Source of the DNA: Luteimonas sp. MC1825
GTDB taxonomy: Bacteria > Pseudomonadota > Gammaproteobacteria > Xanthomonadales > Xanthomonadaceae
Assembly (NCBI RefSeq): GCF_014764385.1
Contig: NZ_CP061714.1
Location: forward strand, 434,001 to 498,000
DNA length: 64,000 bases
Direction of reading: 5' to 3'
The first letter of the stretch is position 1. Every line of letters starts with the position of its first letter. Both the position numbers and the translations under genes were made by a program. Under the pieces are notes generated by a model that worked only from the letters and a program-made list of their open reading frames with translations, was not told the origin of the DNA and did no database searches. Shown here one piece after another: positions 1-64,000 of this stretch.

Positions 1-1102
<1,102 letters not shown>

Positions 1103-1103
1103 G

Positions 1104-3023
1104 TCAGAGCACCGAATGGTGGAAGTCGAAGTCCATCCCGTCCGCGGCCTGCTGCACCAGGTTGCCCTGGATGTAGTCCACGCCGCTCATCCACAGGGTC
1201 GCGGCCGCCTGCGGGTCCTCGACCTGCGGGCCGATGACCTGCAGACCGAGGCGATGCGCGCGTTCGATGGCGTTGCGCATCTCGTCGCGCACGGCGGTGT
1301 CGTCGAGGCGGCTCGAGTAGCGTGCCGCCAGGCGCACGAAGCCCAGCGGCAGCTGGGTGAGCAGCGCATCGGCCTCGCGGCTGGCGTGGTACTGGCTCAG
1401 GCAGAGCTGGATGCCGGCCGGCACCATGGCGGCGCAGAATTCCTTGAGCGCCAGGGTGTGGATCAGCGCCTCGTCCTGGCGGACGTCGATCACCAGGCTG
1501 CCGCCGCCGCCGCCGTGCGCGGCCAGGTTTTCGATGACGTGGTCGGCATAGCGTTCGCGCGCCAGCGTGCGCGCCGATTGCGAGACGAACAGTCGCACCG
1601 GCCGGCTCATCGCGCTGCGCGTGTGCAGCACCTCCACGGCCAGCTCCAGCACGCGGCGGTCGACCTCGTGCATCAGGTCGGCGGCGTCGGCGGCGGGCAG
1701 GAACTCCGCCGCGGCGTGCAGCCGGCCATCGGCGTCGCGCATGCGCAGCAGGGTCTGGTACTGCGCAGCGTCACCGCCGGCCACCGCGACCACCGGCTGG
1801 AACGCCAGCTCGAAACGGTTGTCGAGCAGGGCCTGGCGCACCGACTCCACCACGGCCTGGTCGTGGTTCCGCTGCGGCGGCGGCTGGAACCCGGCGATCG
1901 CGGCGGGCAGTGCGCGGGCCTCGCGCAGCGCGCGTTCGGCGGCGGCCAGCGCGCTGCTGGCGTCGCCATAGGCGTGCGAGAGCGTGGTGTAGCCGACGAA
2001 GGCCTGCAGCCGGACCGTTTCCTCGCCGACCGGGAACAGGTGGCGACCCAGCACATCGCGCAGGATGCGTGCGGTCTCGGGCAGCTGCCCGGCGGGGAGG
2101 ACCGCGGCGTGGATCAGGTAGATGCTGTCGCTGAGGCGCGACACGGCGTTGCCGCTGGTGGCCTGGGCGATGCGCCCGCCGGCATCGGTCAGCAGCTGTT
2201 CCAGGCCCGCGTACCCGTAGCGGTCGCGCAGCGCGCCGATGCCGGCGACCTCGAGCATGAAGATCGCGCCCTGGCCATCACCGGGGATCGCGGAATTCAG
2301 CAGTTGCAACATGTGCGAGCGGGTGAACAGCCCGGTCACCGGGTGGCGCGCACCGCCGTTGCGCTGCTGCGCCAGCATGCGCGCGCGCCGCACCCGGCTC
2401 TGCACCGCGGCGATCAGGTGGCGCGGACGCACCGGCTTGGTCAGGAAGTCGTCGGCACCGACCTCGAGCACCTCGAACTGGCGTTCGGGGTCGGGATCGC
2501 CGGTGAGGAACACGATCGGCACGTGGCCGTGCACGTCATGGCCGCGGATCAGGTTGGTGAGTTCCACGCCGTCCATGCCGGGCATGTGCAGGTCCATCAG
2601 CACCAGGTCGGGGCGGAAGCTCTCCAGCGACGCCATGACCTCGCTGGCCACCGAGACCACCGTGGCCTCCATGCCGGCACCGCCGAGCACGCTCTCGGCG
2701 AACAGGCCCTGGCTGATGTCGTCCTCGACCACGAGCACGCGGTAGGGCGCCTCGACGCTGCCGTCCGCGCCTACTTTCGGCTGCGGTGCGGGCAGCGGCT
2801 CGACGGCCGGGGCGTCGACGGCGGCGGCGAGCGGCGCGCCGGCATCGCCACACCAGCGGCGCCAGTACTGCGCGGGCGGAAACTCCGCGCGCACCCCCGC
2901 CGCATGCGCGCGCGGCAGGGCCGCCAGGTCGCGCGCCGTGCTGTTGTCGATGCCGGGTGCTGCGTTCGCCACGTTGCTCGGTCCCCCAAACGGGGTCGAC
3001 GCCTCGCGCCCCCCGGCCGTCAA
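1104..3023 (-). CDS. Response regulator with degenerate GGDEF and EAL domains
   Basis: Three domains in order: receiver (about 93-210) with the phospho-acceptor Asp144 in [12 protein letters not shown] and the conserved Lys in LTKPV; a GGDEF fold (about 228-375) whose signature is replaced by RLSDS; and an EAL fold (about 395-630) in which EALLR reads QTLLR and the DDFG metal-binding motif is lost. It is therefore unlikely to make or cleave cyclic di-GMP. By analogy with FimX-type proteins it may bind the nucleotide or act as a phosphorylation-gated scaffold; that is inference. The open frame starts with TTG at 3023. A GTG at 2972 is an equally credible start, and the first 90 residues are low-complexity. 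It is coupled to the adjacent sensor kinase gene. Confidence 0.82.
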
Positions 3024-3066
3024 GCCTACAACGAACGCGTGCCCGGATCGCTGCGGGCCGTCGCAG

Positions 3067-3657
3067 TCACGCGCCGGGCGGGGTGGCGTGCGGTGGCCGG
3101 CGGCGGAACAGGCGCCGCCAGACCCACCACAGCGCCAGCGCCAGCAGCGCGCTGATCAGGCCCGCCAGTCCCAGGGCCAGCCACGGGTAGGCGAGGGCAA
3201 GGCCCATCAGCCCGACCACCGCCACGTCCTCCGCGGCCGATGCGCCCCAGTTGCTGAGCGGTTCCGGCGATGTATTGATCAGTGCGCGGCTGCCGGCCTT
3301 CAGCACGTGGCTGCCAAGCGCGACCCCGGCCCCGGTGGCGAGCATGCCGGTGGACAGGTCGCCGTCAGGCGACAGCGCGGCGGCCGCCAGGAAGGCGCCT
3401 GCCGGCACGCGGGCGAGGGTCTGCAGCAGGTCCCATGCGGAGTCCACCCCGGGGATCTTGTCGGCGAAGAACTCGACCAGCGCCAGCACGCCGGAGATGC
3501 CCATCACCCACGGCGAGGTGGTGACCTCGAGCGCCTGCGGCAGGTCGAGCCAGCCGAGCGCGCCGGCCACGCCCACGCCGAACACCGTCATGTACACGCG
3601 GATGCCGGCAAGCCAGGCCAGCAGCACGCCGATTGCGAACAGCTGGGCTTCGGACAT
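3067..3657 (-). CDS. DUF4126 family membrane protein
   Basis: A 196-residue integral membrane protein with about five hydrophobic segments and a basic, proline-rich cytoplasmic tail (WWVWRRLFRRRPPHATPP). The repeated small-residue helices and the stretch GVALGSHVLKAGSRALINTSPEP match what I recall of DUF4126 proteins, whose function is unknown. The ATG start at 3657 gives a plausible first helix (LFAIGVLLAWLAGI). It stands alone on the minus strand, ends 43 nt upstream of the response regulator frame, and is divergent from the next gene. No catalytic motif is visible. Confidence 0.7.
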   Translation of the reverse strand: MSEAQLFAIGVLLAWLAGIRVYMTVFGVGVAGALGWLDLPQALEVTTSPWVMGISGVLALVEFFADKIPGVDSAWDLLQTLARVPAGAFLAAAALSPDGDLSTGMLATGAGVALGSHVLKAGSRALINTSPEPLSNWGASAAEDVAVVGLMGLALAYPWLALGLAGLISALLALALWWVWRRLFRRRPPHATPPGA

Positions 3658-3707
3658 CGCGCATCTCCCCGAGGGTGGTACGCCGCGGAGTATAGGGGCC
3701 TTGCGCC

Positions 3708-4433
3708 ATGGCCGAGGACCCGCGCTACCATGCGCCGATGCCCGATTCGCAGCTCCCGGAACATCCGCACCCGCGCGCGCATCTCGCGCTGCTGGCCCTG
3801 CTGGCCGCGGCGCTGCTGTTCGGCCTGTGGGGCGTGTGGACGGTGGTGGGCGCGCGCGGCGGCGAGGCGGCGACGGTCGGCTCGGAACTCGATGGCCTGC
3901 GCCAGCAGGTCGCCACCCTGGCGCGTTCCGACCAGGTCAGCCGCGAGGCCAACCAGGACCTGCAGGGCACCCTCGCAGAGCGCGACGAGGAGGTCTCCGC
4001 GCTGCGCGCCGACGTCGCCTTCTACGAGCGCCTGGTCGGTTCCACCAGCCAGCGCCGCGGCCTGACCGTGCATGGCCTGCGCCTGCAGCCGCAGGGAGAG
4101 GGGGCCTGGCACTTCACCGCCACCCTCACCCAGACCCTCAACCGCGCCGCGGTCAGCCGCGGGCGGCTGACGCTCGCGGTGGAAGGCTCGCGCAACGGCA
4201 GCCTGGAGCGGCTCGAGTGGAGCGACCTGCGCCCGCAGGACGATGCGATGGGCGCGGAGTATTCATTCAAGTACTTCCAGCAGCTGGAGGGCGACATCCT
4301 GTTGCCCGAGGGGTTCACCCCGCTGCGCGTGCACGTGCGCCTCGCGCCGGTCGGGGCGCCGGCGGTCGACGGGTCCTTCCCGTGGGCGGACGCGGCGGGC
4401 GACGTGGCACCGCGTTCCAGCCCCGACGCTTGA
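3708..4433 (+). CDS. DUF6776-like membrane-anchored coiled-coil protein
   Basis: A 241-residue protein with one N-terminal membrane helix (about residues 25-48), a coiled coil (about 55-105, heptad-rich with [12 protein letters not shown]) and a C-terminal beta-rich domain that would lie in the periplasm. The layout matches the DUF6776 proteins I remember beside erpA in Xanthomonadaceae; function unknown. Two starts are possible: ATG 3708, used here, and ATG 3738. A TATAGG at 3691-3696 would put the transcript start only a few bases before 3708, which favours 3738 if a leader is needed. erpA follows after a short hairpin. Confidence 0.65.
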
Positions 4434-4436
4434 AGC

Positions 4437-4453
4437 GGGGGGCCGTGCCCCCC
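4437..4453. terminator. GC hairpin between the DUF6776-like gene and erpA
   Basis: Perfect 7-bp inverted repeat GGGGGGC / GCCCCCC with a CGT loop, starting 3 nt after the upstream stop codon and ending 11 nt before the erpA ATG. There is no T-tract, so it may be a weak terminator, an mRNA-stabilising 3' end or a structure that limits erpA translation; erpA has no clear Shine-Dalgarno sequence of its own. Confidence 0.5.
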
Positions 4454-4464
4454 ATCCTGTCCGC

Positions 4465-4839
4465 ATGGATACCATCATCGATCTGGCCGCCCCCGATTAC
4501 CTGGGGCTGGACCGTCCGCTCGATTTCACGCCCGCCGCTGCCGCCAAGGTCCGCGAGCTGATCAGCGAAGAAGGCAACCCGGCGCTGAAGCTGCGCGTGT
4601 ATATCCAGGGCGGCGGCTGCTCCGGCTTCCAGTACGGCTTCGAGTTCGACGAGACCCGTGGCGAGGACGACCTGGCGGTGGACACCGACGGCGTCACCCT
4701 GCTGGTCGACCCGCTCAGCCTGCAGTACCTGATGGGCGCGGCGGTGGATTACAGCGAAAGCCTGCATGGCGCGCAGTTCACCATCCGCAATCCGAATGCC
4801 AAGTCGACCTGCGGCTGCGGCAGCAGCTTCACGACATGA
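4465..4839 (+). CDS. erpA: Iron-sulfur cluster insertion protein ErpA
   Basis: A-type carrier that passes Fe-S clusters to apo-enzymes, notably those of isoprenoid synthesis and respiration in E. coli. The 124-residue length is typical. The three conserved cysteines are present: Cys52 in [10 protein letters not shown] and Cys116/Cys118 in STCGCGSSF near the C-terminus. The extra N-terminal residues [15 protein letters not shown] are a little longer than in E. coli. The start ATG at 4465 was chosen from the family length; a longer in-frame extension exists upstream but would overlap the preceding gene. The stop overlaps the nudC start as ATGA, so the two are co-translated. Confidence 0.95.
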
Positions 4840-5729
4840 CCGAGCGGCGCCGGGCGCCGTTCGCCTTCATCGACGCACCGCTCGACCGCGCCGAACACCT
4901 CCGTGACGATCCCGCCGCCCTCGCGCGCCTGTGGGCGGATGGCCGCGTGCTGGTGGTGGACGCCGAGGGCCGCGCCTGGTCGGACGACCAGGGGCAGCTG
5001 CTGGCGCCGCCGTGCGCAAGCCTCGGCGCGATGCCTACCGATGCGCTGTTCCTCGGCCTGCGTGGCGAGGAAGGCTGGTTTGCCCTTCCGGCCACCTCGG
5101 CGGTGGAATCCGGCGAGCCGCCGGGCGTCGACCTGCGCACCGCGGCCGGCCAGTGGCCCGGCTTCGAAGCCACCGCATTCGCGCAGGCGCGCGCGGTGCT
5201 GCACTGGCGCGCGCGCCACCGCCATTGCGGCGCCTGTGGCACGACGCTCGCCTTCGCCCGCGCCGGCTGGCTGGGCCGCTGCCCGGGCTGCGCGCTGGAA
5301 CATTACCCGCGCACCGATCCGGCAGTGATCGTGGCGGTCAGCAATGGCGCGCGGCTGCTGCTCGGGCGCAGCCCGGGCTGGCCACCGCGCCGCTATTCGG
5401 TGCTGGCGGGCTTCGTGGAGCCGGGCGAATCACTGGAGCAGACCGTGGTGCGCGAAGTCTTCGAGGAGAGCGCGGTGCGCGTGCGCGCCTGCCGCTACCT
5501 GGGCTCGCAGCCGTGGCCGTTCCCGTCGTCGCTGATGCTCGGCTTCGCGGCCGACGCAGGGCCGGACGTTCCGCGCTGCAACGACGAGCTCGAGGACGCC
5601 CGCTGGTTCGGGCGCGACGAGGTCGGCGCCGCGCTGCGCGGCGAGTCCGGTGATGACGGCCTGCTGCTGTCGCCGTCGATCTCGATCTCGCGCTGGCTGA
5701 TCGAGGACTGGTACGCCGGCACCGGCTGA
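4836..5729 (+). CDS. nudC: NAD(+) diphosphatase / NADH pyrophosphatase NudC
   Basis: Nudix hydrolase that cleaves NADH to NMNH and AMP and, in E. coli, also removes NAD caps from RNA. At 297 residues it has the full family layout: a variable N-terminal domain, a four-cysteine zinc ribbon (Cys131, Cys134, Cys149, Cys152), a Nudix box [20 protein letters not shown], and the family-diagnostic SQPWPFPSS just after it. The start overlaps the erpA stop by 4 nt, which fixes the start codon. Linkage to Fe-S delivery may be only operon convenience. Confidence 0.95.
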
Positions 5730-5768
5730 GCCACGCGACGGGCCACGCGCGCCCGCCATGGCTGCAGC

Positions 5769-5774
5769 TAGAAT
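5769..5774 (+). promoter_or_regulatory. -10 box of ampE, apparently leaderless
   Basis: TAGAAT (5 of 6 matches to TATAAT) ends 6 nt before the ampE ATG at 5781. If used, transcription would start at or next to the A of the start codon, giving a leaderless mRNA. No convincing -35 hexamer or Shine-Dalgarno sequence is visible. Confidence 0.45.
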
Positions 5775-5780
5775 CGGCGC

Positions 5781-6650
5781 ATGTTCTCCACCCTCTTTGC
5801 CGTCGTGATCGCACTGGCGATCGGCCACGGAGCACCCGCATTCGCCGCCGCCATGCGTGACGACGGCTGGTACCAGGCGTGGCTGCGCTGGCTGGACGGC
5901 CGTTTCCCGGGCGACAGCTTCTGGCGTGGCCCCGGTGGCGTGCTGCTCGCGCTGCTGCCGCCGCTGCTGGTGGTCGCGTTGCTGCAGCTGCTGCTGCGCG
6001 ACGTGGTGTTCGGGCTGCCCTCCCTGCTGTTCGGCGTGGCGCTGCTGTTCTACGCCTGGGGGCCGCGCGATCTGGATCGCGATGTCGACGTGATCATCGA
6101 CGCCCCCGATCCCACGGCCCGCTCCGCGGCGCTCGCGCTGTTGCGGCCACCGGCGGCGGCCGGCGCCGCCGATGCCGGCGACCCGGTGGGCCGGGTGTTC
6201 TCCGCCGCGCTGCGGCGCTGGTTCGGGGTGCTGTTCTGGTTCCTGCTGCTCGGGCCGGCAGGCGCGCTGCTGTACCGCCTGGCGGCGATCGCCGCCGAAG
6301 GCGAACCCGCGCTCTACCTGCCCGCCGGCTTCGTCGACGGCGCGCGCCGCCTGCTGGCGCTGCTGGACTGGCCGGCGGCGCAGCTGATGGCGCTGTCGCT
6401 GGCGCTGGTCGGCAATTTCGACGTGGTGGTCGGCGCGTGGAAGGCGGGTGGCGGTGCCCGGTTCACGCTGGACGCCGGGTTCCTCGCCGCCGTGGGGCGC
6501 GCCAGCGTGCGCCACGAGCTGGAGGAAGACGGCATGCAGGACGCCGCGCTGCCACAGGCGCTGCGCGACGCGATGTCGCTGGTGTGGCGCATCCTGCTCG
6601 CGTGGCTGGCGCTGCTGGCGCTGTTCGTGGTCGCCGGCTGGGTGAACTAG
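5781..6650 (+). CDS. ampE: AmpE-like inner membrane regulatory protein
   Basis: A 289-residue membrane protein matching AmpE, a proposed modulator of beta-lactamase induction that usually follows ampD. Visible features are several hydrophobic helices, an N-terminal part rich in WYQAWLRWLD-type aromatic residues, and the family-typical core RRWFGVLFWFLLLGPAGALLYRL. ampD is not next to it here; nudC is upstream. The ATG 5781 follows a TAGAAT box almost directly. Its TAG stop shares the tetranucleotide CTAG with the stop of the convergent transporter gene. Confidence 0.85.
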   Translation: MFSTLFAVVIALAIGHGAPAFAAAMRDDGWYQAWLRWLDGRFPGDSFWRGPGGVLLALLPPLLVVALLQLLLRDVVFGLPSLLFGVALLFYAWGPRDLDRDVDVIIDAPDPTARSAALALLRPPAAAGAADAGDPVGRVFSAALRRWFGVLFWFLLLGPAGALLYRLAAIAAEGEPALYLPAGFVDGARRLLALLDWPAAQLMALSLALVGNFDVVVGAWKAGGGARFTLDAGFLAAVGRASVRHELEEDGMQDAALPQALRDAMSLVWRILLAWLALLALFVVAGWVN

Positions 6651-8557
6651 GCGGCTTCGCCGCGCAGCGTGCGCACCTGCGCCTCGAGCGAGGCCGCCGT
6701 GGCGTCCTGGCCCGCGACCGGCGCCTGGGCCATCACCGCGACATGGGCGCGGAAGCGGCGCGGCACGCGCATGCGGTCCAGCAGGCCGCCCTCGGCCGCG
6801 GCGCCGCGGCGGCTCCACATGCTGGCCCACATGCCGCGCAGCGCCATCGGCACCACCGGCACCGGTCGCCGCGCCAGGATGCGCTCGACGCCCGACTTGA
6901 ACGGCGCGATGGCGCCATCCCGCGTCAGGCGGCCCTCGGGGAAGATCAGCACCAGTTCGCCGTCGGCCAGCGCCGCATCGATGGCGTCGAAGGCGCGTTC
7001 CATCATCGCCAGGTCCTCGCGCGGGCTGGCGATCGGGATCGCGCCGGCGGCGCGGAAGATCCAGCGCATCACAGGGATCTGGAAGATCCGGTAGTACATG
7101 ACGAACCGCACCGGGCGCGGGATGCTCGCCGCCAGGATCAGCGCATCCATGTAGCTGACGTGGTTGCACACCAGCAGCGCCGGGCCCTCGTCGGGCACGT
7201 GGCGTTCGATGCCGTGCAGCTCCAGCCGATACAGCGTGCGCACCAGCAGCCAGCTGACGAAGCGCATCGCGAACTCGGGCACGATGGTGAAGATCCACGT
7301 GGCGACCACCAGGTTGGCGATCGCCAGCGCCAGGAACACCTGCGGAATGCTCCAGCCGAGCACCTGCTGCAGCGCCAGGCCAATGACTGCCGCGGCGACG
7401 ATGAAGGCCGAGTTCTGGATGTTGAGCCCGGCGAACACGCGTGCCATCTCGTGATTGGGCGTGCGGCTCTGCACCAGCGCGAACAGCGGCACGATGAACA
7501 GGCCGCAGGAGAAGCCGATGCCGGTCAGGTCGAACGCGATGCGCCAGCCGTTGTCGCCGGCGAGGAAGCCGGCGATGTCGAGTCCGGCCTGCGGCGCCAG
7601 CCCGCTGCGCGCGAAGTACAGGTCCAGCATGAAGGCACTGATGCCCAGCGCACCGAGCGGCACCAGGCCGATCTCGACGGTGCGCGCGGAGAGCTTCTCG
7701 CACAGCAGCGAGCCGGTGCCGACGCCGATCGAGAACAGCGCCAGGCCGAAGATGTAGAGGCTGGTCGAGCGCTCGGCTGCGCCGAGGTGCAGTTCGGCAT
7801 AGTTGGGCAATTGTGCGGTCAGGACCGTGCCCACGAACCAGAACCAGGACACGCCCAGGATCGCGTTGCGCACCGCCGGCGTGCGCCGGGTGAGCTTCCA
7901 GATGCGCACCGATTCCGGCACCGGGTTCCAGTTGACCTGGAGGTCAGGCGCGCCGGCGTCGACACGCGGGATCATGCGCGCCACCAGGTTGCCGATGACC
8001 GCCAGCGCGACCACCGAGGCGGCCGCGGCCTCCGGCCCCCAGCTGCCCGCCACCTGGAAGACCAGCCCGCCATAGATCATGCCGGCGAGGATCGACAGCG
8101 ACGTGCCCATCTCCACCAGGCCGTTGCCGCCGGTGAGTTCCTCGGGTTTCAGCACCGCCGGCAGGATCGAATACTTCACCGGTCCGAACAGCGTCGACTG
8201 CATGCCGGTCGCGAACAGCGCCACCAGCAGCAGCGGCATGCTGCCCATCAGGAAGCCCACGCCGGCCAGCGACATGATCACGATCTCCATCGCCGTGGTG
8301 ATGCGGATCAGGCGCTGCTTTTCGAGTTTCTCGGCGAACTGCCCGGCGATCGCCGAAAACAGGAAATAGGGCGCGATGAACAGCGCCGGCGCGAGGTTGG
8401 TGTAGAGCGTGCGCTGGTCGCTGTCCACGCCGAGATGGAACAGCAGGCCGATGATCGCCTGCCGGTACACGTTGTCGTTGAAGGCGCCGAGCGCCTGCAC
8501 GCCGAAGTAGGGCAGGAAGCGGCGCTGGGTGAGCAGTGCGAACTGGCTGTGGCGCAT
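6647..8557 (-). CDS. Fused MFS lysophospholipid transporter / 1-acyl-glycerophosphate acyltransferase
   Basis: A 636-residue two-part protein. Residues 1 to about 410 are an LplT-like major facilitator domain of about 12 helices starting RRFLPYFGVQALGAFNDN. The rest is a PlsC-type acyltransferase with the HX4D catalytic motif (NHVSYMD) and the substrate motif FPEGRLTRDG. The likely role is flipping lysophospholipids inward and re-acylating them (membrane repair). The known Aas fusion has an acyltransferase plus acyl-ACP synthetase; here the AMP-ligase part is absent, so the acyl donor must be supplied by another protein. ATG 8557 is supported by the conserved N-terminus. The stop overlaps that of the convergent ampE. 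Confidence 0.87.
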   Translation of the reverse strand: MRHSQFALLTQRRFLPYFGVQALGAFNDNVYRQAIIGLLFHLGVDSDQRTLYTNLAPALFIAPYFLFSAIAGQFAEKLEKQRLIRITTAMEIVIMSLAGVGFLMGSMPLLLVALFATGMQSTLFGPVKYSILPAVLKPEELTGGNGLVEMGTSLSILAGMIYGGLVFQVAGSWGPEAAAASVVALAVIGNLVARMIPRVDAGAPDLQVNWNPVPESVRIWKLTRRTPAVRNAILGVSWFWFVGTVLTAQLPNYAELHLGAAERSTSLYIFGLALFSIGVGTGSLLCEKLSARTVEIGLVPLGALGISAFMLDLYFARSGLAPQAGLDIAGFLAGDNGWRIAFDLTGIGFSCGLFIVPLFALVQSRTPNHEMARVFAGLNIQNSAFIVAAAVIGLALQQVLGWSIPQVFLALAIANLVVATWIFTIVPEFAMRFVSWLLVRTLYRLELHGIERHVPDEGPALLVCNHVSYMDALILAASIPRPVRFVMYYRIFQIPVMRWIFRAAGAIPIASPREDLAMMERAFDAIDAALADGELVLIFPEGRLTRDGAIAPFKSGVERILARRPVPVVPMALRGMWASMWSRRGAAAEGGLLDRMRVPRRFRAHVAVMAQAPVAGQDATAASLEAQVRTLRGEAA

Positions 8558-8641
8558 GCGGCCCCCGATCGAGTGGCCGCGAGACTAGCAGACCGGTTGC
8601 GGGCTGCGGACGACAGGCAGCGATACCTGCCGTCCGGTATG

Positions 8642-9178
8642 TCAGGCGTTCGCGGCCTTCTTCGCGCGCGGCTTGGCCTTCGCCTTGGGCGCGGTGGACA
8701 GCGCCTCGAGTCGCGCCTGCGCTTCGCGCTTGCCGAGCGAACGCAGCGGCACGATGCCCGCGACCTGGGTGGCGCGGGGAATGGTCTTGCCGTTTTCCCA
8801 GTTGTAGACGGACTGCGCACTGGCGCCGGCCAGCTTGCCGAAGTCCGCGGCGGAGAGGTCCAGGCGCGCGCGCAGCGACTTCAGGCCCTTGGCGGAGAAG
8901 CGCGACGCGGTGGTGTCATCCTCGCCAGCGGAGGTATCCGCGGCCTGCCTGCCGCCCGCCTTTTTCACCTGCCGCGACAGCACGGCCACCTGGCGCTTGA
9001 GTTCGGCGATGTCGCGGCGGTAGCCGCTGCTGGCCTTGCGCAGGGCATCGGTCTGCGCCTTCATTTCCTTGCGGGCAAGGCGCGAGATTTCGGACTTCAG
9101 GGTCGACGCGAGGTTGGACACCGGCAATACCTTGTTCGGGGGATTCGCGAGTTTAGCGACAAACCCGGAAATATCCAC
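8642..9178 (-). CDS. Small coiled-coil DNA-binding protein with C-terminal HTH
   Basis: A 178-residue product if GTG 9178 is used; 159 residues if translation starts at GTG 9121, which has AAGG at a good distance and fits the natural N-terminus SNLASTLKSEISRLARKE better. The first half is a charged coiled coil. Residues about 95-155 resemble an XRE/Cro-type helix-turn-helix (LSAADFGKLAGASAQSVYNWENGKTIPR). The tail is lysine- and alanine-rich, like histone H1-type tails, suggesting non-specific DNA contact. Targets are unknown. It sits alone on the minus strand, divergent from lemA. Confidence 0.7.
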   Translation of the reverse strand: MDISGFVAKLANPPNKVLPVSNLASTLKSEISRLARKEMKAQTDALRKASSGYRRDIAELKRQVAVLSRQVKKAGGRQAADTSAGEDDTTASRFSAKGLKSLRARLDLSAADFGKLAGASAQSVYNWENGKTIPRATQVAGIVPLRSLGKREAQARLEALSTAPKAKAKPRAKKAANA

Positions 9179-9308
9179 GCAAGGGGTATGGGGACGGTAT
9201 GGCCAGGGTATGTCGCCGGTATCCCGCGGTGGCGATCGCGGCGGCCTTCATCGGGCCTTTCCCTGCCCGGTGCTGGAATGCGCGCCACAGACCCATGGGA
9301 GCGGGGCA

Positions 9309-9923
9309 ATGCGCTACATCCTGTTGATGGTGCTGGCCGTCATGTTGAGCGGCTGCGGCTACAACCAGATCCAGCAGAAGGACGAGGCGGTCGACGCCGG
9401 CTGGTCGGAGGTGCTCAACCAGTACAAGCGGCGCGCGGACCTGGTGCCCAACCTGGTATCCACGGTGAAAGGCTACGCCGCGCACGAGCAGCAGGTATTG
9501 ACCGCGGTGACCGAGGCGCGCGCCAAGGTCGGCGAGGTCAACGTCAATGCCGACGATCCTGCTTCGCTGCAGCAGTTCCAGCAGGCACAGGGTGAGCTGT
9601 CGAGCGCACTGTCGCGGCTGATGGTGGTGGTGGAGAACTATCCCAACCTCAAGGCCGACCAGGGGTTCCTCAACCTGCAGACGCAGCTGGAGGGCACGGA
9701 GAACCGGATCACCGTGGCCCGCGGCCGCTACATCCAGCTGGTGCAGGACTACAACACCTACATCCGCTCGTTCCCGCAGAACCTGGTCGCCAAGATGTTC
9801 GGCCACAAGGTCCGCCCCAACTTCGAGGTCGAGAACGAACGCGAGCTCCAGGACGCGCCGGCGGTCGACTTCGGCGCGGCGGCGGACCGCGCGCCGCAGC
9901 CCATGTTGCAGCTGGCGGCCTGA
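9309..9923 (+). CDS. lemA: LemA family lipoprotein
   Basis: A 204-residue LemA protein. The start was placed at ATG 9309 because it opens a clear lipoprotein signal with lipobox LSGC (Cys16); a longer in-frame extension upstream would bury it. The mature part carries the typical LemA sequence (KRRADLVPNLVSTVKGYAAHE, then ENYPNLKADQGF and TENRITVARGRY), which forms a helical bundle facing the periplasm. Function is poorly known; lemA genes commonly sit beside TPM-domain genes, as here. Confidence 0.92.
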   Translation: MRYILLMVLAVMLSGCGYNQIQQKDEAVDAGWSEVLNQYKRRADLVPNLVSTVKGYAAHEQQVLTAVTEARAKVGEVNVNADDPASLQQFQQAQGELSSALSRLMVVVENYPNLKADQGFLNLQTQLEGTENRITVARGRYIQLVQDYNTYIRSFPQNLVAKMFGHKVRPNFEVENERELQDAPAVDFGAAADRAPQPMLQLAA

Positions 9924-9942
9924 GCGGACGCCGGGCGCCAGG

Positions 9943-10878
9943 ATGCGCATGCGCGCCGTGCTGACGGGCCGGTGGTGGCCGGCGCTGGTGCTGGCCTGCG
10001 CGCTGGCGTGGCTGCCGTTGCCGCAGGCGCGCGCGCAGGAACTGGCCGCGGTGCCGGCGCTGGACTCGCCGGTGGTCGACGCCACCGGCACCCTCGATGC
10101 CGCGCAGCGCGCGCAGCTGGAACGCCAGGCGCTGGAGCTGCAGCAGCGCAAGGGCAGCCAGCTGCAGGTGCTGGTGGTCGCCAGCACGCAGCCGGAATCG
10201 ATCGAGCAGTACACGCAGCGCGTGTTCGACCAATGGCGGCCGGGACGCAAGGGCGTCGACGACGCGGTGCTGGTGGTGGTGGCGAAGGATGATCGCCGCG
10301 TACGCATCCAGCCCGGCTACGGCCTGGAGGGTGCGATACCCGATATCACCGCCGGGCGGATCATCCAGGAATACATGGCACCCAGGTTCCGCGCCGGCGA
10401 TTACGGCGGCGGGATCATCGATGCCACCGCGGTGCTGGTGCGCCTGATCGATGGCGAGCCGTTGCCGGAACCGATCGCCAGCCACCGCGAAGGCGGTGGT
10501 GGTGGCGGCAGCGGCAGCTGGCTCGGCGCGCTGTTCGCCGCGTTCGTGGTCGCGACCATCGTGCGCGGCGTGTTCGGGCGCGCACCGGCCGTCCTGCGCG
10601 GCCTGTTCACCGGCGGTGCCGCCGGCACCGCGGCCTGGCTGCTTTCGGCCGCGCTGGGGCTGGGTGGCGTGGCGGCGGTGATCGGCTTCCTGTTCGGCCT
10701 GTCGAAGGCGTCCGCTGGCCGTTACGTACGCCACGGCGGCTGGGGCGGGTTTGGCGGCGGTGGCTGGGGTGGCGGCGGTTTCGGTGGCGGCGGTGGCGGA
10801 TTCGGCGGTGGAGGTGGCGGTGGCTGGTCCGGCGGTGGCGGCATGAGCGGGGGCGGTGGTGCCTCGGGGAGCTGGTGA
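9943..10878 (+). CDS. TPM-domain (YgcG family) exported membrane protein with Gly-rich tail
   Basis: A 311-residue protein with a signal peptide ending ARAQE, a TPM_phosphatase/TLP18.3 domain (about 40-190; VVDATGTLDAAQRAQLE, then GYGLEGAIPD), one or two membrane helices (about 195-255) and a tail of about 55 residues made of glycine repeats with interspersed W, F and S. This is the usual YgcG layout. It lies 19 nt after lemA, and a second TPM gene starts 1 nt after its stop, so the three form an operon. The biochemical role is not established; the family is linked to envelope maintenance. Confidence 0.88.
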   Translation: MRMRAVLTGRWWPALVLACALAWLPLPQARAQELAAVPALDSPVVDATGTLDAAQRAQLERQALELQQRKGSQLQVLVVASTQPESIEQYTQRVFDQWRPGRKGVDDAVLVVVAKDDRRVRIQPGYGLEGAIPDITAGRIIQEYMAPRFRAGDYGGGIIDATAVLVRLIDGEPLPEPIASHREGGGGGGSGSWLGALFAAFVVATIVRGVFGRAPAVLRGLFTGGAAGTAAWLLSAALGLGGVAAVIGFLFGLSKASAGRYVRHGGWGGFGGGGWGGGGFGGGGGGFGGGGGGGWSGGGGMSGGGGASGSW

Positions 10879-10879
10879 G

Positions 10880-11380
10880 ATGGCGACCGTGATGCGCCTG
10901 CTGCGGCACCTGTTCGCGCCGACCGCCCACGGCGTGTTTCCCGCCGACAGCCTGCAACGGATCGCGGAGGCCGTGGCGGAGGGCGAACGGCGCCATCGCG
11001 GCGAAGTGTGTTTCGCGGTGGAGCCTGCACTGCCGGCGTTGCGCGTGGTCCAAGGCGTCACCGCGCGCGCGCGCGCGAGCGAGGTTTTCGCCGAGCTGCG
11101 CGTGTGGGACACGCAGGCCAACAACGGCGTACTGGTCTACCTGCTGCTGGCCGACCACCGGATCGAGATCGTCGCCGATCGCGGCCTCGACGGGCTGGTC
11201 ACCGATGGCCAATGGCGCGAGGCATGCGCGCGGATGGAGGAACGCCTCCGCGCCGGCGAACACGAAGCCGCCGCGCTCGCCGGCGTCGGCGCGGTCTCCG
11301 GCCTCCTCGCACGACACTTCCCGCGCGTGGCCGGGGACATCGACGAGAACGAACTGCCCGATCTCCCGCGGCTGCTGTGA
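10880..11380 (+). CDS. Second TPM-domain protein
   Basis: A 166-residue product from ATG 10880, 1 nt after the upstream TGA, with GGGGAGCTGG upstream as a possible ribosome site. The protein has a TPM domain (EIVADRGLDGLVTDGQW, ending EAAALAGVGAVSGLLARHFP) but no signal peptide and no membrane helix, so it is the cytosolic or truncated partner of the YgcG-type protein encoded just before. The N-terminus LRHLFAPTAHGVFP is typical of the short TPM paralogues found third in lemA clusters. Function unknown. Confidence 0.85.
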   Translation: MATVMRLLRHLFAPTAHGVFPADSLQRIAEAVAEGERRHRGEVCFAVEPALPALRVVQGVTARARASEVFAELRVWDTQANNGVLVYLLLADHRIEIVADRGLDGLVTDGQWREACARMEERLRAGEHEAAALAGVGAVSGLLARHFPRVAGDIDENELPDLPRLL

Positions 11381-11388
11381 GCCACGCC

Positions 11389-11406
11389 CGGCGCGACATC
11401 GCGCCG
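11389..11406. terminator. Hairpin between convergent genes
   Basis: Inverted repeat CGGCGCGA / TCGCGCCG with 8-bp arms around CA, located between the ends of the TPM gene and the convergent MgtC-like gene. No T-tract on either side; possibly a bidirectional transcript end. Confidence 0.4.
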
Positions 11407-11411
11407 CACGG

Positions 11412-12647
11412 TCAGGCGGGCGCCAGCCATGCGCCGGCGGCGGCCAGCACCACCATCAGCACCAGCCCACCGCCCGTGATGCGGCCATAGCGCGCCCCGC
11501 CGCTGGCGAAGGCCAGCACCAGCTTGGTCAGCGCCGACGCCGCGAGCAGGCCGGCCACGCCCCAGCGCGCCTGCGCATGCGGCAGTCCGCCGATCTCGGC
11601 CAACCGCGCGATGGTGGCCCCCGCGGCCTGCAGTTCGGCCAGCGCGGCGACCGTCGCGCCGATCAGCGCGCCGGCATCGCCGAAGCTGCGCCGCAGGGCC
11701 TCGGCGGCGAGCATGACCGCGGCAATCGGCAGCGCGATGCCGATCGCGTGGCTGAGGCGGAAGGCCCGCGCCTGTGGCGCCTCGGCGGCAGGCGAGTCGC
11801 CGCGCGTCCGATGCAGGCCGGTGGCGGCGACCAGCAGCAGGCCGATCGCGGCACCACCGAGCGGCCACGCCGCCGTGCGCAGGAAGCCCGGCGACACGGC
11901 GCCGATCACCGCGGCCAGCAGCAGCACCGAGGCCAGGTTGGAGAGCAGCGCGGCGGCGGCGGCCTCCGTCGCCAGGCGCGGCTGGTCACGCGCCAGGCGG
12001 CCGTAGCTGGCAACGGCCGCGGTGGAGGAGGCGAATCCGGAGAAGAAACCGGCAACAGGCAGTCCGCGGCGTGCGCCGACCGCGCGCAGTGCGACGTGCC
12101 CGACCATGCCCACCGCCAGCACCAGCACCACGATCCGCCACAGCATCGCCGGCTGCAGCACGCCCCAGGGATCGAGTGGTACGTCGGGAAGCAGCGGCAA
12201 CACCACCAGCGCGGCGGCCGCCAGCAGCAGGCCGTCCTTCATCTCGCGTTCGCTGATCAGTTCGCGGCTCAGGCGCCGCAGCGGATCCTTGGCCCAGAGC
12301 AGCACCGCCACCACCACGCCGAGGCCGGCGGCGAGTGACGGCGATTCCCGCGTCAGCCCGGCGAGCGCCACGGTGAGCAGCATCGCCACCTCGCCGGTGA
12401 GGCCCGGATCCTGGTCACGCGTGCGCACGTAGGCGGCATGCGCCAGCAGGGCGACCGCCAGCAGCACTGCGACATACGCGGCGGTGCCGAAGCCGTAGGC
12501 GATCGCGCCCAGCAGCGCCAGCAGCGCATGGGTACGGACGCCGGCGACGCTCGAACCGTCGACGTGCGCACGCTCGCGCACCGCACCGATCAGCAGGCCG
12601 ATGCCGAGCGCGGCGCTGAGCGCGCGGACCACCTCGTTCCAGTCCAC
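11412..12647 (-). CDS. MgtC/SapB family membrane protein (with DUF4010-like C-terminus)
   Basis: A 411-residue polytopic membrane protein. The N-terminal part (about 1-140) has MgtC/SapB features (LGIGLLIGAVRER, GVRTHALLALLGA, LTGEVAMLLTVALAG), and the C-terminal part resembles the DUF4010 helical domain (PVAGFFSGFASSTAAVAS). Such proteins are annotated as putative Mg2+ uptake or stress-survival factors, without proof of transport. The start is GTG 12647, 18 nt after the purD stop, so it is probably read from the purHD transcript. About a dozen hydrophobic helices can be counted. Confidence 0.83.
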   Translation of the reverse strand: MDWNEVVRALSAALGIGLLIGAVRERAHVDGSSVAGVRTHALLALLGAIAYGFGTAAYVAVLLAVALLAHAAYVRTRDQDPGLTGEVAMLLTVALAGLTRESPSLAAGLGVVVAVLLWAKDPLRRLSRELISEREMKDGLLLAAAALVVLPLLPDVPLDPWGVLQPAMLWRIVVLVLAVGMVGHVALRAVGARRGLPVAGFFSGFASSTAAVASYGRLARDQPRLATEAAAAALLSNLASVLLLAAVIGAVSPGFLRTAAWPLGGAAIGLLLVAATGLHRTRGDSPAAEAPQARAFRLSHAIGIALPIAAVMLAAEALRRSFGDAGALIGATVAALAELQAAGATIARLAEIGGLPHAQARWGVAGLLAASALTKLVLAFASGGARYGRITGGGLVLMVVLAAAGAWLAPA

Positions 12648-12665
12648 CGCGTCGCGCTCCCGGCG

Positions 12666-13952
12666 TCAGCCGCGTTCGCGCGCGATCGCGCGCCAGCCGA
12701 TGTCGTGGCGGTGGAACTCGCCGTGCCAGGAGATGCCGGCAAGCTCCGCATAGGCGCGCCGCTGCGCGTCGGCGACGCTGTCGCCCAGCGCGCACACGCA
12801 CAGCACGCGGCCACCGGCGGTGACGGCCTGCCCGTCCTCGAGGCGGGTGCCGGCGTGGAACACACGGGTGTCGTCGAGGTCCGGAACGTCCCAGGCGTTG
12901 ATGACGTCCCCCGTGCGCGGCGTGCCCGGATAGCCTTCGGCCGCCATCACCACGCCGAGCGCGGGCCGCGGATCCCAGCGCGCCTCCATCCCGGCCAGGC
13001 GGCCGTCGATGGCGGCCTGGATCAATGCCGCGAGGTCCGACTGCAGCCGCATCATCACCGGCTGGGTTTCGGGATCGCCGAAGCGCACGTTGAATTCGAT
13101 GACCTTCGGCATGCCGTCGCCGTCGATCATCAGCCCCGCGTAAAGGAATCCGGTGAACGGGATGCCGTCGGCGGCCATGCCGCGCACGGTCGGTTCGATC
13201 ACCTCGCGCATCACCCGCGCGTGCACCGCGGGCGTGACCACGGGTGCCGGCGAATACGCGCCCATGCCGCCGGTGTTGGGCCCGGTGTCGCCGTCGCCGA
13301 CGCGCTTGTGGTCCTGGCTGGTGGCCATCGGCAGCGCGGTGGTGCCGTCGACGATGGCGATGAAGCTGGCTTCCTCGCCTTCGAGGAATTCCTCCACCAC
13401 CACGCGCGCGCCGGCGTCGCCGAAGGCGTCGCCGGCGAGCATGTCGTCGATCGCCGCTTCCGCCTCGGCCAGCGTCATCGCCACGATCACGCCCTTGCCG
13501 GCGGCCAGGCCATCGGCCTTGACCACGATCGGCGCGCCATGCGCGCGCACGTGGGCGACCGCCTCGCCCGCATCGGTGAACACCGCGTAGTGCGCGGTGG
13601 GAATGCCGTGGCGTTCGAGGAACGCCTTGGCAAACGCCTTGCTGCCTTCCAGCTGCGCGGCCGCCGCGGTGGGCCCGAAGATGCGCAGCCCGGCGGCGCG
13701 GAACCGGTCGACGATGCCGGCGACCAGCGGCACCTCGGGGCCGACCAGGGTGAAGGCGACGGCTTCGTCCTGCGCCAGCTGCAGCAGCGCGTCCAGCTCG
13801 CTGACGGCGATGGCGACGTTGCGGCACTTGCCCTCGATGGCGGTGCCGGCGTTGCCGGGCGCGACCAGGACGTCGTGCACGTCCGGCGACTGCGCGAGCT
13901 TCCAGGCCAGCGCGTGCTCGCGGCCGCCGGAACCGATGACCAGGACTTTCAT
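12666..13952 (-). CDS. purD: Phosphoribosylamine-glycine ligase PurD
   Basis: GAR synthetase of purine biosynthesis: ATP + phosphoribosylamine + glycine to glycinamide ribonucleotide. At 428 residues, it starts with the conserved [14 protein letters not shown] at ATG 13952; an in-frame extension to 13985 adds an unsupported 11 residues. ATP-grasp features are present ([34 protein letters not shown] strand, here [12 protein letters not shown]). It follows purH in the usual purHD order, but the 82-nt gap holds two adjacent palindromes that could uncouple the two genes. Confidence 0.97.
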
Positions 13953-13986
13953 GTGTCGACCTCGCCGTTCAACTGGGTTGAGCATA

Positions 13987-14027
13987 GCCCCCTGAGTCAG
14001 GGGGCGATTCGCGCCGCAGGCGCGAAT
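13987..14027. repeat. Two adjacent perfect palindromes in the purH-purD gap
   Basis: GCCCCCTGA-g-TCAGGGGGC (13987-14005, 9-bp arms) is followed 1 nt later by ATTCGCGCC-gca-GGCGCGAAT (14007-14027, 9-bp arms). Both are exact. The pair lies between the purH stop at 14035 and the purD start at 13952. It could act as an attenuating or RNA-stabilising double hairpin, or be a member of a dispersed REP-like family. Confidence 0.7.
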
Positions 14028-14034
14028 GGGGGTA

Positions 14035-15606
14035 TCAATGCCTGAAGTGGCGCACGCCGGTGAACACCATGGCGAGGCCGTGCTCGTCGGCGGCGGCGAT
14101 CACCTCGGCGTCGCGCATCGACCCACCCGGCTGGATCACCGCGCGGATGCCGGCCGCGGCCGCGGCGTCGATGCCGTCGCGGAACGGGAAGAACGCGTCC
14201 GACGCCATGACCGAACCCGGCACCACCAGCCCGGCCTCTTCGGCTTTCAGGCTGGCGATCTTCGCGCTCACCACGCGGCTCATCTGCCCCGCGCCGATGC
14301 CGACGGTGTACTGGCCGCTGGCATAGACGATCGCGTTCGACTTCACGAACTTCGCAACGCGCCAGGCGAACAGCAGGCTGTCGAGCTCGGCGGTGTCCGG
14401 CGCGCGCGCCGTGACCACGCGCAGCTCCTCGCGCGCGACCTCGCGATTGTCGGCGTCCTGCATGAGCAGGCCCGAGCCGACGCGCTTGACGTCCATCATG
14501 TTGCGGCCCGCACCGTGCGCGATGCGCAGCACGCGCACGTTGGCCTTGCGGCGCGCGACATCCAGCGCGCCCGCGTCGTAGTCCGGTGCGATCAGCACTT
14601 CGACGAACTGGCGGTCGAGGATCGCCTTGGCCGTCGCGGCGTCGAGCGTGCCGTTGAAGGCGATGATGCCGCCGAAGGCCGAGGTCGGGTCGGTGGCGTA
14701 GGCGAGCTCGTAGGCATCACCGCAGCCGGCGCCGGTGGCCACGCCGCAGGGATTGGCGTGCTTGACGATCACGCAGGCCGGCGCATCGAACTGGCGCACG
14801 CATTCCCAGGCGGCGTCGGCATCGGCGAGGTTGTTGTAGCTGAGCTCCTTGCCCTGCAGCTGCGTGAATGTCGCCAGCGTGCCCGGCACCGGATGCAGGT
14901 CGCGGTAGAACGCGCCACGCTGGTGCGGGTTCTCGCCATAGCGCAGGTCCATCACCTTCACGAAGCTGCCGTTGGCCTGCGCGGGAAACGCGCTGCGCGC
15001 GCCGTCGTCGCCGATCGAGGACAGGTAGTCGCTGATGCAGGCGTCGTACTGCGCCACGCGGTTGAACGCCGCCACCGACAGCGCGAAGCGCGTCTTCGCC
15101 GACAGCGTGCCGTCATGGGCGTCGAGTTCGGCGAGCACGCCCGCGTACTGCGCGGGATCTGTGGCCACGGCGACGCGCGCGAAGTTCTTCGCCGCGGAGC
15201 GCAGCATCGCCGGGCCGCCGATGTCGATGTTCTCGACGATGTCATCCAGGCTGCTCGCCGGATCCGCCGACACCCGCTCGAACGGGTACAGGTTCAGCAC
15301 CAGCAGGTCGATCGCGGCGATCCCGTGTTCGGCCATCACCGCGTCGTCCACGCCGGCGCGCCCGAGCAGGCCACCGTGCACCACCGGGTGCAGGGTCTTG
15401 ACGCGGCCATCCATCATTTCCGGGAAGCCGGTGGCGTCGGCGACGTCACGCACCGCCAGGCCGGCGTCGCGCAGCGTGCGCGCGGTACCGCCGGTGGAAA
15501 GGAGTTCGACACCGCGTGCGGCGAGCGCGCGCGCGAGGTCCAGCAGCCCGGTCTTGTCGGACACGGACAACAGGGCCCGGCGCAGGGGCAGGCGGTCGAT
15601 GGTCAT
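14035..15606 (-). CDS. purH: Bifunctional AICAR transformylase / IMP cyclohydrolase PurH
   Basis: Catalyses the last two steps to IMP. The 523-residue length is standard. The N-terminal MGS-like cyclohydrolase domain begins [20 protein letters not shown] and contains [15 protein letters not shown]. The C-terminal transformylase carries the catalytic segment [12 protein letters not shown] and the motif [12 protein letters not shown] 15606 is the conserved start. A perfect TATAAT lies 29 nt upstream of the start codon, so purH can be read from its own promoter as well as from the fis side. Confidence 0.97.
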
Positions 15607-15635
15607 GGGGTGCGTACCGCAGCGGGAAAACGCCG

Positions 15636-15641
15636 ATTATA
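15636..15641 (-). promoter_or_regulatory. -10 box upstream of purH
   Basis: Perfect TATAAT on the minus strand, 29 nt upstream of the purH start codon. I see no good -35 hexamer at 16-18 bp. No PurR-like operator palindrome was recognised. Confidence 0.5.
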
Positions 15642-15676
15642 CGGCCGGGCCCGAAGCACCGGCCCTCGCAGCCGCG

Positions 15677-15949
15677 TCAGACGATGCCGTAGTCGCGCAG
15701 CTTGCGGCGCAGGGTGGCGCGATGGATGCCGAGGATCGCCGCGGCGCGGCTCTGGTTGCCCTCGCAGTGGTTCAGGACCTCGACGAACAGCGGGATCTCG
15801 AGCTCGCGCAAGGCGATCTCGTAGAGATTCTTGGCGTCGCGGCCGTCGAGGTCGCGGATGTAGCGGCGCACCGCGTTCGCGACGTGCTCGCGCAGCGGCG
15901 GACGCGGCGTGCCGCGCGCATGCGGCTCGGAATGGTCGGCAGCGTTCAA
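15677..15949 (-). CDS. fis: Fis family nucleoid/transcription factor
   Basis: A 90-residue DNA-bending protein. The C-terminal half is the diagnostic Fis helix-turn-helix ([19 protein letters not shown] followed by [15 protein letters not shown]). The N-terminal beta-hairpin region is short and shifted relative to E. coli Fis, as in other Xanthomonadaceae. The start is TTG 15949 (product beginning NAADHSEP), chosen because relatives begin with MNAA; no strong ribosome site is visible. It lies between the DUF3426 gene and purH, a block I recall as conserved in the family. Confidence 0.9.
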
Positions 15950-16035
15950 GAGGGCCCCGGAAGCACCACGCCCTGGTGGCGCGGATCGTCGTCGAGTCTA
16001 GCGCGCGCCCGGCGGGCACGCCAAATGGCGTGCCG

Positions 16036-17025
16036 TCAGCGGAAGTCGAACATGAAGGCGACCGCGCCGCGGCCCGGCTCGCGCACGTCCATGCGGATCA
16101 CCGCGCCGGCACCGCTGTCGACCAGCGCGTTCTCCGGCGCCTGTCCGAGGTATTCGGCGGGTGCGAACGCGCGCGTGCCGAGTGGCCGGCCATCGACGTC
16201 GGACAGCGTCAGCACCACCTCCGGCCACGCCTGCGGCCACGTGGCGTTGTTGCGGAAACTGGCGGTGATGCGCAGCGTGTCGGCGCGCTGCGGATGCGGG
16301 CGCACGTCACGTTCCAGCAGCGCGAAGGCGGCGGGCTCGCGCCACGGCGGCAGCGAACAGCGCAGCAGCGCGCAGGTGCGCGCCACGACCGGGCGCCACG
16401 CCGGGTCGGCGGCCAGGCGTGCGCGATCGGCGAGAAGCCACTGCACGCCCAGCAGCACGGCCAGGCCGACGATGGCCGCCGGCATCACCCAGCGGCGTCC
16501 GGCTGGCGCATCGGCGGCGATGCGGCGGGCGCGCGCGAAGCTCGGCGCGGGCTTGCCGCCGCGGCGCGACGGTGGCGGCGGGTCGGCCGGTGACTCCACG
16601 GCATCGGAGCGTGCGGGCGCGTCCGCGGCTGCGGATGCGACCGCGGCCTCGGACGAGGCCGCGGGGTGGGGCGCGGCGTCGGCGGCTATCGGAGCTGCCG
16701 CGTCAGGTGGCGGCGCGTCGCCCTCGGCTGCGACATCGCTGCCGGTGCGCAGCAACGAGGCCACCGAAACCGCGGGCTGCGCGAGCAGGGCGGCGTGCGC
16801 GTCGCGCGCGGGTCCGAAGGCATCCTCGATCGCCGCGGCCACGCCGCTGCGCGCGGCGTCGATCGCGGCGGCGTCGGGGCCGCGCATGTCATGCGCCTGC
16901 TGCGACGGCTCCGCCGGCTGCCCGGCATCGAGCTGTGCAGCACAGCGCGGGCAGCGCGGCGGCGGCAGGTCGGTGGCCGGATCGGTGGCGATCAGGCCGC
17001 GGCAATGCGGGCAGTTGATGAACAT
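16036..17025 (-). CDS. Zinc-ribbon / DUF3426 membrane protein
   Basis: A 329-residue protein. The N-terminus is a zinc ribbon (NCPHC near residue 4 and RCPRC near residue 26). A long Ala/Pro-rich, low-complexity linker follows (about 40-185), then one membrane helix (MPAAIVGLAVLLGVQWLLA, about 192-212) and a C-terminal DUF3426 domain with paired cysteines (CALLRC) that would face the periplasm. Function is unknown; the layout is MJ0042-type finger plus DUF3426. It sits between prmA and fis, 41 nt after prmA, in a single minus-strand operon. Confidence 0.85.
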   Translation of the reverse strand: MFINCPHCRGLIATDPATDLPPPRCPRCAAQLDAGQPAEPSQQAHDMRGPDAAAIDAARSGVAAAIEDAFGPARDAHAALLAQPAVSVASLLRTGSDVAAEGDAPPPDAAAPIAADAAPHPAASSEAAVASAAADAPARSDAVESPADPPPPSRRGGKPAPSFARARRIAADAPAGRRWVMPAAIVGLAVLLGVQWLLADRARLAADPAWRPVVARTCALLRCSLPPWREPAAFALLERDVRPHPQRADTLRITASFRNNATWPQAWPEVVLTLSDVDGRPLGTRAFAPAEYLGQAPENALVDSGAGAVIRMDVREPGRGAVAFMFDFR

Positions 17026-17066
17026 GGCGGCTATTCAAGCATGCGCGGCGGATGCCGTGCAGGGGC

Positions 17067-17993
17067 TCAGGCGTCGCCGCGGCGCACGCCGTCGATGCGC
17101 ACCCAGTCGCCGTCGATGGCCACGTCGAGTGCGTCGAACCAGGCGCCGTAGCGCGCGAGCAGCGCGTCCTGCTGGCCGTCGAGGATGCCCGACAGCGCCA
17201 GTCGGCCACCCGGCGCCACGCGCGCGGCGATGGTGCCGGCCAGCGCATCGAGCGCGGAGGCGAGGATGTTGGCCACCAGCACCGGCCAGGTGCCGGCCGG
17301 CGCGTCGCCCGGCGCGAACACCGCCAGGCGCGCGGCGACGCCGTTGCGCGCGGCGTTGTCGTGCGTGGCGAGCAGCGCCTGCGGGTCGTTGTCGATGCCG
17401 GTGGCGTCGGCCGCCCCCAGCTTCAGCGCGGCGAGCGCGAGGATGCCGCTGCCACAGCCGAAATCGAGCACGCGCGCGCCGGCGAGTACGCCTTCCGCGG
17501 CCAGCCCGTCCAGCCAGCGCAGGCACAGCGCGGTGGTCGGGTGGGTGCCGGAGCCGAACGCCAGGCCGGGGTCCAGGCGCACCACCGCGGCGTCGGCGCC
17601 GGCGGCATCGTCCGGCAGTTCGCGGTTCCAGGGCACGATCCAGGTGCGCTCGCCAAAGCGCAGCGGTTCGTACTGGTCCATCCACGCGCGCTCCCAGTCC
17701 TGGTCCTCGACGCGTCGGAACGCCACGCGTGCCCAGTCCAGCTCCGGGTCGAAGCTTTCCAGCGCGGCGAGCAGCAGCAGCGCGTCGGCATCGTGCGCGA
17801 ACAGCGCGGTCAGGCTGATGTCGTCCCACAGCGGCGTCTCGCCGACGCCGGGCTCGAGGATGGCGTGTTCGTTGCTGGTGCCGGCATCGGCATCGAGCAT
17901 GGTCACCGCCAGCGCGCCGACGTCGTCGAGCGCGTGTTCGTAGCGGGCCTGCTCGGATTCGCGGCAGCGCAGGGTCAGTTCGAGGAAGGGCAT
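17067..17993 (-). CDS. prmA: Ribosomal protein L11 methyltransferase PrmA
   Basis: SAM-dependent trimethylation of ribosomal protein L11. The 308-residue length from ATG 17993 fits the family; upstream in-frame sequence to 18131 is unsupported. The N-terminal L11-recognition domain begins [21 protein letters not shown]. The Rossmann methyltransferase core carries [14 protein letters not shown], motif [14 protein letters not shown] and the catalytic NILA. It is the first gene of the prmA-DUF3426-fis-purHD run. Directly upstream is the end of the unusual secreted-protein gene and its hairpin. Confidence 0.96.
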
Positions 17994-18046
17994 CGCACGC
18001 CACCGTGACCTGGGGCGAGCATGGTACGGCCTTGCCGGCGTGGAAG

Positions 18047-18072
18047 CCGGCCCGGGATCGCCCGGGCCGGCC
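18047..18072. terminator. Strong GC hairpin after the secreted-protein gene
   Basis: Perfect 11-bp inverted repeat GCCGGCCCGGG / CCCGGGCCGGC with an ATCG loop, starting 6 nt past the stop codon of the minus-strand gene at 18079. There is no T-tract. It lies between that gene and prmA. Confidence 0.6.
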
Positions 18073-18078
18073 AGTGCC

Positions 18079-20079
18079 TCAGGTTCCGGGCACCAGGGTG
18101 GCGACCTGGAAGCTGCGCGGTCGCGTGGCACCGTCGGCGCGCAGGGTGGCGACGCCGTTTGCCGGGGCCTTGGTGGACATCAGCGTGAACGAATGCAGCA
18201 CGCCCCAGGACAGCGAGTTGCCGCCGGACGCATCGCTCCAGCCGATCAGGTTGGCGCCGGTGGCAAACTGCCAGTCATTGCCGGCGTTGGTGTCGCCGTC
18301 GCGGAACACCGTGCCCGACACCTGGGCGCCGGCGCTGGTGGCCAGCGAGAAGCCATCGAAGCCCTGGCTGTTGGACACGCGGATGTTCGGGTTGGTGCCG
18401 GTGATCTCGGCGAACGCGAACTCGAAATTCATCACCGCGTAGTGGTACTGCCACAGACCGCTCGGCAGGCGCTTGGCCTTCACCGCCACCTTGGCGCGCG
18501 ATGCCTCGGTCACGAGTTCGGTCATGAGCGTGCGCTCGAACCTCGCCCCCAGCTTGGGGTTGCGCGGGTTGGTCGGCGCCTGGCCCTGCGCGAACCAGCG
18601 GTCGATCGCCGGACCCAGGCGTTCGCTGCCGTTGCTGGCGTTCCAGGTGGAGCCCGCCCAGGACGGCGTGACCGCGCGCGAGGACATCGAGTTGTAGATG
18701 TTGATGTCCTCGCGCGCGAGGTACCAGGACTCGTACATCCAGGTCGCGCCCGGATGCAGCGTCGGCGCGATCTGCGATTCACGCACCACCATGCGCTCCC
18801 AGTACTGGTCGCCGGGGCCGGTGTCCATCACGCCATTGCAGTCGGGGTCGAAGGTCGAGCCGCAGCGGCCCCACAGCCCGCTGGACGGCACGATCTCGCT
18901 GCGCGGCGACAGGCCCTGGGTGTAATCGTTGTTGCCGGCCGAGTAGGTGTCGGTGCAGCCGCGGCCGAGGGCATGGCCGTGGTGGTCACCGCTGTCCAGG
19001 CAGCTGCCGTTGGTGGTCAGGTAGGCCTGCTTCACGCCGGAGCGGCCGATCTGCTCGATGCTGCCGTCGGCGTTGGTGCGGTACATGTTCCAGATGAGGT
19101 AGGGGTGCTGGTCGTTCTGGTACGGCGGCGAGGGCGCGGTGAACTTCTGGTACCACGGGATGGTGGCGGTCCAGCGCGCGCTGCTGGTGCCGAGCGGGTC
19201 GCCGGGCACGGTGGCGGCGATGTTGCCTTCGTTGACGTTGTTCTTCAGCGTCGACGACGGCGTGAACACCACCTGGCCATTGCCGTTCGGGCCGCTGCAG
19301 CCCTGGCAGCGGGTGTAGTACAGCGTGGTGTCCCTCATGAACAGGTCGTTCTGGTAGATGCCGCCGTCCGGGGCCGGGGCGCCATGCCAGGTGATGTAAT
19401 TGGCCTGCGGGCGCGCACCGCCGCTGCCGCGCACCTGCACGGTGGCGTCGAGCTGCACCTCGCCGATCGGCCAGCCGGCGGCGTACGGCGCGCCGATCCG
19501 CCTGGCCAGCCGCTCGCTGATCATGATGTCGGACGAGCCGATGGTGAGGGCCGCGGGGTCGTCGAGCAGCTCGTGCATCACGCGGTCGACGTGGAACCAG
19601 GCTACGCCGTCGGCACCGACCAGGTCGAACTCCGGCTCGGCACCCGCCGCGACCTTGCGCGGCACCAGGCGGAAGCCGTCGAGGTCGATGCTGCCGTCGC
19701 GCACTTCAAGCGTGTAGCCGCCGCGCGCCTGCAACGCGCCGCCGGTCATCTCGCGTGCATAGCCGTTGACCACGTTGAAGCGCAGCTGCGAAAACGGCTG
19801 CAGCGCGAAACGCTCGGAGCCGTCGCCGGCGCGCGTGCCGAGCACCGATGCGGGACGTATGCGGATGCCGAGGTCGGCGGCGAGGTCGGTGTTCCAGCGG
19901 ATGCCGATGTCGCCGCCGGCCGCGGCCCATGGCCTGGCGTGGACATCGCCCGCCGCGGGCTTGGCGATCGCGGTGCGCGCCTGCGACTGCGCGAGCGCGG
20001 TGGCGGTGGTGCCGGCCATGCCGGCCGCCAGCAGACCGCCGATCACGACGGGTAGGACGTTCTTCCTGCAAAGACGCAT
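18079..20079 (-). CDS. Secreted protein of unknown function, 666 residues
   Basis: I do not recognise the family. A clear signal peptide is present (basic MRLCRKN, a hydrophobic stretch, cleavage likely after ATALAQS), with no later membrane helix, so the protein is periplasmic or extracellular. It is rich in Gly, Asn, Trp and Tyr. It contains paired cysteines: CQGC near residue 265, then [16 protein letters not shown], and [10 protein letters not shown] near residue 400, the last being Asp/Asn-rich and possibly metal- or calcium-binding. The C-terminal 150 residues look beta-rich with [13 protein letters not shown]. It is inserted between accC and prmA, which I remember as neighbours in Xanthomonas, and is bounded by hairpins. 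Its start at ATG 20079 is well placed for the signal peptide. Confidence 0.8.
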
Positions 20080-20167
20080 CGGTTCTCTCTCCCTTGCACG
20101 TGATGCCGGCCCCCCCGGTCCGACGAGCGTCCGAGCATATGCGAGAAAAGGGCGGGTCTACCACGTT

Positions 20168-20217
20168 CGCCGGCGCAGGGTGCGCCGGCGGAGCGAGGGG
20201 CGGTGGCCGCCCCTCGC
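20168..20217. terminator. Tandem GC hairpins downstream of accC
   Basis: Two perfect stem-loops in a row: CGCCGGCGCA-ggg-TGCGCCGGCG (20168-20190) and GCGAGGGGCGG-tgg-CCGCCCCTCGC (20193-20217). They follow the accC stop (20223) by 5 nt in the direction of transcription. Probable transcript end without a T-tract. Confidence 0.6.
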
Positions 20218-20222
20218 GCGCA

Positions 20223-21590
<1,368 letters not shown>

Positions 21591-21600
21591 GGTCCGCGCC

Positions 21601-22080
21601 TCAGCCGATCACGAACAGCGGCTGGTCGAACTCGACCGGCTGGCCGCTCTCGCCGAGCACGGCGAGCACGGTGCCGGCGACGTCGGCCTCGATCGGGTTG
21701 AACATCTTCATCGCCTCGATGATGCCCAGCGTCTCGCCGGCCTTGACCGCCTGGCCCACGGTGACGAAGGCCGGCTTGTCGGGCGCCGGCGACGAGTAGA
21801 AGGTGCCGACCATCGGCGAGCGCACGACGTGGCCGTCAGGCAAGGCCGGCCCGCTCGGCTCGGCTGCACCCGGGCGACCGCCGGTGGCGGCCTCGACCGG
21901 CGACTGCATCGGCATTGCCGGGCCGCGGTGGTAGTCCGCCGGTGCCGGTGCGGACATCGCCGCCGTGCCGCGCGGGATGCGGGCCAGGCGCACCGACTCC
22001 TCGCCCTCCTTGATCTCGATCTCGGCGAGGTTGGATTCCTCGAGCAGGTCGATCAGCTTCTTGATTTTTCTCAGGTCCAT
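21601..22080 (-). CDS. accB: Biotin carboxyl carrier protein AccB
   Basis: Carries the biotin that shuttles CO2 between AccC and the carboxyltransferase. 159 residues from ATG 22080 (product begins [20 protein letters not shown]). A Pro/Ala-rich linker (about 38-82) joins the N-terminal part to the biotinyl domain, where the biotin lysine is Lys125 in EAMKMFN, with the thumb segment SPAPDKPAF. The start is fixed by the conserved N-terminal helix; a longer upstream frame runs through the aroQ gap and is not supported. Confidence 0.98.
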
Positions 22081-22141
22081 GCGGGCCTCGTCTGGTGGTG
22101 TCCGCGCAGGTGCGCAGGCGATGGGAATGGGGTGTGGAAGG

Positions 22142-22588
22142 TCAGGGCGTGCTGCCAAGGCGCGGCAGGGCCGCATCCAGGGCGAGCGCGTAACTGGTGG
22201 CACCAAAGCCGCAGACCACGCCGACGGCCAGGTCACTGAAGTAGCTCTGGCGCCGGAACGGCTCGCGGGCATGCGGGTTGGACAAGTGCACCTCGATGAA
22301 GGGCAGGGCGACCGCGGCCAGAGCGTCGCGCAGGGCCACCGAGGTATGGGTGAAGGCGGCGGGATTGACCAGCAGGAAGCCGGTGCCGTCCCCGGCGGCG
22401 GCCTGGACGCGCTCGACCAGCACGTGCTCGGCGTTGGACTGCAGGCTCTCGAACGCGTGCCCGGCCGCCTCCACCCGGGCGCGCAGCGCGGCGTCGATCG
22501 TCGCCAGCGTGTCGCGGCCATAGATCTCCGGCTCGCGGCTGCCGAGCAGGTTGAGGTTGGGTCCATGGAGGACGAGAAGCTTGCCCAT
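22142..22588 (-). CDS. aroQ: Type II 3-dehydroquinate dehydratase AroQ
   Basis: Shikimate pathway step 3: dehydroquinate to dehydroshikimate. 148 residues from ATG 22588. Diagnostic segments are [22 protein letters not shown] (with the active-site Tyr), [28 protein letters not shown] and [15 protein letters not shown] longer in-frame start at 22741 has no family support. It is upstream of accB with a 61-nt gap, an arrangement I recall as common in Gammaproteobacteria. It helps feed the chorismate used by the trp genes at 40.7-50.3 kb. Confidence 0.97.
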
Positions 22589-22686
22589 TCGTTGCCGCAC
22601 GGCCTGTGGCCAAAACGGCGGCCAGTCTGCGCCAAGCGTCCGATCGTGTCCAGATCGCAGAAGTTGCGCCAAATATGGCTGTTTTA

Positions 22687-22705
22687 AGCGACTGTTTGAG
22701 TCGCT
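22687..22705. terminator. Hairpin between the thioredoxin-like gene and aroQ
   Basis: AGCGACT / AGTCGCT, 7-bp arms with a GTTTG loop, 4 nt past the stop of the minus-strand tlpA-like gene. The 121-nt gap is unusually AT-rich for this window (TTTTAAGC, AAATATGG), so it may also hold the aroQ promoter; no confident hexamers were assigned. Confidence 0.4.
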
Positions 22706-22709
22706 GCGC

Positions 22710-23303
22710 TCAGGGCTTCGCCCAGCCGCTGATTTCGCCATGCGTGAATGGGCCGATGCGCTGTTTCAGCAGGCGTCCATCGGACCCGATCAGCACCGTG
22801 TACGGCAGCACGCCCCGCGGGTTGCCCAGCTGCACCCCGGCGTCGCGCGGCCCGGGGATATCGATGGCGATCGGGTAGCTCACCGGGATGCGCGTGAGAA
22901 AGTCCTCCACGGCGTTTTGGTCGTCGAGCGCGATTCCGATCACTTGCACGCCATTGGCACCCTGTTCGACGGCGAAGCGTTCCAGTTCCGGCATTTCCTC
23001 GATGCAGGGGCCACACCAGCTGGCCCACAGGTTGACCAGCAGGGGGCGGCCCGCTGCGTGGTCCGGGATGAGGATCGGGCTGCCATCCAGGCCGGGCAGG
23101 GTGAGCGCGGGCACCGGCTCACCGCGGACCGCGACCTGCAGTCCGTCAGGCGCAGGCGGCGCGACGGCCGTCATCGCACCCTGGAGCGCGCGCTGCCCGA
23201 ACTCGGTGCGCAGCAGTGGGCCCGGGCCGTTCACGGCCAGGCCGGCGACGATCCCCAGCACGCCCGCGGCCAGCGCCGCCAGCACCACGGTGCGCGTGCG
23301 CAT
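22710..23303 (-). CDS. TlpA-like membrane-anchored thioredoxin
   Basis: A 197-residue protein with an N-terminal uncleaved membrane anchor (about 5-27) and a periplasmic thioredoxin fold of the TlpA/ResA type. The active-site CXXC is Cys97-Gly-Pro-Cys100 in LWASWCGPC, and the cis-Pro segment is GVLPYTVLI. It likely reduces disulfides in the periplasm, for example in cytochrome c maturation, taking electrons from DsbD. The start ATG 23303 overlaps the dsbD stop (TGATG), so the two are translationally coupled, which supports that partnership. Confidence 0.92.
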
Positions 23304-25690
23304 CAGCGTGCCGCCCGTTCGATCGCGGCCACCGTGCTGCTGCGGTCCAGCACCGCCGGCAGCACCTCGCCCGCCCCGCCGCCGCGCGGGTACACCACGT
23401 ACAGCGGCACGCCGACCGCGCGATGCGCGGCCAGGAACGCGCTGATCTCCGGATCCACGTTGGTCCAGTCGCCGACCATGTAGGTGGCGCCGGCGCGCTG
23501 CAGCGCGTCGCGGAACGCGACGCTGGACAGCGTGCCGCGTTCGTTGGCCTTGCAGGTCACGCACCAGTCGGCGGTCATGTTCACGAACACCACGCGCCCT
23601 TCGTCGCGCAGCGCCTGCAGGCGCGCGGCGGAGTAGGCGACGGTGGCCTCGCCGGCCTGCTGCGGCGCGCGGTCGGGCGGCGGCATGCGGGTGACCAGCC
23701 ACACCGGGGCGAGCGCCACCAGCAACAGGGCGAGCGCGGGCAGGCGCCGCCAGCCACCGCGCATGCGCGCGCGCTCGAACCACCACAGGGCGAGCGCCAT
23801 CAACGCCACGCCGATCGCCACCAGCGCCATCGCGTCGACGCCGCGCTGCTTGCCGAGCACCCAGGCCAGCCAGATCGCGGTCAGGTACATCGGGAACGCC
23901 AGCACCTGTTTCAGCGTCTCCATCCAGGCGCCGGGCTTCGGCAGCCGCTCCGCCAGCCCCGGCACGAAGCCGACCAGCAGGAACGGCAGCGCCAGCCCGA
24001 GGCCGAGCGCCAGGAACACGGCCAGTGCCACCGCGGTGGGCGCGGCAAACGCGAACGCGAGCGCGCCGCCCATGAACGGCGCGATGCAGGGGCTGGCCAC
24101 CACGCAGGCCAGCACGCCGGTGAAGAAGTCGCCCAGCGGCCCGCTGCGCGTCGCCAGGCCGCGGCCCAGGTTGGCGCTGCCGCCGATGGTGAACACGCCC
24201 GACAGGCTCAGTCCGACCGCGGCCATCAGCAGGACCAGCGCGGCCACGAAGCCCGGCTGCTGCAGCTGGAACCCCCAGCCCAGCGCCTGGCCCGCGGCGC
24301 GCAGCGCGATCACCAGCAGGCCGATCACCGCAAACGCGGACAGCACGCCGGCGGTGTACCAGAGCGCGTGGCGCCGCGCCGCGCCGCGGTCGGCACCGGT
24401 CTGCGCGATCCCCAGCACCTTCAGCGACAGGATGGGCAGCACGCAAGGCATGACGTTGAGCAGCAGGCCGCCGACGAGTGCCAGCAACAGCGCGGCCAGC
24501 ACGCCGGTGGCCGCCGTGGCCGGTGGCGTGCTGCGCGCGGCGTTGTCGCCGGCGGCATCCGCGCTGGACGCGGGCGCGCCCGGCTCCGCGGCCGGGTCGT
24601 CAAGACCGCCGCTGGTGGACCGCGTGCCCGCCGTGGTGTCGCCTGGCCCGGCGGCGGGAGCGCCGGCGCCGCTGGAACTTCCCTCGGGGGGCGCGGCACC
24701 GGGCGGCGTGGCGGCGCCTGGCGACGCGATCGGCATCGCCGCCAGGGGCGATGCCGGCGTAACCGTCCCGGCGGGCAGCGACAGGCGCACGCTGCGCGTC
24801 ATCGGCGGGTAGCAGATGCCCTCGTCCTGGCAGCCCTGGAATGTGGCGGTCAGGGTGGCCTGGCGGGCTTCGCCATGTGTGCGCAGCAGTGGCAGCGGCA
24901 CATCGACCTGGTCGAAATAGACCACCACGTCGCCGAAGTGTTCGTCGTGGTGCGACACGCCGCGCGGCCAGCGCGGGGCTGCGGGCGTGATGCCGTCGGC
25001 GTGCAGCTGGAAACTGCTGCGGTCGCGGTACAGGTAATAACCGGGTGCCGGGGTGAAGCGCATCAGCACGGTGTTGCCGTCGCCGGCGATCGCCTCGAAC
25101 GCGAAGGCCTGCTCCTGCGGCAGCGGCAAGGCGTCGGCCTTGCCTCCCAGCGGCCGGGCCGCAGCGCCGGCCTGCGCGGTGCCACCGCCAAGCGTGCGGC
25201 CGAGCGCGGCAAAGCCGGCGTCGGGAGCCGCCGGTGATCGCGACCCCGGCAGCGCCACGGTGACCGTGCGTGTCTGTGGCGGATAGCAGACGCCGAGGTC
25301 GGCGCAGCCCTGGTAGCGCACCTTCAGGCCTGTGCTGCCGGCAGTGCCGGCCTGTCCGGTGAGCACCGCTGCCACGCGGCCACGGTAGGTTTCGACCTCG
25401 CCAAAGAATTCGTCGGTGTGCCGGCGCCCGGCCGGCAGCTGCAGGCCGCGGGCATCCACGTCAAAGCCGGCGTCGAGCGGTTCGGCGCCCATGCGGTGGC
25501 GGTACAGGTAATAGCCGTCGGCGATCGTCCAGGCGAGTTCGATGCGCCCCGCGTCGGTCGCCTCGGCGCGCAGCACGAAGGCCTCGTCGACCGGCAACAG
25601 GTCGTCGACGTCGACGGCGGCAATGGCCGCGCATGGCAGGACAAGCAGGGCGAGCGCCAGGCAGGTGCGGCGCCAGCCTGCGGCAGACAT
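23303..25690 (-). CDS. dsbD: Thiol:disulfide interchange protein DsbD with duplicated N-terminal domain
   Basis: Inner membrane protein that moves electrons from cytosolic thioredoxin to periplasmic reductases. 795 residues from ATG 25690, which opens a signal peptide cleaved near AAIAA (about residue 25). Two copies of the DsbD alpha domain are visible (about 26-155 with GCADLGVCYPPQTR; about 190-320 with GCQDEGICYPPMTR). A Pro/Ala/Gly-rich linker, the eight-helix DsbD beta domain (MPCVLPILSLKVLG) and a C-terminal thioredoxin gamma domain with ADWCVTC follow. E. coli DsbD is about 565 residues with one alpha domain, so the extra length is the second alpha copy plus the linker. A frame extending upstream of 25690 lacks support. 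Confidence 0.94.
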   Translation of the reverse strand: MSAAGWRRTCLALALLVLPCAAIAAVDVDDLLPVDEAFVLRAEATDAGRIELAWTIADGYYLYRHRMGAEPLDAGFDVDARGLQLPAGRRHTDEFFGEVETYRGRVAAVLTGQAGTAGSTGLKVRYQGCADLGVCYPPQTRTVTVALPGSRSPAAPDAGFAALGRTLGGGTAQAGAAARPLGGKADALPLPQEQAFAFEAIAGDGNTVLMRFTPAPGYYLYRDRSSFQLHADGITPAAPRWPRGVSHHDEHFGDVVVYFDQVDVPLPLLRTHGEARQATLTATFQGCQDEGICYPPMTRSVRLSLPAGTVTPASPLAAMPIASPGAATPPGAAPPEGSSSGAGAPAAGPGDTTAGTRSTSGGLDDPAAEPGAPASSADAAGDNAARSTPPATAATGVLAALLLALVGGLLLNVMPCVLPILSLKVLGIAQTGADRGAARRHALWYTAGVLSAFAVIGLLVIALRAAGQALGWGFQLQQPGFVAALVLLMAAVGLSLSGVFTIGGSANLGRGLATRSGPLGDFFTGVLACVVASPCIAPFMGGALAFAFAAPTAVALAVFLALGLGLALPFLLVGFVPGLAERLPKPGAWMETLKQVLAFPMYLTAIWLAWVLGKQRGVDAMALVAIGVALMALALWWFERARMRGGWRRLPALALLLVALAPVWLVTRMPPPDRAPQQAGEATVAYSAARLQALRDEGRVVFVNMTADWCVTCKANERGTLSSVAFRDALQRAGATYMVGDWTNVDPEISAFLAAHRAVGVPLYVVYPRGGGAGEVLPAVLDRSSTVAAIERAAR

Positions 25691-25828
25691 GAGGGAGTGG
25701 ACGTTCAACGTGCGCCAGCTGCGGGAAGGGCAGCCTAGGGTAGCGGAGACGTGGCCCGCGGACAGGCGGAGCATCGGGATCGGCAGGCCCCGGGACACTC
25801 AGTTCCGCAGGCCCGGTGCATCGGGCAG

Positions 25829-25886
25829 GCCGGCGGTTGCCGCCGGCATGCCATGCGAGGGCCGGCAACCCCGGCCGGCCCTCGCA
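25829..25886. terminator. Tandem GC hairpins downstream of the endonuclease gene
   Basis: GCCGGCGG-ttg-CCGCCGGC (25829-25847) and TGCGAGGGCCGG / CCGGCCCTCGCA with a 9-nt loop (25854-25886), both exact. They begin 14 nt beyond the stop of the minus-strand gene at 25901. No T-tract. Same double-stem design as at 20168-20217. Confidence 0.6.
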
Positions 25887-25900
25887 GGTGGAACCTTGCC

Positions 25901-27799
25901 TCAGCGCACGGCGCGCCGGATCGCCGGTGCCGACACCTTCACCGGCGCAGCGGCCGCCTTCGGCGGCGTGGCCGTGGTGGCCGGGCGGTACGGCGGGCGC
26001 AGCTTCGGGTTGCGCGGGGTGACGGGCGTGGGCGTGCCGAGTTCGCAGACGGTCGGCGTGGTGGAGGTGAACAACGCGTTGCTCGCCCACTCCGGGTGGT
26101 CGATGAACGGGTTGCGGTTGCCCTGGTACGCGGCCACCACTTCGTTGCGCGCGCGCTCGGCGTCATCCGGCGGATCGCCGGCGTGCCAGTCGAGCAGGGT
26201 GGACAGCATGCCCATGTAGGCCGGCGACGACGACGTGCCCACGATCAGGCTGCGGTTGTCGGTGAGCTCGAGGTCGGGTTCGGCCTGGTTGTTGGTCGGG
26301 TGCGTGCCGCCTTCGTAGCGGATCGCCATGTACAGCACCGCGCGCGCCATGTCGCCCTTGCGCGCACCCCAGGCTTCGAACGAGCCCTGGTTGCCGTTCG
26401 GCCCCTTGAACCAGTTCGAATTGCCGGGATACGTGCCGCTGCCGCCACCACGGCCATTGTTGGCCTCGGTGACGCGCTCGGCACAGCCCGACGCCTGGGT
26501 GCAGTTGTCGAACGGCATGTTGCCGCGGTTCGAGTTGTAGCCCTCGTCGCTCAGGTACAGCATGTGCGCGTCGGTGTAGGGCGCGTTGGGGAAGCCCAGG
26601 TTGCCGGTGGTGGCGGGGAAGCCCAGCGAGTTCGGCCAGGTGTGTTCGCGGTTGTACTTGTTGCTGCCGCCGCTGCCGGCGCGGTCGGTGCCCTTGGTGT
26701 AGCTGCGGTTGCGGTAGACGTCGAGGATCTTGCCGGCGTCGTTCGGGTCCTCGTCGGCGATCTCGAGGATCGTCCAGGTGCTGGTGCCGCTGCCGCTGTA
26801 CGGATAGGCCACGTGGCCCTTGATGGTCGCATGCAGAGAGCAGCGCAGCTGGCCGGGGCTGGAGGCGTTCACCAGGCCGTAGTAGCCCTCGCCGCCGTTG
26901 CCGCCGCCGCGCGGCAGCTTCACCTTGAACGACACTGCGGTATCGGCTTCAGGCGCGGCGCCATCCAGGTCGGCGATGCGCGTGGCATCGACCAGCAGCG
27001 AGCACGCCTGGCCGGGCACAAGCGGCCTGGCCGGCGTGAGCGCGAAGGTGGTCGCCTGCGCGACATGGTCGAGGTCGAGGCGCTGGCGGCGCAGGCCGTC
27101 GCAGGCCAGCACGAACGCGCCGGCCTGGGCGACCACCGGCTCGCTGAAGGTCACGCTGAGGTCCGCGGCGTACGGGAAGTCGGTGCCGCCGTCGACCGGG
27201 AAGGTGGTGGTGACGCGCGGCGCGGCATTGCCGGCTTCGCCGAAGGACTGGTCGTTGTTGCAGGTACCGAAGGTCTGCGTGGCCGAGTCGGCCCAGCTGA
27301 AGTCGGCATAGGCGTTGCCGGTGCCGCCGAGCTGCAGCGACGTGCCGAGCGGGGCGGTGCTGGCCTCGGCCACGCCGATGTCGGTGCTGGTCAGGCCGGC
27401 GGCCGGACCGTTGATGGCGGTCATCGTGCCTTCGTAGCTCAGGAACTGGACCACGTTGCCCTGCGGGTCGACCAAAGCGATGCCGTCCGGCGATCCGTTC
27501 TGCAGGCCGTCCAGCGGATAGTTGATGGTGGCCAGCCGCACCTGGCCGCCGCACGCGACCAGGTTGCTCGCGGGCACCGGGGTCGTGGAGTAGCTGCTGT
27601 TGTTGCTGCCGTTGTAGAGCACGACCTGGTAGCCGGCCAGGCTTTCCCCCGCGCTGGCGACGATCTCGATCGCCTCGCCTGCGTCGGTGCCGGCGTTGTC
27701 GTAGTGGATCTCGTTGACGAAGACATCGGCATTTGCCGGAAGTGCCGCGAACGCGGCCAGCGCGATCGCGCAGCGGACCGCCAGTGTGGAACGACGCAT
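25901..27799 (-). CDS. Secreted endonuclease I with N-terminal lamin-tail and Ig-like domains
   Basis: A 632-residue exported nuclease. A signal peptide (cleavage after PANA) is followed by a lamin-tail-like beta domain (VFVNEIHYDNAGTDAGEAIEI), a Big-type Ig-like domain (about 205-310, with TFPVDGGTDFPYAADLSVTF), and an EndA/NucM endonuclease I domain (about 325-590) carrying the catalytic YNREHTWPNS, DAHMLYLSD and NRGNMPFDN segments. A basic Pro/Ala/Lys tail ends the protein. The likely role is degradation of extracellular DNA for nutrients or biofilm turnover. The start ATG 27799 opens the signal peptide; the frame upstream is not supported. It is a single-gene unit. Confidence 0.9.
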   Translation of the reverse strand: MRRSTLAVRCAIALAAFAALPANADVFVNEIHYDNAGTDAGEAIEIVASAGESLAGYQVVLYNGSNNSSYSTTPVPASNLVACGGQVRLATINYPLDGLQNGSPDGIALVDPQGNVVQFLSYEGTMTAINGPAAGLTSTDIGVAEASTAPLGTSLQLGGTGNAYADFSWADSATQTFGTCNNDQSFGEAGNAAPRVTTTFPVDGGTDFPYAADLSVTFSEPVVAQAGAFVLACDGLRRQRLDLDHVAQATTFALTPARPLVPGQACSLLVDATRIADLDGAAPEADTAVSFKVKLPRGGGNGGEGYYGLVNASSPGQLRCSLHATIKGHVAYPYSGSGTSTWTILEIADEDPNDAGKILDVYRNRSYTKGTDRAGSGGSNKYNREHTWPNSLGFPATTGNLGFPNAPYTDAHMLYLSDEGYNSNRGNMPFDNCTQASGCAERVTEANNGRGGGSGTYPGNSNWFKGPNGNQGSFEAWGARKGDMARAVLYMAIRYEGGTHPTNNQAEPDLELTDNRSLIVGTSSSPAYMGMLSTLLDWHAGDPPDDAERARNEVVAAYQGNRNPFIDHPEWASNALFTSTTPTVCELGTPTPVTPRNPKLRPPYRPATTATPPKAAAAPVKVSAPAIRRAVR

Positions 27800-27944
27800 A
27801 GGTGACTCCCCTTGTGAAGCCGGCGAGGGTACCCCGCGCATATGACGGTTGCCACAGTGCGCTGGACGCAGCATTCCATCCGCCTGCACGCAAGCGTGAC
27901 GCCCGCCCCGTATCGTGTGCCTTCCCCCGCATTCAGTCCGATCG

Positions 27945-28454
27945 ATGCCGCTTCCGCTCCCCGTTTCCAGGGCCTGCGCCGGCCTTGCCCTCGTCTTGCT
28001 GGGCCTTGCCCCCGGCCTCGCGCCCGCCCGCGAGTCGCCCGACGTCGAGGTCGCGCTCGGCGCGTCCAACACCACCGACCGCGAGTTCACGGCGGTCGCC
28101 TCCGTGGCCTGGCTGCCGGAACTTCGGCGCATGTCAAACGCGGTGCTGCGTGCCGAGGCCGGTGCGGTGCTGGTCGACGGGCGTGGCCACGTCGTGGGCC
28201 GGGATCTCGATGAGAGCGTGGTGGTGGGTCATGTCGGCCTGCGCTACGAGCGCACCGACACCGGCCTGACGCTGGGTGCCGGCGTCGGCGGGCAAGCGGG
28301 CGAGACCGATGCGCTGTCGGGCGATGTGCAGTTCATCACCACCGGCGGCTGGCGCTGGGAACGCTTCTCGCTGCTGGTGCGCCACATCTCCAACGCCAGC
28401 CTCGACTCGCCCAACGACGGCGAGACCATGCTGGTCGCCGGCTGGCGGTTCTAG
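27945..28454 (+). CDS. PagL-like lipid A 3-O-deacylase (acyloxyacyl hydrolase family)
   Basis: A 169-residue outer-membrane beta-barrel candidate: signal peptide ending APARES, then alternating amphipathic strands and a C-terminal aromatic residue (AGWRF), typical of outer membrane proteins. The catalytic motif of PagL is present as RHISNASLDSPNDGE, giving the His-x-Ser pair and a following Glu at the right distance. Known PagL enzymes remove the 3-O acyl chain from lipid A and dampen endotoxin signalling. Two in-frame starts exist; ATG 27945 gives the better signal peptide. It is monocistronic, divergent from the endonuclease gene. Confidence 0.82.
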   Translation: MPLPLPVSRACAGLALVLLGLAPGLAPARESPDVEVALGASNTTDREFTAVASVAWLPELRRMSNAVLRAEAGAVLVDGRGHVVGRDLDESVVVGHVGLRYERTDTGLTLGAGVGGQAGETDALSGDVQFITTGGWRWERFSLLVRHISNASLDSPNDGETMLVAGWRF

Positions 28455-28572
28455 CACGCCGGCCGGGCATTCCACCCGGCGCGCATCTTTGTTCCGCCAG
28501 GGCCTTGATACCGGGCCTCCCCGCCCCATCTTCCGTGCATCCCGGCCTTGCCGGGTTTTCGTGGCCCGGGTT

Positions 28573-28602
28573 TTGGCACTCGGCTAGGCCGACTGCTAGA
28601 AT
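28573..28602 (+). promoter_or_regulatory. groESL promoter overlapped by a CIRCE-like HrcA operator
   Basis: TTGGCACTC, 9 nt spacer, GACTGCTAG (28573-28599) matches the CIRCE inverted repeat TTAGCACTC-N9-GAGTGCTAA at 8/9 and 7/9 positions with exact spacing. The same bases hold a sigma70-type promoter: -35 TTGGCA (28573-28578), 18-bp spacer, -10 TAGAAT (28597-28602). HrcA binding would therefore block RNA polymerase directly. hrcA itself is not in this window. Confidence 0.78.
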
Positions 28603-28656
28603 TCGCGCCCGTTACCCCTGTTTATTCAACCCAATCAACAACTTGTGAGGATCGCC

Positions 28657-28944
28657 ATGAACCTGAAGCCGCTCTATGACCGCGTGGTCATCAAGCCCAT
28701 CGAAGCCGACGAAGTCTCCGCCGGCGGCATCCTGATCCCGGACAACGCCAAGGAAAAGCCCACCAAGGGCGAAGTCGTCGCCGTCGGCGAAGGCAAGGCC
28801 CTCGACAACGGCAGCCTGCGCGCGCCGAAGGTCAAGGTCGGCGACAAGGTCATCTACGGCCAGTACTCGGGCTCCGCCTACAAGCTGGAAGGCGTCGAAT
28901 ACAAGATCGTGCGCGAAGACGACATCCTCGCCGTCCTCGGCTGA
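28657..28944 (+). CDS. groES: Co-chaperonin GroES
   Basis: Seven-subunit lid of the GroEL chamber. The 95-residue length from ATG 28657 is typical, with GAGG 8 nt upstream; an in-frame ATG at 28645 is less well placed. The sequence has the standard start [13 protein letters not shown], the mobile loop [19 protein letters not shown], and the end EDDILAVLG. It is followed by groEL after 50 nt in one operon under the CIRCE-like promoter. Confidence 0.99.
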
Positions 28945-28973
28945 GCCCCGCGCCACCCTTCTTCCACCCCTGA

Positions 28974-30635
<1,662 letters not shown>

Positions 30636-30666
30636 ACCGCGCTCCACGCAAGACCCGCGAAACGAA

Positions 30667-30696
30667 AGCCCCCGCAGAGATGCGGGGGCTTTTTTT
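30667..30696 (+). terminator. Intrinsic terminator of groESL
   Basis: AGCCCCCGCA-gaga-TGCGGGGGCT (10-bp arms, 4-nt loop) followed directly by seven T residues. Confidence 0.93.
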
Positions 30697-30742
30697 GTGG
30701 TGGTCCTGTGGTGGCCCTCTGGTGGCCGTGAGGCCTTCGCGG

Positions 30743-30757
30743 CTCATGTCCCCCGGC
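30743..30757. repeat. 15-bp repeat, copy 1 (post-groEL)
   Basis: CTCATGTCCCCCGGC is found identically at 34835-34849. Both copies lie 46-48 nt downstream of an intrinsic terminator, and both are near a GTACCCGG core, although that core is in the opposite orientation and on the other side at the second site. Confidence 0.5.
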
Positions 30758-30790
30758 ATCCGCCCTCAAGGGCCTTGGTACCCGGCACCC

Positions 30791-30819
30791 CGCGTCATAT
30801 CCGCGTCATAGCCGCGTCG
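30791..30819. repeat. Three tandem 11-bp direct repeats upstream of the DUF808 gene
   Basis: CGCGTCATATC, CGCGTCATAGC and a partial third copy beginning CGCGTCG lie head to tail, about 70 nt before the DUF808 start codon. The 11-bp period is one helical turn, as for a regulator binding one face of DNA. A possible -10 (CACAAT, 30854-30859) follows. Confidence 0.45.
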
Positions 30820-30887
30820 CGCTCCCCGTCATCCGGTCTTCCCCGGGCAATGACACAATTCCGTCCTTTCCCCGCTCGGAATGCACG

Positions 30888-31832
30888 ATGGCCGGTGGTT
30901 CACTGCTCCTGCTGCTCGACGACATCGCCACGATCCTCGATGACGTCTCGATCCTCACCAAGGTGGCCGCCAAGAAGACCGCCGGCGTGCTTGGCGACGA
31001 CCTGGCGTTGAACGCACAGCAGGTGGCCGGGGTGCGCGCGCACCGCGAGTTGCCCGTCGTGTTCGCGGTGTTCAAGGGGTCGATGCTCAACAAGGCGATC
31101 CTGGTGCCCGCGGCGCTCGCGATCAGCCTGTGGCTGCCGTGGCTGGTCACGCCGCTGATGATGATCGGCGGCGCCTACCTCTGTTACGAGGGCGTGGAAA
31201 AGCTGGTCCACAAGTTCCTGCACAAGGACGAAGCGCCGCCGCCGCGCAAGGATCTGCAGCGTCGCGCCGAAGCCGTGCTGGCCAAGGCCGCCGCCGCGCC
31301 GAACGATGCGGACGTGCTCGCCAGCGAAAAGGAGAAGATCCGGGGTGCGATCCGCACCGACTTCATCCTGTCGGCCGAGATCATCGTGCTCTCGCTCGGC
31401 GTGGTGGCCGGGCAGCCGCTGCTGCAGCAGGTGCTGGTGCTGGTGGCGATCGCGCTGGCCATGACCTTCGGCGTCTACGGGCTGGTCGCAGGCATCGTGA
31501 AGCTCGACGACGTCGGCCTGTGGCTGACCCGCAAGCCCGGCAAGGTCGCCTGCATGGTGGGGCGCGGCCTGCTGTACGCCACCCCCTGGCTGATGAAGAC
31601 CCTGTCGGTCCTCGGCACCGCGGCGATGTTCCTGGTCGGCGGCGGCATCCTCGTGCACTCGATCCCCGTGCTGCATCACGCGGTCGAGGCCCTCGGGCCG
31701 AACGGCTGGCTTGGTGCGATCGTCAGCGCGTTGTGCAATGCGCTGGTCGGCATCGTCGCCGGCGCGCTGGTGCTGGGCGCAGTCACGCTGTTCGGCAAGC
31801 TGCGCGGGAAGGCACCGGAGCCGGCACACTGA
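30888..31832 (+). CDS. DUF808 family membrane protein (YedI-like)
   Basis: A 314-residue inner membrane protein starting with the family-typical AGGSLLLLLDDIATILDDVSIL and then VAAKKTAGVLGDDLALNAQQV. Several hydrophobic helices follow, with a charged cytosolic loop in the middle (about 105-155). E. coli YedI is the nearest named relative; function unknown. The gene stands alone between the groEL terminator and the MurG-like gene, with a possible operator of three 11-bp repeats upstream. Confidence 0.88.
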   Translation: MAGGSLLLLLDDIATILDDVSILTKVAAKKTAGVLGDDLALNAQQVAGVRAHRELPVVFAVFKGSMLNKAILVPAALAISLWLPWLVTPLMMIGGAYLCYEGVEKLVHKFLHKDEAPPPRKDLQRRAEAVLAKAAAAPNDADVLASEKEKIRGAIRTDFILSAEIIVLSLGVVAGQPLLQQVLVLVAIALAMTFGVYGLVAGIVKLDDVGLWLTRKPGKVACMVGRGLLYATPWLMKTLSVLGTAAMFLVGGGILVHSIPVLHHAVEALGPNGWLGAIVSALCNALVGIVAGALVLGAVTLFGKLRGKAPEPAH

Positions 31833-31835
31833 AGC

Positions 31836-31841
31836 TATAGT
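31836..31841 (+). promoter_or_regulatory. -10 box of the MurG-like gene
   Basis: TATAGT, 5 of 6 matches to TATAAT, starts 3 nt after the DUF808 stop codon and ends 27 nt before the ATG at 31869. No convincing -35. Confidence 0.4.
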
Positions 31842-31868
31842 CTGCACCCGCTCCACATCCCGCATCCG

Positions 31869-33020
31869 ATGCCCGATCCGCACAATGCGCCGCGTCGCGC
31901 CGCTGTCGGCCTTGCTGCCGGTGGTACCGGCGGCCACCTGTTTCCTGCCGAGGCGCTGGCGCGCGAACTGCTGGCGCGTGGCCATGAGGTCGTCATCTAT
32001 ACCGAGCGCCGCGGCGCGCAGTTCACCCGCGCGCTTGAGGGACTGCCGCACGTGGTGCTGCCGGCGCGCAGCCTGGCAGGCGGCATCGGCGGCAAGCTAG
32101 CCGCGGCGACGGTGAGCGCGCGTGCCACGCTGGCCGCACGCGCCGACATGAAGCGCCGCGGCGTGCGCCTGCTCGCGGGCTTCGGCGGCTATCCGAGTTT
32201 CGCGCCGGCGCTCGCCGCGCGCAGCCTGGGCCTCCCGCTGCTGCTGCACGAGCAGGGCACGCGGTTGAGCATGGCCAACCGCCAGCTGCTGCGTTTCGCC
32301 ACGCGCGTGGCGACGTCGTTCCCGGGCGTTGCCGGCATCGACGTCGGGCGCGTGGTGGAAACCGGCAACCCGGTGCGCGCCGAGATCCTCGCCGCCGCCG
32401 GCGCGCCCTATCCGTCGCTCGATGCCCCGGCGCCGCTGCGCCTGCTGGTGGTCGGCGGCAGCCAGGGCGCCGCGGTGTTCGGGCGCGTGGTGCCGGCGGC
32501 CCTGCTGGCGCTGCCTGAAGCCCTGCGCCGGCGCATCCGGGTGGCGCTGCAGTACCGCGGCGACGATGCGGCCAGCGTGGCCGCCGGACTGCAGGCGGCC
32601 GGGATCGACGCCGAGGTGCGGCCGTTCTTCGACGACATGGCGGCGCGGCTGCACGATGCGCACCTCGTGCTCACCCGTGCCGGCGCCACCACCATCGCCG
32701 ACCTGCTGGTGGTCGGCAGGCCGGCGATCTTCGTGCCGATCCCGCAGGGTGGTTCGCGCGAGGAGCAGCGCGGCAATGCCGAAGCGCTGGCGCGGCTCGG
32801 CGCAGGCTGGTGCATGCCCGAGCCGGACGGTTTCACCGCCGCCGCGCTGGCCGGGCGCCTCGCCCAGCTGTTGGCCGACGCCACCACGCTGCCGAATGCC
32901 GCCGCGGCCGCCGCGGCCCTGGGCCGGCCCGATGCCGCCTCGCGCCTGGCCGACGAGGTGGATGCGATGTTGGCGCTGCCGGCGGGCAGCGCGCCGCGAC
33001 GCGCGCGGACCGGAGGCTGA
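31869..33020 (+). CDS. MurG-like UDP-GlcNAc transferase outside the dcw cluster
   Basis: A 383-residue GT28-family glycosyltransferase with MurG motifs: AAGGTGGHLFPAEALA (G loop 1), GFGGYPSFAPALAA, HEQGTRLSMANR, GNPVR, VVGGSQGAAV (UDP-binding) and RAGATTIADLL. MurG transfers GlcNAc to lipid I to make lipid II at the inner membrane. Real murG normally sits in the division cluster between ftsW and murC; here the neighbours are a DUF808 gene and an FAD oxidoreductase, so this could be the sole displaced murG or a paralogue with another lipid-linked acceptor. The C-terminal QGGSREEQRGNAEAL differs from the E. coli DRQQYWNA region and resembles alphaproteobacterial forms as I remember them. Confidence 0.8.
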   Translation: MPDPHNAPRRAAVGLAAGGTGGHLFPAEALARELLARGHEVVIYTERRGAQFTRALEGLPHVVLPARSLAGGIGGKLAAATVSARATLAARADMKRRGVRLLAGFGGYPSFAPALAARSLGLPLLLHEQGTRLSMANRQLLRFATRVATSFPGVAGIDVGRVVETGNPVRAEILAAAGAPYPSLDAPAPLRLLVVGGSQGAAVFGRVVPAALLALPEALRRRIRVALQYRGDDAASVAAGLQAAGIDAEVRPFFDDMAARLHDAHLVLTRAGATTIADLLVVGRPAIFVPIPQGGSREEQRGNAEALARLGAGWCMPEPDGFTAAALAGRLAQLLADATTLPNAAAAAAALGRPDAASRLADEVDAMLALPAGSAPRRARTGG

Positions 33021-33025
33021 CCGGC

Positions 33026-34639
33026 GTGGCCCGCGACGCGCAGGATGTGCTGATCGTCGGCGGCGGCCACAACGGCCTCGTCTGCGCCGCCTACCTCGCC
33101 GCTGCCGGGCTCAAGGTCCGCGTGCTGGAGCGCCGCGGCATCGTCGGCGGCGCCGCGGTCACCGAGGAGTTCCATCCCGGCTTCCGCAATTCGGTGGCCA
33201 GCTACACCGTCAGTCTGCTGAACCCGCGCGTGATCGCCGACCTGCGCCTGGCCGCGCACGGCCTGCGCGTGGTCGAGCGGCCGTACTCCAACTTCCTGCC
33301 GCTGCCCGATGGCCTCGCGTTCCGCCTCGGCGGCGAACACGGCACCGCCGAGGTCGCGAAGTGGTCGACGCGCGACGCCGAACGCCTGCCGGAGTACTAC
33401 GCCATGCTCGACCGCGTGGTGGTGGTGCTGCGCCAGCTGATGCTGGAAACGCCACCCAACGTGTCCGACGGTTTCGTGCTGGCCGACTGGATGGCGTCGC
33501 TGACCGTGGCGCGGCGCCTGAAGTCGCTGGACATGCGCGGCCGCCGCGACCTGCTCGACCTGTTCGCCAAATCCGCGGGCGAGCTGCTCGACGCCTGGTT
33601 CGAATCCGAACCCTTGAAGGCGGCGCTGGGCTGGGACTCGGTGGTCGGCAACTTCGCCAGCCCCTACACGCCGGGCAGCGCCTACGTGCTGCTGCACCAC
33701 GTGTTCGGCGAGGTGAACGGCAAGCAGGGCGCCTGGGGGCACGCGATCGGCGGCATGGGCGCGATCAGCGATGCGATCGCGGCCGAGTGCGCGGCGCGCG
33801 GCGTGGTGGTGGACACCGATGCCGAGGTTGCCGAAGTGCTGGTGGAGCAGGGCCGCGCGGTCGGCGTGGCGCTGGCCGATGGCCGCATGCTGCGCGCGCG
33901 CGTGGTCGCCAGCAGCCTCAACCCGAAGCTGCTGTACACGCGCCTGGTCGCGCGCAAGCACCTGGATGACGACACCGCCGAGCGCATCGCCCGCTACCGC
34001 TGCGGCTCGGGCACGTTCCGCATGAACGTGGCGCTGTCGGAGCTGCCGGACTTCAGTGCGGCACCGGGCACCACGCTGCAGCCGCACCACCAGAGCGGGA
34101 TCCTGGTCGGCCCCTCGCTGCGCTATTTCGAGCAAGCCTATTTCGACGCCCGCTCCAGGGAGCACAACGCCGGCTGGGCGCGCGCGCCGATCGTCGAGCT
34201 GGTGATCTCCTCGACGCTCGACGCCAGCCTCGCGCCCCCTGGCGCGCACGTCGCCAGCCTGTTCTGCCAGCACGTGAACCCGGATGTCGACGGCGGCTGG
34301 GACGCGCACCGCGACACCGTGGCGCGGCTGATGATCGACACCGTCGACGCGCAGGCGCCGAACTTCCGCGCCAGCGTGCTCGGCTACGAAGCACTGTCAC
34401 CGCTCGACCTCGAACGCCGCTTCGGCCTGGTGGGCGGCGACATCTTCCACGGTAGCCTGGGGCTCGACCAGCTGTTCGCGGCGCGCCCATTGCTCGGCCA
34501 GGGCAACTACCGCGGGGCGCTGCCGGGGCTGTACCTGTGCGGGTCCGGCACGCATCCCGGAGGTGGCGTGACCGGCTTGCCCGGGCGAAATGCCGCGCGC
34601 GAGATCGCCCGGGACCTTGGTCGTCGCATGTCAGGCTGA
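33026..34639 (+). CDS. FAD-dependent oxidoreductase, PYROXD2 / phytoene-desaturase-like
   Basis: A 537-residue flavoprotein. The start is GTG 33026, supported by GGAGG 9 nt upstream and by the Rossmann strand DVLIVGGGHNGLVCAAYLAAAG that follows at once. The C-terminal FAD segment LYLCGSGTHPGGGVTGLPGRNA is typical of the CrtI/PYROXD2 branch of amine-oxidase-like enzymes. No carotenoid synthesis genes are nearby, so a pigment role is not supported. It lies 5 nt after the MurG-like gene and is co-transcribed, which could mean a shared lipid or isoprenoid substrate; that is speculation. Confidence 0.85.
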   Translation: MARDAQDVLIVGGGHNGLVCAAYLAAAGLKVRVLERRGIVGGAAVTEEFHPGFRNSVASYTVSLLNPRVIADLRLAAHGLRVVERPYSNFLPLPDGLAFRLGGEHGTAEVAKWSTRDAERLPEYYAMLDRVVVVLRQLMLETPPNVSDGFVLADWMASLTVARRLKSLDMRGRRDLLDLFAKSAGELLDAWFESEPLKAALGWDSVVGNFASPYTPGSAYVLLHHVFGEVNGKQGAWGHAIGGMGAISDAIAAECAARGVVVDTDAEVAEVLVEQGRAVGVALADGRMLRARVVASSLNPKLLYTRLVARKHLDDDTAERIARYRCGSGTFRMNVALSELPDFSAAPGTTLQPHHQSGILVGPSLRYFEQAYFDARSREHNAGWARAPIVELVISSTLDASLAPPGAHVASLFCQHVNPDVDGGWDAHRDTVARLMIDTVDAQAPNFRASVLGYEALSPLDLERRFGLVGGDIFHGSLGLDQLFAARPLLGQGNYRGALPGLYLCGSGTHPGGGVTGLPGRNAAREIARDLGRRMSG

Positions 34640-34680
34640 GCCGTCGCCGGTCTTCAATTCATGAACTGCCCGGTTTCATT

Positions 34681-34780
34681 TTGCAGCGCAGCGTGCAAGT
34701 TGCATAACGCTTCCTTCACGATCGACCTGCACCCGACGTGGGGGAGGGAGCAAGGCCCGAAGCGGTTCGCCGCTTCGGGC
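34681..34780 (+). ncRNA. Possible short transcript upstream of glnE
   Basis: In the 288-nt gap before glnE there is a weak promoter-like pair, TTGCAG (34681-34686) and CATAAC (34703-34708), 16 bp apart, followed about 45 nt later by a very strong intrinsic terminator. This would make a roughly 70-nt RNA containing GGGGGAGGGAG. The simpler reading is that the terminator only ends the upstream oxidoreductase transcript. Confidence 0.25.
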
Positions 34781-34786
34781 TTTTTT
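34755..34786 (+). terminator. Intrinsic terminator after the FAD oxidoreductase gene
   Basis: GCCCGAAGCGG-ttcg-CCGCTTCGGGC, 11-bp perfect arms closed by a UUCG tetraloop, followed by six T residues. Confidence 0.93.
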
Positions 34787-34834
34787 ATGGTGATCTCCCT
34801 GGGCATGGGGCACCGGGTACGAAGACCGTGACGA

Positions 34835-34849
34835 CTCATGTCCCCCGGC
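34835..34849. repeat. 15-bp repeat, copy 2 (upstream of glnE)
   Basis: CTCATGTCCCCCGGC, identical to 30743-30757, 48 nt beyond the terminator that ends at 34786. Confidence 0.5.
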
Positions 34850-34897
34850 GATGGCCTGCGGGATCCGGTTCTCGTATGTCCGACCCCGCGCCGATGC

Positions 34898-34903
34898 CAC
34901 AAT
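34898..34903 (+). promoter_or_regulatory. -10 box of glnE
   Basis: CACAAT lies 6 nt before GTG 34910 and 24 nt before ATG 34928. If the transcript starts about 7 nt downstream it would begin at or next to the GTG, leaving that start leaderless, or give a leader of about 18 nt for the ATG. Confidence 0.35.
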
Positions 34904-34927
34904 CCCTGCGTGAACCCCGTCTCCGAC

Positions 34928-37699
34928 ATGCTTCCTGACGTGCGCCTCGGCGACCATGTCGACCGACTGCTGGCGCGCCTGCCGGACGGGCTTGGCACGC
35001 GCGGCGGCGATGCCTTGCGCCGCGTGGCGATCGCCAGCGACTTTGCGGCGGAGGTGTTCGCCCGGCAACCCGAGGTGCTGGCGCGCCTGGTGGACGCGCA
35101 GGATGCGCCGGCGCTGCCGCTGCCGGTCCTGCCCGCCGATGGCCAGGCCGAATGGCCGGCCCTGCTGCGCCGGTACCGGACCGCCGAGTCCGCGCGGCTG
35201 GTGTGGCGTGACGTGCTCGGGCTGGACGCGGTCGGCGACACGCTGGCCGGCAGCACCCGCCTGGCGGAGGACTGCCTGCAGCTCGGGCTGGCGGCGCTGG
35301 AGGCGCAGTTCGAACAGCGGCACGGCCTGGTGCGGGATGGCGACGGCCATGTGGTGCGGCTGGTGGTGTACGCGCTGGGCAAGCTTGGCGGCGGCGAGCT
35401 CAACTTCAGCTCCGACGTCGACCTGGTCTATGCCTACGCGGCCGGCGGCGAGAGCGATGGCGCGCGACCATTGGCGGCGGAGGACTATTTCGCCCGCCTG
35501 GGCCAGGCACTGGCGCGGCTGCTCGACGCGCCCACCGCCGACGGCTTCTGCCACCGCGTCGACCTGCGCCTGCGCCCGTTCGGCAACGCCGGGCGCATCG
35601 CGCTGAGCTTCGCGGCCATGGAGCTGTACTTCCAGCGCGAAGGCCGCGACTGGGAACGCTACGCCTGGCAGAAGGCGCGGCCGGTGGCCGGCGACATCGC
35701 CACCGGCGAAGCGTTCCTGGCCACGCTGCGGCCGTTCGTCTACCGCCGCTACCTTGATTACGGAGCGCTCGAAGGCCTGCGCGACATGAAGCAGGCGATC
35801 GCCGCCGAAGTGGCGCGCAAGGACCTGGCCGACGACATCAAGCGCGGCCCGGGCGGGATCCGCGAGATCGAATTCCTGGTGCAGGCGCTGCAGCTCATCC
35901 GCGGTGGCCACGAGCCGGCGCTGCGCGGCCGGCGCCTGCTGCCGATGCTCGGGGCGCTGTGCGCGGCGCGGCAGGTCGCGCCGGAGGCGGCCGCCGATCT
36001 CGCGGACGCCTACCTGTTCCTGCGCCGGGTGGAGAACCGCCTGCAGATGCTGCGCGATGCACAGACGCACATCCTGCCGGATGACACCTTCGACCGCCTG
36101 CGCGTCGCGCGCGGACTTGGCCATGACAGCTGGCCGGCGCTTGCCGCGGAGCTCGAGGCGCATCGCGCGCGCGTCGCCGCGGAGTTCGACGCGCTGCTCG
36201 CGCAGCGCCGTGCGCAGCCCGGCGTCGGCAGCGACATCGCCGGATACTGGCGCGCGCTGCCCGATGCCGGCACGGCCGATGTGCTGGCCGCCGCCGGCTA
36301 TGGCGATGCCGCCGAAGTCGACGCCGCGCTGCGCGATTTCGCGCGCTCGCCCAGCGTGCGCGAGCTGTCCGACGCCGCGCGCGCACGCCTCGACCGGGTC
36401 ATGCCGCTGCTGCTGCAGGCCACGGCGCCCGCCGACCGCCCGCTGCAGGCGCTGCGCCGCCTGCTGGCGCTGCTGCACAACATCCTGCGCCGCCCGAGCT
36501 ACCTGGCATTGCTCGACGAACAGCCCGCGGCGCTGGCGCGCCTCACCGGCCTGGTGACCCGCAGCGCGTTCCTCGCCGAGCGCGTTGCCGCGCACCCGCT
36601 GCTGCTCGACGAACTGCTCGACGCGCGCGTGGAAGGCCCGCTGCCCGGGCGCGAACAACTCGATGCCGCCTGCCGAGTGGCGCTGCAGCGCGACGACATC
36701 GAGGCGGCGCTGTTCGCGCTCAACGAAACCCGCCAGGCGCTCAGCTTCCGCATTGCGCTGGCCACGCTCGACGACCGCCAGCCGGCGCCGGACAGCACCC
36801 GCCAGCTGTCGTGGCTGGCCGATGCGGTCGTCGGGGTCGTGGTTGCGCTGGCGCGACGCGAGATGCAGGCCGCGCACGGCGACATCGCCGGCGCGCGCTT
36901 CGCCGCGATCGGCTACGGCAGCCTCGGCGGCGAGGAGCTCGGCATCGGCTCCGACCTCGACCTGGTGTTCCTGTACGACGCGCCCGAAGGCGCCCAGTCC
37001 GACGGCGCGCGCAGCGTGGACGCCGGGCGCTGGTTCGCGCGCCTGGCGCAGAAGGTCGTGGCGCTGCTCGGCACCAGCACTGGCGCCGGGCGCCTGTACG
37101 AGGTCGACGTGCGCCTGCGCCCGGATGGCGCCAGCGGCCTGCTGGTGTCCTCGCTCGCCAGCTACGGCGAATACCAGCGCACCCGCGCCTGGACCTGGGA
37201 ACACCAGGCGCTGGTGCGCGCGCGTTGCGTATCCGGCGATGCCGGCCTGTGCGCCGCGTTCGAGCGCGTGCGCACCGCGGCGCTGGCGCGGCCACGCGAT
37301 CCTTCCGTGCTGTTCACCGATGTCGCGGCGATGCGCGCCCGCATGCGCGCCGAGCTCGACCGTGGCAGTGCCGCCCGCTTCGATCTCAAGCAGGGCGAAG
37401 GCGGCCTGGTGGACCTGGAGTTCCTGCTGCAGGCGCTGGTGCTGCGCGATGCCGCCGCGCGTCCGACGCTGCTGGTGCCGCGCGCCACGCCCGAGCTGAT
37501 CGCGGCGTGCCGCGCAGGAGGTCTGCTGGACGAGGCGACCGCGGCGCGGCTGACCGCTGCGCACGCCACGCTGGTGGCAATGGGACTTGCCTGCACCCTG
37601 GACCGCCGCGCGCGCCTGGTCGACGACAGCCCCGGACTGCAGGCCGCGCGCGACGCCATCACCGGCGCCGTGCGCGCGGCAGGCCTGGCAACCGCCTAG
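34928..37699 (+). CDS. glnE: Glutamine synthetase adenylyltransferase / deadenylase GlnE
   Basis: Bifunctional enzyme that adds or removes AMP on glutamine synthetase in response to PII, controlling nitrogen assimilation. 923 residues from ATG 34928 (GTG 34910 would add six). Both nucleotidyltransferase halves are visible: [17 protein letters not shown] in the deadenylase half and [21 protein letters not shown] in the adenylylase half, each with the metal-binding DxD, plus the GIREIEF and GGLVDLEF repeats that end each catalytic half. Length fits the family. Its TAG stop and that of convergent purC share one CTAG. Confidence 0.97.
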
Positions 37700-38625
37700 G
37701 CGGCGGCGTCGATGCTGATCCCGGCCAGCCGCTGCAGCGCTTCGGCGTACTTGTCGCGGGTGCGGGCGATCACGTCCGCCGGCAGCGACGGCCCGGGCGC
37801 GGTCTTGTCCCAGCCTTGGGCCTCCAGCCAGTCGCGCACGAACTGCTTGTCGTAGCTCGGCGGGCTGGTGCCGACTTCGTAGGCATCGGCCGGCCAGTAG
37901 CGCGACGAGTCGGGCGTGAGCATCTCGTCCATCACGTACAGGCGGCCGTCGGCATCGGTGCCGAATTCGAACTTGGTGTCGGCGAGGATGATGCCGCGCC
38001 CGGCGGCATGCTCGGCGGCAAAAGCGTACAGGCGCAGCGTGGCGTCGCGCACCTGTTCGGCCAGCTCCGCGCCGACCTTGTGCACCATGGTGTCGAAGTC
38101 GATGTTCTCGTCGTGGTCGCCGGCGGCGGCCTTGGTGGACGGGGTGAAGATCGGCTGCGGCAGGCGCTCGGCCTGGCGCAGGCCATCGGGCAGGGCGATG
38201 CCGCTGATGCGGCCGGTGCGGCAGTAGTCGTTCCAGCCGCTGCCGATCAGGTAGCCGCGGGCGATGGCCTCCACCGGCACCGGCTTCAGGCGCCGCGTCA
38301 CCACCGAGCGCTGCAGGTAGGGCGCCGGATCCACGCCGGCCGGCAGCACGCTGGCCACGTCGATGCCGGTGAGGTGGTTCGGCATCAGGTGTTCGGTCTT
38401 GTCGAACCAGAAGTTGGACACCTGGCAGAGCATCTCGCCCTTGCCGGGGATCGGGTCCGGCAGGACCACGTCGAACGCGCTCAGGCGATCGCTGGCCACG
38501 ATCAGCAGCAGCGGACCGAACGCCTCGGGGCCGGAACCGGGAGGCAGCTCGTAGACATCGCGGACCTTGCCGCGGTGGAGCAGGTTGAGGCCGGGGAGGC
38601 GGGCTTCGAGCAGGGTCGTTGCCAT
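37696..38625 (-). CDS. purC: SAICAR synthase PurC
   Basis: Phosphoribosylaminoimidazole-succinocarboxamide synthase, purine step 7: CAIR + Asp + ATP to SAICAR. 309 residues from ATG 38625, in the longer (yeast ADE1-like) size class rather than the 237-residue E. coli type. Signatures: [51 protein letters not shown] and [13 protein letters not shown]. It is monocistronic, with a TACAAT -10 box 28 nt upstream; purD and purH are some 22 kb away. Confidence 0.97.
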
Positions 38626-38653
38626 CGTGTCGGGTCGCAGCCGTCGGGCGGGC

Positions 38654-38696
38654 ATTGTAGCGACGACGGCGTCGAGGTGCCGGGGGACGGTAGAAT
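38654..38696. promoter_or_regulatory. Divergent promoter region of purC and the J-domain gene
   Basis: Minus-strand -10 TACAAT (38659-38654) lies 28 nt before the purC start; plus-strand -10 TAGAAT (38691-38696) lies 7 nt before the J-domain ATG at 38704, implying a leaderless or near-leaderless mRNA. -35 elements are not convincing in either direction. Confidence 0.45.
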
Positions 38697-38703
38697 CACG
38701 CGC

Positions 38704-39033
38704 ATGAAACGCTGGTACGGAAAACTCCTGGGCTTCATCGCCGGCTGGCTGCTGCTGCGCCACCCGGCCGGCGGGCTGATCGGCCTGCTGATCGGCCACG
38801 CCTTCGACAGCGACTGGTTCCGGCGCCCGGCCGACAACGCCTATGGCGTGCTGGGCCTCGGCCCGGACGCCAGCGATGCCGATGTCGACCGCGCCTACCG
38901 GCGGCTGATCGCGCAGTACCACCCCGACCGTCTTGGCGGCGCCGCCGAGGAGCTGCGCGACCAGGCCGAGCGCCGCGCACGCGAGATCAACGGCGCGTAC
39001 GACCGCATCCGCGCGCTGCGCAAACCGCGCTGA
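38704..39033 (+). CDS. Small membrane-anchored J-domain protein
   Basis: A 109-residue protein with an N-terminal membrane segment ([28 protein letters not shown] split by a Pro-Gly turn), a short linker and a C-terminal J domain (about 46-108) with the DnaK-stimulating HPD in AQYHPDRL. This is the DjlA plan with the central TerB-like domain missing. It should recruit DnaK to the inner membrane. ATG 38704 is nearly leaderless. rpe follows after 46 nt, so it may be the first gene of the rpe-trp run. Confidence 0.85.
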
Positions 39034-39079
39034 CCGCGACGGTCGCCGCACCGCATCCTTCCCCCTGTCCGGACCCGCC

Positions 39080-39751
39080 ATGCAACCGACCGTCATCGCC
39101 CCCTCGATCCTCTCGGCGGATTTCGCCCGCCTTGGCGAGGAGGTCGACAACGTGCTCGCCGCCGGCGCCGACTGGGTGCACTTCGACGTGATGGACAACC
39201 ATTACGTGCCCAACCTCACCATCGGCCCACTGGTCTGCTCCGCGCTGCGCAGGCATGGCGTGACCGCGCCGATCGACGTGCACCTGATGGTGTCGCCGGT
39301 GGACCGCATCGTCGGCGATTTCGCCGAGGCCGGCGCCACGCTGATCAGCTTCCACCCGGAAGCGAGTTCGCACGTGCACCGCACGATCCAGCTGATCCGC
39401 GCTGCCGGCTGCCAGCCGGGGCTGGTGCTGAATCCGGCGACCCCGGTCGAGGTGCTCGATTACGTGCTCGACGAACTCGACCTGGTGCTGCTGATGTCGG
39501 TCAATCCGGGGTTTGGCGGCCAGGCCTTCATTCCCTCCGCGCTCGACAAGCTGCGCGCGGTGCGCGCGCGCATCGATGCCAGCGGCCGTGATGTGCGCCT
39601 GGAGATCGACGGCGGCGTGAAGCCGGACAACATCGGCGCGATCGCCGCCGCCGGTGCCGACACCTTCGTCGCCGGCTCGGCGATCTTCAGCCAGCCGGAT
39701 TACGCCGAGGTCATCGCGCGCATGCGCGCGCACGCCGCCGCGGGGACCTGA
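39080..39751 (+). CDS. rpe: Ribulose-phosphate 3-epimerase Rpe
   Basis: Interconverts ribulose 5-phosphate and xylulose 5-phosphate in the pentose phosphate pathway. 223 residues, TIM barrel with metal-binding residues in [17 protein letters not shown] and DVHLMV, and the signature [10 protein letters not shown] near LEIDGGV. rpe next to trp genes is common in Gammaproteobacteria. Its TGA shares the A with the yegS ATG (overlap 1 nt). Confidence 0.98.
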
Positions 39752-40698
39752 TGGCCGCGCCGCGCTGGAGGCTGGTGCTCAACGGCAAGTCGGCCGGCGA
39801 CGACGCGCTGCGCGATGCGGTCACCGCGATCCGCGATCGCGGCGTGGCGCTGGACGTGCGCGTCACGTGGGAAGCGGGTGATGCGGAGCGCCATGTGTCC
39901 GAAGCGATCGCCGACGGCGTGGCGACGATCATCGCCGCCGGTGGCGACGGCACGCTGAGCGAGGTCGCGGCTGCACTGGCGCGCCGCGACGCCGCTACCG
40001 ACGCGCTGCCCTCGATCGCGCTGGTGCCGTTGGGCACCGCCAATGACTTCGCGAGCGCGGCCGGGATCCCCGACGCGCCGCTCGACGCCATGATGCTGGC
40101 GCTGCAGCAGCCGGCCACGCTGGTCGACCTGCTGCGCATCGAGGCCGACGACGGCGCGCACTGGGCCGCAAACCTGGCCAGCGGCGGGTTCGGCACGGAT
40201 GTCACGGTGGAAACCAGCGAGGGCATGAAGAAGCTGCTCGGCGGTCTCGCGTACGTGGTCACCGGCATGGCCAAGCTCGGCCGCATCGATCCGGTCTCCG
40301 CGCGCTTCAAGGGCCCCGGATTCGAATGGAGCGGCGACTTCATCGCGCTCGGCCTTGGCAACGGGTCGCAGGCGGGCGGTGGCCAGGCGCTGTGTCCCGA
40401 TGCGCTGGTCGACGATGGCCTGCTCGAGCTGACCATCGTCCCCACCCTCGAGGGCGAGGTGGCGGCGACCTTCGGCACGCTGCTGGCCGACGGCAGGCAC
40501 GCCGCGCTCGATCGCGTCGCGGTGCGCACGCGCCTGCCCTGGGTGGAGGTGGCCTCCGACGCGCCGCTCACGCTGAACCTGGATGGCGAGCCGGTGACCT
40601 GCACGCACTTCCGCGTCGAATGCGTCGCCGCGCGCCTGCGCATGCACTTGCCGGACGGCAGCCCGCTGCTCTCCGCGAACAGGTCGCGCACACCATGA
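39751..40698 (+). CDS. yegS: YegS-like lipid kinase
   Basis: A 315-residue protein of the diacylglycerol kinase catalytic-domain family. The nucleotide-binding [10 protein letters not shown] is intact (about 64-73), with [12 protein letters not shown] and the C-terminal [10 protein letters not shown] and LDGEP segments characteristic of YegS. E. coli YegS phosphorylates phosphatidylglycerol in vitro; the true substrate is uncertain. It overlaps rpe at the start and trpE at the end (ATGA), so it is locked into the trp transcript. Confidence 0.92.
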
Positions 40699-42167
40699 CG
40701 CCCGACGAATTCCAGCGCCACGCCGATGCCGGCCACACCCGCATCCCGGTGATGCGCGAAGTGCTGTCGGACCTGGACACGCCGCTGTCGGTGTACCTGA
40801 AGCTGGCCGACGGCCCCAATACCTACCTGTTCGAGTCGGTGGAGGGCGGCGAACGCTTCGGCCGCTATTCCATCATCGGCCTGCCGGCGACGCGCGTGTA
40901 CGCCTTCCACGGCCACGTGCTCAGCGTGCGCGAGCACGGCGAGGTGGTGGAAACGCGCGCGGTCGCCGATCCATTCGCCGAAGTCGAACACCTGCGCGCC
41001 GCGCATTCGGTGCCGCGCATCGCCGGGCTGCCGGGGTTCACCGGCGGCCTGGTGGGCTGGTTCGGCTTCGAGTGCATCGGCTACGTCGAGCAACGCCTCG
41101 ATGGTGGCGACACGCCGGACGAGCTCGGCACGCCGGACATCCTGCTGATGGAGTCCGACGAGCTCGCGGTGTTCGACAACCTCAAGGGCCGCCTGTACCT
41201 GGTGGTGCACGCCGACCCGCGCGAGCCGCAGGCGCTGGCACGTGCCAACCGTCGCCTCGACGCGCTGGTGCATCGCCTGCGCAGCGGCGGCGCGGCGTAC
41301 CCCGAAATGCTGCAGCCGGCGGCACTCGACGAGGCGGATTTCGTTTCCGGGTTCACACGTGACGGCTTCATCGATGCGGTGAAGCGCTGCCAGGAGTACA
41401 TCGCCGCCGGCGACGTGTTCCAGGTGGTGCTGTCGCAGCGGCTGTCGGTGCCGTTCCACGCGCGCCCGGTGGATGTCTACCGCGCGCTGCGCGCGTTGAA
41501 CCCGTCGCCGTACATGTATTTCCTCGACGTCGGCGGCACCCAGGTGGTGGGCAGCTCGCCGGAGATCCTGGTGCGCCAGCAGGGCGACCTGGTCACCGTG
41601 CGCCCGATTGCCGGCACCCGCCCGCGCGGCGCCACGCCGGAAGAAGACGCCGCGCTCGAGGCCGAGCTGCTGGCCGACCCCAAGGAGCGCGCCGAGCACC
41701 TGATGCTGATCGACCTCGGCCGCAACGACGTCGGCCAGGTCGCGCGCCCGGGCACGGTGGAGATGGGCGAGCGCTTCGTGATCGAGCGCTACAGCCACGT
41801 CATGCACATCGTCAGCGAGGTCACCGGGCGACTGCGCGACGGCCTGTCGTACACCGACGTGCTGCGCGCCACGTTCCCCGCCGGCACGGTGAGCGGCGCG
41901 CCCAAGATCCGCGCGCTGGAGATCATCCGAGAGCTCGAGCCGGTCAAGCGCAACGTGTACGCGGGCAGCATCGGCTACATCGGCTGGCACGGCGACGCCG
42001 ATACCGCGATCGCCATCCGCACCGCGGTGATCCAGGACGGCCGCCTGCACGTGCAGGCCGGCGCCGGCATCGTCTACGACTCCGACCCGGTGAAGGAGTG
42101 GGAGGAGACGATGAACAAGGGGCGCGCGCTGTTCCGCGCGGTGGCGCAGGCGGCCGGCGGGCTGTAG
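40695..42167 (+). CDS. trpE: Anthranilate synthase component I TrpE
   Basis: Chorismate + ammonia (from TrpG) to anthranilate, first step of tryptophan synthesis. 490 residues. The chorismate-binding core is complete ([64 protein letters not shown]). The Trp feedback site is LFESVE, near the usual LLES. The start is fixed by the ATGA overlap with yegS. There is therefore no room for a leader-peptide attenuator directly in front of trpE. Confidence 0.97.
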
Positions 42168-42224
42168 CCGGCGCGAACGCGCGGTTTGGGTGAAAATGAC
42201 CGATTCGCCGGCACGGATGCAGCC

Positions 42225-42806
42225 ATGCTGCTGATGATCGACAACTACGACAGCTTCACCTTCAACCTCGTGCAATACCTGCAGGTGCTGGGTGCCGAGG
42301 TGCGCGTGGAGCGCAACGATGCGCTCGATGTCGACGCCATCGCGCGCATGGCGCCGGAGCACATCGTGCTGTCGCCAGGACCCTGCGCGCCCGACCAGGC
42401 CGGCATCTGCCTGGCGGTGATCGAGCAGCTCGGCCCGCGCATCCCGATCCTGGGCGTGTGCCTCGGCCACCAGGCCATCGGCCAGGCCTATGGCGGTCGC
42501 GTGGTGCGCGCCAAGCGGATCATGCACGGCAAGACCTCGCCGATCCGCCACACCGGCGCTGGCGTCTTCAGCAGCCTGCCGGATGGCTACGAGGCTACCC
42601 GCTACCATTCACTGGTGGTCGAGCAGCACAGCCTGCCGGACTGCCTGGAAGTCACCGCCTGGACCGACGACGCCGATGGCGGCCGCGAGGAGATCATGGG
42701 CCTCCGGCACCGCGAGCACCCGGTGCAGGGCGTGCAGTTCCATCCCGAATCGATCCTCAGCCAGCACGGCCACGCGCTGCTGCGCAACTTCCTCGAACAG
42801 GTTTGA
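42225..42806 (+). CDS. trpG: Anthranilate synthase component II (glutamine amidotransferase) TrpG
   Basis: Supplies ammonia from glutamine to TrpE. 193 residues from ATG 42225 (a second in-frame ATG lies 9 nt later). Class I amidotransferase triad: Cys79 in GVCLGHQ, His173 and Glu175 in [17 protein letters not shown] and KTSPIRHTG are typical of the PabA/TrpG group, and it may also serve PabB. It follows trpE after 57 nt. Confidence 0.97.
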
Positions 42807-42814
42807 AGCACACG

Positions 42815-43855
42815 ATGTCCATCACCCCCCACGAGGCCCTGCAACGGACCATCGAGCACCGCGAGATCTTCGAAGACGAGATGGTCGACCTCATGCGCCA
42901 GGTGATGCGCGGCGACGTGTCGCCGCTGATGACCGCGGCGATCATCGTCGGCCTGCGGGTGAAGAAGGAAACGGTGGGCGAGATCACCGGCGCGGCGCGC
43001 GCGATGCGCGAGCTGGCGCTGAAGGTGGACGTGGCCGACCGTCGCCACCTGGTCGACATCGTCGGCACCGGCGGCGACGGCGCCAACACCTTCAACATCT
43101 CCACAGCGTCGAGCTTCGTGATCGCCGCGGCAGGCGGCAAGGTCGCCAAGCACGGCGGGCGCAGCGTGTCCTCCACCTCGGGCAGCGCCGATGCGTTCGA
43201 AGCCCTGGGCGTCACCATCGAGCTGCCGCCGGCGGGGGTGGCGGAATCGATCGCGCGCACCGGCATCGGTTTCATGTACGCACCGGCCTACCACCCTGCG
43301 ATGAAGGTGGTGGCCCCGGTGCGCCGCGAGATGGGCGTGCGCACGCTGTTCAACATCCTCGGGCCGCTGACCAACCCCGCTGGCGCGCCCAACATTTTGA
43401 TGGGCGTGTTCCATCCTGACCTTGTCGGCATCCAGGTGCGCGTGCTGCAGGAGCTGGGCGCCGAGCGCGCGCTGGTGGTCTGGGGCCGCGACGGCATGGA
43501 CGAGATCTCGCTGGGCGCCGGGACCCTGGTCGGCGAACTGCGCGACGGCCAGGTGCGCGAGTACGAGATCCATCCCGAGGATTTCGGCATCGCCATGGCC
43601 GCCAGCCGCAACCTGCGCGTCGATGGCGCGGCGGCGTCGCGTGACATGGTGCTGGACGCGATCGGCAACGCCGACGGGCTCCCCGGCAGCATCGTGGCGC
43701 TGAACGCGGGTGCTGCGCTGTATGTCGCCGGGGTCGCCGCATCGATCGCCGAGGGCGTGGTGCTGGCGCGCGCCACCATTGCCTCGGGCGCGGCGCTGGC
43801 CAAGCTGCGCGAATTCGCGTCCGCCACCGCCGCCATCGCCGCCGCGACGCCCTGA
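42815..43855 (+). CDS. trpD: Anthranilate phosphoribosyltransferase TrpD
   Basis: Anthranilate + PRPP to phosphoribosyl-anthranilate. 346 residues from ATG 42815, 8 nt after trpG. The PRPP and anthranilate sites are visible: [50 protein letters not shown] and GRDGMDEIS. In the usual order trpC follows; here the next three genes are for cyanophycin metabolism. Confidence 0.98.
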
Positions 43856-43981
43856 CACCGGCGCGCGCGGGGCCGGCGGCGCGGCCTGCGTGCTATTTTC
43901 AAGCCTTCGTGGCATCCGCGTGATGCCATCCATTGAACATCGCCATGGCGCCGGGGGCGCCTGGCCGGGAGTGTGTGCTGC
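43856..43981. promoter_or_regulatory. Gap between trpD and cphB, possible internal promoter or attenuator
   Basis: 126 nt, the largest gap in the rpe-to-HAD run. It contains a T-rich patch with TATTTT (43894-43899), a hairpin GGCATC-cgcgt-GATGCC (43911-43927) and a second GGCGCC-ggg-GGCGCC (43947-43961) close to the cphB ribosome site. No good -35 is seen. It could set cph expression separately from trpEGD. Confidence 0.35.
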
Positions 43982-44824
43982 ATGTGTCCTAGCAAGGTCG
44001 CCGACGGCGAAGAGCGTGGCTGGATCGTTCCCATCGGCGGTGCCGAGGACAAGGAAACCGGGCGCAGGATCCTCAAGCGCTTCGTGGAGCTGTGTGGCGG
44101 CCGCGATGCCGACATCGCCATCATCCCCACCGCCAGCCGCCTGGCCGACACCGGGCCGCGCTACGAGGACCTGTTCAACCGGCTCGAGGCCGGACGCGCG
44201 CGCTCGGTGCCGTTCGCCTCGCGCGAGGACGGCGGGCGTGACGCCTACCTGCGGCAGCTGGAGGACGCCACCGGGGTGTTCATCACCGGCGGCAACCAGC
44301 TGCGCCTGTCGACCATCCTCGGCGGCACCGCGGCGGCCAAGCTGATCCGCGAACGCAATGCCAGCGGCGTGCATGTCGGCGGCACCAGCGCCGGCGCCAG
44401 CATCCTCAGCGAGCACATGATCGCGTTCGGCAAGGAAGGGTCGTCGCCGCGCGCCAGCAGCGTGCGGCTGGCGCCGGGCCTCGGCCTGACCAACCGCTTC
44501 ATCATCGACCAGCACTTCCGCGAGCGCGACCGCCTCGGCCGGCTGGTGGCGGCGCAGGCCTACAACCCGTTCGCGATCGGCATCGGGCTCGACGAGGACA
44601 CCGCGGCGTTCATCGCACCCGACAACACGCTCGAGGTCGAGGGCAGCGGTTCGATCACCGTGGTGGATGCCAGCGGCCTGCAGTTCTCGTCGATGGCCGA
44701 AGCCGGCCAGGATGATCCGGTGTGCCTGCTCGGCCTCACCGTACACATCCTGGTGGCGGGCGCCACCTACAACCTGCACACGCGCCGCGCGTCGCCCGGT
44801 ACATTGGCCGACACCCACGATTGA
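43982..44824 (+). CDS. cphB: Cyanophycinase CphB
   Basis: Serine peptidase of family S51 that cuts the beta-Asp-Arg polymer cyanophycin into dipeptides in the cytosol. 280 residues from ATG 43982, with GGGAG 10 nt upstream; the in-frame GTG 43973 is too close to that site. The nucleophile is Ser136 in GGTSAGAS, with the family segments WIVPIGGAEDKE, IIPTASRLAD, ITGGNQLRLS and IDQHFRERDRLGRL. No signal peptide, so this is the intracellular CphB, not the extracellular CphE type. It sits inside the trp operon just before cphA. Confidence 0.95.
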   Translation: MCPSKVADGEERGWIVPIGGAEDKETGRRILKRFVELCGGRDADIAIIPTASRLADTGPRYEDLFNRLEAGRARSVPFASREDGGRDAYLRQLEDATGVFITGGNQLRLSTILGGTAAAKLIRERNASGVHVGGTSAGASILSEHMIAFGKEGSSPRASSVRLAPGLGLTNRFIIDQHFRERDRLGRLVAAQAYNPFAIGIGLDEDTAAFIAPDNTLEVEGSGSITVVDASGLQFSSMAEAGQDDPVCLLGLTVHILVAGATYNLHTRRASPGTLADTHD

Positions 44825-44851
44825 TCCAAACGCCACCTTGAAGGGAACCAC

Positions 44852-47644
44852 ATGCGCGTCCTGAACCGTTCCGTCTACGTCGGTCCATCGCTGTACGCGC
44901 ACTTCCCGGTGATCCGCCTCGAGCTCGACCTGGGCCTGCTGGAGCAGTGGCCCACCGCGCGCCTGGGTGCCGGCTTCATCGACGGACTGGTCGCCGCGTT
45001 GCCGGGGCTGGCCGAACACGGCTGTTCGTACCGCGAACCCGGCGGCTTCCTGCGCCGGCTGCGCGAAGGCCAGGGCACCTGGCTCGGCCACGTGCTGGAG
45101 CACGTCGCGATCGAGCTGCAGAACGTCGCCGGCGAAGATGTCACGTTCGGCAAGACCCGCGGCATCGATGAGGACCGCCCGGGCGTCTACTCGGTGGTGT
45201 ACGAGTACGCGCAGCGCGAAGAGGGCATCGCCGCCGGCGAGCTCGCGCTGAAGCTGCTGGAATCGCTGCTGCCCGAGGCACTGCGCACGCCGGGCAGCGT
45301 GCCCGATGGCTGGGAATGGGAGGAGGCGCTGACCGCGTTCATCCGCTACGCACAGCGACGCCAGCTGGGTCCCTCGACCGCATCCCTGGTGCGTGCCGCC
45401 GAGGAGCGCGATATCCCCTGGATGCGCCTCAACGAGCAGTCGCTGGTGCAGTTCGGCCACGGCAAGTACCAGCAGCGCATCCAGGCCACGGTCACCGGGC
45501 GCACCTCGCACATCGCCGTGGAGCTTGCCGGCGACAAGGAGGAAACCAACAAGATCCTCGGCGCGCTGGGCCTGCCGGTGCCGCGTCAGATCATGGCCAA
45601 CAGCCAGACCGACGCCATCAAGGCGGCGAACCGCCTTGGTGGGTCCGTGGTGCTGAAGCCGTGGAACGGCAATCACGGCCGCGGCATCACCATCGACGTG
45701 CGCGGCGACGACGCCATCCGTGACGCATTCAACGTCGCGCGCGAGCATTCGCGCTCGGTGATCGTGGAGACCTTCCAGCCCGGCGACGACCACCGCCTGC
45801 TGGTGGTTGACGGCGAACTGGTCGCCGCCACCCGGCGTACGCCCGGCCACGTGGTGGGCGACGGCCGCAGCACCATCGCCGAGCTGGTGGAGGTGGTGAA
45901 CCAGGATCCACGGCGTGGCGTGGGCCACGAGAAGGTGCTGACGCGGCTCGAGCTCGACGACGCGGCGGCACTGATGATGGAGCGCGTGGGCATGGCCGCG
46001 GACTCGGTGCCCGCCGAAGGCGAGGTGGTGTACCTGCGCGCAACCGCCAACCTGTCCACCGGCGGCACCGCCACCGACGTCACCGACACCATCCATCCAG
46101 ACAACCGCGACATGGCCGAGCGCGCGGTGCGTGCGATCGGGCTGGACGTCGGCGGCGTGGATTTCATCACGCCCAACATCAACGAGAGCTACCGCACCAT
46201 CGGCGGCGCGATCTGCGAGGTCAACGCCGCACCCGGGTTCCGCATGCACGTGGCGCCCAGCGAGGGCACGCCGCGCGATCCGGCCGGGCGCGTGATCGAC
46301 ATGCTGTTCCCGACCGGCGCATCGACGCGCGTGCCGATCGCGGCCATCACCGGCACCAACGGCAAGACCACCACCGCGCGCATGCTGGCGCACATCACCA
46401 AGATGGCCGGCTACACGCCCGGGCTCACCACCACCGACGGCGTGTACATCGACGGCCAGCGCACCGTGGAGGGCGACATGACAGGGCCGACCTCGGCGCG
46501 CATGGTGCTGCGCGACCCGCAGATCGACATGGCGGTGCTGGAGACAGCGCGCGGCGGGCTGCTGCGCGCCGGCATGGGCGTGCGCCACATCGACGTGGGC
46601 GCGGTGCTCAACGTTGCCGCCGACCACCTCGGCCTGAAGGGCATCGATACGCTGGAACAGCTCGCCGAGGTCAAGCGCGTGGTGGTGGAGGTGGCACGCG
46701 AATGCGCGGTGCTCAACGCCGACGACCCGCAGGTGCTGCGCATGTCGGCGTACACCGATGCGCGCAGCATCTGCTACGTGACCATGAATCCCTCGCATGC
46801 GCTGGTCCGCGAGCACATCCGCGCCGGTGGCCGCGCCTGCGCGCTGGAAGCCGGCGTCAACGGGCAGATGGTCACGCTGTACGACAAGGGCGCGCACCTG
46901 CCGCTGATGTGGACGCACCTCATACCGGCGACGCTCGAGGGCCGCGCGCTGCACAACGTGCAGAACGCGATGTTCGCCGCGGCCATGGCCTATGCGCTCG
47001 GCATCAAGCTCGATGCCATCCGCCAGGGCCTGCGCACCTTCGACTCCACGTTCTTCCAGGCGCCGGGGCGCATGAACGTGTTCGAGGAGCATCCGTTCAA
47101 GGTGGTGATGGACTACGCGCACAACGCCCACGCGGTGGCGATGATGGCCGGGCTGGCGCAGCGGCTTGACGTGGCCGGGCGCCGGATCGTGGTCGTCGCC
47201 GGGCCGGGCGACCGCCGCGACGAGGACCTGGTGGCGATCGCCGGCAGCGTGGCCGGCAAGTTCGACCACTACATCGTGCGCCGCGACGACGGCCTGCGCG
47301 GCCGCGACGGCGACGAGGTGCCGCGCATCATCGCGGACGCGTTGCGCGCCGCCGGCGTGGGCGACGCCATGATCAGCGTGATCCCCGACGAGCAGGCCGC
47401 CGTGGATGCCGCGCTGCGCATGGGCCGCCCTGGCGACCTGGTGCTGGTGCTGGCCGACGCGCTGACCCGCACCTGGAAGCAGATCACCAAGTTCCGCGCC
47501 GATGGCGAGGCACCGCCCGCGCCGGTGCGCGTCGAGCCGCCGACGCTGTCGGAGTCCGAGCACGACGCGGCGACGGTCGCGGCGATGGACGGCGTGGTGC
47601 GCGACGAACGCGGCCTGGTATTCGAGCGTGAAGAGAGCGACTGA
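44852..47644 (+). CDS. cphA: Cyanophycin synthetase CphA
   Basis: Builds the storage polymer multi-L-arginyl-poly-L-aspartate from Asp, Arg and ATP without ribosomes. 930 residues, slightly longer than the usual 870-900, with an extra charged C-terminal tail. Domains in order: N-terminal domain (about 1-165; SVYVGPSLYAHFPVIRL), ATP-grasp domain for Asp addition (about 165-485; glycine loop LKPWNGNHGRGI near residue 268, EVNAAPGFRMH near its end), and a Mur-ligase-like domain for Arg addition with P-loop GTNGKTTT at about 501 and DYAHNAHAV. All look intact. It follows cphB by 27 nt. The product would store nitrogen and carbon. Confidence 0.96.
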   Translation: MRVLNRSVYVGPSLYAHFPVIRLELDLGLLEQWPTARLGAGFIDGLVAALPGLAEHGCSYREPGGFLRRLREGQGTWLGHVLEHVAIELQNVAGEDVTFGKTRGIDEDRPGVYSVVYEYAQREEGIAAGELALKLLESLLPEALRTPGSVPDGWEWEEALTAFIRYAQRRQLGPSTASLVRAAEERDIPWMRLNEQSLVQFGHGKYQQRIQATVTGRTSHIAVELAGDKEETNKILGALGLPVPRQIMANSQTDAIKAANRLGGSVVLKPWNGNHGRGITIDVRGDDAIRDAFNVAREHSRSVIVETFQPGDDHRLLVVDGELVAATRRTPGHVVGDGRSTIAELVEVVNQDPRRGVGHEKVLTRLELDDAAALMMERVGMAADSVPAEGEVVYLRATANLSTGGTATDVTDTIHPDNRDMAERAVRAIGLDVGGVDFITPNINESYRTIGGAICEVNAAPGFRMHVAPSEGTPRDPAGRVIDMLFPTGASTRVPIAAITGTNGKTTTARMLAHITKMAGYTPGLTTTDGVYIDGQRTVEGDMTGPTSARMVLRDPQIDMAVLETARGGLLRAGMGVRHIDVGAVLNVAADHLGLKGIDTLEQLAEVKRVVVEVARECAVLNADDPQVLRMSAYTDARSICYVTMNPSHALVREHIRAGGRACALEAGVNGQMVTLYDKGAHLPLMWTHLIPATLEGRALHNVQNAMFAAAMAYALGIKLDAIRQGLRTFDSTFFQAPGRMNVFEEHPFKVVMDYAHNAHAVAMMAGLAQRLDVAGRRIVVVAGPGDRRDEDLVAIAGSVAGKFDHYIVRRDDGLRGRDGDEVPRIIADALRAAGVGDAMISVIPDEQAAVDAALRMGRPGDLVLVLADALTRTWKQITKFRADGEAPPAPVRVEPPTLSESEHDAATVAAMDGVVRDERGLVFEREESD

Positions 47645-47668
47645 CGATGAGCGCAGGCGGGCACTGAC

Positions 47669-49453
47669 GTGGTGGACGCATTCGAGGACTCGCGCCGGCT
47701 GACCGGTGCGAATGTCTATTTCGCCGGCCCCGGCGCCGCGCTGGAAACGGTGACCGGGCCCACGGTGGATGCCGCGACGCTCGCGCGCTGGGCCGGCAAC
47801 ATCGCCGCCGCGCGCGTGGCGCTCGGCTGGCCCGCTGGCGCGGTGCTGGCGCGTCCGCATGCCAGCGGCGCCTCGCTCGCGTTCGAGGCGCCGTTCGACC
47901 AGCTGTATGCCGCCACCGAGGTCAACGAGTGGGCGTGGTCCGCCGCGGTGGCGTCCACCGGTGGCCAGGCGGGCGACGAGGCCATGGCGCCGGGGCACGC
48001 GTCGCATCGCGATGCAGACGGCGCGCTGCACACCCTGCGCGCGGTGGCCGCGGCCGAGGCCAATCCACGGCTTGTGGCGCTGCGTGCCGCGGCGCACGCG
48101 CGCGGTCTGCCGTTCCTGTCCGACGACGACGAAGCCACGGTGGGCGCGGGCAGTGGCGCGGCGACCTGGCCGGTGCGCGCGCTGCCGTCGGCGGATGCAG
48201 TCGACTGGGCCGCGGTGCACGACACTCCCTGCGCGCTGGTCACCGGCTCCAACGGCAAGACCACCACCGTGCGCCTGGTGGCGGCGATGGCGCGCGCGCA
48301 TGGCTGGTTGACCGCGCACAGCTGCACCGATGGCGTGTTCTTCGACGGCGTGGAACTGGAGTCCGGCGACTACTCCGGCCCGACCGGCGCGCGCACCGCG
48401 CTGCGCCAGCCTCGGGCCGAGGCCGCGGTGCTGGAAACCGCGCGCGGCGGCCTGCTGCGCCGCGGCCTGGCCGTGGAGCGCGTACGTGCGGCGGTAGTGA
48501 CCAATGTCAGCGAGGACCACTTCGGCGAGTACGGCGTGCACGGACTGGCCGACCTCGCGCGGGTCAAGCTCACCGTGGCGCGTGCCGTGGCCGATGACGG
48601 CCTGCTGGTGCTCAACGCCGACGACGCGCTGCTGCGCGAGCTCGGCGCCGACAGCAGCCGGCCACTGGGCTGGTTCGCGCTGGATGCGGGGGCGCCATGG
48701 CTGGTGGCGCATCGCGCCCGCGGCGGCGCGACCTGCGGCGTGCACGCCGGTCGCCTGCAGCTGCACTGGCGGAGCCGGGACCACGACCTCGGCGCGGTGG
48801 CCGACATGCCGCTGGCGCTGGGCGGCCGCGCCACCTACAACGTCGCCAACATTGCCGCCGCGAGCCTCGCGGCGTCGGCCATGGGCGTGCCGCCGGCGAC
48901 GATCGCGTCCGCGCTGGCGCGCTTCGGTGCCGGCAGCGGCGACAACCCCGGGCGCCTGCAGCATTGGCGCTTCGACACGCTCGATGTGTTCGTCGACTAC
49001 GCGCACAACCCCGAGGGCCTGCACGGCTTCCTGCGCGCGATCGGCGCGGACCGGCGCACCGGTCGCCTGGCGATGATCCTCGGCCACGCCGGCAACCGCG
49101 AGGATGCCGACCTGCGAGCGGTGGCCGCCACCGCGGCGGCCTACCGCCCGGAGCTGGTGGTGCTGAAGGACATCGGCGGCTACGAGCGCGGCCGTACCGC
49201 GGGCGAGGTGGCCGGTATCATGCGTGCCACGCTGATTGCTTCGGGCGTCGGCACGGACGCAATCGAGACCCGTCTCGACGAGGTCGAGGCCGCGCGCCGA
49301 CCGCTCGAATGGGCGCGTGCCGGTGACCTGCTCGCGCTGCCGGTGCATGAACTTTCCGCGCGTGCCTGCGTGGTCCACCTGCTCGACGCGCTGCACGCGC
49401 AGGGCTGGCGGGCCGGCCAGCCGCTGCCCCCGAGAGAGGACGACATGCCATGA
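47669..49453 (+). CDS. Second Mur-ligase-fold protein of the cyanophycin locus
   Basis: A 594-residue protein homologous to the C-terminal Mur-ligase half of CphA: P-loop TGSNGKTTT at about 192, [28 protein letters not shown] and [12 protein letters not shown]. The N-terminal 180 residues show no ATP-grasp glycine loop, so it cannot repeat the Asp-adding step. Single-activity CphA2-type enzymes are known to join beta-Asp-Arg dipeptides; this could be functionally similar, or it could be an accessory or primer ligase. The start is GTG 47669 (or the adjacent GTG 47672), 24 nt after cphA. The stop overlaps the trpC ATG as ATGA. Confidence 0.82.
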
Positions 49454-50268
49454 ACGAACCCCGCCAGGACGTGCTGCGACGCATCCTCGCGCGCAAGGTG
49501 GAGGAAGTCGCCGAGCGCAGCGCCCGCGTGCCGCGCGAAGCGCTCGCCGCGCGCCTCGCCGACGCGCCCCCGGTGCGCGGCTTCGCGGCGGCCATCGAGC
49601 GCGTCGCCGCCTCGGGCCGTTCCGCGGTGATCGCCGAGGTCAAGAAGGCCAGCCCGTCGAAAGGCGTGATCCGCGCCGACTTCGATCCCGCGGCGATCGC
49701 GCGCAGCTACGAAGCCGGCGGCGCCGCCTGCCTGTCGGTGCTCACCGACATCGACTTCTTTCAGGGCGCCGATGCCTACCTGCAGGCCGCGCGCGACGCC
49801 TGCAGCCTGCCGGTGTTGCGCAAGGACTTCATCGTCGATGCGTACCAGGTCGACGAGGCACGCGTGCTCGGTGCCGATTGCGTGCTGTTGATCGTCGCCG
49901 CGCTCGACGACGCGCTGCTCGCCGCGCTCAGCGCGCAGGCGTTGTCGCTGGGCATGGACGTGCTGGCCGAGGTGCACGACGCCGACGAGTTCGCGCGCGC
50001 GCTGCGGCTGCCCGCAGTCGACGGCCGCGCGCCGCTGCTCGGGGTCAACAACCGCGACCTGCGCAGCTTCGAGGTGTCGCTGGACACCAGCGAGGCGCTG
50101 GCCGGCAGCGTGCCCGCGGGCCGGCGGCTGGTGTCGGAGAGCGGCATCATGACCACGGCCGATGTTTCGCGGCTGCGCGCGGCGGGCGTCGAGGCGTTCC
50201 TGGTCGGCGAGGCGTTCATGCGCGCAGACGACCCGGGCGAGGCGCTGCGCGCGCTGTTCGCGGCATGA
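49450..50268 (+). CDS. trpC: Indole-3-glycerol-phosphate synthase TrpC
   Basis: Closes the indole ring in tryptophan synthesis. 272 residues, TIM barrel with [56 protein letters not shown] and LVSESGIMT. It is the stand-alone enzyme without a TrpF domain. Its start overlaps the stop of the cyanophycin-locus ligase by 4 nt, so its translation should depend on ribosomes finishing that gene. The HAD phosphatase gene overlaps its own stop. trpF, trpB and trpA are not in the window. Confidence 0.98.
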
Positions 50269-51026
50269 GCAGCGTCGACCAACCGGACACGGCGCGCGGC
50301 GTGCCGCGCGCGGACGCGCCGCTGGTGGTGTTCGACTTCGACCACACCCTGTACGACGGCGACTCCGGCAGCCACCTGTTCGCCTGGCTGATCCGCCGCA
50401 GTCCCTGGCGCACGGCGCTGGCGCTGGTGATGGCGCCGGTGTTCGCGCCGATGGTGGCGTTCCTGCCGACCCGCCGCGTCGGCATCTCGGCGTTCGTCTG
50501 GGCCGGCACGGTCGGCTTCCATCGCCGTCGCGACCTCGATGACCTGATCGACACCTACGTCGACGGGCACGTCGAAGCCATCCGCGCCAAGCTGCTGCCG
50601 GTGGCGCTGGCGGTGATGCAGGCGCATCGCGAACGCGGTGACCGCGTGGTGGTGGCGACCGGCGCGCCGCCGGAACTGGCGCGCGCCATCCTCGCGTTCG
50701 TGGCCCACGAGGACGTGCCGGTGGTCGGCACGCTCGCCGGGCCGCGCTTTGGCGCGGTGGTCGCGGTGCGCCACTGCCACAACGAGGAAAAGATGCGCAT
50801 GCTGCGCGAGCGTGGATGGGGCGACATCGCCATCGCCTATTCCGACTCCAGTGCGGACCTGCCGCTGCTGCGCGCCGCGCGCTCGCCGGTGGTGGTCAAT
50901 CCCAAGCCCGGCGCGGTGGCGCTGTTCCGGCGCGAACTGCCGGCCGGCACGCCGATCCTCAACTGGGGTTGCCCGGACCGCGCGGGTGATCCGGTGCCGG
51001 CTCAGGCGACGAACAGCGCGCGGTAG
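50265..51026 (+). CDS. HAD-IB family phosphatase
   Basis: A 253-residue SerB-like HAD hydrolase with the nucleophile motif [11 protein letters not shown], motif [12 protein letters not shown], a conserved Lys region in HNEEKMRML, and motif [17 protein letters not shown] hydrophobic cap segment (about 38-62, [21 protein letters not shown]) may touch the membrane. The substrate is unknown; related proteins are often called PSP-like or acyl-phosphate phosphatases. ATGA overlap with trpC. The last 25 nt overlap the end of the convergent TauE/SafE gene. Confidence 0.88.
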
Positions 51027-51757
51027 ATCTGGAAGCCGCTGATCGCCAGCACCAGCCCGCCGACGGCGAACAGCACCAGGCGCTCGCGCACGTGGCGCAC
51101 CATCAGCGCCGAGACCGGTGCGGCGACCACCCCGCCGATCAGCAGGCCAAGGGTGATCTTCCAGTGTTCCAGGCCGATGGACAGCAGGAACGTCACCGAG
51201 ATCGCCAGGGTGACCATGAACTCCGAGGCGCTGACGGTGCCGATGCTGGTCCGCGCCTCGCCACCGCGCGCAAGCAGGGTGGAGGTGGCGATCGGCCCCC
51301 AGCCACCGCCGCCGATGGCGTCGAACAGGCCGGCGAAGAAGCCGAGCACGCCGACGCGCTTCACGCGGCTGCGCGGCACCAGGCGCCCGCCGGCGCGCAG
51401 CAGGATCAGCAGCGCCAGCACCAGCAGGTAGCCGTGGATCCATGGCTTGATCGCGTCGCCGTCGATGCGGCTGAGCGCGTAGGCGCCGATCACCCCGCCC
51501 ACCACGCCCGGCACCGCCAGGCGCAGCATCAGCTTGCGGTCGACATTGCCCATCGCGCCGTGCGCGGCGCCGGAGACCCCGGTGGTGAACACTTCGGCGG
51601 TATGCACGCTGGCGCTGACCGCCGCCGGCGGCATGCCCATCGCCAGCAGGATCGAGGACGACACCAGCCCGTAGGCCATGCCCAGCGCGCCATCGACCAG
51701 CTGCGCGCACAGGCCGATGGCCACGAACATCGCGAAATCTGCGCCCAGCAGGTCCAT
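51002..51757 (-). CDS. TauE/SafE (TSUP) family membrane transporter
   Basis: A 251-residue permease with about eight helices and the internal repeat expected of TSUP proteins (AQLVDGALGMAYGLVSSSILLAMG in the first half; GLFDAIGGGGWGPIATSTLL in the second). Family members export sulfite or other sulfonated or organic anions, or move sulfur compounds; the substrate here cannot be told. ATG 51757. It overlaps the end of the convergent HAD gene by 25 nt and does not belong to the trp run. Confidence 0.87.
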   Translation of the reverse strand: MDLLGADFAMFVAIGLCAQLVDGALGMAYGLVSSSILLAMGMPPAAVSASVHTAEVFTTGVSGAAHGAMGNVDRKLMLRLAVPGVVGGVIGAYALSRIDGDAIKPWIHGYLLVLALLILLRAGGRLVPRSRVKRVGVLGFFAGLFDAIGGGGWGPIATSTLLARGGEARTSIGTVSASEFMVTLAISVTFLLSIGLEHWKITLGLLIGGVVAAPVSALMVRHVRERLVLFAVGGLVLAISGFQIYRALFVA

Positions 51758-51832
51758 GCACCTCCCGTCGCGCCAGGCGCGTGGTTCAGGGGCTCAGGAT
51801 AGCGGGGCGGCGGTGACGGGCGCCGCCTTGGA

Positions 51833-52303
51833 TCAAGCGTCGCCGAGGCGTTTGACGAAGCGCACCGTGCCGTCGCCGAAGCCGCAGGCCTGGTAGAACG
51901 CGTGCGCGTCACTGCGCTGCGACCCGCTGCTGAGTTCGATGCGCGCGGCCCCGGCGGCGCGTGCGCGGCGCTCGGCTTCGCGCAGCAGCTGGCGGCCCAG
52001 GCCGCGGCCCTGCGCGCCGGCGGTCACCACCAGCGCGGTGATCCGGCAGGTGATGGTGTCCAGCGGCAGGTAATACATGAAGTCGAGCGCCACCAGGCCG
52101 CAGACCACGCCGCCGCAGCGCGCGACCACCAGCGCCTGGCGGTCGTCGCCGACGATCGCGGCGATGCGCCTGGCGGCATCGGCGCGGTCGCAGGGGTAGC
52201 CCATCTCGCAGAGCAGGGCGGCGACGTCGTCGGCGTCGATCGACGACGCGCTGCGCAGGTCGGCCTCCGGCAGGGTGCCGCGGGATTCGAAATGCGCCGG
52301 CAC
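51833..52303 (-). CDS. GNAT family N-acetyltransferase
   Basis: 156 residues. The acetyl-CoA binding motif A is present as VTAGAQGRGLGRQLLREAERRARAAG, with the following IELSSGSQRSDAHAFYQACGF that ends many GNAT folds. The start is GTG 52303, 7 nt after the clp stop, so it is probably read through from clp. The substrate is unknown; small GNATs of this shape acetylate amines or protein N-termini. Confidence 0.88.
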   Translation of the reverse strand: MPAHFESRGTLPEADLRSASSIDADDVAALLCEMGYPCDRADAARRIAAIVGDDRQALVVARCGGVVCGLVALDFMYYLPLDTITCRITALVVTAGAQGRGLGRQLLREAERRARAAGAARIELSSGSQRSDAHAFYQACGFGDGTVRFVKRLGDA

Positions 52304-52310
52304 GCGGGGC

Positions 52311-53000
52311 TCAGCGCGTGCCGTACAGCACGACGGTCTTGCCGCGGGCGTGCAGCTTGCCGTCGATCTGCAGCTTCTTCAGCACGCGGCCGGCCATCTC
52401 GCGCGAGCAGCCGACCAGGCGGGCGAGCTCCTGGCGAGAGACGCGCAGCTGGGTGCCGTCGGGATGGCTCATCGCCTCGGGCTCCTTCGTCAGGTCGTGC
52501 AGCGTGCGCACGATGCGATCGGTGACGTCGAGGAAGGCGAGGCGCCCGGCCTTGCGGCTGGTGTCGAGCAGGCGCCGCGACAGCTGCGCGCCGATCGAAT
52601 ACATGATCTGCGTGGCATCTCCGGACAGCGATCCCTCGAACAGCTGGTACAGGCGCTCGTAGCTGATCTCGGCGAGTTCGGTCTGCGTGCGGGTGCGCAG
52701 GATCACCTCGCGCACGTCGGATTCGATGAACAGGCCCATCTCGCCGACGAACTCGCCCGCCCCGAAGTAGCCGAGGATCAGTTCGCGACCATCGTCCTCC
52801 TCGGTGATGATGCTGACCGAGCCGTTGATGACGTAATACATGGTGCCGGCCTGGTCGCCCGGGCGGAACACCTCGGTGCGCGGCGGATAGCGTCGGCGGT
52901 GGCAGTGCGCCAGGAAACGTTCGATCGTCGCCGGCGACGGCATGAGTGGATGCAGGGGGCGTCTATAGGTACTGAGGATGGCCACAGGGCTTGTATTCAT
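52311..53000 (-). CDS. clp: CRP-like global regulator Clp
   Basis: A 229-residue CRP/FNR family regulator, the length of Xanthomonas Clp. In Xanthomonas, Clp binds cyclic di-GMP (which releases it from DNA) and controls extracellular enzymes, polysaccharide and virulence. Cyclic-nucleotide-binding fold: FRPGDQAGTMYYVINGSVS and FGAGEFVGEMGLF. The C-terminal winged HTH has SRQELARLVGCSREMAGRVL. The first 25 residues differ from Xanthomonas Clp, so ATG 53000 was chosen by length. Divergent from speD. The degenerate GGDEF/EAL regulator at the left edge could belong to the same signalling network. Confidence 0.95.
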   Translation of the reverse strand: MNTSPVAILSTYRRPLHPLMPSPATIERFLAHCHRRRYPPRTEVFRPGDQAGTMYYVINGSVSIITEEDDGRELILGYFGAGEFVGEMGLFIESDVREVILRTRTQTELAEISYERLYQLFEGSLSGDATQIMYSIGAQLSRRLLDTSRKAGRLAFLDVTDRIVRTLHDLTKEPEAMSHPDGTQLRVSRQELARLVGCSREMAGRVLKKLQIDGKLHARGKTVVLYGTR

Positions 53001-53158
53001 GGGCAGGGTGAACGGGGGATTCAGGGAGAGTAGGCCGTTCGACCCCCGCGGGCAAACCCGTTGTGCCCCGATATGCGGCCCCAAGCCGGCGGCGGGTCGC
53101 CCCCCGGGGCGCGATGCCGCATAATCGCGCACTTTCCGCCGAACCTGGATCCGATGCC
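53001..53158. promoter_or_regulatory. Divergent clp-speD promoter region
   Basis: 158 nt between the two starts. CATAAT at 53120-53125 is a likely -10 for speD. No CRP-type TGTGA-N6-TCACA palindrome was found, and no -35 was convincing. Confidence 0.35.
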
Positions 53159-53950
53159 GTGGTCAAGCCGCTCCCCCGCCTGAAGCTCCAGGGGTTCAAC
53201 AACCTCACCAAGGCGCTTTCCTTCAACATCTACGACGTCTGCTACGCGGTGTCCGAAGAAGAGAGGCAGCGCTACATCGAGTACATCGATGAGGAATACA
53301 ACGCCGACAGGCTCACCCAGATCCTGACCGACGTCGCCGAGATCATCGGCGCCAACATCCTCAACATCGCCCGCCAGGACTACGACCCGCAGGGCGCGTC
53401 GGTGACGATCCTGATCTCGGAGCAGCCGGTGATCGACAAGGCGGCGGCCAAGGGCGTGATCTCCGACGCCGTGGTCGCGCACCTGGACAAGAGCCACATC
53501 ACCGTCCACACCTATCCCGAGACGCACCCGCAGGCGGGCATCGCGACCTTCCGCGCCGACATCGACGTGGCCACGTGCGGCGTGATCTCGCCGCTGAAGG
53601 CGCTGAACTACCTGATCGAGAGCTTCGAGTCGGACATCGTCATCGCCGACTACCGCGTGCGCGGCTTCACCCGCGACATCAAGGGCAAGAAGCACTTCAT
53701 CGACCACAAGATCAACTCGATCCAGGATTACCTGGCCAAGAACGTCAAGTCGCGCTACGAGATGTTCGACGTCAACGTCTACCAGGAAAACATCTTCCAC
53801 ACCAAGATGCACCTGAAGGACTTCGACCTCGACCAGTACCTGTTCGAGGAGAAGGCGCGCAACCTGTCGTTCAAGGAGCGCATGAAGATCGAGGCGCTGC
53901 TCAAGCGCGAGATCGAGGAGCTCTTCCACGGCCGCAACCTGGTGGAGTGA
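53159..53950 (+). CDS. speD: S-adenosylmethionine decarboxylase SpeD (prokaryotic class 1A)
   Basis: Makes the aminopropyl donor for spermidine. 263 residues from GTG 53159, chosen because relatives begin [21 protein letters not shown] and the size then matches E. coli (264). The proenzyme cleaves itself between Lys111 and Ser112 in [14 protein letters not shown] to form the pyruvoyl cofactor; both residues are present, as are [14 protein letters not shown] and [13 protein letters not shown]. No spermidine synthase gene is adjacent. A small multidrug-resistance-type exporter follows after 15 nt. Confidence 0.97.
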
Positions 53951-53965
53951 CGAGGAACCGCCGCG

Positions 53966-54283
53966 ATGGCCTGGATCCACCTGCTGCTCGCCGGCCTGTT
54001 CGAGATCGGCTTCGCGATCGGCCTCAAGTACACCGAAGGCTTCACCCGCCTGTGGCCCAGCGTCTGGACGGTGACCACCGCCGCGATCAGCCTGTGGCTG
54101 TTGACCCAGGCGCTGAAGGTCATCCCGGTGGGCACGGCCTATGCCATCTGGACCGGCATCGGCGCCGTGGGCGTGGTGACGATCGGCATCCTGGCGCTGG
54201 GCGAAAGCGCATCGCCTGCGCGCCTGGCGTGCATCGCCCTCATCGTGGGCGGCGTGGTCGGGCTGAAGGTGGTTTCGGCCTGA
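53966..54283 (+). CDS. gdx: SMR family guanidinium exporter Gdx (SugE)
   Basis: A 105-residue four-helix protein of the small multidrug resistance family, SugE/Gdx branch. The membrane-buried Glu is in [20 protein letters not shown], and [14 protein letters not shown] and [10 protein letters not shown] are diagnostic. Gdx proteins export guanidinium in exchange for protons. No guanidine riboswitch is visible, and transcription probably continues from speD 15 nt upstream; arginine-derived polyamine and guanidine metabolism could link them. Confidence 0.92.
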
Positions 54284-54296
54284 CGCAAGCCGGCGG

Positions 54297-54938
54297 TCAG
54301 ATCCGGTAAGCGACGGTCTTCATGAGCTTCGACGCCACGGCCATCAAGGTCGGGATCGGCTGCGGCAGCAGGCGCGCGCCGGCGGCTTCGGCGTTGTCGG
54401 CGTGGCGGGCCTCGTCGGCCTTCATGACCTCGAGGATCGCGCGGCTGCGCAGGTCGGCCTCGGGCAGGGTGCGCAGGTGCTCTTCGAGATGCGCCTCGAC
54501 CTGGCGCTCGGTTTCGACCACGAAGCCGAGGTTCCAGCCGTCGCCGCGCAGCCCGGCCAGCAGGCCGATGGCGTAGCTGCCCGCATACCACAGCGGGTTG
54601 AACAGGCTGGGCCGGCTGTCGAGTTCGCGCAGCCGGTCGTCGCACCAGGCGAGGTGATCGGTTTCCTCCTGCGCCGCCTCGAGCAGGTGCGCGCGCGTGG
54701 CGGCGTCGCGGGCCACCGTCGCCTGCCCGACATACAACGCCTGCGCGCAGACCTCGCCGACATGGTTGATGCGCATCAGTCCCGCCGCGTGGCGGCGCTC
54801 GGGCTCGTCCAGCACCACCTCGGCGTGGTCCGCGCCGGGGTTGCGGCGCTCGGCACGCGGCCGTCCGGCAACGGTTTCCAGTGCGTTCTGGGCATCCGCC
54901 AGCAGGCGGTCAAGCGGGGAGAGGGTGCGCGTGGTCAT
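54297..54938 (-). CDS. coq7: 2-polyprenyl-3-methyl-6-methoxy-1,4-benzoquinone monooxygenase Coq7
   Basis: Di-iron hydroxylase for the last hydroxylation of ubiquinone synthesis. 213 residues from ATG 54938. The ferritin-like iron ligands are seen as [38 protein letters not shown] and [11 protein letters not shown]. This enzyme replaces UbiF in many proteobacteria. It stands alone, convergent with gdx (13 nt between the ends) and divergent from rplM. Confidence 0.96.
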
Positions 54939-55001
54939 GCCGGCATTGTGCGCCCGCCGATCGGCGCCGGCCACCGGCCGAAGGGCCAGCCAACCTCCAA
55001 C

Positions 55002-55030
55002 TTGCGGCGAACGCGGCCGGCCGGTACAAT
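55002..55030 (+). promoter_or_regulatory. Promoter of rplM-rpsI
   Basis: -35 TTGCGG (55002-55007), 17-bp spacer, -10 TACAAT (55025-55030), leaving a leader of about 90 nt before rplM. The leader could hold ribosomal-protein autoregulation; no known fold was recognised. Confidence 0.65.
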
Positions 55031-55124
55031 TCCGCCTCTTGCGTTCCCGGAACGTGAAAACGCGTGGCGAAGTTCCCGGCCCAGGCCCGGAACCAACCCG
55101 ACCAGTCACCCCTGAGAGTTCCCG

Positions 55125-55553
55125 ATGAAAACCTTTATTGCCAAGAACGAGACCGTCCAGCGCGACTGGTTCATCGTCGATGCCACCGGCAAGACCCTTG
55201 GCCGCCTGAGCACCGAAATCGCGCGCCGCCTGCGTGGCAAGCACAAGCCCGTCTACACCACCCACGTCGACACCGGCGACTACATCATCGTGGTCAACGC
55301 CGAGAAGATCCACGTGACCGGCAACAAGCTGGCCGACAAGATGTACTACCGCTTCACCGGTTACATCGGCAACCTCAAGTCCGAGTCCCTGGCGCAGGCG
55401 CTGCAGCGCCACCCGGAGCGCGTGATCGAGCATTCCGTCAAGGGCATGCTGCCGAAGAACACCCTCGGCCGTGCGATGTACAAGAAGCTCAAGGTCTACA
55501 AGGGTGCCGAACATCCGCACGCCGCCCAGCAGCCGCAAGTCCTGGATATCTGA
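55125..55553 (+). CDS. rplM: 50S ribosomal protein L13
   Basis: 142 residues, standard length. Begins [19 protein letters not shown] and contains the L13 signature segments [39 protein letters not shown] and [12 protein letters not shown]. First gene of the rplM-rpsI operon, with a good promoter upstream and rpsI starting 2 nt after its stop. Confidence 0.99.
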
Positions 55554-55555
55554 AC

Positions 55556-55948
55556 ATGGCAATCACCCAGAATTACGGCACCGGCCGTCGCAAGTCCTCC
55601 ACCGCCCGCGTGTTCCTGCGCCGCGGTACCGGCACCATCACCGTCAATGAGCGTCCGCTCGACGAGTTCTTCGGCCGCGAGACCGCGCGCATGATCGTGC
55701 GCCAGCCGCTCGAGCTGACCAAGAACACCGAGAGCTTCGACATCTACGTGACCACGCACGGCGGCGGCACCACCGGCCAGGCCGGCGCCATCCGCCTGGG
55801 CATCGCCCGCGCGCTGGTGGAGTACGACGAGACCCTCAAGACCGAACTGCGCAAGGCGGGCTTCATGACCCGTGACGCGCGCGAAGTCGAGCGCAAGAAG
55901 GTCGGCCTGCACAAGGCACGTCGCGCCACCCAGTTCTCGAAGCGCTGA
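55556..55948 (+). CDS. rpsI: 30S ribosomal protein S9
   Basis: 130 residues, standard length. [19 protein letters not shown] at the start, [19 protein letters not shown] in the middle, and the C-terminal RRATQFSKR tail that reaches the P-site tRNA anticodon. A hairpin follows directly downstream, then tRNA-Gln. Confidence 0.99.
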
Positions 55949-55959
55949 TCGAGGTATTC

Positions 55960-55980
55960 AGGATCGCCTCGCGCGATCCT
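55960..55980 (+). terminator. Hairpin after rpsI
   Basis: AGGATCGC-ctcgc-GCGATCCT, 8-bp perfect arms, 12 nt after the rpsI stop; no T-tract. It ends 4 nt before the -10 box of the tRNA gene, so it occupies the place of a -35 element. Confidence 0.55.
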
Positions 55981-55984
55981 GCGT

Positions 55985-55990
55985 TACAAT
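55985..55990 (+). promoter_or_regulatory. -10 box of tRNA-Gln
   Basis: TACAAT, 9 nt before the mature tRNA 5' end at 56000. The -35 region is within the rpsI hairpin and has no clear match. Confidence 0.5.
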
Positions 55991-55999
55991 TTGCTCCAT

Positions 56000-56074
56000 A
56001 GCCCCGTCGCCAAGCGGTAAGGCACCTGACTCTGACTCAGGCATTCGGAGGTTCGAATCCTTCCGGGGCTGCCA
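56000..56074 (+). tRNA. tRNA-Gln (anticodon CUG)
   Basis: Folds as a full cloverleaf: acceptor stem AGCCCCG / CGGGGCT, D arm with AAGCGGTAAGGC, anticodon stem CCTGA / TCAGG around loop CTCTGAC (anticodon CTG at 56032-56034, reading CAG), T loop TTCGAAT in stem GGAGG / CCTTC with one G-U, discriminator G and an encoded CCA. The short D loop is usual for tRNA-Gln. This is the only tRNA I found in the window. Confidence 0.96.
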
Positions 56075-56089
56075 TATCCAAGCTAGGCC

Positions 56090-56114
56090 CGAAGCCCGCC
56101 ACGTGCGGGCTTCG
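56090..56114 (+). terminator. Terminator-like hairpin after tRNA-Gln
   Basis: CGAAGCCCGC-cacgt-GCGGGCTTCG, 10-bp perfect arms, followed by TCCTTTCC. It lies 15 nt after the tRNA CCA and before the dioxygenase gene. Confidence 0.65.
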
Positions 56115-56140
56115 TCCTTTCCGCCTGCCGGAGTCCGCAC

Positions 56141-56884
56141 ATGGCCATGACCTTCCCCCCGCCGTATACCGCCGAGGACGGCGTGCTGGCGGCGCTGCGC
56201 GATGACGGGTATGCCGTACTCTCGCCCGCGATGGTCGCCGCACTTGCGGGCATGACGCCGATGGACGTCGCCGGCCTGCAGGTCGGCTGGAGCGACCTGC
56301 CGCTCGACGGCTACCTGCGCGACGGCGGCAGCTATCGGCGGCGCCGGCATTCCTGCTTCATCGTCGACGGCGAGGGCGCGCATCTCGCCCCGCATCGCGC
56401 GCACTGGCAGTCGCTCGACTACAACGCACTGCATGGCGGCATGGAGCGCATGTACCAGCCGCTTTCGCCGGGTGTGGTGGGAAGGCCTGCCTGGCCGCGG
56501 CTGCTGGAAGCGTTGGGCGCGCTGTTTTCGCAGGTCCGCGCCGCCATTCCGTGGTACGTGGAAGCGCACCAGTTCCGCATCGACACCAGCGACGGCATCG
56601 GCCGGCCCACGCCCGAGGGCGCGCATCGCGACGGCGTCGATTTCGTCGCCGTGTTCGTCGTCGAGCGCCACGGCATCAAGGGTGGCGAGACCCGCGTGTT
56701 CGATGCCGCCGGCCCCGACGGCCACCGCTTCACGCTCGAGGACCCGTGGTCGCTGCTGCTGCTGGACGACACCCGCATGATCCACGAGTCGACCCCGATC
56801 CAGCCGCTCGACGCAGACGCCACCGGCCACCGCGACACCCTCGTCCTGACCTACCGGGCAGGTGCGTTCCAGGGTGAGGATTGA
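56141..56884 (+). CDS. 2OG-Fe dioxygenase family protein
   Basis: 247 residues. The iron-binding triad is visible: His and Asp in EGAHRDGVDF (about 163-172) and a second His in RMIHESTPI (about 217). A C-terminal Arg in the region HRDTLVLTYR could bind 2-oxoglutarate. The family (PF10014-like) includes amino acid hydroxylases such as L-isoleucine dioxygenases, but the substrate here cannot be told. A hairpin GAGAGCA-gaaaa-TGCTCTC overlaps its stop (56883-56901). ATG 56141 fits; the gene follows tRNA-Gln and its terminator. Confidence 0.83.
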   Translation: MAMTFPPPYTAEDGVLAALRDDGYAVLSPAMVAALAGMTPMDVAGLQVGWSDLPLDGYLRDGGSYRRRRHSCFIVDGEGAHLAPHRAHWQSLDYNALHGGMERMYQPLSPGVVGRPAWPRLLEALGALFSQVRAAIPWYVEAHQFRIDTSDGIGRPTPEGAHRDGVDFVAVFVVERHGIKGGETRVFDAAGPDGHRFTLEDPWSLLLLDDTRMIHESTPIQPLDADATGHRDTLVLTYRAGAFQGED

Positions 56885-56901
56885 GAGCAGAAAATGCTCT
56901 C
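56883..56901 (+). terminator. Hairpin at the end of the dioxygenase gene
   Basis: GAGAGCA-gaaaa-TGCTCTC, 7-bp arms with a GAAAA loop, overlapping the TGA stop; no T-tract. Confidence 0.4.
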
Positions 56902-56925
56902 CCCACACGCCACCCACCGCCCCGC

Positions 56926-56931
56926 TACAAT
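56926..56931 (+). promoter_or_regulatory. -10 box of fahA-maiA
   Basis: TACAAT, 29 nt before the fahA ATG. No clear -35. Confidence 0.45.
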
Positions 56932-56960
56932 CGGCGGATTGTGGCTTTCGCGGAGCGGTG

Positions 56961-57950
56961 ATGAAGCTGGGTTCTTTGAAAGAGGGCGGCCGCGACGGCA
57001 CGCTGGTGGTGGTGTCGCGTGATCTCGCGCGTGCCGTGCGCGCGACCGGGATCGCGCCGACCCTGCAGCAGGCGCTCGAGGACTGGTCCAACATCGCGCC
57101 GCGCCTCGTGGCGCTGTCCGACGCGCTCAACGCCGGCGACGCCGATGGCGCCTTCGACGTGGAACCGGCGCAGCTTGCAGCCCCGTTGCCACGCGCCTAC
57201 GAATTCCTCGATGGCAGCGCCTACCTGCCGCACGTGGCGCGCGTGCGCCGTGCGCGTGGTGCCGAGGTGCCCGAGAGCTTCTACACCGATCCGCTGATGT
57301 ACCAGGGGACCAGCGCCGGCTTCCTCGGCCCGCGCGACCCGGTGCGGGTGACCAGCGAAGAACACGGCATCGACCTCGAGGCCGAGATCGTGGTGGTCAC
57401 CGACGACGTGCCGATGGCGGTCACGCCGGAGCAGGCCGCCGGGCATATCCAGCTGATCGGACTGGTCAACGACGTCAGCCTGCGCAACCTGATCCCGGGC
57501 GAGCTGGCCAAGGGCTTCGGGTTCCTGCAGTCCAAGCCGCGTTCGGCGCTGTCGCCGGTGTTCGTGACGCCCGACGAGCTCGGCGACGCGTGGCGCGGCA
57601 GCAAGCTGCACCGGCCGCTGGTCACCCATGTCAACGGCGCATGGTTCGGCGCACCGGAGGCCGGCGTCGACATGCAGTTCGATTTCGCGCAATTGGTCGC
57701 GCATGCGGCCAGGACGCGGCCGCTGTCGGCGGGCACCCTCGTCGGCTCCGGCACCATCGCCAACGAGGACACCACGCTCGGCGCATCGTGCTTCGCCGAG
57801 AAGCGGACCGTCGAGGCGCTGGAGCACGGCCAGCCGCTCACGCCGTTCATGAGCTTTGGCGACAGCGTGCGCATCGAGATGTTCGATGCCGCGGGCGAGA
57901 CGATCTTCGGTGCCATCGAGCAGCGGATCGAGCACCAGGGCGCACCCTGA
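56961..57950 (+). CDS. fahA: Fumarylacetoacetate hydrolase family protein
   Basis: Hydrolyses fumarylacetoacetate to fumarate and acetoacetate at the end of tyrosine catabolism. 329 residues from ATG 56961, so it is the shorter bacterial FAA_hydrolase type rather than the 420-residue eukaryotic enzyme. The active-site region has DPLMYQGTSAGFLGPRDPV, metal-binding DLEAEIVVV, GFGFLQSKPRSALSP, AGTLVGSGTIANED and FMSFGDSVRIEM. maiA follows after 68 nt, which supports this pathway. hmgA and hppD are not in the window. Confidence 0.92.
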   Translation: MKLGSLKEGGRDGTLVVVSRDLARAVRATGIAPTLQQALEDWSNIAPRLVALSDALNAGDADGAFDVEPAQLAAPLPRAYEFLDGSAYLPHVARVRRARGAEVPESFYTDPLMYQGTSAGFLGPRDPVRVTSEEHGIDLEAEIVVVTDDVPMAVTPEQAAGHIQLIGLVNDVSLRNLIPGELAKGFGFLQSKPRSALSPVFVTPDELGDAWRGSKLHRPLVTHVNGAWFGAPEAGVDMQFDFAQLVAHAARTRPLSAGTLVGSGTIANEDTTLGASCFAEKRTVEALEHGQPLTPFMSFGDSVRIEMFDAAGETIFGAIEQRIEHQGAP

Positions 57951-58018
57951 GGGACGCCAGCGGCGCGCCGGCCCCGCCCAGGCGGGAAGATTTGGGGAAC
58001 GGGGGGAGGAGTGGCCAG

Positions 58019-58693
58019 GTGGCGACCGTGAATGAATCCTTGTGCCTGCATTCGTACTGGCGCTCCAGCGCCGCGTATCGCGTGCGCATCGGCCTGAACA
58101 TCAAGGGGCTGCCCTACGACATCGCCCCGGTGCACCTGGTCCGCGACGGTGGCGAACAGCACAAGCCCGACTTCGCGGCCATGAACCCGCAGCAGCTCGT
58201 GCCGGTGCTGCAACACGGCCAGCGCATGCTGCGCCAGTCGCTGGCGATCCTCGAGTACCTGGACGAGATGTGGCCCACGCCGCCACTGCTGCCGTCCACC
58301 GCGCGCGACCGCGTCCGCGTGCGCGGCCTGGCGCAACTGGTGGCGTGCGACATCCATCCGCTCAACAACCTGCGCGTGCTGCAGTACCTCGAGCGCGACT
58401 GGGGCGTGCCCGGCGCGGAGCGCGACGTGTGGGTGAAGCACTGGATCGTCGAGGGCTTCCGCGCGCTCGAGGCGCTGCTGGCCGGCAATGTCTCGACCGG
58501 CGAATACTGCGACGGCCACGCGCCGGGCCTGGCGGACTGCTGCCTGGTGCCGCAGGTCTACAACGCGCGCCGGTTCGGCGTGGACATGGCGGCGTTCCCG
58601 ATCATCGCGCGCATCGAGCAACACTGCCTGCAACTTCCGGCATTCGACGCCGCGCGCCCCGAGCGCCAGCCCGACGCGCCCGAAATGGCCTGA
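58019..58693 (+). CDS. maiA: Maleylacetoacetate isomerase MaiA
   Basis: Glutathione-dependent isomerase of the zeta-class GST fold: maleylacetoacetate to fumarylacetoacetate. 224 residues. The start is GTG 58019, preceded by GGAGGAG with 7-nt spacing; GTG 58028 is second best. The catalytic segment SYWRSSAAYRVRIGLNIKGL is intact, as are NPQQLVPVL, QSLAILEYLDE and CDIHPLNNLRVLQYL. Together with fahA it completes tyrosine/phenylalanine breakdown from homogentisate. Confidence 0.95.
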   Translation: MATVNESLCLHSYWRSSAAYRVRIGLNIKGLPYDIAPVHLVRDGGEQHKPDFAAMNPQQLVPVLQHGQRMLRQSLAILEYLDEMWPTPPLLPSTARDRVRVRGLAQLVACDIHPLNNLRVLQYLERDWGVPGAERDVWVKHWIVEGFRALEALLAGNVSTGEYCDGHAPGLADCCLVPQVYNARRFGVDMAAFPIIARIEQHCLQLPAFDAARPERQPDAPEMA

Positions 58694-58697
58694 CGCC

Positions 58698-59813
58698 TCA
58701 GTGCGAGGCGTGGCCGGTGTCGAAGACGTCGGCGTAGGGGTCGTGCTCGTCGCCGCCTTCGGACAGGCGGAACTTGAGGTCCAGGCCGTCGCGCGAGTCG
58801 GCTGCCCGCAGCGCGGTCTCGCGCTCGATGCGGCCGTCCTTGAACAGCCGGAACAGGCACTGGTCGAACGACTCCATGCCTTCCTCCAGCGACTCCTCCA
58901 TCGCCTGCTTGATCTCGTGCACCTGGCCGCGGCGCAGCAGGTCGCGGATCATCGGCGTGTTGATCAGCACTTCGGTGGCCGGCATCCGGCGACCGTCGGT
59001 GCCCACGACAAGGCGCTGCGAGACCACCGAACGCAGGTTCAGCGCCAGGTTCATCAGCACGTTCTTGTGCGCCGCCTCGGGGAAGAAATTGAGGATGCGC
59101 TCGATGGTCTGGTCGGCGTTGTTGGAGTGCAGCGTGGCCAGGCAGATGTGGCCGGTCTCGGCGAACGCGATCGCGGCCTCCATCGTGGTGGCGTCGAGGA
59201 TCTCGCCGATCAGGATGACGTCCGGCGCCTCGCGCATCGCGTTCTTCAGCGCGTTGTGGAAGGCGTGGGTATCGATGCCGACCTCGCGCTGGTTGACGAT
59301 CGACTTCTTGTGCCGGTGCAGGTATTCGATCGGATCCTCGATGGTGAGGATGTGCCCCGGGGTGGTGCTGTTGCGGTAATCGATCATCGACGCCAGCGTG
59401 GTCGACTTGCCCGAGCCGGTGGACCCGACGATCAGCACCAGGCCACGCGGGGCCATGATGATGTCCTTCAGCACGGACGGCAGCTGCAGCTCCTCGATCG
59501 AGGGGATGGTGCTGCGGATCGCACGGATCACCATGCCGACCTCGCCGCGCTGCTTGAACACGTTGACGCGGAAGCGCCCGGAGTCGGCCAGCGACAGCGC
59601 CATGTTGAGCTCCAGCTCGCGCTCGAACTGCGGCACCTGGCCTTCGTCCATCAGCGAGTAGGCGATCTTCTTCACCATGCCGGGAGGCAGGCCGGTATTG
59701 CCGAGCGGGTAAAGCTTGCCTTCGACCTTGATGTACACCGGCGCACCGGTGGTCAGGAACATGTCGGAGGCATTCTTTTCCGTCATCAGCTTGAGGAAAT
59801 AGCCGATGTCCAT
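58698..59813 (-). CDS. pilU: Type IV pilus retraction ATPase PilU
   Basis: PilT-like motor protein that helps depolymerise pili in a PilT-dependent way. 371 residues from ATG 59813. N-terminal PAS-like domain (DIGYFLKLMTEKNASDMFLT), then the ATPase with Walker A VGSTGSGKSTT, an Asp box, Walker B VILIGE and the His box TGHICLATLHSNN. The C-terminal QAMEESLEEGMESFDQ replaces the AIRNLIREGK of PilT, as in PilU. The motif after Walker B reads EILDATTM where PilU of Pseudomonas has EIRDRETM as I recall. pilT, which usually lies upstream, is not adjacent. Confidence 0.94.
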   Translation of the reverse strand: MDIGYFLKLMTEKNASDMFLTTGAPVYIKVEGKLYPLGNTGLPPGMVKKIAYSLMDEGQVPQFERELELNMALSLADSGRFRVNVFKQRGEVGMVIRAIRSTIPSIEELQLPSVLKDIIMAPRGLVLIVGSTGSGKSTTLASMIDYRNSTTPGHILTIEDPIEYLHRHKKSIVNQREVGIDTHAFHNALKNAMREAPDVILIGEILDATTMEAAIAFAETGHICLATLHSNNADQTIERILNFFPEAAHKNVLMNLALNLRSVVSQRLVVGTDGRRMPATEVLINTPMIRDLLRRGQVHEIKQAMEESLEEGMESFDQCLFRLFKDGRIERETALRAADSRDGLDLKFRLSEGGDEHDPYADVFDTGHASH

Positions 59814-59908
59814 TGCCGATATCCCCTGTCGCGCCGCGCCGGCACGTTGCGTACCGGGCGGATGCTGATAACAATGGCCGCGCGATCCCCCAATCGGCAC
59901 GACCCCCT

Positions 59909-60295
59909 ATGCGCACAAGCTTCGCACAATTCAAGACGGCCCTGCATGGCCTGTGTCTCGTTCCGGTGCTCGTACTCGGGGCCTGCGCGAGCCTGCCACC
60001 ACCCACGGCCGAACTCACCACCGCGCAACAGGCGGTCTCGCGCGCCGATGCCGCCGATGCCCAGCAGTACGCGCCGGAGGAGCTCGAGCGCGCACGCACC
60101 GCGCTGAGCCGCGCCCAGTCGGCGATGGCGGCCGGCCAGGAGCGTGACGCTCGCGTGCTGGCGCAGCTGGCGGCGGCTTCGGCCGACCTCGCCAAGGCCC
60201 GCAGCGAGCAGGCGCAGACCGCATCCGCGCTTGCACAGCGCCGCAGCGAGGTGGCCGGCCTGCGCCAGCGCCTCGGCATGGAGGGCACGCCATGA
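59909..60295 (+). CDS. DUF4398 lipoprotein
   Basis: 128 residues. A lipoprotein signal with lipobox LGAC (Cys26) is followed by an Ala/Glu/Arg-rich helical domain (TTAQQAVSRADAADAQQYAPEELERA) typical of DUF4398, with coiled-coil character. Likely anchored in the outer membrane facing the periplasm; function unknown. In other proteobacteria DUF4398 genes are paired with OmpA-type peptidoglycan-binding proteins. It is divergent from pilU, and its stop overlaps the next start (ATGA). Confidence 0.83.
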   Translation: MRTSFAQFKTALHGLCLVPVLVLGACASLPPPTAELTTAQQAVSRADAADAQQYAPEELERARTALSRAQSAMAAGQERDARVLAQLAAASADLAKARSEQAQTASALAQRRSEVAGLRQRLGMEGTP

Positions 60296-60924
60296 CCCGC
60301 ATCATCGCCGCCACGGCCATCGCCATCGCACTGCTGGCGACGCCGGCCATGGCGCAGGTCCAGCCGCGCGGGCAGGCGCCGGCGCGCACGCAGGCCGCGA
60401 GCGAACTGGCGCGCCTGGAGTCCCGCCTGCAGGCGCTCGACACCGATCCCGTACGCAACACGCTGGCCGCGTACGAGCGTCTCCAGGCCCGCCAGGCGGT
60501 GGATGCGCTGGCGGCCGCAAGGAGCGGCCAGGGGCGCACGGACGCACGCCAGGTCGCCGAATGGCGGGTCGAGACCGCGGAAATCGCGGTAGGCAACGCC
60601 GTCGACCGGCGCGAGCTCGATCGCCTCGAGCGCGAACGCAGCGAACTGCTGGTGGAAGCCAGCCGCCAGGATGCCGCCCGCGCCCGCGCGGAGGCCGAGC
60701 GGCTGCGCATCCAGGCCCAGGTGCAGGCCGAGGAGGCCGAGCGCCTGCGCCTGGCGGCCGAGGAGGAATCCAGCGCCCGCCAGCAGGTGGAAGGCGTGCT
60801 GGACGACGTGGCCGGCGCACAGGCCGCCAAGCTGCGTGCGGCGCGACAGCGCGAAGCCGAGCTCAAGCGCCAGGAAGCCGAGCTGATGCGGGATGTGCCG
60901 GGTCCCGCCAGGCGCCCGCGCTGA
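60292..60924 (+). CDS. Exported coiled-coil protein
   Basis: 210 residues. Signal peptide cleaved near ATPAMA; the mature protein is almost entirely predicted helix and coiled coil (REAELKRQEAELM at the end), rich in Arg, Glu and Ala. The family is not recognised beyond similarity to the N-terminal part of DUF4398/OmpA-type partners. No OmpA peptidoglycan-binding domain follows; the protein stops with a PARRPR tail. It may be a natural short form or the remnant of a longer gene. Co-translated with the lipoprotein gene. Confidence 0.75.
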   Translation: MTRIIAATAIAIALLATPAMAQVQPRGQAPARTQAASELARLESRLQALDTDPVRNTLAAYERLQARQAVDALAAARSGQGRTDARQVAEWRVETAEIAVGNAVDRRELDRLERERSELLVEASRQDAARARAEAERLRIQAQVQAEEAERLRLAAEEESSARQQVEGVLDDVAGAQAAKLRAARQREAELKRQEAELMRDVPGPARRPR

Positions 60925-61032
60925 CGCCCGCAAGCACCCCGGAAGCGGGTCCGGGCGGCCGCCTGTCCGGCGGCTGTCCGCACCCTCCGCGGCGGCCTTG
61001 CCCCCCCAGGTCGGGAGGAGTAGGGTCGGTCC

Positions 61033-61218
61033 TGCAGGCGGCGACCACCTACGGTGAGGCCGCCTGGCGGAGCGGAAGGGTGACGTGACGGAATCGTGCG
61101 ACTCCAACGGGAATGTCGCCGCGGGCAAGGCCCCGCGGACGTTCCCGAGGGGGCGTCCGGAACGCGCCGGTCCAGCTTCAAACGATACGCCTCGGGCCGC
61201 AGGGTCCGGGGCGTTTTT
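61033..61218 (+). ncRNA. Candidate structured small RNA with its own promoter and terminator
   Basis: In the 343-nt gap 60925-61267. A promoter-like pair TTGCCC (60998-61003) and TAGGGT (61021-61026), 17 bp apart, is followed by stem A CAGGCGGC / GCCGCCTG (61035-61042 / 61059-61066) with an inner CACC / GGTG pair. Long stem B follows: GGGAATGT / ACGTTCCC with inner CCGCGGG / CCCGCGG (61109-61146). An intrinsic terminator ACGCCTCGG / CCGGGGCGT with five T residues (61187-61218) ends it. The RNA would be about 185 nt. It has several GGA trinucleotides, but I cannot assign a known family. The first 100 nt of the gap (60925-61020) show nothing else. Confidence 0.55.
61187..61218 (+). terminator. 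Intrinsic terminator of the candidate small RNA
   Basis: ACGCCTCGG / CCGGGGCGT (9 pairs, one G-U) with a 10-nt loop and TTTTT. Confidence 0.8.
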
Positions 61219-61267
61219 GCATGTCCGCGCGGAGGGCCGCGCGGGCCACAGCTGAAAGGAGGTCTCC

Positions 61268-61486
61268 ATGTTCGAAGGTCAACCGCAGGCGGAAATGGAC
61301 GAGCTGTTCAAGTCCAACCCGGAGTTCCGCCAGCTCTACCACCGGCACAAGGAACTCGACAAGAAGGTGCTCGACGCGGAACTCGGCGTTCTGCCGATCG
61401 ATGACACCAGGCTGGCGCAGATGAAGCGCGAAAAGCTCGTCGCCAAGGACCGCCTGGCGCAGATGTTCGACACATTGACCCACTGA
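61268..61486 (+). CDS. YdcH family (DUF465) protein
   Basis: 72 residues. Matches YdcH/DUF465: a short helical hairpin with NPEFRQLYHRHKELDKKVLDAE and KREKLVAKDRLAQM. Function unknown; members are small cytosolic proteins. A very strong Shine-Dalgarno, AAAGGAGGT (61255-61263), lies 4 nt before the ATG, suggesting high expression. It starts 49 nt after the candidate RNA terminator. Confidence 0.92.
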   Translation: MFEGQPQAEMDELFKSNPEFRQLYHRHKELDKKVLDAELGVLPIDDTRLAQMKREKLVAKDRLAQMFDTLTH

Positions 61487-61516
61487 TTCCACTCCCCCCA
61501 CGCCGTAACCAGGCAA

Positions 61517-61561
61517 GCGTGCGCGGCGGCGGCCATCCTCGTCGGTCGCCGCCGCGCACGC
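61517..61561. terminator. 15-bp hairpin after the YdcH gene
   Basis: GCGTGCGCGGCGGCG (61517-61531) pairs exactly with CGCCGCCGCGCACGC (61547-61561) over a 15-nt loop. No T-tract. Lies 30 nt past the stop codon and about 45 nt before the cystathionine beta-synthase -10 box. Confidence 0.65.
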
Positions 61562-61603
61562 GCCACCTGCCGGGGCCACGCAACGGACCGCGACGCGCGA
61601 TGC

Positions 61604-61609
61604 GATAAT
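61604..61609 (+). promoter_or_regulatory. -10 box of the cystathionine beta-synthase gene
   Basis: GATAAT (5 of 6), 29 nt before ATG 61639; -35 not clear. Confidence 0.45.
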
Positions 61610-61638
61610 CGCCGCCCCGTTACGTGAGGCCGTCCGGC

Positions 61639-63014
<1,376 letters not shown>

Positions 63015-63015
<1 letters not shown>

Positions 63016-63031
63016 GCCCCTCCGCGGGGCT
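63015..63031. terminator. Small hairpin between cbs and the gamma-type enzyme gene
   Basis: AGCCCC-tccgc-GGGGCT, 6-bp arms, at the end of cbs; no T-tract. Confidence 0.35.
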
Positions 63032-63051
63032 GGCCACCGCTGGCCCGATGC

Positions 63052-63057
63052 TACAAT
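63052..63057 (+). promoter_or_regulatory. -10 box of the cystathionine gamma-type enzyme gene
   Basis: TACAAT, 29 nt before ATG 63087; same distance as for cbs (GATAAT, 29 nt). The gene can be transcribed on its own as well as from cbs. Confidence 0.5.
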
Positions 63058-63086
63058 CCGCAGTCTTTTCAAGCGGATGTGAAGGC

Positions 63087-64000
63087 ATGCACGACGATCA
63101 GGGACACGGCGGCGCGGACACGTCCGGGTGGGGCCATGGCACCCGGGCGATCCACGCCGGGCAGTCGCCGGATCCCTCCACCGGCGCGGTCATGGTGCCG
63201 ATCTACGCGACCTCCACGTACGCGCAGTCCAGCCCGGGCGTGCACCAGGGCTTCGAGTATTCGCGCACCCACAACCCCACCCGCTTTGCCTACGAGCGCT
63301 GCGTGGCCGGGCTTGAAGGCGGCAGCCGCGGCTTCGCGTTCGCCTCCGGCCTCGCCGCCAGCGCGACCGTGCTGGAGCTGCTCGACAGCGGCGCGCACGT
63401 CATCGCCATGGACGACCTCTACGGCGGCAGCTACCGGCTGTTCGAACGCGTGCGCCGGCGCACCGCGGCGCTGGACTTCAGCTTCGTCGACCTGACCGAC
63501 CCCGCCGCGTTCGAAGCCGCGATCACGCCGCAGACGCGGATGGTCTGGGTCGAAACCCCCACCAACCCGATGCTCAAGGTCGTCGACCTGAAGGCGATCT
63601 CCGCGATCGCCCGCAGGCACGGCCTGCTGATGGTGGTCGACAGCACCTTCGCCTCGCCGATCCTGCAGCGCCCGCTGGAACATGGCGCCGACATGGTGCT
63701 GCACTCGGCCACCAAGTACCTCAACGGCCACTCCGACATGGTCGGCGGCATGGTGGTGGTGGGCGACAACGCCGATCTCGGCGAGCAGCTGGCGTTCCTG
63801 CAGAATTCGGTGGGCGCGGTGCAGGGGCCGTTCGACAGCTTCCTCGCGCTGCGCGGGCTGAAGACCCTGCACCTGCGCATGCGCGCGCACTGCGACAACG
63901 CGCTGGCGCTGGCGAAGCACCTCGAGTCCCATCCGGCGATCGAGCAGGTGATCTATCCCGGCCTGCCGTCGCATCCGCACCACGCGCTCGCCGGACGGCA
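63087..64000 (+). CDS. Cystathionine gamma-synthase / gamma-lyase (cut by right edge)
   Basis: Cys/Met-metabolism PLP enzyme; about 304 residues are visible and the frame runs off the window. Conserved segments are HGTRAIHAGQSPDPSTGAV, PIYATSTYAQ, YSRTHNPTR, ASGLAASATVLELL, MDDLYGGSYRLF, WVETPTNPML and the PLP-lysine segment HSATKYLNGHSD (Lys210). I cannot separate gamma-synthase (forward transsulfuration) from gamma-lyase (reverse) by eye. Sitting just after cbs favours a role in reverse transsulfuration (homocysteine to cysteine), but Xanthomonas relatives are often named MetB. Confidence 0.9.
   Translation, partial: MHDDQGHGGADTSGWGHGTRAIHAGQSPDPSTGAVMVPIYATSTYAQSSPGVHQGFEYSRTHNPTRFAYERCVAGLEGGSRGFAFASGLAASATVLELLDSGAHVIAMDDLYGGSYRLFERVRRRTAALDFSFVDLTDPAAFEAAITPQTRMVWVETPTNPMLKVVDLKAISAIARRHGLLMVVDSTFASPILQRPLEHGADMVLHSATKYLNGHSDMVGGMVVVGDNADLGEQLAFLQNSVGAVQGPFDSFLALRGLKTLHLRMRAHCDNALALAKHLESHPAIEQVIYPGLPSHPHHALAGR

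Follow-up and report, generated by a model that had tools for sequence, protein, structure and literature searches.

Organization of the locus

In the analysed window, a stretch of 64,000 nucleotides from Luteimonas sp. MC1825, the genes for cyanophycin metabolism are found within a tryptophan operon. Gene calls were made from open reading frames, spacing and profile searches, with the curated NCBIfam cut-offs applied, and all features described here lie on the forward strand. The run opens with rpe (38933-39751), yegS (39751-40698), trpE (40695-42167, which passes its NCBIfam cut-off) and trpG (42225-42806), followed by trpD (42815-43855), the anthranilate phosphoribosyltransferase gene that precedes the insertion (TIGR01245, 403 bits against a cut-off of 199). 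A gap of 126 nt (43856-43981), carrying a promoter-like element, leads to cphB (43982-44824), encoding a cyanophycinase of the peptidase S51 type (TIGR02069, 244.6 bits against 126.6; PF03575), and then to cphA (44852-47644), encoding a cyanophycin synthetase 1 of 930 aa (TIGR02068, 1105.6 bits against 850). The third gene of the cassette, lig2 (47669-49453), encodes a CphA-like Mur ligase of 594 aa without an ATP-grasp domain, and its stop overlaps the trpC start in the sequence ATGA (49450-49453), a candidate site of translational coupling. The trpC gene (49450-50268; NF001373, 376 bits against 317) encodes indole-3-glycerol-phosphate synthase and overlaps by 4 nt the gene of a HAD-IB hydrolase (50265-51026; PF12710), which was present 3' of trpC in every locus read with trpC listed.

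The genes trpD, cphB, cphA, lig2 and trpC are co-directional with successive gaps of 126, 27, 24 and -4 nt; the spacings and the ATGA overlap given in an earlier note on this DNA match the gene coordinates exactly, and the overlaps it described for rpe-yegS-trpE measure 1 nt (rpe/yegS) and 4 nt (yegS/trpE). The order E, G, D, C of a trpEGDC split operon is found on one strand, but the adjacency of D and C is broken, as 5.6 kb of cassette separate trpD from trpC. The trpC gene behind the cassette is the only trpC match in the complete genome at E values up to 1e-30. Apart from one tRNA, no RNA family was found in the window at the gathering cut-offs. A recent arrival of the cassette as foreign DNA is not supported by its composition, since cphB, cphA and lig2 (GC 0.70-0.75, GC3 0.89-0.92) resemble the trp genes (0.68-0.73 and 0.90-0.93).

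The cyanophycin genes and the second Mur ligase

CphB passes the cyanophycinase equivalog model and CphA that of cyanophycin synthetase 1; the latter shows the N domain (PF18921), an ATP-grasp-type domain and a Mur ligase domain, and matches PDB 7lgm/7lgn over its full length. The active-site residues expected of CphA are present as HxxEH at 80-84 (H80, E83, H84), D591 and H592, all invariant in seven aligned sequences, the numbers being those of the protein itself rather than a residue-by-residue mapping to a reference. The published N-domain motif is Cx19HxxEH, whereas 21 residues lie between C58 and H80 here. From these assignments CphA would polymerise Asp and Arg, and CphB would release beta-Asp-Arg.

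The lig2 product is not a CphA1, as it scores 307.6 bits with TIGR02068 against the cut-off of 850, shows no ATP-grasp match at E 0.001 and has domain matches to Mur_ligase M plus C only. CphA2 is a CphA1-like enzyme which retains the ATP-grasp domain and works through the ATP-grasp site; lig2, having no such match at that threshold, does not belong to this class either. It does have the character of a CphA-type Mur ligase, with D283, H284 and the P-loop residue K197 invariant in 34 sequences. The double substitution D585A H586A is published to inactivate the M domain of SuCphA1, and residues 283/284 of lig2 correspond to 585/586 by an alignment offset of 186 to 488, provided that no gap intervenes. 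A structure model of lig2 matched CphA1 over 548 residues (VIA-align). Hence lig2 looks like a CphA1 minus its ATP-grasp domain, and from this architecture it may be a side-chain ligase derived from CphA in which the backbone-building domain has been lost. The gene adjoins cphA in all 30 family genomes with the cphA locus read (35 have cphA), and its distribution reaches Gemmatimonadota and Acidobacteriota. No assigned role for it was found in the literature searched; being widespread yet without an assigned role, lig2 is a ready target for biochemistry.

Recurrence of the arrangement

The cassette was found between trpD and trpC in 22 genomes, 12 in the genus and 10 outside it, counting one (G335) in which the order is divided over two contigs; such recurrence shows that the order is not due to chance. 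The embedding proposed in the earlier note is thereby confirmed with regard to physical placement and common direction. The sample of the family contains 139 genomes with trpD and trpC on the same contig; the two genes are adjacent in 129, the remaining 10 are all split by the cassette, and a trpD-trpC gap above 1.33 kb occurs only where a cyanophycin cassette fills the junction. In the genus, lig2 stands directly upstream of 12 of 51 trpC genes; Luteimonas mephitis and L. aestuarii are examples of type strains having the arrangement. The rarity of the linkage, regarded earlier as unusual, is weakened by its occurrence in genomes bearing six different genus codes within the family. Both cyanophycin clusters and trp operons have been studied well. 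The literature searched, with most subscription journals outside the search, contained neither a link between the two nor the well-described order that the earlier note had allowed for as an alternative. Beyond the genus, iadA is present as well in most linked loci, where it completes the cyanophycin cycle.

A promoter-like element before cphB

The sequence TGCTATTTT, absent from the earlier note, sits 91 nt upstream of the cphB ATG (43891-43899) and has the form of an extended -10 promoter element, with TG at 43891-43892 and the -10 hexamer at 43894-43899; transcription would be expected to start near 43906. Its form TGNTATTTT has a single match in the 64 kb window (0.04 expected), at the element. 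In the whole genome (2.9 Mb) two matches were obtained against three for the reversed control, and the idea that the element recurs as a set across the genome was therefore rejected. The element was first spotted by eye in the aligned gaps of seven distinct loci, so that only the second seven, read after the prediction was noted and related to the first, count as prediction. TGNTATTTT is found in 5/7 loci of either group and the looser TGNTANNNT in 7/7 of both, that is, in all 14 cphB-first linked loci, each of which has TGnTAnnnT before cphB; the letters of the element that are invariant across linked loci are those of the extended -10. Among controls, TGNTANNNT occurred in one of 38 cassette-less genus junctions and in 110 of 7260 random pieces of 250 nt.

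In six of the nine linked loci carrying iadA an extended -10-like element lies within the coding end of iadA. Within the clade to which these cassettes belong, 11/15 iadA tails spell the element through rare codons (CGT or CAT, then GGT), a spelling found in 0/33 other iadA genes and expected at about 1.5 percent from codon use (a post hoc test). The loose TGNTANNNT-type pattern also precedes cphB in 3/3 unlinked genus loci, and so it goes with the cassette and not with the trp position. No conserved -35 was found upstream of the element in linked loci, and a simple sigma-70 scan of the region found nothing. Given the conservation of the element in 14/14 cphB-first and 6/9 iadA-carrying linked loci, transcription of the cassette probably starts from a promoter of its own.

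It seems very improbable that TGnTATTTT instead forms the end of a trpD terminator, serves as a regulator site or is the leftover last codons of a lost iadA. In the window the element does follow a GC-rich stretch folding at -23 kcal/mol, a consensus scan lists a weak terminator at it, and its sequence is similar to the iadA tail CGT GGT A.. TTC found in related cassettes. However, hairpin energies equal those of shuffled sequences (mean z -0.04, 14 loci), and the T run is broken in relatives (TAAGGT, TACGGT, TAACTT), where TG, TA and the last T are kept while the flanks vary; the energies and this pattern led to rejection of the terminator reading. Moreover, the rare codons of living iadA tails are unexplained by a mere remnant.

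The earlier note had placed the cph genes in one transcript with tryptophan synthesis, in which case a promoter ahead of trpE or trpG would drive both and they would be regulated together. Its observation of co-directional genes stands, the rpe-yegS-trpE-trpG-trpD-cphB gaps are at most 126 nt, and in three loci (L141, L142 and L075) no gap between trpG and the HAD gene exceeds about 65 nt, with iadA starting at most about 31 nt past trpD. The trpD-cphB gap ahead of the element also has no terminator hairpin beyond composition, and read-through from trpD into the cassette is possible. The single transcript is weakened by the element in this gap, conserved in the linked loci as above and missing in 37 of the 38 cassette-less junctions, and we consider a solely trp-driven unit improbable. 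Co-regulation under amino-acid surplus, which the note offered as a possible meaning of the link, is still a conjecture.

Expression of trpC and history of the cassette

A 4-nt lig2/trpC overlap is found in 14 of the 22 linked loci; as ATGA or GTGA it occurs in 11/12 linked genus genomes and 3/10 linked loci outside the genus. The earlier expectation that trpC translation depends on the preceding gene is strengthened by this conservation, and we infer that trpC is translationally coupled to lig2 through the overlap. Insertion would have made trpC and the HAD gene the tail of a cyanophycin transcription unit inside the trp operon, so that trpC could be transcribed from the cph promoter, by trp read-through or both. 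It seems to be carried along in the expression of the storage genes.

In phylogenetic analysis the 22 linked CphA rows fall with 13 unlinked rows in one clade (SH-aLRT 99), and an exclusive clade of linked cassettes is rejected (AU p 4.4e-7, for a group defined after viewing the first tree). Since the linked rows do not form a clade alone, several gains are possible. On the TrpC tree the linked/unlinked label changes 12 times, at least six of them forced. In one genome (G229) the cassette lies on the opposite side of an ABM gene, an arrangement suggestive of a separate insertion event or of a local rearrangement. No cassette pseudogene remnant below E 0.017 was found in the 38 cassette-less junctions, one gap shorter than 30 nt being left out. 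In 5 of 17 cphA-positive genus genomes, for example L. arsenica, L. colneyensis and L. terricola, cphA lies away from the trp locus, and it is likewise elsewhere in the Pseudoxanthomonas loci read.

The frequent switching, these unlinked copies and the promoter-like element of unlinked cassettes favour a neutral leftover, in which a cassette with its own promoter sits at a tolerated junction without regulatory meaning for tryptophan, and linkage persists because removal would damage trpC. Retention of the overlap in nearly all linked genus genomes and the spread over six genus codes speak against this, and we regard it as plausible though the less probable account. The explanation we favour, with moderate confidence, is that a self-contained [iadA]-cphB-cphA-lig2 cassette, with an extended -10 promoter of its own shortly before cphB, entered the trpD-trpC junction in bacteria related to Luteimonas, Thermomonas and Lysobacter, was later repeatedly lost or moved, and drew trpC into the cph transcription unit. 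In Luteimonas-like genomes, including the present one, iadA would have gone while the element of its tail was retained.

A bolder proposal, which we hold to be rather unlikely as a whole, is that the cph promoter has captured trpC through internal promoter and coupling, the nitrogen-storage programme setting the indole-glycerol-phosphate step and hence tryptophan supply in Luteimonas, and that lig2 is a new cyanophycin side-chain ligase, a CphA1 minus the polymerising domain, that uses arginine or a different amino acid to modify or repair the polymer. The layout offers a simple test of whether storage-polymer synthesis controls an essential biosynthetic step.

Comparison with known systems

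Clusters of cphA1 with cyanophycinase, some with iadA or iaaA, have been described (Sharon and Schmeing 2023, PMC10206079). The present locus is like them in its adjacent cphB and cphA, and an iadA match lies inside 41 of the 80 cyanophycin loci read; it is unlike them in the trpD-trpC embedding, of which the sections of that paper covered here make no mention, and the terms 'Mur ligase' and 'Lysobacter' are absent from the main text of that paper. In Lysobacter capsici AZ78, of the same family, cphB is directly followed by cphA, as here, and the gene pair is tied by its authors to starvation survival (PMC4742617); that cluster is reported with two genes, unlike here, and 'tryptophan' is absent from the main text. 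Accumulibacter and others have two neighbouring cphA copies (PMC10687191), just as a second CphA-like gene adjoins cphA here, but in the sections of PMC10687191 covered here those copies show neither the lig2 architecture nor a trp context. CphA2 and lig2 are both relatives of CphA1, and CphA2 has a single active site (PMC10206079, PMC9262961); unlike CphA2, lig2 is without the ATP-grasp domain and keeps the Mur-ligase residues. Lastly, the order trpE-G-D-C is common to this locus and to the split trp operon of the Sargasso Sea survey (PMC2395257), whereas here a storage-polymer cassette of 5.6 kb parts D and C.

Results

The window (bases 434001-498000 of a genome assembled as a single contig of 2.92 Mb) carries, all on the + strand, rpe, yegS, trpE, trpG, trpD, cphB, cphA, lig2, trpC and a HAD hydrolase gene. 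The coordinates, the gaps of 126, 27 and 24 nt and the ATGA overlap described in the earlier note were all confirmed by ORF, spacing and profile checks. The lig2 product (a CphA-like Mur ligase without the ATP-grasp domain) has its closest protein match in Luteimonas sp. MC1782 (98 percent). Genome-wide, cphA of the window is the sole match above the cyanophycin synthetase cut-off, and one trpC match is present (E up to 1e-30).

Named genomes were scanned with lig2 and the best 80 of 241 loci were kept. Among these 80, the cphB-cphA-lig2 cassette recurs from Lysobacterales to Burkholderiales, Gemmatimonadota and Acidobacteriota, and is flanked by trpD and trpC in loci L041, L042, L047, L050, L059 and L075, all from Luteimonas, Lysobacter or Thermomonas. 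At locus L087, trpG-trpD precede the cassette and trpC was not matched behind it. The trpD-trpC spacing comparison proposed in the earlier note was run on 149 Xanthomonadaceae genomes: the two genes share a contig in 139, are adjacent in 129 of these (median spacing 351 nt, at most 1330) and are separated by the cassette in the remaining 10. cphA was found in 35 of the 149 genomes, 31 of which own both trp genes, and 10 of these 31 have the trp-linked cassette. Within Luteimonas, trpC is present in 51 of 52 genomes (50 junctions read together, the last one, in genome G298, separately); lig2 lies immediately 5' of trpC in 12 of the 51, and cphA occurs in 17 of the 52, linked in 12 and elsewhere in five. 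Genome G335, which belongs to these 12, has the halves of the locus split over two contigs. With duplicate records removed, 22 linked loci were available, namely the 12 from the genus, L050, L075 and eight from family genomes outside the genus. The embedding of cyanophycin genes in the tryptophan operon is real and also recurrent.

Two genomes of the family survey, G054 (locus L150) and G226 (L127), keep the cyanophycin cassette, cphA included, and since trpD and trpC are both unmatched there, they may be tryptophan auxotrophs. In a single Pseudoxanthomonas genome an unlinked cassette adjoins an opposite-strand ORF (L148:12420-14909), the start of which resembles aspartokinase/homoserine dehydrogenase as judged by eye only.

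The CphA tree comprised 38 rows: 22 trp-linked (L087 in, L145 out), 13 unlinked (including G054, with no trpD or trpC match) and three unlinked outgroup rows. The 22 linked and 13 unlinked rows form one clade apart from the outgroup (SH-aLRT 99), in which the linked rows are not monophyletic on their own (AU p 4.4e-7); a 55-row tree gave a matching 29-row clade (support 99). The linkage label requires 5 changes on the 38-row tree and 12 on the TrpC tree (at least 6 forced). The TrpC tree is not a species tree, and TrpC might itself move together with the cassette. Both a single gain followed by multiple losses or moves and multiple gains are compatible with these trees.

Overlap of lig2 and trpC by 4 nt (ATGA or GTGA, with starts chosen from the reading frame) was seen in 11 of the 12 linked Luteimonas genomes, all but G316 (9 nt). 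Among the ten linked loci outside the genus, three (G208, G211 and G247) share it. The other seven have lig2-trpC distances of 3, 3, 3, 18, 58 and 65 nt, and 399 nt with an intervening ABM gene.

Among 120 listed lig2 relatives, 25 exceed 700 aa; all six of these long proteins that were aligned (e.g. P0055) carry an in-frame DUF559 (Vsr-like nuclease) segment after residue ~108. The segment looks like a mobile element tolerated within the enzyme because inverted repeats of 27-51 nt bound it in two loci (L047:10276-10794 and L059:10278-10792). It is absent from the lig2 of the window.

Side-by-side comparison of trpD-cphB gaps revealed a common TGnTATTTT, located at 43891-43899 (+) in the window, where it occurs once in 64 kb against 0.04 expected; genome-wide it occurs twice versus 3 times for the reversed control. 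Of the linked loci, 5 of the 7 distinct ones that begin with cphB have it 5' of the first cassette gene, as against none of the 9 that begin with iadA; all 75 unlinked loci lack it there. The looser TGNTANNNT gave 7/7, 2/9 and 23/75, respectively (the 75 include some records twice; loci without cphB or with <160 nt upstream were excluded). Random 250-nt pieces matched TGNTANNNT in 110 of 7260 cases. The element was then predicted in advance for seven further linked genomes and looked up: TGNTANNNT was found in all seven and TGNTATTTT in five. At cassette-less trpD-trpC junctions of the genus it was present in 1 of 38 (gaps 0-639 nt, two too short to hold it). The contrast of 7/7 with 1/38 corresponds to 2e-7 for independent loci, its true strength being lower as the loci are related. 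The invariant letters (T, G, T, A, T) are the positions that matter in an extended -10, and no conserved -35 was found in the aligned upstream regions of linked loci. The element as a terminator was unsupported (hairpin mean z -0.04). The sole element-bearing cassette-less junction (G253, locus L129) has TGGTATTTT 73 nt 5' of trpC in an 82-nt trpD-trpC gap; conjecturally, this may be a deletion scar leaving trpC under the old cph promoter.

iadA is the first cassette gene in nine loci outside the genus counted as linked, the half-linked L087 included. It encodes isoaspartyl dipeptidase (the L075 copy scores 372 against a cut-off of 331 bits, TIGR01975), which would cleave the beta-Asp-Arg freed by CphB and complete the cyanophycin cycle. 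IadA has no match in the window's genome; two Asparaginase_2 proteins, of the family of IaaA, are encoded there and could take over beta-Asp-Arg splitting. A small ABM-domain gene (PF03992) lies between trpD and trpC at 16 of the 38 cassette-less junctions of the genus, and at 19 with a looser cut-off; such junctions include L128, L130, L131, L134, L135 and L137. Where linked loci carry this gene, it precedes the cassette in 10 of 11 and follows it in G229.

The three unlinked Luteimonas loci have the loose pattern 5' of cphB, within the iadA end. When the region 5' of cphB was searched more widely, TGNTANNNT was present in 6 of 9 iadA-carrying linked loci and 5 of 46 unlinked iadA loci. All 11 TGNTANNNT matches sit within the iadA coding end, spelled CGT (or CAT) GGT A.. 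TT. (L050, L063, L065, L087, L112, L117, L141, L142, L144, L145 and L150); the rare GGT after CGT or CAT shortly 5' of the stop spells TGGTAnnTT, a candidate promoter kept within the coding end. This rare-codon spelling was found in 11 of 15 cassette-clade iadA genes versus 0 of 33 others with a recognisable site (seven without one excluded); codon use within the clade itself would predict ~1.5 percent. The test was post hoc and the genes are related.

Discussion

Because of the rare-codon spelling in cassette-clade iadA tails, the element seems to be part of the cassette, lying originally in the iadA tail and, after loss of iadA, in the gap. The same result slightly raised our preference for a self-contained cassette inserted with its own promoter in the trp operon, with trpC becoming the tail of the cph unit, which we now regard as reasonably likely. 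A single trp-driven transcript including the cyanophycin genes, already improbable, became a little more so, being disfavoured by the element in the iadA tail of the cassette clade. That the element is no promoter at all lost some ground as well to the rare-codon spelling and is now very improbable. Judged from sequence, the inserted cassette would probably have its internal promoter upstream of cphB, and the arrangement is best seen as a variant gene order with trpC probably coupled to the cassette.

The trp-embedded cassette is apparently undescribed; no paper joining cyanophycin to the trp operon was found in the literature searched. Its components have known counterparts in the parts of the sources consulted: cphA clustered with cyanophycinase and iadA is already known (PMC10206079), a cphB-cphA pair has been reported in Lysobacter capsici (PMC4742617), and neighbouring cphA copies (PMC10687191) and split trpEGDC operons (PMC2395257) have also been reported.
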